Below are positions 1 to 46,259 of a stretch of DNA of 46,259 nt, in pieces. The position numbers and the translations under genes are program-made. The DNA is from an uncultured Caulobacterales bacterium (GTDB lineage: Bacteria; Pseudomonadota; Alphaproteobacteria; Caulobacterales; Caulobacteraceae), in the NCBI GenBank assembly GCA_903858685.1, contig CAIOJR010000190.1, positions 1 to 46,259 on the forward strand, given 5' to 3'. The notes beneath the pieces were generated by a model that saw only the letters and a list, made by a program, of their open reading frames with translations, made no database searches and had not been told where the DNA came from. Each line of letters opens with the position of its first letter. The first letter of the stretch is position 1.

Positions 1-129
1 CGGAGTGTCTGAGGAAGGTTTCACCGGACAGCGCGTGCCTGATGTCACCGCGCTTGGCAAGTCGAACGCGCAATTGAGGCGAGGCGGAACGACTGGCGAA
101 AGGTGGCGCGTCGGCCTATGTTTCCATCC

Positions 130-363
130 ATGAGCGACGCTTCGACCCCGATTCCGATGGAAAACCCGAATGCCGAGCCTGTGTTGGGCGCGGCTCCTGA
201 CAAGGTGCTCAGTCCGGCCGCCTTGCGCGCCCTGTCGGAGGCGGCGGAGCGCCGACGCATGGAGCCTGTGGTCGCGGCTCGGACGGAAGACGGCGGGCCT
301 GGCGGGCCGGAACCAACCCGATACGGTGATTGGGAGCGCAAGGGCATGGCGGTGGATTTCTGA
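130..363 (+). CDS. DUF1674 protein (SDH assembly factor 4 family)
   Basis: A 77-residue protein. Its C-terminal third carries the family signature: a Gly-rich turn, then GPEPTRYGDWERKG and a final DF. This motif defines DUF1674, the bacterial relatives of mitochondrial SDHAF4, which helps flavinylated SdhA assemble into succinate dehydrogenase. The N-terminal half is low-complexity and probably disordered. I chose the ATG at 130 over the in-frame one at 103 because the conserved part lies entirely downstream and the longer form only adds a basic, unconserved tail. The stop TGA overlaps the ATG of the creatininase-family gene (TGATG at 361-365), so the two are probably translationally coupled. 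The family assignment is firm; the SDH role is inferred from eukaryotic homologues. Confidence 0.85.
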   Translation: MSDASTPIPMENPNAEPVLGAAPDKVLSPAALRALSEAAERRRMEPVVAARTEDGGPGGPEPTRYGDWERKGMAVDF

Positions 364-1109
364 TGCTGCTCGCCCATTCCACCTGGCCGGAAATCGAGGC
401 CCGCATCGCCAGATCGCGCGCGATCGTCATCCCCATCGGCTCCAATGAGCAGCATGGCCCCACGGGGCTGCTGGGCACGGACTGGATGTGTCCGGAGATC
501 ATCGCCCACGCCGCTCATGACAAGGGTGATCTTATCGTCGGACCGACGTTCAATATCGGCATGGCGCAGCACCATCTGGGCTTTCCGGGCTCCATCAGCC
601 TGCGCCCCTCGACCATGATCGCCGCCCTTCGGGACTGGAGCGTCAGTCTGGCGGGCCACGGCTTTGACCGGATATATTTCCTCAATGGCCATGGCGGCAA
701 TGTCGCCACGATCGAGGCGGCGTTTTCCGAGATCTATTCGGAATCAAGCTGGCGCGCAGAGCGGCGCGGCTTTGCCTTGAAGCTGCGCAACTGGTGGGAC
801 CTGCCCGGCGTGGGCAAGCTGTGCGAGCGGCTTTATCCGCAGGGTCACGGCTCCCACGCTACGCCTTCCGAGATCGCCGTGACCCAGTTCGCCTATCCCC
901 AGAGCATCAAGGCCGCCAACTACGCCCCGCAAATTGCGCCAACGGGGCCGATCCGGGAAGCTCTGGACTTCAGGGCGCGCTATCCCGATGGCCGGATGGG
1001 CTCTGATCCCGGTCTCGCCACGCCGGAAGCCGGCGGCCAGATCGTGGCCCTGGCGGTGGACGGGCTGATCGGCGACATGCGCAGCTTTGAGGCTGAGCCG
1101 ACGCCCTGA
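363..1109 (+). CDS. creatininase-family metal-dependent amidohydrolase
   Basis: A 248-residue protein of the creatininase/MftE superfamily. These are binuclear-metal hydrolases acting on cyclic or linear amides. Visible metal and active-site motifs in order are GSNEQHG (Glu29, His31), GTDW (Asp40), the GFPGSISL segment, NGHGGN, and GHGSHATPSE. The C-terminal part, PDGRMGSDPGLATPE, is typical of the proteobacterial subfamily. The ATG at 363 overlaps the preceding stop codon and places the metal motif about 25 residues from the N-terminus, as usual for the family; a longer frame opening at 330 is less likely. No signal peptide, so cytoplasmic. The true substrate is unknown: most chromosomal members are not creatininases, and no creatine or mycofactocin genes are nearby. 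Confidence 0.85.
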   Translation: MLLAHSTWPEIEARIARSRAIVIPIGSNEQHGPTGLLGTDWMCPEIIAHAAHDKGDLIVGPTFNIGMAQHHLGFPGSISLRPSTMIAALRDWSVSLAGHGFDRIYFLNGHGGNVATIEAAFSEIYSESSWRAERRGFALKLRNWWDLPGVGKLCERLYPQGHGSHATPSEIAVTQFAYPQSIKAANYAPQIAPTGPIREALDFRARYPDGRMGSDPGLATPEAGGQIVALAVDGLIGDMRSFEAEPTP

Positions 1110-1115
1110 GCTTGC

Positions 1116-1802
1116 TCAGACAGCGAGCCTGTAGCCGCCGACCTCTGTCATCAGGATCTGGGCGTGACTGGGATCGGGTTCGATCTTCTGGCGCAGACGA
1201 TAGATGTGGGTCTCGAGCGTGTGGGTCGTGACGCCGGCGTTATAGCCCCACACCTCGGCCAGCAGGGCCTCGCGCGAGGCGGTGCGGTCCGTGGCGCGGT
1301 AAAGATATTTCAGTATGCTGGTTTCCTTGTCCGTCAGGCGGATCTTTTTCTGTCTGGCGTCCAGCAACAGCTTTTGCGCAGGGCGGAACTCGTAGGGCCC
1401 GATATGGAAGACCGCATGTTCCGACTGCTCGTGCGCCCGCAGGTGAGCGCGGATGCGGGCGGATAGGACGGCGAACCGAAAGGGCTTGGTCACATAGTCG
1501 TCTGCGCCGGAGTCCAGACCGCGAATGGCGTCGGAATCCTCCGCTGCCGCCGTCAGCATGATCACGGGCGCGCTGATTCCTTCGCTGCGCATCTGTTTGC
1601 AGGCGTCGCGACCATCGCCGTCCGGCAGGTCCACGTCCAGAATGATCAGGTCGGGCGACACCGTGCGCGCAGCCTCAAGGCCGGTGGCGACCGTACAGGC
1701 GGTCTCGACCTTGAACTCCGGCTCAAGCGCGAGCTGTTCGGCCAGCGCCTCGCGGAGGTCGTCGTCATCGTCGATAATCAGCAGGGTTTTCGATTGGGCC
1801 AT
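1116..1802 (-). CDS. cenR: OmpR-family response regulator, CenR-like
   Basis: A 228-residue two-component regulator. The receiver domain (about residues 5-120) has the acidic cluster IIDDDDD, the phospho-acceptor Asp56 in LIILDVDLP and Lys106 in VTKPFRF. A winged-helix DNA-binding domain follows, with LTDKETSILKYLYRA and the recognition helix region TTHTLETHIYRLRQK. The linker segment HEQSEHAVFHIGPYEF resembles alphaproteobacterial CenR, the essential cell-envelope regulator of Caulobacter; I make that match from memory, so orthology is probable rather than proven. The start at 1802 (MAQSKT) was preferred to the ORF opening at 1862 because the receiver domain begins there. It is divergent from an L,D-transpeptidase-fold gene, an envelope neighbour that fits. 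No histidine kinase is adjacent. Confidence 0.8.
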   Translation of the reverse strand: MAQSKTLLIIDDDDDLREALAEQLALEPEFKVETACTVATGLEAARTVSPDLIILDVDLPDGDGRDACKQMRSEGISAPVIMLTAAAEDSDAIRGLDSGADDYVTKPFRFAVLSARIRAHLRAHEQSEHAVFHIGPYEFRPAQKLLLDARQKKIRLTDKETSILKYLYRATDRTASREALLAEVWGYNAGVTTHTLETHIYRLRQKIEPDPSHAQILMTEVGGYRLAV

Positions 1803-1861
1803 GTGGACGACCATGCACTGACCCCTATCATAGGCCAAGATGGCTAAGGCGAGGCAAGGCA

Positions 1862-2368
1862 ATGATTTTTACCGCCCGCAGCAATGGAGGCTTTGAGGGG
1901 CCCGAAATTTCATGTCGTTGCGCTCTTGGCCGGTCGGGCGTGATCGCGGCGCAGGACAAGCGAGAAGGCGACGGCGCGTCCCCCCTGGGCCTTTGGCCTA
2001 TTCGCCGCGTGCTCTATCGGGCGGATCGAATCGCGCGACCGACCACGAGCCTGCCCCTGTCGGTGATCCAGCCCCATGACGGGTGGTGCGATGCACCGGA
2101 TGACCCGGCCTATAACCAGTTCGTCGGATTGCCCTATCCGGCCAGCGCAGAGGCGCTTTGGCGTGAGGACGGTGTCTACGATATTGTGGTGATCCTGGGT
2201 CATAATGACGACCCGCCGGTCAGCCAGATGGGCTCGGCCATATTTCTGCATCTGGCCCGCCCGGATTGGACGCCGACCCAGGGCTGCGTCGCCTTGCAGA
2301 TGCGCGATCTGCTGCATGTTCTGGCCACGGCGGAGCCGGGCGCCGTGCTCGCCATTGCCGCCGTCTGA
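1862..2368 (+). CDS. L,D-transpeptidase (YkuD) family protein
   Basis: A 168-residue protein with the YkuD catalytic core. His114 lies in ILGHNDD, His130 in IFLHLARP, and the nucleophile Cys142 in TQGCVAL. This is the H-x(n)-S/T-x-GC arrangement of enzymes that make or exchange 3-3 crosslinks in peptidoglycan or attach proteins to it. It belongs to the short subfamily resembling YafK/ErfK-like single-domain proteins: no LysM or peptidoglycan-binding domain. No obvious signal peptide is present, since the N-terminus MIFTARSNGG is polar, so export is unclear and the activity may be cytoplasmic or substrate-different. The gene is divergent from the CenR-like regulator across about 60 bases, so a shared control region is likely. 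Confidence 0.82.
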   Translation: MIFTARSNGGFEGPEISCRCALGRSGVIAAQDKREGDGASPLGLWPIRRVLYRADRIARPTTSLPLSVIQPHDGWCDAPDDPAYNQFVGLPYPASAEALWREDGVYDIVVILGHNDDPPVSQMGSAIFLHLARPDWTPTQGCVALQMRDLLHVLATAEPGAVLAIAAV

Positions 2369-2459
2369 CCCAATTGACTCGGGAAGGTGCGCGGACGGGG
2401 TTGAACAGCCCTACCGGCGCGGTCCATGCTTCGCTTCTGAAAGATATGAGGTGTTTTGC

Positions 2460-3914
2460 ATGCGTGTTGCTTGTCTGGCGGGTCTGGCCGTCGCGCTGTT
2501 GTCGAGTTCGGTCGTGGCTGCGCCTTCGGCGCAGGAGGCCTCGGCCATCCCGGCTAATGTGGTCGCCAATGCCGAGGCCCTGCGCGACAAGGCGCTGAAG
2601 GGGAGCGGCGCCTATGAGATTCTGGCCAGCCTGACGACCGAGATCGGGCCACGTCTGGCGGGTTCGGATGCGGAACATCGCGCCGCCGCCTGGGGCGTGG
2701 CGCGGCTGAAGGCGATGGGCTTCACCCATGTCCACACCGAGACCTTCAAGGTGCCCGGCTGGACGCGCGGCGAGGAGCGGGCGGAAGTGGTCAGCCCCTT
2801 TCCCCAGCGTCTCCTGGTTACCGCTTTGGGCGGTACGGTCCCGACCCCGGTCGACGGAATCGAGGGAGACGTCGTGATCTTTCGCACCTTTGACGCGCTT
2901 CTGGCGGCCCCCGTCGGTTCGCTCACCGGCAAGATCGCGGTGGTGACCCAGCCCATGCCGCGGACTCAGGACGGAACCGGCTACGGCGCCAATTATCGCA
3001 TTCGCGGTTTGGGCGCTTATGAGGCGGCCAAGCGGGGCGCGGTCGCCTATCTGCTCCGCTCCCTGGCGACGGGAGACCGTCGCGATCCGCATACGGGCAT
3101 GATGACCTATCTACCGGACCCCGCAGGCGCGCCCGCAACGCCGCACATACCGGCGGCGGCCCTGTCCGTCACCGATGCTGAGCAGCTGGAGCGCATGGTC
3201 GCCTTGGGCAAGCCGGTTCGTTTGCACCTGACCCTGACCCCGACCATCCGGGAAAACGCGACGGCGGAGACGGTGATCGGCGAGATTGCGGGCCGGGAAA
3301 AGCCGGACGAAATCGTGCTGATCGGCGGGCATCTGGACAGCTGGGATCTGGGCACGGGCGCCATCGACGACGGCTCCGGCGTCGCCATCACCACCGCCAC
3401 GGCGGGCCTCATCGCAAGTTTGCCGCAGCATCCGCGCCGAACCATTCGCGTCGCCATGTTCGGCGCCGAAGAGATCGGCAAGGCGGCCCAAGCCTATCTT
3501 GAAGCCCACAAGACGGAACAGGCCGCCCATATCATCGCTTCCGAAAGCGATTTTGGCGCGGAACCGATCTATGCCGTCGAACTGCCCGCCAATGTCTTCG
3601 CCAGCGCCTATGGCCGTGCGCTGGCCCATGTCGTCGCGCCCTTGTCCGTCACGGTCACGCCGAATTCGGTCAAGGATGGCGGCGCCGATCTGGAAGCGCT
3701 GCAGGGCGTCCCGCTGGCGGCCCTGGCGCAGGACGGAACCCATTATTTCGATCTGCACCACACGGCGGATGACACCTTGGACAAGGTCAGTCCGGCCTCC
3801 CTCGACAAGGCCGTGGCCAGCTGGGTCGCCTTCACCTATCTGGCGGCCGACACTGACACAGATTTCCGCAGCATCGCCGCTGGCGACCCCGCAGCCAAGC
3901 CCGCTAGGCGATGA
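2460..3914 (+). CDS. exported M28-family zinc aminopeptidase
   Basis: A 484-residue secreted metallopeptidase. The ATG at 2460 gives a clean Sec signal peptide (MRVACLAGLAVALL, then Ala-rich cleavage near residue 21); the frame runs open further upstream to 2205, but that part overlaps the previous gene and has no signal. A PA-type insert (about residues 110-215) precedes the catalytic core. The M28 zinc ligands are visible: His291 and Asp293 (GGHLDSWD), Asp303 (AIDDGSG), catalytic Glu337 and Glu338 (GAEEIG), Asp364 (ESDFG) and His433/434 (DLHHTADDT). Members remove N-terminal residues from peptides in the periplasm. The stop overlaps the serine hydrolase start by 4 bases (ATGA), so the two form an operon for extracytoplasmic peptide or ester turnover. 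Confidence 0.92.
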   Translation: MRVACLAGLAVALLSSSVVAAPSAQEASAIPANVVANAEALRDKALKGSGAYEILASLTTEIGPRLAGSDAEHRAAAWGVARLKAMGFTHVHTETFKVPGWTRGEERAEVVSPFPQRLLVTALGGTVPTPVDGIEGDVVIFRTFDALLAAPVGSLTGKIAVVTQPMPRTQDGTGYGANYRIRGLGAYEAAKRGAVAYLLRSLATGDRRDPHTGMMTYLPDPAGAPATPHIPAAALSVTDAEQLERMVALGKPVRLHLTLTPTIRENATAETVIGEIAGREKPDEIVLIGGHLDSWDLGTGAIDDGSGVAITTATAGLIASLPQHPRRTIRVAMFGAEEIGKAAQAYLEAHKTEQAAHIIASESDFGAEPIYAVELPANVFASAYGRALAHVVAPLSVTVTPNSVKDGGADLEALQGVPLAALAQDGTHYFDLHHTADDTLDKVSPASLDKAVASWVAFTYLAADTDTDFRSIAAGDPAAKPARR

Positions 3915-5338
3915 GCCCCGCCATGTTGCAAGGAAATTGTCGCGCCGCCCTTGTTGGGCTTTTTCTGAGTGTGGCCTCGGCCATGTCCGCCATGGCCGAC
4001 CAGGACAGGTCGACCCCGTCCGGCCTCAGCCCTGAGGTCGCGCGCCAGATCGACCAGACGGTGACTGAAAGCCTCGCAAAGACCGGTGCGCCGTCTGTGT
4101 CGGTCGCGATCGTGATGGACGGCAAACTGGCCTACGCCAAGGCCTATGGTCTGGCGCAGATATCGCCCGCGCGCCCCGCAAGCGCCGAGTATCGCTACGC
4201 CATTGCGTCCAATTCCAAGGCCTTCACCGCGGCGGCGGTCCTGATGCTGGTCGACCAGGGCAAGATGAGCCTTGATGATCATGTGTCGCGGTGGTTCCCT
4301 GACCTGACTTCGGCGGATCAGGTCACCGTGCGCCAGCTCCTGTCCCACACGTCCGGCTATTCTGACTACTGGCCGCAGGACTATGTGATGACGCCGATGT
4401 TGTCGCCCACGACGCCGGAGGCGATCATCGATGCCTGGGCGCGCAAGCCGCTGGATTATGGTCCCGGCGAGGCCTGGCAATATTCCAATACGGGCTATGT
4501 CATTGCGGCGCGAATTGTAGAAAAGGTCAGCGGGCAGGGTCTGTACGACTTTCTTCAGGCTCATGTCTTTAAGCCCCTGCACATGAGCAGCGTGGTCGAC
4601 AATGACCAGCACAGGATCATGGCGCCCGATACGGTTCCCTATACGCGGCTCGCGCTCGGACCAAGCCGTCCCGCGCCGCGCGAAGGCGCGGGCTGGATGT
4701 ATGGTGCGGGCGAACTGGCCATGACCGCCAGCGATCTGGCGCGCTGGGACATCAGCATCATCGATCGCAGCCTGATGTCGAAGACCGCTTATGAGGCCAT
4801 GACCAGGCCCGTCGCGTTGAAAAGCGGCGCCGACAGCGGCTACGGCCTGGGTCTGTTCGTGGATCAGAGCGGCGGTCGCCTCACCTATCACCATGGCGGC
4901 GAGGTGAGCGGGTTTCTGTCAGAGAACCGCATCTATCCCGATGATCACGCAGCGATCGTGGTGCAGTCCAGTTCCGACGCCGCCAGCGCTCAGAAGGACG
5001 TTGCGGCCAGGATTGCCTTTGTCCTCCTGCCGCCCAGAGGGGAGGACGCCACGACCCGACGGCTCCTCGACGGGCTGACGAAGGGCGCGCCGGAACGCAG
5101 CCTCATGACAGCCAACCTTGGCGACTATTTTTCCGCTCAGGCTGTGAGCGACGCCCAAAAGGCCCTGGTCGCCCTGGGGCCATTGCGAGCCCTGGTCCCG
5201 CGCGGCAAGGCGTTGCGTGGCGGCATGACCTATCGCGGCTACCATGCCGTTTTCGCAAAGGGCGCAGCGGAGATCAGCACCTACTTCACCAGCGACGGCA
5301 AGCTGGAGCAGTTCCTGATCGAACAGGCGGGCGACTAG
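3911..5338 (+). CDS. exported serine hydrolase, class C beta-lactamase fold
   Basis: A 475-residue protein of the beta-lactamase/DD-peptidase/esterase superfamily. It has an N-terminal signal peptide ending near residue 29 (SAMSAMADQ). Catalytic motifs are S-x-x-K at Ser100-Lys103 (ASNSKAF), Y-S-N at 191-193 (QYSNTGY) and the third motif as HHGG at 327-330 in place of KTG, which points to an esterase or D-aminopeptidase type rather than a true beta-lactamase. After the catalytic domain a C-terminal extension of about 110 residues has no recognised motif. It overlaps the M28 peptidase by ATGA, and its stop codon shares CTAG (5335-5338) with the convergent nitroreductase. The substrate is not known; resistance should not be inferred. 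Confidence 0.9.
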   Translation: MSPAMLQGNCRAALVGLFLSVASAMSAMADQDRSTPSGLSPEVARQIDQTVTESLAKTGAPSVSVAIVMDGKLAYAKAYGLAQISPARPASAEYRYAIASNSKAFTAAAVLMLVDQGKMSLDDHVSRWFPDLTSADQVTVRQLLSHTSGYSDYWPQDYVMTPMLSPTTPEAIIDAWARKPLDYGPGEAWQYSNTGYVIAARIVEKVSGQGLYDFLQAHVFKPLHMSSVVDNDQHRIMAPDTVPYTRLALGPSRPAPREGAGWMYGAGELAMTASDLARWDISIIDRSLMSKTAYEAMTRPVALKSGADSGYGLGLFVDQSGGRLTYHHGGEVSGFLSENRIYPDDHAAIVVQSSSDAASAQKDVAARIAFVLLPPRGEDATTRRLLDGLTKGAPERSLMTANLGDYFSAQAVSDAQKALVALGPLRALVPRGKALRGGMTYRGYHAVFAKGAAEISTYFTSDGKLEQFLIEQAGD

Positions 5339-6006
5339 AAACCTTTGAAGGTGGCGAATTCGCCCAGGGCTTCGCGCCGGGTGCGCAGGCTGTTGATTGG
5401 ATGCGCCTCGTCCCGATAGCCCAGGGCCATGCCGGAAAAGACCATCTCATGCGCCCCCAGCTCGAGATGTCGGGCGAGCGTCTTTGGAAACTGGCACCAG
5501 GCTTCCTGGGCGCAGGTGTCCAGTCCCGCCTCCACGGCCAGCAGCATCAGGGTCTGCATGTACATGCCCAGGTCTGACCACTGCGGCGATCCCATGCGTC
5601 GGTCGAGGGTGAAAAACAGGCCGACTGGCGCACCAAACAGCCGGAAATTATTGGCGAACTGGGCAAGCCGCCCGGTCTTGTTCTCCCGCTCTATACCCAG
5701 CGTGGCGTAGAGATCCTCGCCCGCCTGAAAGCGCCGGGTGCGGTATGGGTCCCACAGATCCTTGGGATAGACGTCGTATTCCGGCGCCTCGGTGCGTGGC
5801 CGCTCGGTGATTACGGCGGCGACGTCGACCAACAGGGACTGAAGCGGCGCCCCGGTCAGGGCATAGACCCGCCAAGGCTGCAGGTTGCCGCCGGACGGCG
5901 CCCGCGCCGCCTTTTCGATCAGGCCGGCCACCAGATCGGCGGGCGGCGCGTGAGGTTTGAACGCCCGGACGGAGATGCGATGGGCGACGGCTTCGGATAC
6001 CAGCAT
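5335..6006 (-). CDS. nitroreductase-family FMN oxidoreductase
   Basis: A 223-residue flavoprotein of the nitroreductase superfamily. The FMN-binding start is canonical: VSEAVAHRISVRAF, then RAPSGGNLQPWRVY. Further motifs are GAPVGLFFTLDRR, DLGMYMQTLMLLA and the C-terminal GMALGYRD with a basic tail. Such enzymes reduce nitro groups, quinones or enones with NAD(P)H in the cytoplasm. I set the start at 6006 (MLVSEAV), where family homology begins. The frame stays open to 6729, but that portion is antisense to mtgA and is an artefact. The gene is convergent with the serine hydrolase, with stop codons overlapping by 4 bases. The physiological substrate cannot be told from sequence. Confidence 0.9.
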   Translation of the reverse strand: MLVSEAVAHRISVRAFKPHAPPADLVAGLIEKAARAPSGGNLQPWRVYALTGAPLQSLLVDVAAVITERPRTEAPEYDVYPKDLWDPYRTRRFQAGEDLYATLGIERENKTGRLAQFANNFRLFGAPVGLFFTLDRRMGSPQWSDLGMYMQTLMLLAVEAGLDTCAQEAWCQFPKTLARHLELGAHEMVFSGMALGYRDEAHPINSLRTRREALGEFATFKGF

Positions 6007-6153
6007 GGTCTGTCCTGCAGGCTCGCGGGTCGATAATGGAACCGCGTGGTTGAAGATCGGTGGCGAGGCCCTCCTAACACCCCGCCGCTGGGTCAAGACA
6101 AGCTTCATCATTGGCCCGATAGTAGGGGGGGCGATTCGCGCAGGGAGCAGGGC

Positions 6154-6906
6154 GTGGCCAAGGCGGTCAGAAACAGAACGGTCAGACCGAGGCCCAAGCC
6201 CAGGGCGAAAACGCATGGCGAGGGCGCGCGACGGGTGGGGCGGTTCGTCGCCGGACTGGCGGCGCTGGCCATTGTCATCCCCGTTCTCCAGACGGCGATC
6301 CTCAAATTCGCGCCGCCGCCGATCACCATCCTGATGATTCAGCGGCTGGCCGAGGGAAAGGGCATGGACATGAACTGGCGCCCGATCAGCCAGATATCGC
6401 CGCATCTGGTGGAATCGGTGGTCGCCGCCGAGGATGCGGGCTTTTGCCAGCATCACGGCTTTGATTTTGACGCCATGGAAAAGGCGGCGGCGGCCAATGA
6501 ACGCCATCCCGGAAAGGTGCGCGGCGGCTCCACCATCAGTCAGCAGACTGCCAAGAACGTCTTCTTGTGGCCCGGGCGCGACTATGTGCGCAAGGGGCTG
6601 GAGGCGGGCTATACGGTTCTGATCGAGGCCGTTTGGGGCAAGACCCGCATCATGGAAATGTACCTCAATGTCGTGGAGTGGGGCCCTGGCCTCTATGGTG
6701 CGGAGGCGGCGGCGCAGAAATACTTCCACGTCAGCGCGGCGCGATTATCGCCTGATCAGGCGGCGCGACTGGCCGCGATCCTGCCCAGCCCGTTGAAGTG
6801 GCGGGCCGTGCATCCGGGCCGTTATGTGGCCAAACGCTCCGCCAGGATCGGCGCGCGGGCGCTGACTGTGCGCGAGGATGATCTGGCGGCCTGCGTGTCG
6901 CGCTGA
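6154..6906 (+). CDS. mtgA: monofunctional peptidoglycan glycosyltransferase MtgA
   Basis: A 250-residue glycosyltransferase family 51 enzyme that polymerises lipid II into glycan strands without a transpeptidase domain. A basic N-terminus is followed by one membrane anchor (about residues 29-50). The catalytic Glu93 lies in [14 protein letters not shown]; the later GT51 motifs are [32 protein letters not shown] and the Leu/Ala-rich [11 protein letters not shown]. The start is a GTG at 6154 preceded by GGGAGCAGG. An open frame reaches back to 6046, but there the sequence overlaps the nitroreductase promoter side and shows no homology. Length matches the family. It ends 10 bases before the convergent WD40 gene's stop. 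Confidence 0.93.
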
Positions 6907-6916
6907 ACGCCGCGCC

Positions 6917-7882
6917 TCAAGGCAGACTGACGACGCCCGCCTCGCCGTCTTCATCGCCATAGGCCACCTGTTTGCCGTCGGGCGACATGGCCAGCGCCGT
7001 GATCTGGGCGCCCTTTTCGGCCCTGATCTCATGAACGCCGGTCACGTCAAGATCGGCGCTGAACACACGCCCATCCGCCCGACCCCAGGTCAGGCGCGGC
7101 AGGCCGGATGCGCCGGCGCAACGAACGACCAGCGCGCTTTCATCCACATCGATCTCGACGGCTTCGCGACCCATCGGTCCATTAGCGCCGGCAAAGGGCC
7201 AGATCACCACGCCCGGTCCGCCCGAAGTGGCCATCAGCGCGCCCTTGGCGATAAAGACCATGGAGCGAATCTTGCCCGGATAGCCCGCCATGCGCATGTC
7301 CTTCGCATCCGACAGGCGCCAGCCATGAAGGGCGTTTTCCTGCATCGCCGACAGCACAAATTTGCCGTCCGGACTGAAGGTCACACCCGTATGGGCGCCC
7401 GGCCATTTCAGCATTTGCGGCTTCTGTTCGGCGATCCGCGCGAACCACAACAGAACCCCGCCATAGCTGGCGACGGCGATCTTGCGGCCCTTGGGATCGA
7501 AAGCCACGTCAGCAACGGTTCGATCGTGGCGGAAACGCCGCTCGAAAGACGCATCCCGGGCGTCCCGCACGATCAGGTCGCGACCCGCCGCCAGGGCGAT
7601 CAGGCCGCTCTGGGGACTTGCCGCCACAGCGTCGATCCACTTGCCGCCGATGTTGCAAAGCTCGACCGCGCCGGACCTGCGCGACCAGACAAGCCGACCA
7701 TCGTCGCCGCCGGTAATGATCCCGTCCCCGTCGGGGTGTAGGGCTGCGCTCAGCACGACGCCCTCGTGGGCCTGAACAACCTCGCCGGTGTCGAAACGGA
7801 CGGACCCGTCGCCCAGCGCAAAGACAGCGCCGTTACGGTCGAACAGGGCGGAAGCCACATAGGCGTGAAAAGATATCTGCAT
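6917..7882 (-). CDS. WD40-repeat beta-propeller protein
   Basis: A 321-residue protein built from degenerate WD40-type blades. Repeat landmarks recur roughly every 40 residues: AALHPDGDGIITGGDDG, DVAFDPKGRKIAVAS, VTFSPDGKFVLSAM and ALAMSPDGKQVAYGDEDG, each ending in a W/F-x-R or comparable strand. No signal peptide, membrane segment or enzymatic domain is present, so it is probably a soluble cytoplasmic scaffold. Single-domain WD40 proteins of this size are found in many alphaproteobacteria next to core genes, and I know of no characterised function. The gene is convergent with mtgA and divergent from the exbD-type gene across a 218-base interval. Confidence 0.8.
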   Translation of the reverse strand: MQISFHAYVASALFDRNGAVFALGDGSVRFDTGEVVQAHEGVVLSAALHPDGDGIITGGDDGRLVWSRRSGAVELCNIGGKWIDAVAASPQSGLIALAAGRDLIVRDARDASFERRFRHDRTVADVAFDPKGRKIAVASYGGVLLWFARIAEQKPQMLKWPGAHTGVTFSPDGKFVLSAMQENALHGWRLSDAKDMRMAGYPGKIRSMVFIAKGALMATSGGPGVVIWPFAGANGPMGREAVEIDVDESALVVRCAGASGLPRLTWGRADGRVFSADLDVTGVHEIRAEKGAQITALAMSPDGKQVAYGDEDGEAGVVSLP

Positions 7883-8034
7883 AAAGGCCCGATACCCCCC
7901 CTCGACCCTGCTTGCCTAGTGTGCATCGCTTGTGGCATGCGATTGCTCACAGGGTGGCAAGCGGGACCAAGGCGCCTGAAACCGGAGCATCCGGTCTTCG
8001 CGCAGCGGAATCCGGCTTTACAACCGCTCTATTC

Positions 8035-8061
8035 GAGGCGATCAATCGCTCGAGTTTTTTT
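8035..8061 (+). terminator. terminator-like hairpin in the exbD leader
   Basis: A short stem, GAG(G)CGA / TCGCTC with loop TCAA and one bulged G (8035-8051), is followed after GAG by seven T residues (8055-8061). The structure lies 39 bases before the exbD start codon, although no plus-strand gene lies upstream that would need a terminator: the neighbour on the left is on the minus strand. A second hairpin, ACCGGA-GCA-TCCGGT, sits at 7981-7995. It could be an attenuator in the exbD leader or the end of a small RNA. The stem is short, so the call is tentative. Confidence 0.4.
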
Positions 8062-8100
8062 GAAGAGCCGCCAAAGGCGCGGCATGGGAGACGCTTACAG

Positions 8101-8553
8101 ATGGCGGCTAAGCTGTCCGGTCCCGGTGGTGGGTCCAAGTTCGATCTGGGTCAGAACTCAGAAATCAACGTGACGCCCTTCGTGGACGTCATGCTTGTTC
8201 TGCTGATCATCTTCATGGTGACCGCACCGTTGGCGACGCTGTCGATCAAGCTCGACCTGCCGCCTGCGCAACCGGCCAACCCCAACACGAAGCCCAAGCC
8301 CCCGACGATCATCAACCTGCAACAGTCGGGCAATATCTTCATCGGCACGGGCCCCAACACCCATTCCACAACGGTTGACAATGTCATTACCGATGTGCGC
8401 GCTGAGTTTGCAGCCAGCAAGAATGACACCGTGTTCATTCGCGCTGACAAGCACGTGAAGTACATCGAGTTCATGACCATTGTGAACAAGCTTCAGGACG
8501 CCGGCATCTTCAAGATCGCCCTGATCACCGAAGACCTGTCCAACGAAACCTGA
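8101..8553 (+). CDS. exbD: ExbD/TolR-family proton-channel subunit
   Basis: A 150-residue inner-membrane protein of the ExbD/TolR family. After a short cytoplasmic tail there is a single transmembrane helix (about residues 27-47) carrying the essential Asp29 in NVTPFVDVMLVLLIIF, then a periplasmic domain with SIKLDLPP and FIRADKHVKYIEFM. With an ExbB/TolQ partner it converts proton-motive force into movement of TonB or TolA. No exbB, tonB, tolQ or tolA gene is adjacent, so this is an orphan copy whose partner must be elsewhere. The ATG at 8101 is chosen because the in-frame extension to 7912 reads through the leader with no homology. It is followed by a strong terminator. Confidence 0.9.
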   Translation: MAAKLSGPGGGSKFDLGQNSEINVTPFVDVMLVLLIIFMVTAPLATLSIKLDLPPAQPANPNTKPKPPTIINLQQSGNIFIGTGPNTHSTTVDNVITDVRAEFAASKNDTVFIRADKHVKYIEFMTIVNKLQDAGIFKIALITEDLSNET

Positions 8554-8580
8554 TCGGACGGGTCCGATCACGAAATACCG

Positions 8581-8611
8581 ACCCCGCTCTGGAAACAGGG
8601 CGGGGTTTTTT
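8581..8611 (+). terminator. Rho-independent terminator after exbD
   Basis: A near-perfect hairpin: ACCCCGC at 8581-8587 pairs with GCGGGGT at 8600-8606, a T-G wobble and CTG/CAG continue the stem, and GAAA forms a tetraloop. The run TTTTTT (8606-8611) follows directly. It lies 28 bases after the exbD stop. Confidence 0.92.
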
Positions 8612-8633
8612 GCGTCTGTTGTCAAACGGGCCC

Positions 8634-8668
8634 AAGAAAAGGGCGGGCTGTCACATGGCGGCCCGCCC
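8634..8668 (-). terminator. Rho-independent terminator after asd
   Basis: On the minus strand GGGCGGGC (8668-8661) pairs with GCCCGCCC (8648-8641) around a 12-base loop, followed by TTTTCTT (8640-8634). It starts 27 bases beyond the asd stop and stands back to back with the exbD terminator, insulating two convergent genes. Confidence 0.88.
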
Positions 8669-8695
8669 TGAGTGTGTCACGCAAACAGGTCTGGA

Positions 8696-9724
8696 TTAGC
8701 GGCGGATCAGGTCTCGCTCATCCAGCAGCTGGGCGATCTGGACGGCATTGAGCGCGGCGCCCTTGCGCAGATTGTCCGACACGACCCACAGGTTCAGACC
8801 GTATCTCACGGTCGGGTCCTTGCGAATCCGGCTGACGAATACGCCGAACTCGCCCACGCATTCCTTTGGTGTGATGTAGCCCGTCGGCTCGTGCTTGTCG
8901 ACCACGACCACGCCGGGCGCTTCGCGCAGGATGTCGCGAGCATCGTCCGCATCCAGTTCGCTTTCAAACTCCAGGTTCACCGACAGGGAGTGGCCGACAA
9001 AGACCGGCACCCGAACACAGGTCACGGTCAGGGCGATGTCGGGGTCCACCATCTTGTGGGTTTCCTTCCACATCTTGGACTCTTCATCAGTGTAGCCGTC
9101 GTCCTGGAAGGCGCCGATGAAGGGGATGACGTTGAAGGCGATCTGCTTTGGGAATTTCTTCGGCTCCGTCGGCCCCAGCACGAATACGCCCTTGGCCTGA
9201 TCCCACAGCTCGTCCATCCCCTCCTTGCCCGCGCCGGACACGGACTGGTAGGTCGATACGACCGCGCGCTTGATCCGGGCCGCATCGTGCAGCGGCTTGA
9301 TCGCCACGACCAGCTGCGCGGTGGAGCAGTTGGGATTGGCGATGATGTTCTTCTTGTGCGCCCAGGACACGTCGTCCGGGTTCACCTCCGGGACGATCAG
9401 CGGCACGTCGGGGTGTTGACGCCAGGCTGACGAATTGTCGATCACGATGGGGCCGGCCGCGCCGATCTTTTCCGACCAGGCCTTGGATACAGCGCCGCCC
9501 GCCGACATCAGGACGAGATCGGTCTGGCTGAAATCAAAGTCATCGAGCGAGACGCATTTGAGAATTCGATCGCCATAGGCGACTTCCTTCCCGACCGATT
9601 TTCGCGACGCCACCGCGTGAATCTCGTCCACCGGGAACTGCAGTTCCTCAAGGATGTTCATCATTTCTCGGCCCACATTGCCCGTGGCGCCGACGACCGC
9701 TACGCGGTAGCCCATGGTCTTCAT
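8696..9724 (-). CDS. asd: aspartate-semialdehyde dehydrogenase
   Basis: A 342-residue NADPH-dependent enzyme that converts aspartyl phosphate to aspartate semialdehyde, the branch point to lysine, diaminopimelate, threonine and methionine. The Rossmann motif is VGATGNVGREM (residues 11-21), and the nucleophile Cys133 sits in NPNCSTAQL. ASRKSVGKE, NPDDVSWAHKKNIIANPNC and VSTYQSVSGAGKEGMDEL match the proteobacterial enzyme. The ATG at 9724 has GGAG 6 bases upstream; an alternative start at 9715 would remove only three residues. It is cytoplasmic and, through diaminopimelate, also serves peptidoglycan synthesis. Monocistronic, with its own terminator. Confidence 0.96.
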   Translation of the reverse strand: MKTMGYRVAVVGATGNVGREMMNILEELQFPVDEIHAVASRKSVGKEVAYGDRILKCVSLDDFDFSQTDLVLMSAGGAVSKAWSEKIGAAGPIVIDNSSAWRQHPDVPLIVPEVNPDDVSWAHKKNIIANPNCSTAQLVVAIKPLHDAARIKRAVVSTYQSVSGAGKEGMDELWDQAKGVFVLGPTEPKKFPKQIAFNVIPFIGAFQDDGYTDEESKMWKETHKMVDPDIALTVTCVRVPVFVGHSLSVNLEFESELDADDARDILREAPGVVVVDKHEPTGYITPKECVGEFGVFVSRIRKDPTVRYGLNLWVVSDNLRKGAALNAVQIAQLLDERDLIRR

Positions 9725-9806
9725 CTCCGTTATCGGTCAAAAGGCGACCGAAAAAGCGGCGAACGCCTAGCCCCTATGGGCGCTTAAAGCAAGGCGGCGC
9801 CTCGTC

Positions 9807-10370
9807 TTATCCTGCCTTGGCGCTCAGCCATTGCTCCCGAGTCTGGCCATAGAGGTCGATGGTGCGATCCAGCGGCGCGGGCAGGCGGGCCTCGCCGATG
9901 CGCTGTGACCCGATGCGAAGCGCTACCGCGATAGAGGCGGAATTGGCTGGATCAATGGAGTGAATCATCTCGTTCCAGCCCAGGGTTTCAAAAGCGTAGT
10001 CCCGCGCAGCAGCCACACCTTCGGTCGCATAACCCCTGCCCCAGGCGTCGCGCGACAGGCCCCAGCCGATCTCATTGCCGGGCCAGCCCTCAGGTCGCCA
10101 GGGGCCAAGCCGCCCGACCCAGCGCCCGGACGCCTTTTCGATGACGGAAAACATTGAAAAGCCCATGATCGACCAGGCGCCGACGACGCTGGTCATGTTG
10201 CGCCACGCCATCATGGGCGGGGTCACGCCGCCGATGAAGCGCATGGTCTCTTCATCCGCCATCGAGGCGGACCAGGCGGGGAAGTCCGACGCCTGGGGCA
10301 TGCGCAAAATGAGCCGCTCTGTCTCCAGAACGGGGACGCTGGCGCTGCTGATATGACCTGTGCGCTCCAT
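9807..10370 (-). CDS. GNAT-family N-acetyltransferase (RimJ/RimL-like)
   Basis: A 187-residue acetyltransferase. The N-terminal strand is ETERLILRMPQASDFPAW, followed by a long central part and the acetyl-CoA pyrophosphate loop RDAWGRGYATEGVAAA. The last motif, YAFETLGWNEMIHSID then NSASIAVALRIG, is typical of the Acetyltransf_3 branch that modifies N-terminal residues of proteins or small amines. Start 10370 (MERTGH) is chosen because AGGAGAAGG lies about 9 bases upstream; an in-frame frame opens at 10418 without a ribosome-binding site. Substrate unknown. It stands alone, between asd and a divergent MAPEG gene. Confidence 0.86.
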   Translation of the reverse strand: MERTGHISSASVPVLETERLILRMPQASDFPAWSASMADEETMRFIGGVTPPMMAWRNMTSVVGAWSIMGFSMFSVIEKASGRWVGRLGPWRPEGWPGNEIGWGLSRDAWGRGYATEGVAAARDYAFETLGWNEMIHSIDPANSASIAVALRIGSQRIGEARLPAPLDRTIDLYGQTREQWLSAKAG

Positions 10371-10485
10371 GGGCGCCTTCTCCTGCTGCGCGGCCTTCAT
10401 GTCACGCCGGCGATGCAAAGATGCTACTTAGGTCCCGCGTCTGGCAATGCTAGGAATGCTGAATCGAGGCGATCGGAGAGAACGC

Positions 10486-10875
10486 ATGTCCCTGTCATTG
10501 CCGGCCGCATACTGGTGCGTGCTCGTGGCCGCGCTGCTTCCTTATGTCTGGGTCGGGGTGGCCAAATGGGGCGCGGGATATGACAACGCCGCGCCACGGG
10601 TGCTGGACCCCTATCAGGGTTATCGCGGCAGAGCCCATGCCGCGCACCTGAACGCTTTCGAGGCCCTGCCCTTCTTTATCGGCGCGGTGGCGCTGGCCCT
10701 TCAGTTTGGCGGCGCGCGGGGTCTGTGGCTGGATCTGTTTTGCGTGGCGTGGATCCTGTTGAGGATTGGCCATGGCGCAGCCTATATCGCGAACCGGCCG
10801 AACTTGCGCTCACTGATCTGGGTCGTGGCGCTCTTCCTCAATATCGCCATCTTCCTGACGCCCGCCCTGACCTGA
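10486..10875 (+). CDS. MAPEG-family membrane protein
   Basis: A 129-residue, four-helix integral membrane protein of the MAPEG superfamily (relatives of microsomal glutathione S-transferase and leukotriene C4 synthase). Recognisable features are YRGRAHAAHLNAFEALPFF, with the conserved R-A-x-x-A-H-x-N-x-x-E pattern between helices 1 and 2, and LLRIGHGAAYIANRP near helix 3. The start at 10486 is supported by GGAGAG 5-10 bases upstream. Bacterial members are seldom characterised; glutathione-dependent detoxification or fatty-acid hydroperoxide reduction is possible but not shown. A second, diverged MAPEG gene lies at 22249-22662. Confidence 0.87.
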   Translation: MSLSLPAAYWCVLVAALLPYVWVGVAKWGAGYDNAAPRVLDPYQGYRGRAHAAHLNAFEALPFFIGAVALALQFGGARGLWLDLFCVAWILLRIGHGAAYIANRPNLRSLIWVVALFLNIAIFLTPALT

Positions 10876-10909
10876 CGCGCCCCTGATCCCACGCCAGGAC
10901 CTTGCCCGA

Positions 10910-11575
10910 TCAGCTCATCGCGTTGCGACACGCGGCCGACATGGCGAAGGGCGCCAGGGCCGTGGCGCAGAGGCTATAGGCCGCCAGAAGCGCCAGGGCC
11001 GGTTTCCAGTCCAGCCCCGTCGACAGGGCGTCGACCGCGCCGGCCCCGAACACGACCAGCGGCGTGAACAGCGGCAGCACGATCACCGCGACCAGAACGC
11101 CGCCGCGCCTCGCCCCCAGCGCCAGCGCCGCGCCGATGCCGCCGATGAAATTGAAGCCCAGACCCGCCAGAAGACTGGTGAGAAACACCAGTGGCGACAG
11201 GTCGGGCGCGCCGCCCAGCGCAATCGCCACCGCAGGCGCGGTCGCGGCCAGGGGCGCGCCGGTGGCCAGCCATTGGGCCAGGCACTTGACCGCCGCCGCC
11301 GCTGCGAGGCCGGGAGAGCCCAGGGTGAGAAGATCAAGCGCCCCGTCTTCGAAGTCCCGCTCGAACAGGCGCTCCAGCGACAGAAGCGAGGCCAGCGCCA
11401 GGGCGGCGAAGGCGGCGCCCGGCGCGACGGCGGCCAGCCGCTTTGGATCGGGTCCCTCCGCCAATGGCAGCAAGACGGCCACGCCGGCATAGAATCCGCA
11501 TGCCAGGAGGGGCCCGCCGCCCCGACCATAGGCCAGGGCCAACTCGCGACGAAACAGGGCCAGAATCGCCTTCAT
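10910..11575 (-). CDS. ccmB: heme exporter membrane subunit CcmB
   Basis: A 221-residue polytopic protein with about six hydrophobic helices. The CcmB signature is at the N-terminus (LALFRRELALAYGRGGG) and in the segment LLSLERLFERDFEDGALDLL, which forms the coupling region with CcmA. CcmAB is the ABC transporter that releases holo-CcmE from the CcmC-heme complex during cytochrome c maturation. Start 11575 overlaps the ccmA stop (ATGA). CcmC, usually next in this operon, is missing here: the following gene is on the other strand. Confidence 0.93.
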   Translation of the reverse strand: MKAILALFRRELALAYGRGGGPLLACGFYAGVAVLLPLAEGPDPKRLAAVAPGAAFAALALASLLSLERLFERDFEDGALDLLTLGSPGLAAAAAVKCLAQWLATGAPLAATAPAVAIALGGAPDLSPLVFLTSLLAGLGFNFIGGIGAALALGARRGGVLVAVIVLPLFTPLVVFGAGAVDALSTGLDWKPALALLAAYSLCATALAPFAMSAACRNAMS

Positions 11576-12207
11576 CGGCCGGCTCCCAGATCCAGAGAGC
11601 CTGTGGTCATGGGCAAGGGGTCGTGCACCGCCGCCAGGATCAGGCCGCCCTCGGCGAGATGGGCCTTCATCACCTCCGCAAAGCGGGCGCGCATGGCGGC
11701 GTCCAACGGGGCCATCGGCTCGTCCAGCAGCCACAGCTTGCGCGGCGCCGCCAAAAGCCTTGCGAGCGCCAGGCGCCGCCTTTGCCCTGCTGACAGTTTG
11801 CGCACTTCCAGATCCATCAGGGGCGACAGCGAAAACGTCTCGATGGCGCGGCTCAGATCGCCCTCGCCGCCCATCCATCGGGCCCAGAAGTCCAGTTCCT
11901 CGCGCGCCGTCCGACCGGGCTTCAGGCCATCGAGATGGGCCAGAAGGTGCAGTCCTTCGCTGCGCGCGGCGTCGGCCTCCAGCGGGCCCGTTTCATTTTC
12001 AAAGCGGACCTCGCCGCTGACCGGTCGAATCATGCCGGCGATCACGCGCAGGAGGCTTGTCTTGCCCGCGCCATTGGCGCCGGTCAGCGCCATGGCCTCG
12101 CCTTGCGCCAGTTGAGCCTTGAGGCCAGCGAACAATCGTCGGTCTCCGCGGGCCACGGTCAGGTCATTTATCGCCAAAAGGCGAATATTAGTCGCGTGAT
12201 CGGTCAT
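11572..12207 (-). CDS. ccmA: heme exporter ATP-binding subunit CcmA
   Basis: A 211-residue ABC ATPase. Walker A is GANGAGKT (43-50), the signature LSAGQRRR (138-145) and Walker B LWLLDEP (158-164), followed by the switch His in AAVHDP. The arrangement and the short length are those of CcmA, which with CcmB drives release of heme-loaded CcmE in system I cytochrome c maturation. Neighbours support the call: ccmB overlaps by 4 bases, and acnA is divergent, an arrangement I remember as common in alphaproteobacteria. A membrane-anchored cytochrome c at 24582-25193 is one likely client of the pathway. Confidence 0.93.
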
Positions 12208-12372
12208 GGACGGGAAACACTTGCGGGTCTATTGAAGCGATTGGCCGCGCGGGATGAACGCGGCGCGCGAACGGACGCTGTGTGTCCGGTCGGTCTGCGC
12301 GCGATCCCGCCCCTCATCAAAGGGCCCCGGACTCCCGGGCAACAGGCGGGCCTCAGAAGGAGATGTCTTGTC

Positions 12373-15090
12373 ATGCCGTCCATTGACAGCCTCAAAGCCC
12401 GCCGTGAACTCACGGTAGGCAGCCAGACCTACGTCTATTACAGCCTAAAGGCCGCAGAGGAAGCCGGTCTTTCAGGCGTTTCGCGACTTCCAGCCTCTTT
12501 GAAGGTCCTGCTTGAAAACCTTTTGCGCAACGAAGACGGCAATTCGGTCGATGTGAACGATCTTCGCGCGGTCGCCGCCTTCATCGAAAACAAGGGCAAG
12601 GCCGAGCATGAGATCTCGTTCCGCCCCGCTCGCGTGCTGATGCAGGACTTTACCGGCGTGCCCGCGGTGGTGGATCTGGCGGCCATGCGCGACGCCATGA
12701 GGGCCCTGGGCGCCGACCCCTCCAAGATCAACCCGTTGAACCCGGTCGACCTGGTCATCGACCACTCCGTGATGGTCGACCACTTCGGCAACGCCGCCGC
12801 CTTTGGTCAGAATGTGGATGTGGAATATCAGCGCAACAGCGAGCGTTACCGCTTCCTGCGGTGGGGTTCGTCCGCCTTCGCCAATTTCCGCGTGGTTCCG
12901 CCCGGCACCGGCATCTGCCACCAGGTGAATCTGGAATATCTGGCCCAGACCGTCTGGTCGGCTCAGGACGGCGAAGATCTGGTGGCCTATCCGGATACGG
13001 TGGTGGGCACGGACAGCCACACCACCATGATCAACGGCCTGGCTGTGCTGGGTTGGGGCGTTGGCGGCATCGAGGCGGAAGCCGCCATGCTGGGCCAGCC
13101 CATTCCGATGCTGATCCCCGAAGTCATCGGCTTCCGGCTGACAGGAAAGCTGCCGGAAGGGGCGACCGCGACCGATCTGGTGCTGACCGTCACCCAGATG
13201 CTGCGAAATAAGGGCGTGGTCGGCAAGTTCGTTGAGTTCTATGGCTCGGGTCTGGCCAATCTGACGCTCGAGGATCAGGCGACCATCGCCAACATGGCTC
13301 CGGAATATGGCGCCACCTGCGGCTATTTCCCTGTCAGCCAGGCGACCCTGACCTTCCTGGCCCAGACCGGCCGCACGCCCGAGCGTGTGGCGCTGGTCGA
13401 GGCCTACGCCAAGGAACAGGGCCTGTGGGTCGACGAAAACACCGAAGAGGCGGTCTATACCGATACGCTCGATCTTGATCTTGGCACGGTGCAGTCCTCG
13501 CTCGCCGGTCCCAAGCGTCCTCAGGACCGCGTCGCTCTGGCGGAAGCCGCCCAGGGTTTCAAGGTCGCTCTGGCGGGTGACTTCGGCAAGGCCGGCAAGG
13601 AAGGCGAACGCGTCGCGGTCAGGACGGAAGCCGGCGAGGCCGCCGGATTCGATGTCGGCCACGGCGATGTGGTCATTGCGGCCATCACCTCCTGCACCAA
13701 CACATCCAATCCCTCGGTGCTGATCGCGGCTGGGCTGGTGGCGCGCAAGGCCCGTGCGCGCGGCATGAAGGTCAAGCCGTGGGTCAAGACGTCGCTGGCG
13801 CCCGGATCGCAGGTGGTCACCGACTACCTGACCAATTCCGGCCTGCAGGAGGATCTCGACGCGCTGGGCTTCAATCTGGTCGGTTATGGCTGCACCACCT
13901 GTATCGGCAATTCAGGCCCCCTGCCTGCGCCGATTACGGCGGCCATCAACGAGGGCGACCTCGTGGCTGCGGCGGTCCTGTCCGGCAACCGTAATTTCGA
14001 AGGCCGGGTCAGCCCTGATGTCCGCGCCAACTATCTGGCGTCGCCGCCTCTGGTGGTGGCCTATGCTCTGGCCGGCACCATGCAAAAGGACCTGATGAGC
14101 GAAGCGGTGGGCGAGGACGCCGACGGTCAGCCTGTCTATCTGCGCGACATCTGGCCGACCAATCAGGAAATCGCCGATATTCAGCGCGCCAATGTCACCA
14201 ACGCCCTGTTCTCCACCCGCTATGCCGATGTCTTCAAGGGCGACGAGCACTGGCAGGCGATCCAGGTCGAAGGCGGCCAGACCTACGGATGGGAGGGCGA
14301 CAGCACCTATGTGCAGAACCCGCCCTATTTCGAAGGCATGACCATGACGCCGGCGCCGGTGACCGATATCAAGGAAGCTCGCGTTCTGGCGGTCTTCGGC
14401 GATTCCATCACCACCGACCATATCTCGCCTGCGGGCAATATCCGCAAGACGTCTCCTGCGGGCGAATATCTGATCGATCACGGCGTCAGCGTCGCGGACT
14501 TCAACGGCTATGGCGCACGCCGCGGCAATCACCAGGTGATGATGCGCGGCACCTTCGCCAATATCCGCATCCGCAACAGGATCACGCCCGACATCGAAGG
14601 CGGCGTGACCAAGCACTTCCCGACCGGCGAGGTGATGTCGATCTATGACGCCGCCATGCGCTATCAGACTGAAGGCCGTCCCCTGATCGTGTTTGCGGGC
14701 AAGGAATACGGCACCGGTTCATCGCGCGACTGGGCGGCCAAGGGCACGCGTCTTCTGGGCGTTCGCGCCGTCATTGCTGAAAGCTTTGAACGGATTCACC
14801 GGTCCAACCTCGTGGGCATGGGCGTTCTGCCCCTGCAATTCATCGAGGAAGGCTGGCAACGCCTGGGTCTGACGGGCGAGGAGATCATCTCGATCCGCGG
14901 TCTGACCGAGATCACGCCCCGCAAGACCCTCTATGTGGAACTCTATCGTCCGTCGGACCACAAGACGGCGCGCTTCCCGGTCCGTTGCCGGATCGACACC
15001 CAGACTGAGCTGGAATATTTCCGCTCGGGCGGGGTTATGCCTTACGTCTTGCGCAATCTGGCGCGCACGACTGCGGAAGCTGCGGAGTAG
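12373..15090 (+). CDS. acnA: aconitate hydratase AcnA
   Basis: A 905-residue monofunctional aconitase of the AcnA/IRP type, interconverting citrate and isocitrate in the TCA cycle. The [4Fe-4S] ligands are Cys441 (SCTNTSNP) and Cys507/Cys510 (CTTCIGNSG). Other landmarks are [13 protein letters not shown] near residue 214, [13 protein letters not shown], the swivel domain with [14 protein letters not shown], and [16 protein letters not shown] with the active-site serine loop. The ATG at 12373 follows AAGGAG by about 9 bases; an open frame to 11935 is antisense to ccmA and is rejected. It may also bind mRNA when iron is low, as AcnA does in other bacteria, but nothing here shows that directly. 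A terminator follows. Confidence 0.97.
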
Positions 15091-15129
15091 CCAGCCGCGA
15101 AACACCGGCCTAAGCTGGCGAGATTCGGG

Positions 15130-15158
15130 AGGGGGCGACGCTTGCGTCGCCCTCTTTC
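15130..15158 (+). terminator. terminator after acnA
   Basis: The stem GGGCGACG (15133-15140) and CGTCGCCC (15145-15152), loop CTTG, is extended by A-G/T-C pairs at its base. A short T-rich tail (TCTTTCGT) follows. It lies 40 bases after the acnA stop. The U-tract is weak, but the stem is strong. Confidence 0.75.
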
Positions 15159-15192
15159 GTCCCGCTCACGCAGAGGTGAGGCCAGATTTTGT

Positions 15193-15207
15193 GTAAACCT
15201 GGTTTAA
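15193..15207. promoter_or_regulatory. possible CtrA half-consensus / palindrome before the DUF1223 gene
   Basis: GTAA-N7-TTAA, which on the minus strand reads TTAA-N7-TTAC, one base away from the CtrA box TTAA-N7-TTAA. The same bases form a perfect 13-base palindrome, TAAACC-T-GGTTTA (15194-15206). It lies 11 bases before the ATG at 15218, so a bound protein would block transcription or translation start. Without a genome-wide motif scan, neither reading is proven. Confidence 0.3.
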
Positions 15208-15217
15208 GACCGGCTCC

Positions 15218-15937
15218 ATGCTGAGCTTCACCCGGTCGGCCAAGGCCGTCACCCTTTTTTGCGTCCAGGTCCTGACAGGATCCCTCGCCATCGCGCCTGT
15301 GGCGGGCGCAGCAACGCATCACCCGCCTCCCCACATTGTGGAGCTGTTCACGGCCCAGGGCTGTAGCAGCTGCCCAGAAGCGGATCTGGCGCTCAAGACC
15401 CTGACCGAGCGCAAGGACCTCATCGCGCTCACCCTGCCGGTCGATTACTGGGATTATCTCGGCTGGAAGGACACGCTGGCCCAGCCGGACTTCACGCTCC
15501 GCCAGTCGGCCTACAAGACCCGCTTCCGCCTGAGGGAGCTCTATACGCCTCAGATGGTCATCGATGGTCATGCCGAAGCGGCGGGACTGGACCATGCCAG
15601 GATCGATTCGCTTCTGGGCCCGGCCCCGACGCCACAGGCGCGCATTCGGCTGACGGCGCGCCATGTCAATGTGAGCGGTCGCGCGCCCGCGACCGGCGCC
15701 GATGTCTGGCTCGTCCGTTACGATCCGTCGCCACAGTCTGTTCAGGTCAAGACCGGCGATAACCGAGGCAAGCTGGTCGTTCAGCAGAATGTCGTCAAAT
15801 CCATCGCCCGGCTGGGCCGGTGGCGCGGGGGCGACAAGTCCTGGCCGCTTTCGGCGCCGGCCCCGGACGGGCTGAAGACAGTGATCCTTGTCCAGACGTC
15901 ACGCGGCGGCGACATCCTGGCGAGCGCGACGGATTAG
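15218..15937 (+). CDS. exported DUF1223 thioredoxin-like protein
   Basis: A 239-residue protein with a signal peptide (cleavage near residue 32, after AGAATHH or just before). The core starts with VELFTAQGCSSCPEAD, a C-x-x-C pair at Cys49/Cys52 in a thioredoxin-like fold, and continues with LPVDYWDYLGWKDTLAQP and TPQMVIDGH, the hallmarks of DUF1223. The C-terminal half (after residue 140) is a beta-rich domain. The protein is probably a periplasmic thiol oxidoreductase, but no member has a settled substrate. It follows acnA on the same strand after a terminator. A DUF1223 gene next to acnA is, to my recollection, a recurring pairing in alphaproteobacteria. Confidence 0.88.
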   Translation: MLSFTRSAKAVTLFCVQVLTGSLAIAPVAGAATHHPPPHIVELFTAQGCSSCPEADLALKTLTERKDLIALTLPVDYWDYLGWKDTLAQPDFTLRQSAYKTRFRLRELYTPQMVIDGHAEAAGLDHARIDSLLGPAPTPQARIRLTARHVNVSGRAPATGADVWLVRYDPSPQSVQVKTGDNRGKLVVQQNVVKSIARLGRWRGGDKSWPLSAPAPDGLKTVILVQTSRGGDILASATD

Positions 15938-15962
15938 GACCTAATCCTTGCCGATGAAAGGC

Positions 15963-16010
15963 GGGGGGTGTCGACCGATCCATCACGCCCGATCCGGGGG
16001 GCTGGGGGGG
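15963..16010 (+). repeat. three long G tracts in an intergenic spacer
   Basis: Runs of six G (15963-15968), six G (15996-16001) and seven G (16004-16010) lie between the DUF1223 stop and the end of the minus-strand ELM1 gene. In a window with few homopolymers longer than five this is conspicuous. The third and second tracts are separated by only CT. A fourth tract to close a conventional quadruplex is not evident. No other gene or RNA is visible in 15938-16117. Confidence 0.55.
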
Positions 16011-16117
16011 CTGTTCAGGTACCGGGATCGGCGTGTCCAACCGGTCGACCCTGTCCTTATCGCCTGTCTATGTGGTCCGTAAGCGACGAGAATGGGGCGA
16101 TTTCGTGGTTTATGATT

Positions 16118-17134
16118 TCACCAGCGCTGCGCTTGCCGGCGCGCTGACATACGCATCAGCACCTCCTCAGCCGCCCGCTCGGTCTCTTTCAGCGGCGCAT
16201 AGGCCCAGCTCTCGATGCGACCTTCAAACGGTCTGGTGACGCCGCGACGGGCCAGATCGTCCAAAAACTGCCGTCTGCGCGGCTGACCGCCGTCCATGGC
16301 CAGCATATAGACCGGCGCGCCAGTGGCGGCGGCTTCGGCTGGCATGTTGGCGGAATCCTCTGTCACCAGTACAGCGTCGGCATAGCCCAGAAAACCAAAG
16401 AAGGGATTTGGACCCTGGTCGTTCCAGATCATGCCGGGCAGGCCTGACAGGCGCTGTTGCAATATGTCTCGCGCCCGGGCGGGCGTGCGCCGTGAAAAGG
16501 TCAGCATGAGCGACCCGCCGCAGGCGCGGATGGCGCGCTCAATATCGTCGGCCATGGTCTCGGCGCGTCGCGGGCTCAGATCATAGGCCCTGGCCTTGCC
16601 GCCGATCAGGGCCGCCACACGTGGGCGCGGAAGTGCAGCCAGACTGTCTGCAAAGGCCTTGCGTCCTTCTTCCAGTCGCCCTTCCGAGACACGATGCGGC
16701 GTGCCGGTGATGGCGAACACATTGGGCCCGCTCAGCTTGTCATGCGCTGGCGGGATGACCAGATCGAACAGCCGGGCAGGACGGACCGGGTCCTGCATCT
16801 GCACCACGAAGGTTTGACCTCCTGACCATCGCCGCACCGCGATCGACAGGGGAATGGAGGCTCGGCCATTGGCGATCCACAGGTCGGGCCATGGCGGCGC
16901 GAGGGCTTCCGCCCCCCTTGCCAGCAAACCGCGCAGGCCGGGCATGAGTCGCGACGGCGCACGTCGCATCCAGACGGGCCAGGCGATCTGCTTGCAGATG
17001 ATCTCGGCGGCGACCCGGCGCGCAACGGCTTCGGCAAGCCCCAACGCCTGGTTTTCGATCCCGGCGCGACCGTCGCTGACGACCCAGATCGTCAACGGCC
17101 GGCCGGGGGTTGGCGTCGCGCCGTTCAGATCCAC
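16118..17134 (-). CDS. ELM1/GtrOC1-family protein (DUF1022)
   Basis: A 338-residue protein of the family named for plant ELM1, a mitochondrial fission factor; in bacteria it has a two-lobed glycosyltransferase-B-like fold. Motifs: [20 protein letters not shown] at the N-terminus, [59 protein letters not shown] and the C-lobe nucleotide-sugar-like site [20 protein letters not shown]. No signal peptide. The start at 17134 overlaps the greA stop region by 10 bases on the same strand, so the two are co-transcribed. A role in surface-glycan or lipid-linked sugar metabolism is suggested by fold and by the pseudaminate genes 600 bases away, but is inference. Confidence 0.83.
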
Positions 17135-17598
17135 TCGACCTTGATGATTTCGTAGGCCTTGACGCCCGCAGGCGTGATCACCTCGAACACATCCCCGGCG
17201 GTCTTGCCGATCATGCCACGCGCCAGAGGCGAGGTCAGGGACAGGCGTCCCTGCTTCACGTCAGCTTCGTGCTCGCCGACCACCTGGTAGCGGGCCTCTT
17301 CTTCAGTGTCTTCGTCGAGCACGGTCACCGTGGCGCCGAATTTCACCTGGGCGCCGGATAGCTTGGACACGTCAATGATCTGTGCGCGGCTGATCTTATC
17401 CTCGATCTCCGCGATTCGACCTTCGATCCAGCCCTGCCTTTCCTTGGCGGCGTGGTATTCTGCGTTCTCAGAAAGGTCCCCATGGCTGCGGGCTTCGGAG
17501 ATAGCCGCGATTACGGAGGGACGTTCCACCGACTTGAGTCGCTTAAGTTCTTCGTCGAGGGATTTGTAGCCCTCGCCGGTCATCGGCACTTTTTCCAT
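17125..17598 (-). CDS. greA: transcription elongation factor GreA
   Basis: A 157-residue factor that reactivates backtracked RNA polymerase by stimulating transcript cleavage. The N-terminal antiparallel coiled coil (residues 1-75) carries the acidic tip Asp41 and Glu44 in [15 protein letters not shown]; the C-terminal FKBP-like domain has [19 protein letters not shown] and [14 protein letters not shown]-type residues. Start 17598 (MEKVPMT) matches alphaproteobacterial homologues. The last 10 bases are shared with the downstream ELM1-family gene. The 189 bases upstream (17599-17787) hold no gene and must contain the promoters of greA and of the divergent pseG. Confidence 0.97.
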
Positions 17599-17787
17599 TG
17601 CGGACAGTGAGCTCGGGTCGCCCTTGGGAGGTCGGAAATGAGAATTCGGTTGCGGGCGCTAACAACCGGCGAAAGAGAATAGGAAAATCTAGTGTGCAGC
17701 GCAAGATGCGTGGACGATTCCCTTGAATTTCCTTTGTTTGCTCCGAGGATTTCCTGCCCGGCATGAATCGCCTGATGCTGCGGGCGA

Positions 17788-18828
17788 ATGACGAGCGCCA
17801 TGACAACGCCTTTGAGAGATCTGTCAATTCTGCTGGCTCCGGCCTCTGGTCCCGGCGTGGGCGGTGGTCACGTGATCCGCTGCCTGACCCTTGCGGAAGC
17901 GCTGGCGGCGCGCGGCTGTGAATGCCGTTTCGCCGTCACGTCGGCGGGAGAGGACCTTATTGCGAGGTTCCGGCCCGACTGTTTCCCAATCCTGCGGCTG
18001 GATCCGCCCGATCGGCTGGCCCAAGCGGTTGCGCAGGCGGGCTGTGACGGTCTGGTGGTCGATAATTATGCGCTTGATGCCGAGGCGGAAGCGCGCCTTG
18101 GCCAGGCGGTGCGTCGTGTGATGGTCATCGACGATCTGGCCGACCGGCGACATATGGCCGATCTGGTGCTTGATCCCGGTTACGGCCGCACGCCGGACGC
18201 CTATGTCAGGCTGGCGCCGGGGGCGGTGGTCCTGGCCGGGCCGGACTATGCCCTGGTCCGGCCCGCCTTTCGCGAAAGGCGCCCTGCGTCTGCGAGCTGC
18301 CGGGACAAGGCGCTGCGGATCATGGTCTCCTTTGGGCTGGCCGATCCGGGAGAGATTGCGCGCCGCGCCGTGGTCCTGCTGCTCGCCCATGCGCCGGAGG
18401 CGGTGCTGGATGTGGTGCTGGCTTCAGACGCGCCCAGCCGACCTGCTCTGGCCCGTCTTGCGGCGCAGGACCATCGCGTTCAGCTGCATCTGGACGTCGC
18501 CGATGTCGCTGCGATCATGGCGCGTTGTGATCTGTGCGTCGGGGCGGGCGGCTCCAGCGTGTGGGAGCGGGCGGTGGTCGGCCTGCCCAGTCTTGTGGTG
18601 GTGGTGGCCGACAACCAGCGAGACCTGGCCCGTCAGCTGTCGTCGGACGGCTATTGCGCCATGGCCGACCTCGCCGATGCTGATTTTGAGGCGCAGTTCT
18701 CAGCCGCGCTTGAAGGCCTCAAGCCGCCGCATGTGCGGTTGACCATGGCTGACGCCGCCATGGCGCTGTGTGATGGTCTGGGCGCCGAGCGGGCGGCGGA
18801 TGCGTTCGTGACCCTGCTGCGGACCTAA
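17788..18828 (+). CDS. pseG: UDP-2,4-diacetamido-trideoxy-altropyranose hydrolase PseG
   Basis: A 346-residue GT-B-fold hydrolase that removes UDP from UDP-2,4-diacetamido-2,4,6-trideoxy-L-altrose, the fourth step to pseudaminic acid. The N-terminal motif GGGHVIRCLTLAEAL contains the catalytic His (His28). Other family landmarks are VVDNYALD, VMVIDDLADR, the segment GPDYALVRPAFRE and the C-lobe CVGAGGSSVWE. Start at 17788; an ATG at 17800 is equally possible and neither has a clear ribosome-binding site. It is convergent with pseH, sharing CTAA at 18825-18828. In Caulobacter the corresponding flagellin-glycosylation gene is called flmD (from memory). GC and codon use resemble its neighbours, so recent transfer is not evident. 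Confidence 0.9.
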   Translation: MTSAMTTPLRDLSILLAPASGPGVGGGHVIRCLTLAEALAARGCECRFAVTSAGEDLIARFRPDCFPILRLDPPDRLAQAVAQAGCDGLVVDNYALDAEAEARLGQAVRRVMVIDDLADRRHMADLVLDPGYGRTPDAYVRLAPGAVVLAGPDYALVRPAFRERRPASASCRDKALRIMVSFGLADPGEIARRAVVLLLAHAPEAVLDVVLASDAPSRPALARLAAQDHRVQLHLDVADVAAIMARCDLCVGAGGSSVWERAVVGLPSLVVVVADNQRDLARQLSSDGYCAMADLADADFEAQFSAALEGLKPPHVRLTMADAAMALCDGLGAERAADAFVTLLRT

Positions 18829-19397
18829 TCGGGCCTGAACCGGGCGGGCGCCGTCCCTCTGGCCTGAAAGCGCGCCAGAGCAGCGTCACGGGCGGCAGGC
18901 CAGTCCCGGGCCAGCATGCCAAGCCCCACGACGTCGCGACCCCGGCCTGACTTGATCACATGGTCTCGGAACAGGGCCTCACGGGTGAAGCCGAACCGCT
19001 CATGCAATGTCCAGACAGCTTCATTCTCCACCAGCACTTCGCACCACAGCCTGTTCAGTTTCAACGTCTCGAAGACGTGACTGAGCATGGCGAACTCGAC
19101 CGCCTGACCGACGCCCTGACCGCGCGTGGCGGGATCGGCCAGATAATAGGCCCACTCACAGCGGCGGTTGACGAGATCGATCCGCGCCAGATTGGCAAGG
19201 CCCACGCCTGCGCCGTCCAGTTCGATGACCCAGAAGGCCCGGTCCGGCAGGCGGAGCGCGGCGGCGAGCCATGTCTGGTGTTCGGCCAGCGTGATCTGAT
19301 GGTCGGAATACATGTAGGGCGCCACGGCTTCGCTGTTGCGCCAATCCAGCACCTTGGGGCCGTCAGCGGCGGTCAGGGGGCGAAGGATGACGCTCAT
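18825..19397 (-). CDS. pseH: PseH-type N-acetyltransferase
   Basis: A 190-residue GNAT protein. The N-terminal RPLTAADGPKVLDWRNSE and PYMYSDHQITLAEHQTWL, followed by ANLARIDLVNRRCEWAYYL, are features of PseH, which acetylates the 4-amino group of UDP-4-amino-4,6-dideoxy-N-acetyl-L-altrosamine to give the PseG substrate. The acetyl-CoA loop is DPATRGQGVGQAVEF; LNRLWCEVLVENEAVWTLHE follows. Its start overlaps the stop of the nucleotidyltransferase gene by ATGA, and the C-terminal stop overlaps convergent pseG. The Ala/Arg-rich last 20 residues look unstructured. PseH function is strongly supported by the neighbours. Confidence 0.88.
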   Translation of the reverse strand: MSVILRPLTAADGPKVLDWRNSEAVAPYMYSDHQITLAEHQTWLAAALRLPDRAFWVIELDGAGVGLANLARIDLVNRRCEWAYYLADPATRGQGVGQAVEFAMLSHVFETLKLNRLWCEVLVENEAVWTLHERFGFTREALFRDHVIKSGRGRDVVGLGMLARDWPAARDAALARFQARGTAPARFRPD

Positions 19398-20116
19398 CGG
19401 GGCGCCGGCGCATCCGGATCGTGCGGCAGGGCAAGGTCTGGATGCTTCACCTGCCAGGCCGATATGTCGTCCAGCCGAAAGTCCGGCTTTTGCGGATATA
19501 GCCCTTCATAGACGGCGGTGACGAAGGCGAAGTCGGCGGGGACGTCCACAGTCCAGCGCCAGCGCAGCGGCGGATCACGACGCACCTCGCCAATCCGGAA
19601 CTGTTCGGGATGGCGATAGATGTAGGGCGTGACATGCTCGCGCTCATAGGGGTCGCGGGCGGTGTTGAAGGCGGCTTCCAAGGCCGTGATCTGACACACC
19701 TCGACATCCAGCCCCTTGGGAAACGTCCAGCCGGGGGAGTTGTGGGTATAGTCGTAGCCGCCGGCCAGATGATGCGCGATGCACTGATCCACCACGTCGG
19801 GATCCGCGAGCGGGCAATCGGCGGTCAGCCTCAGGAAGGTGTCTGGCCGTCCTGCGCTGTTCAGCGCGCCCATGAATCGCCCGAGAACGTCGTCAAGGTC
19901 GCCTCGATAGAGGCCGACACCCAGGGTCCGCACATAATCGGCCAACAGATCGTCCAGCGGATCTGTGCTGGTGGCCACGATGATCCGCGACAGCCGTCGC
20001 GCGCGTTGCAGGCGTTCGATCTGGCGCCCGATCATGGGCTGGCCCAGAAGCGGCTTCATGACCTTGCCCGGCAGTCGGCTGGAGCTCATGCGCGCCTGAA
20101 TGATCGCGACCGTCAT
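19394..20116 (-). CDS. SpsF-type nucleotidyltransferase, probable CMP-nonulosonate synthetase
   Basis: A 240-residue member of the SpsF/FlmC branch of cytidylyltransferases. The N-terminal nucleotide-binding motif is AIIQARMSSSRLPGKVMKPL, differing from the IPARGGSKR motif of NeuA/PseF. Further: IIVATSTDPLDDLLADY, YRGDLDDVLGRF, the metal-binding RLTADCPLADPDVVD, and WRWTVDVPADFAFV. By position in the cluster it is the only candidate to activate pseudaminic acid as CMP-Pse. Caulobacter FlmC is, as I recall, of the same type. It follows the dioxygenase gene with one spacer base and overlaps pseH by ATGA, so the three form one transcription unit. Substrate specificity is inferred. Confidence 0.82.
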   Translation of the reverse strand: MTVAIIQARMSSSRLPGKVMKPLLGQPMIGRQIERLQRARRLSRIIVATSTDPLDDLLADYVRTLGVGLYRGDLDDVLGRFMGALNSAGRPDTFLRLTADCPLADPDVVDQCIAHHLAGGYDYTHNSPGWTFPKGLDVEVCQITALEAAFNTARDPYEREHVTPYIYRHPEQFRIGEVRRDPPLRWRWTVDVPADFAFVTAVYEGLYPQKPDFRLDDISAWQVKHPDLALPHDPDAPAPR

Positions 20117-20117
20117 G

Positions 20118-21059
20118 TCAGGCCTGATTGACGGCGTTGTGCTTGATCCGGGCTGCGCCAGCAGCGTTGAGATCTTCGCGGGTGGCGGGCAGGATCACAG
20201 GCCAGTCGATCGATTCATTGACCCTGTCCAGACCATTGGGGGCGCCGCCGCCACGAGTGAGCAGATAGCGTAGGGAAATGCGCTCATGATCGGCCACGTC
20301 TGGCTGGGTGCCGTGCAGGGTGCAGCCATGCCACATGCCTGCAAATCCCGCACCGCCGGTCAACATGACCTGCTGGCAACCCATGGCGGGCCGACCGGGC
20401 GCGGCATAGCGCCAGCTTGCGTCTGCATTGCGGGTCAGATCATGCGGAAAGACGGTGGCGCCCAGCTTGTGGCTGCCTTCGAGCAGATAGAGCGGAGCGT
20501 CGCTCGCCGTCACCGGATGCAGATAGACATAGAGGGTGATCATGTCCGAAGCCCGTCCCGGGAAGTCGATCAGATCCTGATGGAAGTCGATCCCGAAGAA
20601 ATAGGTGATGTCGCGATATTGCGGCTTCACATAGGGGCCGAGATTATTCACCGGATTGCCGAGGATGCGCGCCTTCAGCCAGTCCGGAATGGTCGAGGCG
20701 GGCACGCCGCAGACCAGCTTCTTGTCCAGCAGGCTGTAGCCCTGTCCCAGGAGTGCGGCGAGGGCGGAGACGATCTGCGGGTCCTGTTCGACAAAGCCCA
20801 GCATATGGTCGTATTTTTCAAGAAGGTTGCGACCGGGCCTTGGGTTGACGCCGCGATAGAGCGGGTCGGCGTCGAACTCGGCCTCTGAAAGAAACAGGTC
20901 GCCATCGAAGCTCCGCTCGTTGCGCACCGCTGTTAGCAGGGCCTCCGCCGCCACCGGATCCAGAGCGCGGGGATAGAGGTGATAGCCGGTAGCCATAAGG
21001 TCTGTGAGCGCGGGATGGTCCGCCTCTGGGCTGCTTGGCAGTGGCGCGGCGATGGTCAT
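20118..21059 (-). CDS. phytanoyl-CoA dioxygenase (PhyH)-family protein
   Basis: A 313-residue Fe(II)/2-oxoglutarate dioxygenase fold. The facial triad is visible: His160 and Asp162 in GIDFHQDLIDFPGR, and a distal His (His249, or His244) in MWHGCTLHGTQPD, with the oxoglutarate-binding Arg264 in ERISLRYLL. YLLEGSHKLGATVFPHD is the conserved core strand. Start 21059 (MTIAAP) has AGGAGG 5 bases upstream; the open frame to 21473 lies antisense to pseI. It leads an operon with the SpsF-type nucleotidyltransferase and pseH, so the expected substrate is a nonulosonic acid, its precursor or the glycan. No PhyH step is part of the textbook pseudaminate route, which makes the gene the outlier of the cluster. 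Confidence 0.85.
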   Translation of the reverse strand: MTIAAPLPSSPEADHPALTDLMATGYHLYPRALDPVAAEALLTAVRNERSFDGDLFLSEAEFDADPLYRGVNPRPGRNLLEKYDHMLGFVEQDPQIVSALAALLGQGYSLLDKKLVCGVPASTIPDWLKARILGNPVNNLGPYVKPQYRDITYFFGIDFHQDLIDFPGRASDMITLYVYLHPVTASDAPLYLLEGSHKLGATVFPHDLTRNADASWRYAAPGRPAMGCQQVMLTGGAGFAGMWHGCTLHGTQPDVADHERISLRYLLTRGGGAPNGLDRVNESIDWPVILPATREDLNAAGAARIKHNAVNQA

Positions 21060-21176
21060 GTTGGCCTCCTGCGGCGGGGACGCCGGAATGTGGCCTGCGC
21101 AGAATGGAGGAGCGGGCGTGTGCAGTTGGTTAATTTTTCTCAGCCATCCTGACGCAGCATTCCGGGACAGAATCTC

Positions 21177-22244
21177 ATGAGCCTCCCACACAGCCAGAAA
21201 ATTGACATTGCCGGTCGTCAAATTGGTCCGGGTCAGCCGCCTCTGATCATTGCCGAGCTCTCGGGAAACCATAATGGCGATCTGAACCGGGCGCTGCGGT
21301 TGATCGACGCCTGCGCCCGGGCGGGCGCCGATGCTGTGAAGCTCCAGACCTACACCCCAGACACCATCACCATCGACCATGACGGGCCGGGCTTTCGACT
21401 GGAAAGCGGCCTTTGGGCCGGGCGCACCCTGTACGACCTCTATGGCGAGGCCTTTACGCCCTATGAGTGGCACGAGGCGCTATTCGACCACGCCCGCGCT
21501 CAGGGGCTGATCATACTGTCCTCGCCCTTTGACGAGACAGCGGTGAGTCTTCTCGAGGGATTGGACGCGCCCGCCTTCAAGATTGCTTCCTTCGAGGTGG
21601 TGGATCTGCCGCTGATTGCGCGCGCCTCGCGCTCGGGCCGCCCCTTGATCATCTCGACAGGCATGACGTCGCTTCAGGAGATTCGGGAGGCTGTTGACAC
21701 CGCCCTGCAGTCAGGCGCCGGCGGCGTTGCGCTGTTGCATTGCGTCAGCAGCTATCCCGCGCAATTTTCAGACGCCAATCTTCGGGCCATACCCAGACTG
21801 GCCGCGGATTTTGATTGTGTTGTCGGATTGTCTGATCACACGCCAGGCACAGCGGCGGCGGTCGCTGCTGTGGCTTTGGGCGCTAAGATCATCGAAAAGC
21901 ATGTGACCCTGGCCAGAGCGGATGGCGGGCCGGACTCAGCCTTCAGTCTGGAGCCTGCGGAGCTGAAGGCCTTGGTGCAGGATTGCCGCAACGCCTTTGA
22001 CGCCCTTGGCGCCGGCGACTACCGCCGCGGCGACGATGAAAGCGCCAATCGGCAGTTTCGCCGGTCGATCTATGTGGTCCGCGATGTCGCAGCGGGCGAC
22101 GTCCTGACGTCGGACGACGTGCGGTCCATCCGCCCGGGCTTTGGGCTCGCGCCGCGCTACCTGCCGGACCTGATCGGTCGCCGTGCGGCTCGCCCTTTGC
22201 TACGGGGCGAGCCGACGAACTGGACCATGATTGAACCGGATTGA
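21177..22244 (+). CDS. pseI: pseudaminic acid synthase PseI
   Basis: A 355-residue NeuB-family condensing enzyme that joins phosphoenolpyruvate to the 2,4-diacetamido-altrose released by PseG. The TIM barrel has IIAELSGNHNGDLNRAL, GADAVKLQTYTPDTIT, LSSPFDETAVSLLE, FKIASFEVVDLPLI, ISTGMTSLQEI and VGLSDHTPGT, with metal and PEP ligands among them. A C-terminal SAF (antifreeze-like) domain begins near residue 290 (FRRSIYVVRDVAAGDVLTS). Spacing between barrel motifs resembles PseI rather than sialate or legionaminate synthases, though those cannot be excluded by eye. The gene is divergent from the dioxygenase operon over 117 bases, a probable shared promoter region. Confidence 0.88.
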   Translation: MSLPHSQKIDIAGRQIGPGQPPLIIAELSGNHNGDLNRALRLIDACARAGADAVKLQTYTPDTITIDHDGPGFRLESGLWAGRTLYDLYGEAFTPYEWHEALFDHARAQGLIILSSPFDETAVSLLEGLDAPAFKIASFEVVDLPLIARASRSGRPLIISTGMTSLQEIREAVDTALQSGAGGVALLHCVSSYPAQFSDANLRAIPRLAADFDCVVGLSDHTPGTAAAVAAVALGAKIIEKHVTLARADGGPDSAFSLEPAELKALVQDCRNAFDALGAGDYRRGDDESANRQFRRSIYVVRDVAAGDVLTSDDVRSIRPGFGLAPRYLPDLIGRRAARPLLRGEPTNWTMIEPD

Positions 22245-22248
22245 CGGC

Positions 22249-22662
22249 TCAGAGAACGGCTAGGACTGCCCGCCCCGCCAGAACGAAAAGCGCGAGCGTC
22301 GAGATCGTGAAGATCAGGAATCGCAGCGGCACGATATTGGCCGTGTTTTGAATCAGGCTGTGAACGATGCGCAGGCCGACATAGCTCCAGGCGAGATCGA
22401 TGTTGAGCGCATCGCCCTGATGGGTCAGATGCAGATAGACGATCAAGGCGTAGAAGATCGTCGGCTGCTCCATCAGGTGATTGTAATTGTCGGCCACGGC
22501 CCGCACGCGCGAGGGCAGGACATTCAGAGCCCCTGGGTGGGCCGCAGATTGAGGATCGACCTTCCCGGCCTGCATGGCGGGAATCCGTGTGGCGTACATC
22601 CAGACCCAGACCAGCAGGGACCAGACGACCAGCGCAAGCATCGGCGTGAGGATAGAGTTCAA
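22249..22662 (-). CDS. MAPEG-family membrane protein (second copy)
   Basis: A 137-residue, four-helix membrane protein. The N-terminal helix is followed by a longer loop than in the first copy (about residues 30-50), then VRAVADNYNHLMEQPTIFYA, where N-x-x-x-x-x-E lines the putative glutathione site, and YVGLRIVHSLIQNTANIVPL in helix 3. It belongs to the MAPEG branch formerly called DUF1469-like or inner-membrane MAPEG of unknown function. It is convergent with pseI, 4 bases away, and shares little sequence with the protein at 10486-10875, so it is not a recent duplicate. No other role can be proposed. Confidence 0.85.
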   Translation of the reverse strand: MNSILTPMLALVVWSLLVWVWMYATRIPAMQAGKVDPQSAAHPGALNVLPSRVRAVADNYNHLMEQPTIFYALIVYLHLTHQGDALNIDLAWSYVGLRIVHSLIQNTANIVPLRFLIFTISTLALFVLAGRAVLAVL

Positions 22663-22755
22663 GGCGTGTCTCCCAAGCTTATTTTGGGACCAAGCTTGGA
22701 CGCAAACCGGCGCACTGTCGATCCGCCAGATTCAGCGCGATGAGGCGTCGCATGC

Positions 22756-23616
22756 TCAGCGCCTCTTTTGCCGGAACGGGTCGGCGGGATAGACGCCGAG
22801 GATTTCAAGCCGCTCGGAAAAGAAACCCAGCTCCTCCAGAGCCAAGGCCACATTGGGATCTTCCGGGCGGCCTTCGACATCTGCGTAGAAGAAGGTGGCG
22901 GTAAAGGCGCCACCCTCCATATAGCTCTCCAGCTTGGTCATGTTCACCCCATTGGTCGCGAACCCGCCCATGGCCTTGTAGAGCGCGGCGGGAACGTTGC
23001 GGACCCGAAACACGAAGCTGGTGACACAGGCCGCGCCGGCCGGCGGGCGAGCGGGTGCGGCCTCCGCCGTCATGACAAGGAAGCGGGTCGTGTTGTGGTG
23101 CTCGTCCTCGATGTCTCGACGCATAATGTCCAGACCATAGAGGTCGGCGGCCAGGGCAGGCGCAATCGCGGCCCGGGTCGGGTCTGGGCGCTCAGCCAGC
23201 GCTTTGGCCGCGCCTGCCGTGTCCGAGGCGATTTCAGGGTGCAGGCCAAGCTCGCGGATCGCCTTTCGGCACTGGCCCAGCGCCATGACATGGCTCGCCA
23301 CTGTTGTCACCGTGTCCAGCGCGACGCCGGGATTGACCATCAACTGAAACCGGATCGGTTTGAATCTCTCCCCGATGATGCGCAGCCCGGAGCGGGGCAG
23401 AAGGTGGTGAACATCGCCCACCCGACCTGCGATGGAGTTTTCCACAGGAATTAGACCCAGCGCGCAAGCGCCCGATCTAATGGCCTCAAAGGCGTCTTCA
23501 AAGGTCGCGCAGGGCGTTGGCCGATAGTCCGGGAAATGCTCCCGGCAGGCCTCGTCGCTATTCGCGCCGAACTCTCCCTGAAAGGCGATGCCTGGTTTGG
23601 CGCCTTTGTTGCTCAT
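22756..23616 (-). CDS. pheA: prephenate dehydratase
   Basis: A 286-residue bifunctional-length enzyme of phenylalanine synthesis: a prephenate dehydratase domain (about residues 8-185) followed by a regulatory ACT domain (about 200-280). Catalytic and substrate motifs include IAFQGEFGANSDEA, GLIPVENSIAGRVGDVH, and the TTRF motif in HHNTTRFLVM. The ACT domain has the phenylalanine-binding region NGVNMTKLESYM, where the usual ESRP has become ESYM. The start at 23616 overlaps the kdsB stop by ATGA; an ATG at 23625 is possible too. No chorismate mutase domain. The pair kdsB-pheA with a divergent cytochrome c gene is a familiar alphaproteobacterial arrangement. Confidence 0.93.
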   Translation of the reverse strand: MSNKGAKPGIAFQGEFGANSDEACREHFPDYRPTPCATFEDAFEAIRSGACALGLIPVENSIAGRVGDVHHLLPRSGLRIIGERFKPIRFQLMVNPGVALDTVTTVASHVMALGQCRKAIRELGLHPEIASDTAGAAKALAERPDPTRAAIAPALAADLYGLDIMRRDIEDEHHNTTRFLVMTAEAAPARPPAGAACVTSFVFRVRNVPAALYKAMGGFATNGVNMTKLESYMEGGAFTATFFYADVEGRPEDPNVALALEELGFFSERLEILGVYPADPFRQKRR

Positions 23617-24353
23617 TTGGCGCATCTTTCGGCTTCGGCGCGCGCGGCCGCCAGATCTGCGGGGGTGTCCACAGATATGGGCGCGTCGTCAATCACAGCG
23701 GCATGGATCGTCATGCCCATTTCGAGCGCCCGGAGTTGCTCCAATTTTTCCCGCTGCTCCAGCGGGGAGGGCGACGCAGCTGTGAACTGGGCCAGCGCAC
23801 CGCGGCGATAGCCATAGAGCCCGACATGACGCCAGACAGGGCCGTCGCCATAGAGGGTGGAGCGGGTGAAATAGAGCGCCCTTCCGGTCCGTCCGTCAAG
23901 ATTCATGGCCAGCACCGCCTTGACCACGTCGGGGTTTGAGCGGTCCGCCACAGAGTGTTCCGGCGCCGCCACGGTGGAGATGTCGCAAGCCGCGTCGCCG
24001 GCCAGAAGATCTGCGCAGGCGCGCACGGCCGCAGGCTCGACGAAGGGCATGTCGCCCTGAAGATTGATCACATGCTCATAGCGTCCGTCGGGGTCCAGCA
24101 AGTCCAGTGCGGCCATGATGCGGTCGGACCCGGACGGCAGAGCCGGATCGGTCAGAACAGCCTCGCCGCCCGCCGCCCGGACGGCGGCCGCGATCTCGGG
24201 ATCTCCCGCCGCCACAGCCACCGGCCCGGCATTGGCAAGCTCGGCCTGACGCAGCGCACGCACGATCATCGGCACGCCGCCAATTTGCGCCAGCGGCTTG
24301 TTCGGCAAGCGGGTCGCAGCCAGCCTTGCAGGTATCAATATGATCGCCGTCAT
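23613..24353 (-). CDS. kdsB: 3-deoxy-manno-octulosonate cytidylyltransferase
   Basis: A 246-residue enzyme that makes CMP-Kdo for the LPS inner core. The CTP-binding N-terminus is IPARLAATRLPNKPLAQIGG; then SGSDRIMAALDLLD, INLQGDMPFVEPAAV and the Kdo-site residues in VWRHVGLYGYRRGAL and SPLEQREKLEQLRALE. Length and motif order are those of KdsB, not of NeuA. The start at 24353 is fixed by homology. Translationally coupled to pheA by ATGA. It shares the cytidylyltransferase fold with the SpsF-type gene of the nonulosonate cluster, but only distantly. Confidence 0.95.
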   Translation of the reverse strand: MTAIILIPARLAATRLPNKPLAQIGGVPMIVRALRQAELANAGPVAVAAGDPEIAAAVRAAGGEAVLTDPALPSGSDRIMAALDLLDPDGRYEHVINLQGDMPFVEPAAVRACADLLAGDAACDISTVAAPEHSVADRSNPDVVKAVLAMNLDGRTGRALYFTRSTLYGDGPVWRHVGLYGYRRGALAQFTAASPSPLEQREKLEQLRALEMGMTIHAAVIDDAPISVDTPADLAAARAEAERCAK

Positions 24354-24441
24354 GGATATTTATCTTTTCCGGTGCGATTTAAGTGCCAGTTGCGCGCTCA
24401 TCCGACTTATTGCAGGCTGGAGAACGTACAGGAGTGGTTGC

Positions 24442-24528
24442 GTGAGCGGCGGTAGCGTGTCAGAGACGCCCACGCAAGATCAGGAGTTGCGAAGCGTCGA
24501 TTTGGCCAGTGGCCGCCGGATGCTTTGA
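24442..24528 (+). CDS. possible 28-residue small ORF
   Basis: A GTG-initiated frame of 28 codons plus stop within the divergent interval of kdsB and the cytochrome gene. AGGAG lies 8 bases upstream of the GTG. The translation is polar (VSGGSVSETPTQDQELR at the start, ending GRRML) with no membrane segment. Nothing identifies a function, and the short length means chance is a fair explanation. The remainder of 24354-24581 shows no further gene. Confidence 0.15.
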   Translation: MSGGSVSETPTQDQELRSVDLASGRRML

Positions 24529-24581
24529 CGCTCTTTTCGATGGCCAGTTAGTGACGCGCTCGAAAGGGCTCATGGGGCGAC

Positions 24582-25193
24582 ATGAAAGACGAACTTCGCT
24601 GGAACAAGATTTTCGGCGGCATCCTCGGTGCGGTGCTGCTTTTGCTGGTTGTGCGTCAGGGCGCTGAAGTCCTGTTTGCGACCAAGCCCCCTGCAACGCC
24701 GGGCTACGCTGTAGCGGTGGCGGCGGGCGCTGGCGCTGCGGCGGAAGCTGTGGAGACTCCGCCGGAATGGGGAACGGATCTGGCCAAGGCCGATGTGGCC
24801 GCCGGAGAGGCGGTCTCCCAGAAGTGCGCTTCCTGCCACAACTTCGCCAATGGCGGACCGAACCAGACGGGCCCGAACCTTTGGGGCGTGATCGGCCGCA
24901 AGCCTGGCAGTCATGCAGGCTTCGCCTATTCGTCCGCCATGACGGACTTTTCGGGCAAGACGGCGGTCTGGGATTACCAGCACGTTTATGAGTTCCTGGC
25001 GGGTCCCGGCAACTATATCAGCGGAACCAAGATGTCCTTCGTGGGCCTGAAGAAAAAGGAAGATCGGATCAATCTGATCGCCTGGCTTCGTCAGCAAAGC
25101 TCCAGCCCGGCCGCTATTCCCGCGCCGAACCCGGCTGCGGCCAAGGCGGCGGACGCCAAGCCTGCGGCGGATGCGGCCAAGCCCGCCGCTTAA
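24582..25193 (+). CDS. membrane-anchored class I cytochrome c
   Basis: A 203-residue monoheme cytochrome of the CycM/c552 type. An uncleaved N-terminal anchor (about residues 11-31) and an Ala-rich linker precede the heme domain, with KCASCH (Cys82, Cys85, His86), TGPNLWGVIGRKPGSH and the axial Met151 in ISGTKMSFVGLKKK. The last 35 residues are a low-complexity Ala/Pro/Lys tail (PAAAKAADAKPAADAAKPAA). Such cytochromes carry electrons between the bc1 complex and oxidases at the membrane. It needs CcmAB-type maturation, two subunits of which are in this window. Divergent from kdsB-pheA; followed by a strong terminator. Confidence 0.92.
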   Translation: MKDELRWNKIFGGILGAVLLLLVVRQGAEVLFATKPPATPGYAVAVAAGAGAAAEAVETPPEWGTDLAKADVAAGEAVSQKCASCHNFANGGPNQTGPNLWGVIGRKPGSHAGFAYSSAMTDFSGKTAVWDYQHVYEFLAGPGNYISGTKMSFVGLKKKEDRINLIAWLRQQSSSPAAIPAPNPAAAKAADAKPAADAAKPAA

Positions 25194-25221
25194 GGTTTAC
25201 GGCGAGATCCTGAGATCAGAG

Positions 25222-25258
25222 ACGCCGTCGTCCAGCCAAGGACGGCGGCGTTTCTGTT
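25222..25258 (+). terminator. terminator after the cytochrome c gene
   Basis: A 12-base-pair stem, ACGCCGTCGTCC (25222-25233) with GGACGGCGGCGT (25240-25251), has one T-G wobble and loop AGCCAA; TTTCTGTTT follows. It sits 29 bases after the stop and 20 before the end of the convergent NlpC/P60 gene, and may act on both strands. Confidence 0.88.
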
Positions 25259-25278
25259 TGGGCCGACGGCGCTGGCCG

Positions 25279-26112
25279 TCAAAGGCGTCGCATGGCCGTG
25301 ATCTCGCCTCCGCCATTGGCGGCGATGCGAAGGCAGGCCTGATCCAGCGATTCAATCGCCACCGCCATGTGATGAGCATTGGCGTGGATCATCCTCTCCC
25401 CATCCAGCATCAGGGCCACATGCCCGCGCCAGAAGACCAGATCGCTGCGCCTTAGAGCGCTGCGCGCCGCCACCCTTTGTCCAACGTGCTGTTGCTGGTC
25501 GGAATCTCTTGGACAGGCGAGGCCACAGGCGCGCAGGGACTGTTGAACCAGTCCGGAGCAGTCCAGGCCGAGGCTCTCTACCCCGCCCCACAGATAGGGC
25601 GCGCCGAGAAACCGTTGGGCGACCGCCGCCGGATCGTCGCTCACCTGACCGACAGGCGCCAGGTGATCTGCAATGAACCATCCTCCCCCTCGCGCCTTCA
25701 CAAACCGTCCCTGCCGATCCTCCGCCTCAATCAGACTGTTGAGGGAATAGAGCCCGTATGCGAGCGATTTGATCGAGGGTGCGGTAAAAGCATAGGTGCG
25801 AATCGCACAAACGCGCAGACCGGCCCGCCGGGCGACGGGCGCAAGGCGCTCCAGATCCAGATAGCCGACATAGCCGTCGCGCAGGCTCTGGCCATAGGCA
25901 CAGCCCCCGGCAGTCTCCAGGATGCGGAACGCTTCGCCATAGAGCAGCTGGGACACCTGCTCCGCCGCCGCTTCCGGCGCATTACGCAACGGCGCGACAG
26001 GCGCGTCGACCGACCTGACGCTGGCGGCACGGTAGGCGTCAGCCGGCTCCAGCCCCTCCAGAGACACGCAGGCCACGCCATTGCGAATCAGCCGGGTGCG
26101 CGCGTCGCTCAT
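25279..26112 (-). CDS. NlpC/P60 (C40) peptidase with SH3-like domains
   Basis: A 277-residue cysteine peptidase. The C-terminal catalytic domain (from about 155) has Cys185 in GLDCSGLVQ, His231 in WRGHVALM and a third polar residue near His243/His247 (IHANAHHMAV). The N-terminal half is a pair of SH3-like modules, recognisable by SQLLYGEAFRILE and GYVGYLDLERLAP. No signal peptide is seen, so the protein probably cleaves peptidoglycan fragments in the cytoplasm, as dipeptidyl-peptidase VI types do (gamma-D-Glu to diamino acid bond). The start at 26112 overlaps the stop of the M17 aminopeptidase gene by ATGA, indicating a two-gene unit for muropeptide recycling. The role is inferred from family and partner. 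Confidence 0.88.
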   Translation of the reverse strand: MSDARTRLIRNGVACVSLEGLEPADAYRAASVRSVDAPVAPLRNAPEAAAEQVSQLLYGEAFRILETAGGCAYGQSLRDGYVGYLDLERLAPVARRAGLRVCAIRTYAFTAPSIKSLAYGLYSLNSLIEAEDRQGRFVKARGGGWFIADHLAPVGQVSDDPAAVAQRFLGAPYLWGGVESLGLDCSGLVQQSLRACGLACPRDSDQQQHVGQRVAARSALRRSDLVFWRGHVALMLDGERMIHANAHHMAVAIESLDQACLRIAANGGGEITAMRRL

Positions 26113-27509
26113 TGTCCGCCGCCGTAGCGCTGGCTGAGCAGGTGGAACAGGGCGCGGATCGCCTGAGCCTCCGCCCCTGCGGGCCGGCCGGGCTGGCTGC
26201 GCGGACGCCAGGCGAATAGGTCGAAATGGACCCAAGACCCCTTGGGCGCGAACCGGCGCAGATAGAGGGCGGCGGTCACCGATCCGGCCTGAGCCCAGGC
26301 GTCCGAATCATTCTTGAGGTCGGCTATGTCGGACTCCAGTGCTTCATCATATCCGTTCCACAGGGGCATGCGCCACAGCGGGTCCTCGACGGCGGCAGAG
26401 GCGGCGGCGATCTCTGCGGCCAATTGGTCATCATCTGTGTAGTAGGGGATGACTTCAGGCCCGAGCGCCACGCGCGCGGCGCCGGTCAGCGTGGCGAGAT
26501 CGATGGTCAAGTCTGGCGACAGTTCTTCGGCGCGGGTCAGGGCGTCCGCCAGGATGAGCCGGCCCTCGGCATCGGTGTTTCCCACTTCCACGGTCAGGCC
26601 CTTGCGGGTCGACAAGATGTCGCCGGGCCGCATCGCGTCTGCGGACACAGCATTTTCCACGGCTGGAACCAGCACGGCCAGACGCACAGCCAGATCCGCC
26701 TCCATCACCATCTTCGCCAGGGCCAGGACATGGGCTGCGCCCCCCATGTCCTTCTTCATCTGTCGCATGCCGCTGGATGGCTTGAGATCCAGACCGCCTG
26801 TGTCAAAGGTCACGCCCTTGCCCACCAGAGCGATCAGGGGGGCGCCGGGCGCGGCCCTGGCGCTGGTCCAGCTCATCTCGATGAGCCGCGGCCCGCGATC
26901 GGGCGCCGCGGCCCGGCCGACGGCGTGGATGCTGGGGTAGTTGGCCTCGATCAGCGCCTCGCCAGTGATGACGGATATGGCGGCGTCATGGGCCTGGGCA
27001 ATGTCGCGGGCGATGGTCTCGATCTGCAAGGGACCCATGTGGCTGGCCGGGCTGTTGATCATGTCCTTGGCGAGTGCGCAGGCGTCGGCAAGCCTTTGCA
27101 GGCGCGGCGCGTCCGGCCCGGCCACCAGTCTGGGACGGGGTTTGCCGCGGACAGATCGAAACCGGTCAAACACATAACCGCCCAAAGCAAAGGCGAGCGC
27201 CGCGTCGCCAGCCGGCCACGGCGGCGGTTCGGCAAACGCCCAGTCGCCATGAGGCAGGCGGCCGGCAAGCGCTCGCACAGCCTGAACCCCGCCGGTGGTC
27301 CTGCCCAATCCGAACCACGCCGTGCGACGCCCCTGCGAGTCGATGTCCAGCATCAGTCGTCCCGCCTGCCCGGCAAAGTCCTGTAGCGCACCAAGCGCAG
27401 CCAGGCCGGGATCGGCGGCGGTCAGAGCGGCAAACGCGTCCTCCGTCGTCAGATGAACGAGGCCAGCCTCTGTGCTGGATGAAACCAGACTATCATGGGG
27501 ATGGGGCAA
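26109..27509 (-). CDS. M17 leucyl aminopeptidase family protein
   Basis: A 466-residue metallo-aminopeptidase. The M17 catalytic domain holds VGKGVTFDTGGLDLKPS (Lys and Asp metal ligands), MKKDMGGAAHVLALAK and the hallmark NTDAEGRLILADAL with its catalytic Arg. The N-terminal domain is that of the alphaproteobacterial subfamily. No ATG exists in frame before the middle of the N-terminal domain. I chose the TTG at 27509, with GGAG about 9 bases upstream and giving the normal family length; TTG codons at about 27554 and 27617 are alternatives. Coupled to the NlpC/P60 gene. It probably removes N-terminal residues from peptides, including those from cell-wall turnover. Confidence 0.88.
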   Translation of the reverse strand: MPHPHDSLVSSSTEAGLVHLTTEDAFAALTAADPGLAALGALQDFAGQAGRLMLDIDSQGRRTAWFGLGRTTGGVQAVRALAGRLPHGDWAFAEPPPWPAGDAALAFALGGYVFDRFRSVRGKPRPRLVAGPDAPRLQRLADACALAKDMINSPASHMGPLQIETIARDIAQAHDAAISVITGEALIEANYPSIHAVGRAAAPDRGPRLIEMSWTSARAAPGAPLIALVGKGVTFDTGGLDLKPSSGMRQMKKDMGGAAHVLALAKMVMEADLAVRLAVLVPAVENAVSADAMRPGDILSTRKGLTVEVGNTDAEGRLILADALTRAEELSPDLTIDLATLTGAARVALGPEVIPYYTDDDQLAAEIAAASAAVEDPLWRMPLWNGYDEALESDIADLKNDSDAWAQAGSVTAALYLRRFAPKGSWVHFDLFAWRPRSQPGRPAGAEAQAIRALFHLLSQRYGGGQ

Positions 27510-27558
27510 GGGGCGGCGCTCCAGATTAAAGGGACGAATGGTCCCGTGACTCAATTTG

Positions 27559-27573
27559 TTAACCGTAAATTGA
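27559..27573. promoter_or_regulatory. possible CtrA-like box
   Basis: TTAA-CCGTAAA-TTGA: a TTAA-N7-TTGA, one base from the CtrA consensus. It lies in the 107-base interval between the M17 start on the minus strand and the TPR gene on the plus strand, 44 bases upstream of the latter. Single near-matches occur by chance, so the call is weak. Confidence 0.25.
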
Positions 27574-27616
27574 TCTGACCGCCGGATCGTCCCACAGGCG
27601 TCCCGCCGCAGTCTCA

Positions 27617-28459
27617 ATGCGATCCCTCAACATGTGTATGAACAGATCGTCCGCTGCAACCGCCCCTTGCCTGATGGTGGCGACATCGGCGGCGGCTATG
27701 GCTCTGTCGCTGGCCGTGTCGGCGTCAGCCGCCGCGCCGGCGTCTTCCCCTGCGCCGACCGGATCAACCGCGGCAAGCGCCAGGCCCGCCGCGCCCGACG
27801 CCAGCCTTCAAAAGGCCACGCCTGAACAGCGGGCGGCGGCGGAACGTTATCCGCCCGTCGCACGGGCTGCGTTCTGGGCGCATGAGGCCGATCTTGATCC
27901 GGCGGACGTGACCGCCGGCGTCAAGCTCGCCACGGCTCTGCGTCAACTTGGTCGGCTGGAGGAGGCTGACGCCGCCGCATCACGGGTTCTGATGGTCGAT
28001 CCGACCAATCTGGAGGCTCTGATCGAAGTGTCGCGGGCACGCATCAGCGCGCGCCAGGGCTTTTTCGCGATTCAACCCCTGAAGCTCGCCATGACCAGGG
28101 CGCCGAAGGACTGGCGAGCGCCGTCCCTTCTCGGCGTGGCGCTGGAGCAGAGCGAGAGGCTGGACGAGGCGCGCGAGGCCTATAGGCAGGCGCTGGCCCT
28201 GTCGCCGGACAACCCCGCTGTCCTGTCCAATCTGGGTTTGTCCTTCGCCTCGCACGGGGAACCGGCGCAGGCGGAGCCGCTGTTGCGCAGGGCGGTCTTG
28301 CAGCCGGGCGCCACGGCGCAGGAGCGTCAGAATCTGGCGGTGTTTCTGGGCACTCAAGGGCGCATGGACGAGGCGGAAAAACTGATTCGCGAAGACCTGC
28401 CGCCAGACCTTGCGGCCGCCAATCTCGCCTATCTGAGATCGCTTCAGACAAAGCCCTGA
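27617..28459 (+). CDS. exported tetratricopeptide-repeat protein
   Basis: A 280-residue protein. The N-terminus is a signal sequence (hydrophobic AAAMALSLAVSASAAAP, cleavage about residue 38) followed by an Ala/Pro/Ser-rich spacer of some 30 residues. TPR units then run from about residue 95: GVKLATALRQLGRLEEADAA, LGVALEQSERLDEAREAY, LSNLGLSFASHGEPAQAEP and NLAVFLGTQGRMDEAEKL. The arrangement resembles TadD-type or other periplasmic TPR scaffolds. No tad pilus genes are nearby, so I do not assign that name. Start may be 27617 or the ATG codons at 27632 and 27638. Function unknown; probably protein-protein interaction in the periplasm. Confidence 0.82.
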   Translation: MRSLNMCMNRSSAATAPCLMVATSAAAMALSLAVSASAAAPASSPAPTGSTAASARPAAPDASLQKATPEQRAAAERYPPVARAAFWAHEADLDPADVTAGVKLATALRQLGRLEEADAAASRVLMVDPTNLEALIEVSRARISARQGFFAIQPLKLAMTRAPKDWRAPSLLGVALEQSERLDEAREAYRQALALSPDNPAVLSNLGLSFASHGEPAQAEPLLRRAVLQPGATAQERQNLAVFLGTQGRMDEAEKLIREDLPPDLAAANLAYLRSLQTKP

Positions 28460-28471
28460 GCCTTGCCGCCC

Positions 28472-28493
28472 GACCGGGGCGGCCACCCCGGTC
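28472..28493 (+). terminator. strong hairpin after the TPR gene
   Basis: GACCGGGG (28472-28479) pairs perfectly with CCCCGGTC (28486-28493), loop CGGCCA, 13 bases after the stop. The stem can extend by GCCC/GGGC with a bulge. There is no T tract, so it may protect the 3' end or work with Rho rather than be a classic terminator. Confidence 0.4.
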
Positions 28494-28573
28494 CGGGCAA
28501 TCAATCATGACCCAAACGGACGGGGATGTCATAAGATACGTATTTTCCGACGAAGTGGACATCGGCTCGTCAC

Positions 28574-28606
28574 AAAAAATGCTCTAATCATATAGGGTTA
28601 TGAGCA
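28574..28606 (-). terminator. terminator after the alpha/beta hydrolase gene
   Basis: On the minus strand TGCTC-A-TAA pairs with TTA-GAGCA across a 10-base AT-rich loop, with one bulged A, and is followed by TTTTTT (28579-28574). It lies 26 bases after the hydrolase stop, in an unusually AT-rich stretch (28500-28631) that holds no gene. Confidence 0.6.
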
Positions 28607-28631
28607 AAATCGAATTAGATCGGCTTTTGTT

Positions 28632-29594
28632 CTAGAGGCCGTTCGCCTTCAGGAATGCTTTCAGATCAGAGGCGGACTGTTCCGGGATCTCCATCTGGGG
28701 CGAGTGGCCAACCTTGGGATAGATGATCAACCGGGCGCCTGGAATGGCGCTGGCGAACTGGCGTCCGTGAGCGACGGGAATCACATTGTCATCCTCCCCA
28801 TGCATGACGAGAGTGGGCGCATGGATCTGGGCCATGCGTTCCGGCGTAGCGATAAAATAGGCGCCGGACTGCATGCCCATCAGGATCTGCGGATGATCCG
28901 GCGCACGCGCCTCGTCCGCGAAACGGTTGATCAGGCCCGCATCAACGCGGGACGGGTCGTAAAAAGCCTTGCGGGCGCCCTCTGCAATGATGGGCTTCAG
29001 GTCGATCTGGCTTAACAGCCAGCGTCCCCAGCCGGTGCGCAAAAGCTTGAACGCCAAAGCCGTCTTTGCGTTCGATCCCGTTCGGGGCCAACCAGCCGCA
29101 TCGATCAGGATGAGCGCTTTCAATCGGTCGGGATGGCGAAGCGCAAAGGTCCACGCCACGCCTCCGCCCATGGAATTGCCCGCCATGACGAAGCGTGGCG
29201 CGTGAAGCCGCTCGGTGACCGTCGCCACCAGATCGGCATAGGCGAGATTTCCGCCGACATAGTTTGGCGGCGCGCGGGTCAGTCCATGCCCGGGCAGGTC
29301 CAGACTGATGATCCGATAATCCGCGCCAAGCGCCTTGATCCAACTGTTCCAGGTGGCGGTGGAATCTGCAAAGCCGTGCACCAGCACCAGCACCGGCGCG
29401 TCTGAACGCCCCTCGTCGCGATAATGCAGATGCAGCCCCCCGGGCAGGTCCATGAAGCGCGAGGCGGGCATCGCATAGCGCGCCTCCAGGGTGGCGTAGG
29501 GAACGGGTCCGCGCCGCACCGCCAAAAAGAGCAGCCCCAGCCCGACCACCACAAGACAGGCGCCGATGGCCAGCCATTTCAGGACGTTCGGCAT
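28632..29594 (-). CDS. membrane-anchored alpha/beta hydrolase
   Basis: A 320-residue hydrolase with an N-terminal membrane anchor (about residues 6-26). The oxyanion segment is LVHGFADSTATW, the nucleophile Ser141 lies in MAGNSMGGG, the acid in HGEDDNVIP and the His in KVGHSPQMEIP: a complete catalytic triad in the order of epoxide-hydrolase/esterase-like enzymes. The cap region (about 165-240) is variable and gives no clue to substrate. It probably faces the periplasm. The neighbour upstream on the same strand is the MoeB/ThiF-like gene, 17 bases away, so co-transcription is likely without obvious functional link. Confidence 0.9.
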   Translation of the reverse strand: MPNVLKWLAIGACLVVVGLGLLFLAVRRGPVPYATLEARYAMPASRFMDLPGGLHLHYRDEGRSDAPVLVLVHGFADSTATWNSWIKALGADYRIISLDLPGHGLTRAPPNYVGGNLAYADLVATVTERLHAPRFVMAGNSMGGGVAWTFALRHPDRLKALILIDAAGWPRTGSNAKTALAFKLLRTGWGRWLLSQIDLKPIIAEGARKAFYDPSRVDAGLINRFADEARAPDHPQILMGMQSGAYFIATPERMAQIHAPTLVMHGEDDNVIPVAHGRQFASAIPGARLIIYPKVGHSPQMEIPEQSASDLKAFLKANGL

Positions 29595-29611
29595 CAGGCG
29601 TTCCCCGCTCT

Positions 29612-30361
29612 TCAGTGTGCGCCGGCGCAGGCCGGGCAGGCGGGGTCCTTGTGAAGCCGGACAGTTCGCGCCTCTGCGCCGAGAGCGTCGTAGATCAGCA
29701 GGCGTCCCGTCAAGTCGGGTTTGAGGCCCGTGACTAGCTTGATGGCTTCCAGCGCCATCATGGAACCGATCACGCCCGCCAGAGCGCCCATCACCCCGAC
29801 GCGCTGGCAGGTCTCAGCGTCCGGCGGAATCTCGGGCGTCAGGCAGCGATAGCAGGGCCCGTTTGGCTGGCAGAAAGCGCCGACCTGACCGGTCCAGCGG
29901 CCAATCGCCCCCGACACGAGCGGTTTGCCGAGGGCCAGACAGGCCTCATTCACGATGAAGCGGGCGGCGAAATCGTCGGTCCCGTCCAGCACCAGGTCAT
30001 AGGGCGCCAGTATGCGCCCTGCATTTTGTCCTGTGACGGGCTCGGCATGGGTCTCGATCACCACATGGGGGTTGAGACTGGCCAGATGCGCAGCGGCGGC
30101 CTTGACCTTCGGCGTTTCCATATCGGACGTGGCGTAGATGATCTGTCTTTGCAGGTTGGACAGGGACACATGGTCGGGATCCGCCAGACCGAGCCGACCG
30201 ATCCCCGCCGCCGCCAGATAGAGGCTGGCGGGCGCGCCCAGCCCGCCGACGCCGACGATCAGAACGCTGGCGGATTTCAGTTTTTGCTGCCCTGGTCCAC
30301 CGATTTCGCGCAGCACCAGATGGCGGGCGTAACGCTCCACCTCCTCGTCGGAAAAGCTCAT
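29612..30361 (-). CDS. MoeB/ThiF-family adenylyltransferase
   Basis: A 249-residue E1-like enzyme that adenylates the C-terminal Gly-Gly of a ubiquitin-like sulfur carrier (MoaD or ThiS). The nucleotide site is VGVGGLGAPASLYLAAAG; NLQRQIIY supplies the arginines; DGTDDFAARFIVNEAC is next. A zinc site is formed by CYRC and CPAC, and the catalytic Cys probably lies in AETCQRVGVMG. No rhodanese domain. The ATG at 30361 follows the yggS stop by one base; the frame extends upstream to 30412 inside yggS and is rejected. Whether it serves molybdopterin or thiamine cannot be told, though a ThiE-like gene lies 700 bases away. Confidence 0.9.
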   Translation of the reverse strand: MSFSDEEVERYARHLVLREIGGPGQQKLKSASVLIVGVGGLGAPASLYLAAAGIGRLGLADPDHVSLSNLQRQIIYATSDMETPKVKAAAAHLASLNPHVVIETHAEPVTGQNAGRILAPYDLVLDGTDDFAARFIVNEACLALGKPLVSGAIGRWTGQVGAFCQPNGPCYRCLTPEIPPDAETCQRVGVMGALAGVIGSMMALEAIKLVTGLKPDLTGRLLIYDALGAEARTVRLHKDPACPACAGAH

Positions 30362-30362
30362 T

Positions 30363-31061
30363 CTACCGGGCCCCGAACACAGCCGAGCCGACCCGGACCG
30401 AGGTGGCGCCAAACCGCACAGCCGTCTCGAAATCCGCGCTCATGCCCATGGATAGGCTGAAAAGGTCGTTGCGCCGGGCGATGGCGGCGAGAAGGGCGAA
30501 ATGGGGTCCTGCCGCCTCGCCGGCGGGGGGAATGCACATCAGCCCCTCGACCAAGAGGCCATATTCGGACCGTGCCCGCGCAATGAAGGCGTCAGCCTGC
30601 GCGGGATGGACACCCGCCTTCTGCGGCTCCTCGCCCGTATTGACCTGGACGTAAAGGCGCGGCAGGCGTGCGCCTTTTGCGCCCGCTTCCGCCAGAGCCT
30701 GGGCCAGACTGTCGCGATCCACGGTCTCGATCACGTCGAACAGAGCGATCGCCTGTTTGACCTTGTTGGTCTGCAAGGGGCCGATCAGGCGCAACTCCAG
30801 ATCGGGATAGTCCTCTCTCCTGTCCTGCCAGCGGGTCTGAGCCTCCTGAACGCGGTTCTCGCCAAAGACGCGCTGACCGGCGGTCAGGACGGGCGCGATC
30901 CGGTCCCAGGCTTGGGTCTTGCTCACCGCGACCAGGGTTGGAAGGTCAAGGCGCCCTGCGCCCTTGGCGGCGGCGGCGATACGGGCAAGGATGGCGGCGC
31001 GCGCGATGGCGGGGTCGAACCCGGCGGCGTCAGAATCAGCAAAAGGCGAGGTGTCGGACAT
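30363..31061 (-). CDS. yggS: YggS/PLPBP pyridoxal-phosphate homeostasis protein
   Basis: A 232-residue single-domain PLP-binding protein with a fold type III barrel. The Schiff-base Lys is in TLVAVSKTQAWD; family motifs are VFGENRVQEAQTRW, LIGPLQTNKVKQAIA, YVQVNTGEEPQKAGV, LMCIPPAGEAAGPHF, LSMGMSADFETAVRFG and the phosphate-binding VRVGSAVFG. The N-terminal 20 residues are non-conserved. It controls free PLP and amino-acid pools. The ATG at 31061 shares its last base position with the TTG of the divergent ThiE-like gene. It heads the minus-strand series yggS, MoeB/ThiF-like, hydrolase. Confidence 0.95.
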   Translation of the reverse strand: MSDTSPFADSDAAGFDPAIARAAILARIAAAAKGAGRLDLPTLVAVSKTQAWDRIAPVLTAGQRVFGENRVQEAQTRWQDRREDYPDLELRLIGPLQTNKVKQAIALFDVIETVDRDSLAQALAEAGAKGARLPRLYVQVNTGEEPQKAGVHPAQADAFIARARSEYGLLVEGLMCIPPAGEAAGPHFALLAAIARRNDLFSLSMGMSADFETAVRFGATSVRVGSAVFGAR

Positions 31062-31687
31062 TGGCGGAGACGGGTCTGGAAAAGCTTTGGAACGAAGCCC
31101 TCTACTTGCGCCGTCATGCGTTGAAGCGAAAGGGCGAGTTTGTGCTTCCGCCGCTTTGGTTCCTCACAGACCCCGCAAGAATGGCCGATCCTGCGGCGCT
31201 GGCGGCCCGGTTGCCGCGTGGCGCCGGCGTGATCTATCGCGGCTTCGGCCGGAGCGAGAGCCTGATGGAGGCGCAACAATTGGCCAGGGTCGCGCGCGCA
31301 GAAGGGCTGGTGTTGCTGATAGGGCTCGACGCCCGTCTTGCAGCGCGCGTGGGAGCGCATGGCGTGCATCTGCCGGAGCGACTGGCCCATCTGGCGCCGC
31401 GATTGCGCAGGCGCAGGCCCGGCTGGATCATCACGGTCGCCGCCCATAACCCCACCGCGCTGGGACGGGCGGCCAGGTTCGGCGCTGATGCGGCGCTCCT
31501 GTCAGCCGTCTTTCCGAGCCGCAGTCCTTCAGCCGGTCGTCCCTTGGGCGTGGTGCGATTTGCCGCAATGACGCGGAAGGCTCGTCTGCCCGTTGTGGCG
31601 CTGGGCGGGATCAAGCCGGGCAATATCAGGCGATTGTGTCACAGCGGGGCGGCAGGGGTGGCCGCCATTGACGGTCTCAGAACTTGA
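31061..31687 (+). CDS. ThiE/TenI-like thiamine-phosphate synthase family protein
   Basis: A protein of about 208 residues with the TIM-barrel motifs of thiamine-phosphate synthases in diverged form: LPPLWFLTDPARMADP, GAHGVHLPERLAHL (for the usual HLGQ), AAHNPTALGRAARFGADAALLSAVF and VVALGGIKPGNIRRLC with GVAAIDGL. ThiE normally has GPVFxTxTK; here it reads SAVFPSRSPSAG, as in TenI-type relatives, so catalysis of thiamine phosphate formation is unproven. There is no in-frame ATG before the conserved part. The TTG at 31061 is one choice; TTG at 31106 or 31121 and GTG at 31142 (after AAAGGGCGAG) are alternatives. The last 11 bases overlap the convergent NtrZ-like gene. Confidence 0.78.
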   Translation: MAETGLEKLWNEALYLRRHALKRKGEFVLPPLWFLTDPARMADPAALAARLPRGAGVIYRGFGRSESLMEAQQLARVARAEGLVLLIGLDARLAARVGAHGVHLPERLAHLAPRLRRRRPGWIITVAAHNPTALGRAARFGADAALLSAVFPSRSPSAGRPLGVVRFAAMTRKARLPVVALGGIKPGNIRRLCHSGAAGVAAIDGLRT

Positions 31688-32066
31688 AGGCTGTTTCCAG
31701 ATGCACCCGCGGCGCCGTGTCCTGGGGCGTCAACTTCTGCGGCTGGGCCAGTTTGTCGCCCAGATTGACGGAGCCGCCAACGCGGATATTCGGCGTCAGG
31801 TGCAGATAGGCCCCCGCCTTCACATCCTTCCAGTCCATATCGCGTCCCAGAGGACGTTCCATGTCGAGTTTCAGGCCCCAGCGGTCGCTGCTTCCCAACT
31901 GGATCGTGTTGTGATCGGGAATAATGGACCAAGGCGCAGTGGGGTCTATATCGCCCGTGAAATTGTTGGGCGTGCTCGGACGCGACGGATCGGCAAAAGC
32001 AGCGCCCGCCGCTCCTGTCGCCAGGAGCGCCGCAGCCAAACTGGCCATGGTCGCTATCCGTTTCAT
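31677..32066 (-). CDS. ntrZ: NtrZ-like periplasmic protein
   Basis: A 129-residue exported protein: signal peptide with cleavage near residue 25 (GAAFADPS), then a beta-rich domain with DRWGLKLDMERPLGRDMDW, KDVKAGAYLHLTPNIRVGG and a final RVHLETAFKF, ending in the aromatic residue typical of small outer-membrane-like strands. In Caulobacter crescentus the gene in the same position, between a ThiE-like gene and the DUF3576-leuS-lptE-holA series, is (from memory) ntrZ, whose periplasmic product restrains the NtrY-NtrX two-component system. Synteny and size agree; I could not align sequences. It is alone on its strand, with its promoter in the 32067-32410 gap. Confidence 0.68.
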   Translation of the reverse strand: MKRIATMASLAAALLATGAAGAAFADPSRPSTPNNFTGDIDPTAPWSIIPDHNTIQLGSSDRWGLKLDMERPLGRDMDWKDVKAGAYLHLTPNIRVGGSVNLGDKLAQPQKLTPQDTAPRVHLETAFKF

Positions 32067-32410
32067 CGCAATCGTTTCCGCAGCTGTCCGCCAAAAGACA
32101 TTTGACGGATGAATTCGTTAAGATTTTGTCCTAAAGCCCTGTCACGAAGACGGAACTTTCAAGTTCGATTAATAGGGCAATGCAGGGCGCGTCAAACCCC
32201 TTCCCATCAATTTCCGACCATATTTCAACCCTTGTGGCCGAAGGGCCACGCACAGGCCAAGTGTTTTTGCGGGTTGGAGCCGGTCTCAGGTTGATATAGA
32301 GCGAGGCTATGGTCTGCATTGGCGGACAAGGCCGGGGGGCGAGGATCGATGTGATCACGCGCTGAATCAGGCGCAGGGTCTGGCGAGCCAACTCGATGGA
32401 GCAGTTTGAG
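32067..32410. other. 344-base divergent gap, no gene
   Basis: This interval separates the NtrZ-like gene from the DUF3576-leuS series and must hold both promoters. The half near 32100-32180 is AT-rich. A 6-base-pair hairpin, GTGGCC-GAAG-GGCCAC, lies at 32234-32249. A possible sigma70-type element for the plus strand is TTGGAG (32274-32279) with TATAGA (32295-32300) and a short 15-base spacer. Overlapping frames are short and lack homology. No tRNA or known RNA motif is recognised. Confidence 0.4.
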
Positions 32411-32893
32411 ATGTCGTTTTTGGGCAAGTTTGGTGCGGTTGCGATCGGCGCCTTGGTTCTGGCCGGTTGTGCGCATCGGGCGCCGGATCAACCCGGTGGC
32501 GGCGGTTTCCCGCTTCATATGATCGGCGGCGGCCAGAAGACGACGCCGCAGCCCTCTGCGGGCCTTGGCGTCAACGCCTTTTTGTGGCGCTCCACGCTTG
32601 AGACGCTGTCCTTCATGCCCCTGGCCTCGGCGGACCCTTACGGCGGGGTTATCCTGACCGACTGGTACGCCAACCCGGAAAAGACCGATGAGCGCTTCAA
32701 GGTCACGGTCTATATCCTGGACACGCGTCTTCGCGCAGACGGCGTTTCCGTGACCGTATTCAAGCAGGTCAAGGACGCAGCGGGCGGCTGGATCAACGCC
32801 CCAGTGTCGGCTCAGACCTCGATTGACGTGGAAAACGCCATTCTGACCAAGGCGCGGCAGCTTAGGCTCTCGACGATCAACCTAAAGGGCTGA
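32411..32893 (+). CDS. DUF3576 lipoprotein
   Basis: A 160-residue lipoprotein. The ATG at 32411 gives a signal peptide with lipobox LVLAGC (acylated Cys at about residue 20); an ATG at 32396 adds five residues. The mature part starts with a Gly/Pro-rich linker and contains LGVNAFLWRSTLETLSFMPL and DPYGGVILTDWYANPEKTDERF, the signature of DUF3576. Families of this type resemble LPS-assembly or BAM-associated small lipoproteins, but no function is established. It begins the series DUF3576, leuS, lptE, holA, with only 12 bases to leuS. Confidence 0.88.
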   Translation: MSFLGKFGAVAIGALVLAGCAHRAPDQPGGGGFPLHMIGGGQKTTPQPSAGLGVNAFLWRSTLETLSFMPLASADPYGGVILTDWYANPEKTDERFKVTVYILDTRLRADGVSVTVFKQVKDAAGGWINAPVSAQTSIDVENAILTKARQLRLSTINLKG

Positions 32894-32905
32894 TAAGTCG
32901 GCCCC

Positions 32906-35482
32906 ATGGGTCGATATAATCCGAAAGAGTCCGAACCCCGCTGGCGCGCCCGGTGGGACGAGGCTGACAGCTTCCGCACCCTGTCCCCCGCCGAGGCCGG
33001 GGACAGGCAGAAATACTATGTCCTTGAGATGTTTCCCTATCCATCGGGGCGCATCCACATGGGTCATGTGCGAAACTACACCATGGGCGATGTGGTGGCC
33101 CGTTTCAAACGGGCGCAGGGCCACAATGTCCTGCACCCCATGGGGTGGGACGCCTTTGGCATGCCAGCGGAAAACGCGGCCATGGAGAAGGGCGTCCATC
33201 CCAAGGGCTGGACCTATGAAAACATCGCCGCCATGCGGGAGCCGCTGAAGCAGCTCGGCCTGTCGATCGACTGGAGCCGCGAGTTCGCGACCTGCGACCC
33301 CGAATATTACGGGCAGGAACAGAAGCTGTTTCTGGACCTGTATCGCCGGGGACTGGCCTATCGCCGCGAGGGCGTGGTCAACTGGGACCCCGTGGACATG
33401 ACGGTGCTGGCCAATGAGCAGGTCATTGACGGACGGGGCTGGCGATCCGGCGCGCTGGTGGAAAAGCGCAAGCTGACCCAGTGGTTCTTGCGAATCACCC
33501 AATATGCCGACGACCTGATCGAGGGATTGAAGACCCTTGAGCGGTGGCCCGACAAGGTTCGGACCATGCAGGAGAACTGGATCGGCAAGAGCCAGGGCCT
33601 GCGGTTCCATTTCGATATTGCGGCCAATGCGCCAAGCGGTCTCGACCGGGTCGAGGTCTATACGACACGTCCGGACACCCTGTTCGGGGCGAGCTTTGTG
33701 GCCGTGGCTGCAGATCACCCCCTGGCGGAGGCGATCGCCGCCACCCGCGCGGCGGCGGCCGATTTCGTGGCTGAATGTCGTCGCGGCGGCGGCACCGAGG
33801 CGGAGATCGAAGCGGGCGAGAAAAAGGGCTTCGACACCGGCCTTATGGTGTCCCATCCCTTCGACCCGGACTGGAAACTGCCGGTCTGGATCGCGAACTT
33901 CGTCCTGATGGAATATGGGACGGGCGCCATTTTCGGCTGTCCGGCGCATGACCAGCGCGATCTGGACTTCGCCCGCAAATATGGGCTGGACGTGACGCCG
34001 GTGGTCTTGCCGGCGGGCGCGGACCCGGCGACCTTTGCCGTGGACCGGGAGGCCTATGTCGGGCCGGGAAGGATATTCAATTCGCGGTTCCTCGACGGGC
34101 TGACGATCGAAGAGGGCAAGCGGGCGGCTGTGGCGAAGATGGAGGGTCTGGGCTGCGGCCAGGGCGCGACCGTCTATCGTCTGCGCGACTGGGGCGTGTC
34201 GCGGCAGCGCTACTGGGGTTGTCCCATCCCCATGATCCACTGCGAGACCTGCGGCGTCGTGCCCGTGCCCGCCGATCAGCTGCCCGTGCGCCTGCCCGAC
34301 GATGTGGCGTTCGACAAGCCGGGCAATCCCTTGCTGCGCCATCCGACGTGGCGCTTCACCACCTGCCCGCAATGCGAAGGCAAGGCGGAGCGTGAAACGG
34401 ACACCTTCGACACATTTGTGGATTCCAGCTGGTATTTCGCCCGCTTCGCCGCTCCCAGATCGCCGACTCCCATTGATCGGGCGGCCGCCGACTATTGGCT
34501 GCCGGTGGATCAATATATCGGCGGGGTGGAGCATGCCGTGCTGCACCTGCTCTATGCCCGGTTCCTGACCCGGGCGTTGGCCGATGGCGGCTATGTGGGC
34601 GTCAAGGAGCCATTTGCGGGCCTGTTCACCCAGGGCATGGTCACCCATGAGGCCTATCGCTCGGCCAATGGCTTGTGGCTCCAGCCCAATGAGGTGGAGA
34701 AGCGCGACGGCGTGCTGGTGGATATTGAGTTCGACCAGCCGGTCGAGGTCGTCGGCGTTGAAAAAATGTCCAAGTCCAAGCGCAATGTCGTGGCGCCGGA
34801 GGACATATTTGAACAGTACGGGGTCGATGCCGCCCGACTGTTCGTCCTGTCTGATTCACCGCCGGAGCGTGACGTGCAGTGGAGCACAGCCGGAGTGGAG
34901 GGCGCCTGGCGCCTGATCCAGCGCATCTGGGCGGAGTTCGACGCTCAACCGGACAGGCGTCCCGGCGCGCCGGACATGGCCGAAGACGCCCTTGCGCTGC
35001 GTCGCGCCGCCCACAAGCTGGCCCAGCAGATCACGGACGGACTGGAAAGCTTCCGCTTCAATCTTGCGGTGGCGCGGATGCACGAGATGATGGCGGTGCT
35101 CAAGGCTCATCCGGCGGCGGGCGCCAGTCCCTCGCGGCTGGCGGCGCGGCACGAGGCCTTGTCCATACTGGCCCGGCTCGTCTCGCCCTTCATGCCCCAT
35201 CTGGCGGAAGCCTGTTGGGAGCGTCTGGGCGAAGCCGGTCTGATCGTTGACGCCCCCTGGCCCCGCGCCGATGCGGCGCTTGTTGCGGAGGACGAAGTGG
35301 TGCTCGGCGTGCAGGTCAATGGCAAGCGAAGGGCTGAGATCAAGGCCCAGAAGGGGGCGGAGGACTCAGATGTTCAAGCCATTGCGCTCGGCGACGTCAC
35401 GGTTCAGAAGCATCTGGAAGGCCTTACGGTTCGCAAGGTGATCGTGGTCAAGGACCGCATCGTCAATATCGTCGCCTCCTGA
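32906..35482 (+). CDS. leuS: leucyl-tRNA synthetase
   Basis: An 858-residue class Ia synthetase that charges tRNA-Leu. The HIGH motif appears as [15 protein letters not shown] near residue 45, and the KMSKS loop as [15 protein letters not shown] near 617. Between them are the CP1 editing domain (about 225-420) with [12 protein letters not shown] and a zinc-ribbon-like C-x-x-C pair (CETC, then CPQC). The anticodon-binding domain and a small C-terminal domain follow; length fits the bacterial enzyme. The long open frame on the opposite strand (32882-34648) is a shadow. It is co-oriented and close to the DUF3576 gene and lptE. Confidence 0.98.
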
Positions 35483-35506
35483 TCTGGATGGTGTAGGATC
35501 GCAAAC

Positions 35507-36040
35507 ATGACCCTGATCCCGATCCGTCTGTTGCCATTCCGCAGGGCTAGAGCCGCATCAGCGGCCCTGGCCCTGACGGCGCTCCTTGGCCTTGAGGGCT
35601 GCGGTTTTACGCCGCTCTATGCCGATAATGGCATGAGTTCAGCCCTGTATGACGTCGTGGTGTCTGTGCCTGACCATTCCCGAGCGGGCTTCATGGTGCA
35701 GGACAAGCTCAATGAGGCCTTGGGTCGGCACGCTGACAAGGGGTCGTGGAAGCTTACGCTTGAAGTCTACAGCAAGCGCGCGCCACGCGGTGTGAGGGTG
35801 AACAATGTCGCCAACCGCTACGAATATCAGATGGAAGTCGACTACAGCCTTGCCGACGCCGCGACCGGCAAGGTGGCCCTGAAGGAATCGCTTCAGGCGA
35901 TGGCGACCTATGATTCGGCGGACCAGCCCTATGCCGGGGTCGCTGCGGAGCAGGATGGCGAGGTGCGCGCCGCCGCCATCGCCGCCGATATGTTGCGGTT
36001 GCGTCTCGCCCGCTATTTCGCGGCGCGTCCTGCTCCGTGA
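35507..36040 (+). CDS. lptE: LPS-assembly lipoprotein LptE
   Basis: A 177-residue outer-membrane lipoprotein. After a long signal segment the lipobox LGLEGC places the acylated Cys at residue 32, directly followed by the LptE hallmark GFTPLYA. The rest is a two-layer alpha/beta domain with SKRAPRGVRVNNVANRYEYQ. LptE sits inside the LptD barrel and feeds LPS to the outer leaflet. The order leuS-lptE-holA is conserved in proteobacteria. Its stop TGA overlaps the GTG of holA (GTGA), so the two are coupled. The gene complements kdsB elsewhere in the window. Confidence 0.93.
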   Translation: MTLIPIRLLPFRRARAASAALALTALLGLEGCGFTPLYADNGMSSALYDVVVSVPDHSRAGFMVQDKLNEALGRHADKGSWKLTLEVYSKRAPRGVRVNNVANRYEYQMEVDYSLADAATGKVALKESLQAMATYDSADQPYAGVAAEQDGEVRAAAIAADMLRLRLARYFAARPAP

Positions 36041-37089
36041 TCCTGTCCAAGCGGCCCGAGGTCGAGCGCTTTCTGGGCCATCCGCCGCCGGAGATCCGCA
36101 TTTGCCTCATCCATGGCAAGGATCGCGGCGGCGTGCGCGAGCGGGCGGACGGTCTGGCCGCCCGCATCGTTCCCCGGCCTGATGACCCCTTCGATGTGGC
36201 GCTGCTGACCGAAACCGATCTGGATAATGATCCGGCCAAGCTTCAGGACGAACTGGCCGCCATGTCGCTGATGGGCGGCCGCAGGTTGGTCAGGCTGAAG
36301 CTGACGGGCGAACGGGCGGGACCGGACAGGCAGGCCGCGGAGGCGCTGAAGGCCCATGCCGAGGGGACGCTCAATCCCGAAGCCTTTTTTCTGATCGAGG
36401 CCGGCGCGCTGGAACGTCACTCCCCGCTGCGCAAGGCGGCGGAAGCGTCCAGGCAGGCCGTGGCCATACCGGTCTATGAAGACGAGATCGGCGATGTGAC
36501 CCGCTATGTCCGCGAAGCCCTCGCCGCCGACAAGGTCGGTCTGACCTCAGAGGCTCTGGAACTCTTCACCGCACGCCTGCCCAAGGAGCGCGGGGTTATG
36601 CGTCAGGAGATCGAACGCCTGATCCTCTATCTGGGTCCGGGCAGTGGTCGCACCGCTGGTCCCGCCGATCTGGTCGACCATCTGGGGGTAGAGCCTGAGG
36701 CCTCGCTGTTTGACGCGGCGTCCGACGCTTTCGGCGGCAAGGTCAAGGACGCCCAGAGCGCCTTACGTCGCGCCCGGGCGGAAGGCGAGGGCGGACCGGC
36801 CGCGGTGCGCGCACTCAGCCAGCATCTCATGCGTCTGCGCCGCGCCATGACCCTGATGACGACCGGCATGGGGGCTCAGGAGGCGGCCAAGGCGGTCGGC
36901 GTGTTCTGGAAACAGGAACGGGAGTTTTTGCGTCAGGCCCGCGCCTGGCGGCTGGCCGACCTTGATGCGCTACAGCCCGAATTGCTGGAAGCGGATCGGG
37001 CCTGCAAGTCCACCGGCTCTCCAGATGGGCTGATCGCCGAGCGAATCGCTCTCAGCATCGCCGCGCGCGCCCGACGCCGTGGATTATAG
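36037..37089 (+). CDS. holA: DNA polymerase III delta subunit
   Basis: A 350-residue clamp-loader subunit. The start is GTG (36037), overlapping lptE. Visible features: the N-terminal ICLIHGKDRGGVRERAD (AAA-like, no functional Walker A, as normal for delta), DEAAMSLMGGRRLVRLK-type segment (LAAMSLMGGRRLVRLKL), LPKERGVMRQEIERLILYL and the C-terminal collar domain with ALSQHLMRLRRAMTLM. It opens the beta clamp and loads it onto DNA together with the gamma/tau subunits encoded by dnaX just 1 kb away. It is convergent with recR, 4 bases apart. In Caulobacter, as I recall, holA is followed by parB-parA, which are absent here. Confidence 0.94.
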   Translation: MILSKRPEVERFLGHPPPEIRICLIHGKDRGGVRERADGLAARIVPRPDDPFDVALLTETDLDNDPAKLQDELAAMSLMGGRRLVRLKLTGERAGPDRQAAEALKAHAEGTLNPEAFFLIEAGALERHSPLRKAAEASRQAVAIPVYEDEIGDVTRYVREALAADKVGLTSEALELFTARLPKERGVMRQEIERLILYLGPGSGRTAGPADLVDHLGVEPEASLFDAASDAFGGKVKDAQSALRRARAEGEGGPAAVRALSQHLMRLRRAMTLMTTGMGAQEAAKAVGVFWKQEREFLRQARAWRLADLDALQPELLEADRACKSTGSPDGLIAERIALSIAARARRRGL

Positions 37090-37093
37090 GGGT

Positions 37094-37696
37094 TCAGGCG
37101 GGCCGACGCGCCCGAAGCGCCTGGGTGATGGTGCCATCGTCCAGCCAGTCCAGTTCGCCGCCCACCGGCACGCCGCGCGCAAGGCTGGTCACCGGTATGC
37201 CCAGAGCCGCCAGCCGCTCCGACACATAGTGCGCCGTGGTCTGACCATCGACGGTGGCGGGTAGGGCCAGTATGACCTCGCGCACGCCGCCCTGGGCCAC
37301 CCTGGCCGCGAGCTGGTCGATCCGAAGGGCGTCCGGTCCGACCCCGTCCAGAGCCGACAACAGTCCGCCCAGAACGTGGTAACGCCCGCGAAACGCGCCC
37401 GCCCGCTCCATGGCCCACAGACCGCCCACCTCTTCGACCACTAAAAGCAGGCCTTCATCGCGCGTCATGTCGCTGCACACGGCGCACGGGTCTGTGCTGT
37501 CGAGCGCGCCACAAAGGGTGCAGGCGCGCACCTTGTCCGCCGCCGCCGCCAGCGCATCGGCGAGCGGACGCAAAAGCTGGTCCTTTCGCTTCAGCAACAT
37601 CAGGGCGGCGCGCCGCCCAGACCTTGGCCCAAGACCTGGCAACTTCGACAGAAGCTGGATCAGGCGCTCGATTTCCGGTCCGGCTGAGGCGGCCAA
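37094..37696 (-). CDS. recR: recombination protein RecR
   Basis: A 200-residue DNA-repair protein acting with RecF and RecO to load RecA at gaps. Motifs: the helix-hairpin-helix [19 protein letters not shown], a four-cysteine zinc finger ([16 protein letters not shown], about residues 59-74), and the Toprim domain with [33 protein letters not shown] and [18 protein letters not shown]. The start is TTG (37696), 9 bases after GGGAG, because no ATG or GTG precedes the conserved region. It follows ybaB by 5 bases in the dnaX-ybaB-recR operon. Confidence 0.94.
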
Positions 37697-37701
37697 ACGG
37701 C

Positions 37702-38028
37702 TTAGACTCCCAGTCCGGGGAAGCCCGGCATATTGGCCAGCGGGCCTGCCGCGTCTCGCATCAACTCGGCCTGCAAGGCCTCAAGACGTTGACGGGCCGT
37801 CTTGTGCGCCGCCAAAATCAGATCCTGCAGGATCTCGCTGTCGCCAGGCTGCATCAGGCTGTCGTCAATGGCGATGCTGAGCAGATCGCCTGAGCCCGAC
37901 AGGGTCAGGGTGACGAGGCCGGCGCCCGACTGGCCCGTCACGGAACTGGCGGAGAGCCGTTCCTGAGCGGCTTTCAGCTTGGCCTGCATGGCCCCGGCCT
38001 GCTTCATCAGGGCGCCAATGTCTTTCAC
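37702..38028 (-). CDS. ybaB: YbaB/EbfC nucleoid-associated protein
   Basis: A 108-residue dimeric DNA-binding protein of the tweezer-like YbaB/EbfC family. The N-terminal helix [19 protein letters not shown] is followed by the beta hairpin [20 protein letters not shown] and the C-terminal helix region [19 protein letters not shown], then a flexible Gly/Pro-rich tail (MPGFPGLGV). It overlaps the dnaX stop by ATGA and precedes recR closely. The dnaX-ybaB-recR order is widely conserved in bacteria. It is thought to bind DNA or modulate recombination. Confidence 0.94.
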
Positions 38029-39854
38029 GCCTCGTCTCCATCCTCGTCGTCACTGTCTGGCGCGGGTTCGGCGGCCGCCATAGTGCGTTTTCGATAGGCG
38101 ATGATCTCTGTCCCGGGAAAGGCCTCCAGCACGGAGCGCACAAAGGGCTCTGATTCCAGAGCCTCGCGTTCAGCCTTTTCCTCACGCCGTTCGCGCTCAT
38201 AGGCGGTCTCGGAGCCGCCGCCGCGAATTTCGGCCATCCAGCGGTCGCCGGTCCACTCCCGCAGCTTGGTTGTCAGTCGCTGGGTCAGGTTGGACGGCGC
38301 GCCGGGCGCAGGCTCGAACGTGATCAGTCCGGGCTTGTAATCGACCAGACGGACAAAGCGCTCCACATCGAGCTTCAGGGTGATGTCGCGCTTGCTGTCA
38401 ATGAGACCCATCACGTCCTGAAAGGTCGACAGGATCGCCTTGGCGGCGGTCTGGGCGACGGGCGCCACAGAGCCGCTGGGCTGGGCGTAGCCGCCGCTCA
38501 CGGCGCGTGCGCCGCCGCCGGGCCCGGGCGCGGGCGCAGACGGCGCCCCGCCTGCGATCGCTTCGCCCGACTGCAGCCGCTTCAGCGCCTCTTCCGGGCC
38601 GGGCAGGTCAGCGGCATAGGCCAGACGGATCAGGGCCATTTCGACCGCCGCCATGGGGTCCGGCGCACGTCTGGCCTCCTCGTGCGCCTTGAGCAGCATC
38701 TGCCAGACGCGGGAGAGCGATCCTGCGGACGCCTCCGCGCCGATGGCGGTGATGCGAGAGGCCTGATCCCTGGGCAGTCCCAGCGCCTCGGGTCCCAGCA
38801 TCTTGGCGACTGCGGCGCCGTGGCTGTGCTCCAACAGGTCGCCCAGCGCCACAACGGGGTCGGCGCCAAAGCTGTACAGGGTTCGAAACCCTTTCAGGGC
38901 GGCTGAGATGTCGCCCTTCATGACCGCTTCAAACAGGGCGATGGTCCCTGCCCGGTCGGCCAGTCCCAGCATGTCGCGCACGGTTTCGGCCGGGGTGATC
39001 TGGCCGCGTTCAGTCTGGACAATGGCCTGATCGAGCAGGGACAGGGCGTCGCGCACCGAACCTTCCGCCGCGCGCGCAATCAGGGCCAGGCCCTCTTCCT
39101 CGACCAGCGCATTTTCCTTCGCGCAGACGCCTTGCAGGTGGCGCACCAGAACGTCCGGCTCCACGCGTCGCAGGTCAAAGCGCTGGCAGCGGGACAGGAT
39201 GGTCACCGGCACCTTGCGGATCTCGGTCGTGGCGAAAATGAATTTCACATGGGGCGGCGGCTCTTCAAGCGTCTTGAGCAGCGCATTGAACGACGCGGTG
39301 GACAGCATGTGCACCTCGTCGATCACATAGACCTTGTAGCGCGCTTCCACCGGCGCATAACGCGCGCCGTCCAGAAGCTCGCGCATCTCATCCACCTTGG
39401 TGCGACTGGCGGCGTCCAGCTCCAGCACGTCCATGTGGCGGCCGTCGATAATGGCGCGGCAATGGCGGCCATCGACGGACAGGTCGACCGAGGGGCGGTT
39501 GACCGTATCGGTCTCAAAGTTCAGGCCGCGCGCCAGAAGTCTCGCCGTGGTGGTCTTTCCCACGCCGCGAACGCCGGTCAACATGAAGGCGTGGGCAATG
39601 CGGCCAGAGGCGAATGCGTTGGTGAGGGTGCGGACCATGGCCTCCTGGCCGATCAGGTCCTCGAAGGTGCGCGGTCGATATTTGCGGGCCAGAACCTGAT
39701 AGGCCTCGCCCCCGCCGGCCAGGGCGTCAGGCGCGGGCGACTTGACGACCGAGGCAGACTCAGGCGGCGTCCCGAACATGTCGTCGGTCGCATCGTCCCT
39801 TTCAGGCGTCTCGTCAGGGGCCCCGTCGTCGGGCGTCAGATCGTAATCGGCCAT
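38025..39854 (-). CDS. dnaX: DNA polymerase III gamma/tau subunit
   Basis: A 609-residue clamp-loader ATPase. A 50-residue acidic N-terminal extension precedes LARKYRPRTFEDLIGQEA. Walker A is GVRGVGKTTTARLL, Walker B YVIDEVHMLS, SRC motif LSRCQRFDLRR and sensor 2 GSVRDALSLLDQAI. The usual zinc module is degenerate: in the segment NRPSVDLSVDGRHCRAI only one Cys remains, as in other alphaproteobacterial DnaX that I recall. The C-terminal tau part (about 440-609) has a Pro/Gly-rich linker and a polymerase-binding domain. No slippery frameshift site for gamma is apparent, though it may be missed by eye. It follows the SRP RNA gene and is coupled to ybaB. Confidence 0.96.
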   Translation of the reverse strand: MADYDLTPDDGAPDETPERDDATDDMFGTPPESASVVKSPAPDALAGGGEAYQVLARKYRPRTFEDLIGQEAMVRTLTNAFASGRIAHAFMLTGVRGVGKTTTARLLARGLNFETDTVNRPSVDLSVDGRHCRAIIDGRHMDVLELDAASRTKVDEMRELLDGARYAPVEARYKVYVIDEVHMLSTASFNALLKTLEEPPPHVKFIFATTEIRKVPVTILSRCQRFDLRRVEPDVLVRHLQGVCAKENALVEEEGLALIARAAEGSVRDALSLLDQAIVQTERGQITPAETVRDMLGLADRAGTIALFEAVMKGDISAALKGFRTLYSFGADPVVALGDLLEHSHGAAVAKMLGPEALGLPRDQASRITAIGAEASAGSLSRVWQMLLKAHEEARRAPDPMAAVEMALIRLAYAADLPGPEEALKRLQSGEAIAGGAPSAPAPGPGGGARAVSGGYAQPSGSVAPVAQTAAKAILSTFQDVMGLIDSKRDITLKLDVERFVRLVDYKPGLITFEPAPGAPSNLTQRLTTKLREWTGDRWMAEIRGGGSETAYERERREEKAEREALESEPFVRSVLEAFPGTEIIAYRKRTMAAAEPAPDSDDEDGDEA

Positions 39855-39884
39855 CGCCCTGCCGGTCAGTGGGGGGAAATCGGT

Positions 39885-39978
39885 GGAGACTGGACGTCGA
39901 CCCGCAGCGAAACTCGTTACGGCTGCTTCCTTCCGGATCTGACCGGGTTGGCGAGGGCGACGCCCGACGCCAGTCTCC
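39885..39978 (-). ncRNA. ffs: small signal recognition particle RNA (4.5S type)
   Basis: The minus strand contains the conserved SRP apical region: GGTCAGATCCGGAAGGAAGC followed by AGCC, the binding site of Ffh, at about 39930-39957. Flanking arms close a long hairpin: GGAGACTGG (39978-39970 on the minus strand) pairs with CCAGTCTCC (39893-39885), and inner segments such as GGCGAGGGCGACGCC fold with the opposite arm. The size, about 94 bases, suits a proteobacterial 4.5S RNA; exact ends are estimated from the stem. A possible promoter lies beyond it: -10 TATAGG at 39988-39983 and TTGCGC near 40013, spacer 19. It is 30 bases upstream of dnaX on the same strand. Confidence 0.93.
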
Positions 39979-40137
39979 GCTGCCTATATCGCGCGCCAAA
40001 CGCTCTGGCGCAAGGCGCCCGTCGATCATTCGTCACGTCTCGTTCATCCGGTCTCGTTGATGAACCTGATGCGATGAGGGGTGATCACAGGCTCGCTGTT
40101 TGTTAGGCTTGGCGGAAGAGATCAGAAGGTTCGCTCC

Positions 40138-41070
40138 ATGTCCCTGTCCGCCATCGCCAATGTCTTCGCCGGAAACCCCCTGAACCGTGCCAGTGACCGA
40201 CGCGGCGACGCCGCTTATCTGGCGCGCCTGCTGGAGGATCCTCAGACCCTGGCCCTGCCCCTGTGGAACGGCCAGCCGCTGATCGACGCGGCCGAAAGCG
40301 GGATGCGTCTGGCCTATGTTTCCGGCGATCTGGCGCACGAAATCGCCGGCGGCGATGAGCGCCTCCTGTTCCTAGGCCTGTGGAGAGAGACCGCCGTCTT
40401 CGCCGTGGACATGGAGGGCGGCGCCGATCCCACTGCCGGCCCATTGAACGGCTTTGGCGTATTCAAGGACATGCGGGCCATGGGGGCGGCCTTGTCAGGG
40501 CCGGAAGCCGCCATTGCCGCCACCGCCAAGGGCGTGTTCGAATGGCGCCGTCGCCATCGATTCTGCGCCGCCTGCGGCCAGCCCAGCCAGGTGGCGGAGG
40601 GCGGCTGGAAGCGGGTCTGCGCGGCCTGCAATGCGGAGCATTTCCCCAGAACCGATCCCGTGGTCATCATGTTGCCGGTGATCGGGGAGCGCTGCCTGAT
40701 GGGACGCCAGGCGATCTGGCCCAAAGGCATGTGGTCGGCCCTGGCCGGATTTCTGGAGCCTGGCGAAACCATCGAGGAGGCCTGCGCCCGCGAATTGAAC
40801 GAGGAAGCCGGGCTGGTGGCGCGGCGCGTGCACTACCACTCCACCCAGCCCTGGCCCTTCCCCAACTCCCTGATGATCGGCCTGATCGCCGAGATCGAGG
40901 CGGGAGAGGCTCATCCCGACCAGACAGAACTGGAAGCCGTGCGCTGGTTCACAAGGTCCGAGGCGCGCGCATTGTTGAAAGGCGAGATCGCCGGCGCCTT
41001 CTGCCCGCCGCCTCTGGCGATCGCCCATCAGCTTCTCAAAACCTGGGCTCATGAAGATTCCGCCACCTGA
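40138..41070 (+). CDS. nudC: NAD(+) diphosphatase NudC
   Basis: A 310-residue Nudix hydrolase that splits NAD(H) into NMN(H) and AMP, and in other bacteria removes the NAD cap of RNA. The N-terminal half is diverged; a zinc ribbon follows (Cys143, Cys146, Cys161, Cys164). The Nudix box starts at Gly204: GFLEPGETIEEACARELNEE plus AGL, intact. The NudC-specific signature STQPWPFPNSLMIGL is present. The ATG at 40138 is chosen over the open frame to 40081 for lack of homology upstream. It is divergent from the SRP RNA gene; a weak hairpin follows the stop. Confidence 0.95.
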   Translation: MSLSAIANVFAGNPLNRASDRRGDAAYLARLLEDPQTLALPLWNGQPLIDAAESGMRLAYVSGDLAHEIAGGDERLLFLGLWRETAVFAVDMEGGADPTAGPLNGFGVFKDMRAMGAALSGPEAAIAATAKGVFEWRRRHRFCAACGQPSQVAEGGWKRVCAACNAEHFPRTDPVVIMLPVIGERCLMGRQAIWPKGMWSALAGFLEPGETIEEACARELNEEAGLVARRVHYHSTQPWPFPNSLMIGLIAEIEAGEAHPDQTELEAVRWFTRSEARALLKGEIAGAFCPPPLAIAHQLLKTWAHEDSAT

Positions 41071-41090
41071 AAAAGGTTTGACCGCCTTTT
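41071..41090 (+). terminator. weak terminator-like hairpin after nudC
   Basis: AAAAGG (41071-41076) and CCTTTT (41085-41090) pair across an 8-base loop, directly after the nudC stop, with the T residues forming part of the stem. The stem is short and AT-rich, so efficiency would be low. Confidence 0.35.
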
Positions 41091-41178
41091 GCTAGGGGAA
41101 TGCTTACGCTCAGCGGGTAGGCTCGGGCTCAGGGTTCAGGTCTCGATGCTGACGCCGCCTGCAAAGGACTATTGCAAC

Positions 41179-41601
41179 ATGTCAAGCCGCACTGTCTCCA
41201 GGCGCCGGATTGGCCTTCTTCTCGTGGCGGTCAGCCTGACCCTGTCCGGCGTCGCCGTCGCGGGTGAGAAAAAGGCGCAGAGCCATGCGACCAGTCCCTT
41301 GCCCTATCTGCGCTGTCCGTCCCTGACGGCCAATGTGGTGCGCGCCAACGGACATATGGGCGTGGTCACGATTGAGGCCGGCCTCGACATCCCTGATGAA
41401 AAGCTGCGCACCAAAGCCATGCAGTATCTGCCCAGGCTGAGGGACGGCTATAACCGCGCCCTGGCGGGCATCAGTCCCTCTACGCCGCGCGGCGGAACGC
41501 CGGATCTGGACCGCATCTCCCTCGCCATGCAGCAGGTGACGGATCGCATCCTCGGTCAGCCAGGGGCCAGGTTCCTGGTGGGATCGGTCATCGTCAACTG
41601 A
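41179..41601 (+). CDS. exported protein with Tat-like signal, unknown function
   Basis: A 140-residue protein. The N-terminus MSSRTVSRRRIGLLLVAVSL has twin arginines before a hydrophobic stretch, suggestive of Tat export, with cleavage near residue 30 (AVAGEKK). The mature domain includes GHMGVVTIEAGLDIPDEK, KAMQYLPRLRDGYNRAL and ILGQPGARFLVGSVIVN. The last part recalls FliL-like periplasmic domains in pattern, with paired strands ending in a V-x-V, but I cannot assign a family. Starts at 41089 and 41146 are possible; 41179 leaves the best signal peptide. It is the first of three small exported genes here, separated by phhB on the other strand. Confidence 0.7.
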   Translation: MSSRTVSRRRIGLLLVAVSLTLSGVAVAGEKKAQSHATSPLPYLRCPSLTANVVRANGHMGVVTIEAGLDIPDEKLRTKAMQYLPRLRDGYNRALAGISPSTPRGGTPDLDRISLAMQQVTDRILGQPGARFLVGSVIVN

Positions 41602-41612
41602 ATGGCCCGGTG

Positions 41613-41915
41613 CTAGTCGCTGCAGGGACAGATGGCGTTCATCCGTCTGGCCAGATCGAGGTCCCGCTGTGTCACGCCGCCTGATTCATGGGTCGTCAGC
41701 ACAACCTCCACCCGATTGTAGACATTGAACCATTCAGGATGGTGATCCTGCTTCTCCGCGATCAGGGCCGCTTGCGCCATAAACCCGAAGGCCTGGGCGA
41801 AGTCAGCGAACTGGAAATGGCGTTCGATGGCGGGTCGCGTGCGGTGGGGCGCCCACCCCGGAAGCAGGGCGGCGGCCTGAGACGGGGCGATAACGGGTGG
41901 AGGGGAGGGGCGCAT
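41613..41915 (-). CDS. phhB: pterin-4a-carbinolamine dehydratase
   Basis: A 100-residue enzyme that dehydrates 4a-hydroxytetrahydrobiopterin, supporting aromatic amino-acid hydroxylation; members also act in other cofactor pathways. The signature [20 protein letters not shown] then [16 protein letters not shown] is complete, with His58, His59 and His76 of the active site. Start 41915 (MRPSPP) gives the family length; the open frame to 41996 only adds a Ser/Ala-rich lead. No phenylalanine hydroxylase gene is in the window. The odd ending CPCSD adds two cysteines after the domain. Confidence 0.93.
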
Positions 41916-42016
41916 GGTGGTGTCCGTCCTTTGAAACGCGGTCAGGGCGTCAGCAGACAAGGACAACGGCGCCGACCTTGCTGTCCCTGATCCCATACAA
42001 TGAGGAATGCCCCATT

Positions 42017-42445
42017 ATGGATCAGTTTGTCCGCGCCATCACGCAATTCTGTCTGGTGTTCGCCCTGGCCAGCGTCAGCCTGATCGCCGCTCCGGCCATG
42101 GGCGGTGCGGCCGCCATGGCTACGATCGTGGACAAGGCGCCGGATATGAATGGCGCGCCCACCTCCCGCCCCCCGCCTGCGTCCGCCATCCATCATGAAG
42201 GTCAATGCCATACGGTGACCCTGTGCGCCCCGACGCCTGTTCGCGCGCGCTGTCATCCCGTCCATGTCCGGCATGTGCGCCTCCATCGTCGCGAGGTGAT
42301 CAAGACCATCGTCGTCGTTCAGGAAGCGCCGCCTCCCGAGCCCATGATCATCGTCCTGCCGCCGCCCTGCCCGCCCCTGCCACCCACCCCGATCGACTAT
42401 CCTTCCGCTGTCCAGAACGGGTATCTGGTCTGGCCGAGCCGTTAA
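42017..42445 (+). CDS. small exported His/Pro-rich protein, unknown
   Basis: A 142-residue predicted protein. The ATG at 42017 follows GAGGAA by about 7 bases and yields a signal peptide (CLVFALASVSLIAAPAMGG, cleavage about residue 30). The mature part has a His/Cys/Arg-rich centre (HHEGQCHTVTLCAP, HPVHVRHVRLHRRE), a short strand KTIVVVQEA and a Pro-rich end (PPPCPPLPPTP). The His and Cys content suggests metal binding, but no family is recognised. Coding is supported by the signal peptide and by GC-rich third positions; still, it could be a chance frame. Confidence 0.5.
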   Translation: MDQFVRAITQFCLVFALASVSLIAAPAMGGAAAMATIVDKAPDMNGAPTSRPPPASAIHHEGQCHTVTLCAPTPVRARCHPVHVRHVRLHRREVIKTIVVVQEAPPPEPMIIVLPPPCPPLPPTPIDYPSAVQNGYLVWPSR

Positions 42446-42579
42446 TTTGCCCGTCTACGCGATTGTGACTTCAGCCTGTAATCGGTCCGCCATAATACCG
42501 CCTGCAGACTAGGATGCACTCAAGCGCCGACCACCCTTTGGATTCGGCCGTTCATTTCCAATGGGTTCGGAGGCCATGC

Positions 42580-42990
42580 ATGACAGTCGATTCCCGTCCC
42601 CTCCTCGGCCTTGAGTCGTGGGTGAAGGCAGGGTTCAGGCTCGTCCCTTGGCGCCCCGTCCGGTTGGCGATTCCGGCGGCGCTGCTGGGCGGCTTGGTTT
42701 TATCCGGATGTGGCGTCATGGCGCCGTTTCGCGCCGCCCCGCCCATAGCCGCGCCGACCGCCAGGCAGGCTCAGTTTGAATCCGCCCCGTCAATCCATCC
42801 GCTGCAGACGCCCGCGACATCGGCCGTCAGGCCCGTCAAGGCCAACAAGCCGAAAGCCGCCGCGGGTCTGGCTCCGGCCAGCCCGCCCGACCCGCGGCAT
42901 CGCCAGTATTTTGACGAACGTCGCCATCGTTTCTATTATTTCGACCCGGTGTTGAAGGCCTATTTCTGGGAAGACGGCGCGCCACGCTAG
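42580..42990 (+). CDS. small lipoprotein, unknown function
   Basis: A 136-residue lipoprotein with a well-placed GGAGG 7 bases before the ATG at 42580. The unusually long leader (about 48 residues) ends in lipobox LVLSGC. A Pro/Ala-rich linker follows, then a compact, aromatic C-terminus: RHRQYFDERRHRFYYFDPVL and KAYFWEDG, with several Tyr/Phe/Trp and Arg that may form a small beta unit. I do not recognise the family. It is on the same strand as the other two small exported genes, after 134 bases in which I see nothing else. Confidence 0.6.
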   Translation: MTVDSRPLLGLESWVKAGFRLVPWRPVRLAIPAALLGGLVLSGCGVMAPFRAAPPIAAPTARQAQFESAPSIHPLQTPATSAVRPVKANKPKAAAGLAPASPPDPRHRQYFDERRHRFYYFDPVLKAYFWEDGAPR

Positions 42991-43088
42991 GTCCTCTCCC
43001 GTTGCAGCGGTTGCCGCCTGGCGGAAGAGACCTGCTCCGGGTCAAAGGATTGGAGCGCGGAAATGGCTCATTCTGACCGCAAGTCGTT

Positions 43089-43340
43089 TCAGGAAACGGT
43101 GTCGTCGTCCGGGTCGTCGTCGTCGCTGTCGGTTGGCCCATGGTCGAAGCGCAAGAGGACGCCCGGTTGGCAGGCCAGGGCCGCGCATAATGCGTCCAGG
43201 GTCGTGAACCGCAGAGCCCGCGCCTGACCCGCTCTCAGAAGGGCCAGATTGGCCTCGGTCACGCCGACCCTGTCGGCGAGTTCGCTCATGGACATGCGTC
43301 GCTCATAGAGGACGTGGTCGAGCCGGATGCGGATAGCCAT
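43089..43340 (-). CDS. XRE-family regulator (YozG-like)
   Basis: An 83-residue helix-turn-helix protein. The domain starts at residue 3 (IRIRLDHVLYERRMSMSELA) with recognition region VGVTEANLALLRAGQARALR and LDALCAALACQPGVLL, which matches the short YozG-type XRE repressors. The C-terminus is an acidic tail of Asp residues (DSDDDDPDDD). It is 15 bases downstream of a DUF2975 membrane-protein gene on the same strand. XRE plus DUF2975 is a widespread pair in which the regulator probably controls its own unit. No toxin domain is seen, so it is not a toxin-antitoxin call. Confidence 0.87.
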   Translation of the reverse strand: MAIRIRLDHVLYERRMSMSELADRVGVTEANLALLRAGQARALRFTTLDALCAALACQPGVLLRFDHGPTDSDDDDPDDDTVS

Positions 43341-43355
43341 TCAGGTCGCCTCGGA

Positions 43356-43895
43356 TCAGATGGTGAGCTCAGCTTCACGCCTTAGCCGGGCTCCCTCGCG
43401 AAAAACTTCGGCCAGCACAAAGACGACGAGCACGGCGAACCAGACAGTGGGGTTGAACCAGGCCTCTTGGGAGGTCCTGTTCAGGCTGCGAACCGGCGCC
43501 GTCCAGGCCAGGATCGTTCGAACGCCATAGCTCGATATTTCCAAAGCCACCAGCACGCCGCCAATCAGTCGCAGTCGACCCACATTTTCGGGCCGGAAAG
43601 GGTCGCCCAGCGTCAGGGTCTCCATGACCCGCCGCAACCGGTTCAGAATGATGACCAGACAGGCGATATAGACCTCCGCCCCCATGAGAACCGCAGCCAG
43701 GGCCAGAGGCGGGACGGGCGAGACCAGAATGCGGCCATTGAACTGAAAGTGCACGCTGGATGTGAAGGGCAGATAGATCAGCACGGCCAGGCCCAATGGT
43801 CCAACGATCCCGGCCCCGATACACACAACTGCATAAACAACGTCCAGAACGACCTTCAGAAAGCTGGATACCGACTGTGGCCCAAGCGCACGCAT
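43356..43895 (-). CDS. DUF2975 membrane protein
   Basis: A 179-residue membrane protein with four hydrophobic helices (about residues 12-42, 60-85, 110-130 and 147-165). The middle contains LRRVMETLTLGDPFRPENVGRL in two adjoining parts, the cytoplasmic motif GDPF that marks DUF2975. The ATG at 43895 follows GAGG by 5 bases; the TTG at 43898 is less likely. Together with the XRE regulator downstream it forms a two-gene unit known in many bacteria, with no proven function; a membrane-stress or sensing role is a guess. Confidence 0.88.
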   Translation of the reverse strand: MRALGPQSVSSFLKVVLDVVYAVVCIGAGIVGPLGLAVLIYLPFTSSVHFQFNGRILVSPVPPLALAAVLMGAEVYIACLVIILNRLRRVMETLTLGDPFRPENVGRLRLIGGVLVALEISSYGVRTILAWTAPVRSLNRTSQEAWFNPTVWFAVLVVFVLAEVFREGARLRREAELTI

Positions 43896-44042
43896 CAATC
43901 CTCACCGCTCCTTGCGTCAGGATGCTGGACAGGGCGGACAGGCGCCGTCATGACGCTAGGCGCCTGTCCTGCGATCGCGTTCCTGATCCTGCCTGCGATA
44001 AGTCGTTCACGGCCAATGGTCACGTTAATGTTGAGAAACAAT

Positions 44043-44651
44043 ATGCTGTCCTTGCCGCCTGGCCAACGTCTTGTGGCCGCCACCCACAATCCCGGCAAGG
44101 CCAGGGAAATTGCCGCGCTGCTGGATGGGCGTTTCGAGACGGTGGCGGCGGGTGTGCTGGGGTTGGCGGAGCCGGAAGAGACCGAAGCCACTTTTATGGG
44201 CAACGCCGTGCTCAAGGCGCGGGCGGCCGCAGACGCTTGCGGGCTGGTGTCCATCGCTGATGATTCGGGTCTCTCGGTGCGCGCGCTTGGCGGCCAGCCC
44301 GGCGTCCTCTCCGCCAGATGGGCGGAGCGGGAAACGGATGGCCAACGTGATGTTGGAATGGCCATGGCGCGGATCGAGGCGGCGCTGAAGGCTGTAGAGA
44401 CCACAGATCACGCCGCATGGTTCACCTGCGCCCTGGCCGTGGCCTGGCCGGACGGTCCGGTGGTGTGCGTCGAGGGGCGGATCGAAGGTCGTCTGGCGTT
44501 TCCGGGACGGGGCCTGAACGGATTTGGTTATGATCCGGTCTTTGTCGCCGAAGGCATGAATCAGACGTTTGGCGAACTGGCTCCGGAGCACAAGGACGCG
44601 ATCAGCCATCGCGCGCGCGCCTTCGCCAAGCTCAAGGCCGCCTTGTTTTGA
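44043..44651 (+). CDS. rdgB: dITP/XTP pyrophosphatase RdgB
   Basis: A 202-residue house-cleaning enzyme that hydrolyses non-canonical purine triphosphates. The substrate motif ATHNPGKAREI begins at residue 13; then ETEATFMGNAVLKARAAADA, SIADDSGLSVRALGGQPGV, the FPGRGLNGFGYDPVFV core and ELAPEHKDAISHRARAF follow. Start ATG 44043 gives the usual length; ATG codons at 44016 and 44028 are in frame too, and the open frame back to 43467 is antisense to the DUF2975 gene. The stop TGA overlaps the TTG of hemW, so the two are translationally coupled, a conserved pair in proteobacteria. Confidence 0.95.
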   Translation: MLSLPPGQRLVAATHNPGKAREIAALLDGRFETVAAGVLGLAEPEETEATFMGNAVLKARAAADACGLVSIADDSGLSVRALGGQPGVLSARWAERETDGQRDVGMAMARIEAALKAVETTDHAAWFTCALAVAWPDGPVVCVEGRIEGRLAFPGRGLNGFGYDPVFVAEGMNQTFGELAPEHKDAISHRARAFAKLKAALF

Positions 44652-45799
44652 GCGCGCCCCCGCCTCTGGGCGTCTATATCCACTGGCCCTACTGCGCACG
44701 CATCTGTCCCTATTGCGACTTCAACGTCTATCGCGACCGGGGACGCGACGCCGAAAAGCGCGCCCTGGCCGAGGCGATCGCCGTCGATCTGGAGGCGCAA
44801 AGTCGCATGACCGGCCCCCGGCGGCTGGCGTCCATCTTCTTCGGCGGCGGTACGCCCTCGCTGATGACGCCCGATCAGGTCGCGCAGATTATTGACCTGT
44901 GCCGGCGACTTTGGCCGCAAGGCGATGCGCTGGAAATCAGTCTCGAGGCCAACCCCACGGACGCAGAGGCGGATCGATTCGCCGCCCTGTCCCAGGCGGG
45001 CGTCAATCGCCTGTCCCTCGGCGTGCAGAGTCTGGATGACGCCCAGCTTGCCTTTCTAGGTCGCAACCACAGCGCAACGGAAGCCCATCGCGCGGCGATT
45101 CTGGCGCGGCGGCTATTTGCACGCCTGTCCATCGACCTGATCTACGCCCTGCCGGGCCAGACCGAGGCTGGCTGGCGATCCGCCCTCAACCACGCCGTCG
45201 ATCTGGGGGCGGAGCACATCTCTCCCTATCAACTGACCATCGAACAGGGCACCGCGTTCGACCGCGCGGTGCGTCGCGGACGCCAGGCGCCGGTTGAATC
45301 CGAACTGGCCGCCCGTCTTTATGACGCCACCCAGGAGGTGCTGAGCTTGCGGGGATATTCCGCTTATGAAGTCTCAAACCATGCTCTGGGCGAGGCCGCG
45401 CGCTCCCGTCACAACCTCGTCTATTGGCGGGGAGAAGATTATATCGGCGTGGGTCCCGGCGCCCATGGCCGGCTGACCACGCCCGAGGGGCGGCTGGCGA
45501 CCGAGGCGGTTCCGGCGGTCGGCGCCTATATTGATCAGGTGCTGAACACCGGTCTCGGCTTCAAGAACCCTGAACGCCTTGATGGACTGGAACAGGCGCA
45601 GGAACGGCTTTTGATGGGGCTCCGCCTGTTGGAGGGGGTTCGCTGGACCGAACTCGCCCCCCTGGGGCTGCACCCCGCAGATCCACGTGTTCGAGATCTT
45701 GAATCCTATGGCCTCGTTGTCTGGGACGGTCTGAGACTGCGCGCCACATCGGACGGCCGCCGCATCCTGGACAGCGTCACCCGCGCCCTCGCCGCTTAG
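44648..45799 (+). CDS. hemW: HemW radical-SAM heme chaperone
   Basis: A 383-residue radical SAM protein. The cluster motif is C-x3-C-x2-C in YCARICPYCDFN (Cys16, Cys20, Cys23). The SAM-binding FFGGGTPSLM, SLEANPTDAEADRF and LSLGVQSLDDAQL motifs follow, with the family-specific IDLIYALPGQTEAGW and HNLVYWRGEDYIGVGPGAHG. The C-terminal HemN-like domain is present. HemW transfers heme to respiratory enzymes; it is often misnamed coproporphyrinogen oxidase, but the extra Cys of HemN is missing. The start is a TTG (44648) within TTGA, overlapping rdgB. Confidence 0.95.
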   Translation: MSAPPPLGVYIHWPYCARICPYCDFNVYRDRGRDAEKRALAEAIAVDLEAQSRMTGPRRLASIFFGGGTPSLMTPDQVAQIIDLCRRLWPQGDALEISLEANPTDAEADRFAALSQAGVNRLSLGVQSLDDAQLAFLGRNHSATEAHRAAILARRLFARLSIDLIYALPGQTEAGWRSALNHAVDLGAEHISPYQLTIEQGTAFDRAVRRGRQAPVESELAARLYDATQEVLSLRGYSAYEVSNHALGEAARSRHNLVYWRGEDYIGVGPGAHGRLTTPEGRLATEAVPAVGAYIDQVLNTGLGFKNPERLDGLEQAQERLLMGLRLLEGVRWTELAPLGLHPADPRVRDLESYGLVVWDGLRLRATSDGRRILDSVTRALAA

Positions 45800-45883
45800 C
45801 GCCAGGGTTGTGATCATTTCGCAACATTCACGCATAAAGAAGTCATAAATTCATCCCTGAGGAGATTTGTGGGTTGATAGCCA

Positions 45884-45893
45884 TGTGATCACA
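45884..45893. promoter_or_regulatory. palindromic site upstream of the TonB receptor
   Basis: A perfect 10-base palindrome, TGTGATCACA, 84 bases before the receptor's GTG. A second, imperfect dyad with GTTG/CAAC ends lies at 45807-45825 (GTTGTGATCATTTCGCAAC), also containing TGATCA. Two TGATCA-centred elements within about 80 bases suggest an operator for a receptor-specific regulator. The rest of 45800-45977 is AT-rich for this window and should hold the promoter; no gene is seen in it. Confidence 0.4.
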
Positions 45894-45977
45894 GCCAACA
45901 ATTCCTGATCAAGTTGTATTCTTTGCCGCGCAGGCGCTCTGCGTGACATGGCGCACAACCCATTCGGGAGCCAAAAC

Positions 45978-46259
45978 GTGAAACCATCCTCCATGCGCCA
46001 GCGCCTGCTGGCCTCCAGCATTATCTGCACCGCAATGGCCTTGACGGGCGCCGCCCAGGCAGCGGACACGGCTTCGACCGATGTTCAGGCTGTTGTGGTG
46101 ACCGGTTCGCGCATTCCTCAGCCGAACCTGCAATCGGCCAGCGCCGTTTCGGTGGTGACGAACGCCGACATCGTGGCGCAGGGCGCGACCCGCGTTGAAG
46201 ACATCATCAACACCCTGCCTCAGGCCTTCGCCTCGCAAGGCTCGACCATCTCCAACGGC
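45978..46259 (+). CDS. TonB-dependent receptor, N-terminal part
   Basis: The first 94 codons of an outer-membrane receptor that runs off the right edge. GGGAG precedes the GTG at 45978 by 7 bases; ATG at 45993 is an in-frame alternative. A signal peptide (ASSIICTAMALTGAAQAA) is cleaved near residue 29. The mature N-terminus DTASTDVQAVVVTGSRIPQP contains the TonB-box-like segment and the typical start of the plug domain, followed by SVVTNADIVAQGATRVEDII and NTLPQAF. The SRIPQPNLQS type is common in receptors for carbohydrates or other nutrients in Caulobacterales. The ligand cannot be told from this fragment. Confidence 0.88.
   Translation, partial: MKPSSMRQRLLASSIICTAMALTGAAQAADTASTDVQAVVVTGSRIPQPNLQSASAVSVVTNADIVAQGATRVEDIINTLPQAFASQGSTISNG

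Follow-up and report, generated by a model that had tools for sequence, protein, structure and literature searches.

Pseudaminic acid (Pse) decorates the flagellins and surface polysaccharides of many bacteria. The window analysed here, a stretch of 46,259 nucleotides that is the entire contig of genome G000, holds a Pse cluster with an embedded PhyH-family gene, and the question raised by this locus is whether the encoded oxygenase would modify Pse itself, another molecule of the same pathway, or something unrelated to it. The features concerned are listed below.

20118..21059, minus strand: PhyH-family Fe(II)/2-oxoglutarate oxygenase of 313 aa (ORF, Pfam, alignment, AlphaFold model)
19394..20116, minus strand: SpsF-type cytidylyltransferase, probable CMP-Pse synthetase (CTP_transf_3 protein; score well short of the TIGR03584 PseF cut-off)
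18825..19397, minus strand: PseH N-acetyltransferase (TIGR03585, 155.7 bits vs a cut-off of 93.1)
17788..18828, plus strand: PseG UDP-sugar hydrolase (TIGR03590, 229.1 bits vs a cut-off of 153.55)
21177..22244, plus strand: PseI pseudaminic acid synthase (TIGR03586, 471.2 bits vs a cut-off of 340.25)
16118..17598, minus strand: ELM1-family and GreA genes on the flank; Pse genes have these neighbours also in loci L154, L155, L166, L173 and L175

The PhyH, SpsF and PseH genes are flanked on the opposite strand by PseG and PseI, and PseH, PseG and PseI all score above their NCBIfam equivalog cut-offs. The PhyH gene extends from an ATG at 21057-21059, with an AGGAGG close upstream, to a stop at 20118-20120; a single base (20117) separates this stop from the SpsF start (ATG at 20114-20116), and the ATGA at 19394-19397 is common to the SpsF stop and the PseH start. 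Reading of the sequence thus confirmed the one-base gap and the ATGA overlap described in the original prediction, whose interval of 19394-21059 comprises PhyH and SpsF, PhyH by itself being 20118-21059. A longer ORF for PhyH starting at a GTG (451 aa, to 21473) was rejected, as it extends into pseI and is unnecessary. PseI is divergent from PhyH, with a spacer of 117 bp, and SpsF occupies the same place in the Pse clusters of L109, L165 and L166.

The PhyH protein matched the Pfam PhyH profile (PF05721) over residues 57-260 with 28.3 bits, a modest score that is above the cut-off of 22, and the NCBIfam profiles gave no name for it. In an alignment of 40 sequences, the other members of which are 46-66% identical to the window PhyH, the HxD...H iron triad (H160, D162 and H249) was invariant, and so were R260, S262 and R264 as well as R49, R77, K114, R149, D150, H206 and R294. 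The 2-oxoglutarate arginine of PhyH enzymes usually lies about 11 residues past the distal histidine (H264 and R275 in PAHX), and since R260 is at this position relative to H249, it is more likely than R264 to be the 2-oxoglutarate arginine of the window protein. The three iron ligands named in the original prediction were therefore recovered, whereas R264, which had been taken as the oxoglutarate ligand, is probably not that residue.

The AlphaFold model of the protein (mean pLDDT of 90.4, pTM of 0.89) has the PhyH-type double-stranded beta-helix fold. Foldseek returned 323 PDB chains at E<=0.001 for this model, the VIA Z between the model and PhyH-fold enzymes was 15-16.5, and the fold matches listed include SnoN (the top Foldseek match), SnoK, GriE, PHYHD1, PAHX, KanJ and AviO1. 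Searches of the PDB sequences found nothing specific, either with phmmer (two further chains at E 0.22-0.23 and PAHX at E 0.85) or with a profile (GriE at E 0.0066). The window gene is thus a predicted member of the PhyH Fe(II)/2-oxoglutarate oxygenase family with a complete iron site. It resembles PAHX and PHYHD1 (PF05721) in its above-cut-off Pfam match, iron site and fold, but it differs from PAHX in sequence, as seen from the phmmer value, and its family has its own conserved set and a linkage to sugar clusters. SnoN, SnoK, KanJ and AviO1 share the fold and offer a precedent for sugar substrates, although these are antibiotic substrates and the identity is 14-17%.

Orthologues of PhyH (E<=1e-24, 46-67% identity) were found in 78 of the 299 sampled Caulobacteraceae genomes, once the weak matches of G202, G252, G275 and G284 (E>1e-4) had been removed from an initial 82 genomes. 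Matches at E<=1e-20 were present in 4 of the 398 sampled genomes of the window's phylum, all four of them Caulobacteraceae, and 2 of the 244 genomes of the phylum of Nostoc had a match, one being Nostoc itself. Among the matches listed (80 of 107 named relatives) were Caulobacter, Phenylobacterium, Brevundimonas, Asticcacaulis and unplaced MAGs, together with an Inquilinus-labelled MAG and Nostoc paludosum. No PhyH homologue was found in the plasmids and phages searched. The weak matches in G036 and G043, from other families of the order (E 6.6e-5 and 5.8e-4), were taken as paralogues, with no reference Pse genes in the 16-20 kb retrieved.

Linkage was scored strictly as the presence of PseI, PseG, PseH, PseB, PseF or SpsF within 5 kb of PhyH at tblastn thresholds. 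Of these 80 relatives, L105 was dropped because its frame is broken, which left 79 named loci, or 80 with the window. Among the matches listed, 24 of the 79 named loci came out as Pse-linked under this score. Another 7 loci have a TPR-GT41 gene as their sole scored neighbour, in 6 the scored neighbours are limited to a second PhyH or a TylF-type gene, and 42, some on short contigs, have none of these. With a wider count that still includes sub-cut-off DegT and GT41 genes, 34 of the 80 loci are linked, 31 of them within 500 bp. For this wider set, the 43 loci with full flanks gave 31 gene matches in the first 2 kb and then 6, 0, 5 and 4 per bin, with one overlapping. By a rough estimate, which is not a measured control, chance linkage would be about 1%, assuming a 4-Mb genome that has three Pse clusters.

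The original prediction would have lost ground if PhyH were adjacent to these genes in this genome only, which is not the case. The exact triad recurs in L094 (PhyH, 7 bases, SpsF, a GTGA overlap, and a PseH above the cut-off), with a PhyH 56% identical to that of the window. The strict triad is rare (1 of the 79 other named loci), and in the remaining linked loci PhyH lies near pseI, pseG, pseH or a TPR-GT41 gene. The Nostoc locus L109 has PseB-methyltransferase-PseC-SpsF-PseG-PhyH-PseH-PseI on one strand, with overlapping PhyH and PseH ORFs and with PseB, PseC, PseG, PseH and PseI all exceeding the NCBIfam cut-offs. L154 brings together PseI, SpsF, PhyH, PseG, ELM1 and GreA as in the window, in a different order and with no PseH, and in L148 (genus g3) PhyH is near PseH, PseI and PseB, all above the cut-off. 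PhyH is 2.5 kb from a PseH above the cut-off in the Inquilinus-labelled L108 and 4.6 kb from a PseC above the cut-off in G914, of the phylum of Nostoc; these two genes are the most distant relatives. All three homologues found outside Caulobacteraceae (L108, L109 and G914) are therefore within 5 kb of a Pse gene. PhyH is thus a recurrent accessory of the pseudaminate pathway, and the linkage recurs in separate lineages.

PhyH also co-occurs with PseI. In Caulobacteraceae, PseI was above the cut-off in 74 of the 78 carriers of PhyH vs 118 of the 221 non-carriers, with a Fisher p of 7e-13 that overstates the association because the genomes are related. When genomes with a listed genus were stratified by genus, the odds ratio was 13 (CMH chi-square of 13.8), a test that left out 43 PseI-negative genomes with no genus shown, G289 among these. 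PseI was present in 2/2 carriers vs 0/11 listed non-carriers of genus g21, in 2/2 vs 7/38 of genus g3 and in 2/2 vs 1/4 of genus g1, which is that of the window. The two largest genera with PhyH, g7 and g22, tell little on this point because nearly all their listed genomes have PseI, with or without PhyH. In the set of 60 relatives, PseI was above the cut-off in all 11 carriers and in 24 genomes overall. The carriers lacking a strong PseI are G060, G067, G289 and G316; G067, a fragmented draft (85% complete, 430 contigs), is by its coordinates the triad genome of L094 and has PseI matches below the cut-off only (E 7e-91). PhyH is not needed for making Pse, since 118 of the 192 genomes with a strong PseI are devoid of it, and it is an accessory rather than a core enzyme of the PseB-C-H-G-I-F route.

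Two genomes of the window's genus, G004 and G005, provide the corresponding empty site. Their PseG, PseH, SpsF and PseI genes are arranged as in the window, but the divergent spacer separating SpsF from PseI contains no PhyH; in the window, PhyH fills this spacer and leads the SpsF-PseH unit. The PseH and SpsF proteins of G004 and G005 share 67-73% identity with those of the window (70-73% for PseH alone). These pathway enzymes thus look similar whether or not PhyH is present, in keeping with a tailoring step added to the route. No PhyH match was found in the G004 genome. In G005, PhyH is on another contig, away from the Pse cluster, with a flagellin gene some 3 kb away.

We consider it fairly probable that the window gene is an accessory Fe(II)/2-oxoglutarate oxygenase that tailors pseudaminic acid, most likely by hydroxylation. 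The enzyme would act in the cytoplasm on the nonulosonate itself, before transfer, and its target would be free or CMP-activated Pse or the immediate UDP-linked precursor; the hydroxylation would result in a surface glycan carrying oxidised Pse. The original prediction had offered an oxidised nonulosonate or, instead, a glycan or lipid acceptor. The former is the best reading because the link of PhyH with the pseudaminate pathway extends to other genomes, as seen in the L094 triad, the Nostoc cluster and the 74 of 78 carriers with PseI, while a lipid acceptor has only neighbourhood hints from one Caulobacter clade.

Action of PhyH after transfer, or on a part of the glycoconjugate other than Pse (a DegT-made aminosugar or a flagellin residue), seems to us rather unlikely. 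It would fit the TPR-GT41 gene found within 5 kb of PhyH in 18 of the 79 named loci, the frequent neighbourhood of DegT aminotransferases below the PseC cut-off, FMO and TylF-type O-methyltransferases, and the flagellin gene near the G005 PhyH. However, no Flagellin_N match was found in the Nostoc genome (G323), though its PhyH sits inside the Pse cluster, and G000, which has flagellins, gave no PF13844 (GT41) match and no MptE-like/Maf (PF01973) match, the latter with a weak control in that the four positive control genomes are all archaea. Nor was a GT41 match seen in the DNA retrieved for the three homologues found outside Caulobacteraceae, each of which has a Pse gene. The constant partner of PhyH is the sugar pathway and the acceptor machinery varies, so that the sugar, or its nucleotide-bound precursor, is the more likely substrate. 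Three assignments among these neighbours were considered and not retained. A DegT aminotransferase (cluster 8; FdtA-DegT fusion) is below the cut-off for PseC and was excluded from the strict count; the neighbouring glycosyltransferase is called TPR-GT41 only, and not FlmG, as NCBIfam has no name for it; and in the 895-aa open frame of L155 the PhyH C-terminus departs from the family ending just before the GT41 start, for which a one-base frame difference is a simpler reading than a PhyH-GT41 fusion.

A substrate other than the sugar is also conceivable at the level of the acyl donor, in that PhyH would hydroxylate a small acyl donor and the PseH-type transferase would then add the hydroxyacyl group to Pse; we regard this as unlikely. 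Phytanoyl-CoA hydroxylase acts on an acyl-CoA, the fold matches of the model include human PAHX and PHYHD1, PhyH adjoins SpsF-PseH in both the window and L094 and overlaps PseH in Nostoc, and in many Caulobacter loci of one clade it has FadB and acyl-CoA dehydrogenase genes on either side. PseH is not a constant neighbour, however, as in many loci PhyH is closer to a PseI, PseG or GT41 gene, and the 70-73% identity of PseH from the clusters of G004 and G005 devoid of PhyH does not point to a changed acyl specificity.

A general lipid or detoxification enzyme located beside Pse genes by chance or hitch-hiking appears very unlikely. The 42 loci with no scored genes favour it, as do the neighbours shared by whole clades, FadB and acyl-CoA dehydrogenase in Caulobacter and sulfatases in a set of Phenylobacterium loci. 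On the tree of PhyH, from which the short L107 was left out, the label 'Pse' needs at least five changes, yet it marks the deepest rows: those nearest the midpoint root (Nostoc, the Inquilinus-labelled MAG and two Asticcacaulis) are all Pse-linked. This suggests an old association that was later broken in some clades, with a root that is uncertain because the branches of L108 and L109 are long. Chance is further opposed by the Pse genes near all three homologues outside Caulobacteraceae and by genus g21, in which both carriers and none of the 11 listed non-carriers have PseI.

The same 42 loci and the FadB/acyl-CoA dehydrogenase and sulfatase neighbours also count against a tailoring of Pse, together with the off-cluster position of PhyH in G005 and the sub-cut-off PseI of G067.

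An action on Pse by 2-oxoglutarate-dependent epimerisation, desaturation or ring closure is highly improbable: SnoN (titled an epimerase), SnoK (a carbocyclase) and AviO1 are PhyH-fold enzymes with non-hydroxylating reactions on other glycosides, but the Foldseek ranking says little on chemistry because the identity is so low and the fold is common to PhyH enzymes.

Hydroxylation of Pse would have analogues in other pathways. CMAH, the CMP-Neu5Ac hydroxylase, would be one only if Pse were oxidised on its N-acetyl group, and it belongs to another enzyme family, being a Rieske-type iron-sulphur enzyme. KdoO, an Fe(II)/2-oxoglutarate/O2 enzyme, is described as oxidising Kdo, an ulosonic acid, at its 3-deoxy group (PMC8533242) and is in principle a functional precedent for the oxidation of a 3-deoxy-ulosonic acid; it differs in acting on Kdo in LPS core assembly. 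KdoO is absent from the fold matches listed, though it may still be related to the window PhyH in sequence or fold. The Pse system of Caulobacter flagellin (FlmA/B/H/D/NeuB/FlmC-FlmG) uses the same Pse enzymes as the window and likewise has a cytidylyltransferase, FlmC, with no homology to PseF, whereas the main text of that report has no mention of a dioxygenase (PMC7591256) and G000 differs from it in the missing PF13844 match. In the open-access literature searched, there was no description of a PhyH or 2-oxoglutarate oxygenase in the pseudaminic acid pathway, or of a PhyH enzyme in flagellin glycosylation.

Further modification may occur in some lineages. In six loci PhyH is beside a second PhyH or a TylF-type methyltransferase gene, and other loci of this kind (L084, L093 and L108) have a Pse gene as well, which suggests further O-methylation. 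A nonulosonate with an O-methylated addition is described in Shewanella in a report that leaves an oxygenase unmentioned (PMC3765264). We tentatively propose that a dedicated Fe(II)/2-oxoglutarate family leads to an undescribed hydroxylated pseudaminic acid (on the ring or the N-acyl group) in Caulobacteraceae and some cyanobacteria, which in some lineages would be O-methylated via the second PhyH and TylF. If Pse is indeed tailored, the nonulosonate repertoire would be wider than the standard route predicts, glycan mass searches restricted to known masses would miss the product, and an enzyme would be available for making modified nonulosonates. According to record titles, PhyH beside Pse genes is carried by the strains Asticcacaulis currens DXS10W and Nostoc paludosum FACHB-159.

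The cytidylyltransferase of the cluster (window 19394-20116) was of the SpsF type and was not a PseF equivalog, and the same was found in L109, the pseudaminic acid (Pse) cluster of Nostoc. This agrees with the flagellin Pse system of C. crescentus, whose FlmC is described in PMC7591256 as being without homology to PseF. A true PseF took the place of the SpsF-type enzyme in locus L101. Elsewhere in the genome of the window, a second, weaker NeuB-family synthase (G000:C39:19007-19798; E 7e-56) fell below the PseI cut-off and perhaps serves another nonulosonate.

Among the loci with homologues of the window's PhyH-family oxygenase gene (window 20118-21059, minus strand), L031, L037, L053, L077 and 14 more named loci carried, within 5 kb of PhyH and often as its immediate neighbour, a gene for a TPR protein that also has a GT41 (O-GlcNAc-transferase-like) domain. 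This TPR-GT41 protein is possibly an FlmG-like enzyme that glycosylates flagellin. Both PhyH and TPR-GT41 lay within a single open frame in L155 (7756-10443), for which a one-base frame difference is the probable reading rather than a fusion.

A second PhyH-family gene accompanied by a TylF-type O-methyltransferase gene, a possible hydroxylation-methylation module, was observed in L034, L036, L059, L063, L064, L068, L084, L093, L108, L153 and L173; the first PhyH was directly 5' of this cassette in 8 of these 11 loci. An FMO-like flavin monooxygenase gene was present near PhyH in L031, L036, L038, L039, L043, L059 and L068, lying between PseI and PhyH in L031, L038, L039 and L043 and 2-4 kb downstream otherwise.

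The PhyH proteins of L093 (labelled Klebsiella pneumoniae) and L058 (labelled Acidobacteriaceae) were placed with Caulobacteraceae on the tree, and these MAG contigs are probably mislabelled or misbinned. The PhyH gene was split or broken, by frame breaks or contig ends, in some relatives (L009/L014, L010/L016, L011/L015 and L105), the damage reflecting either errors or decay.
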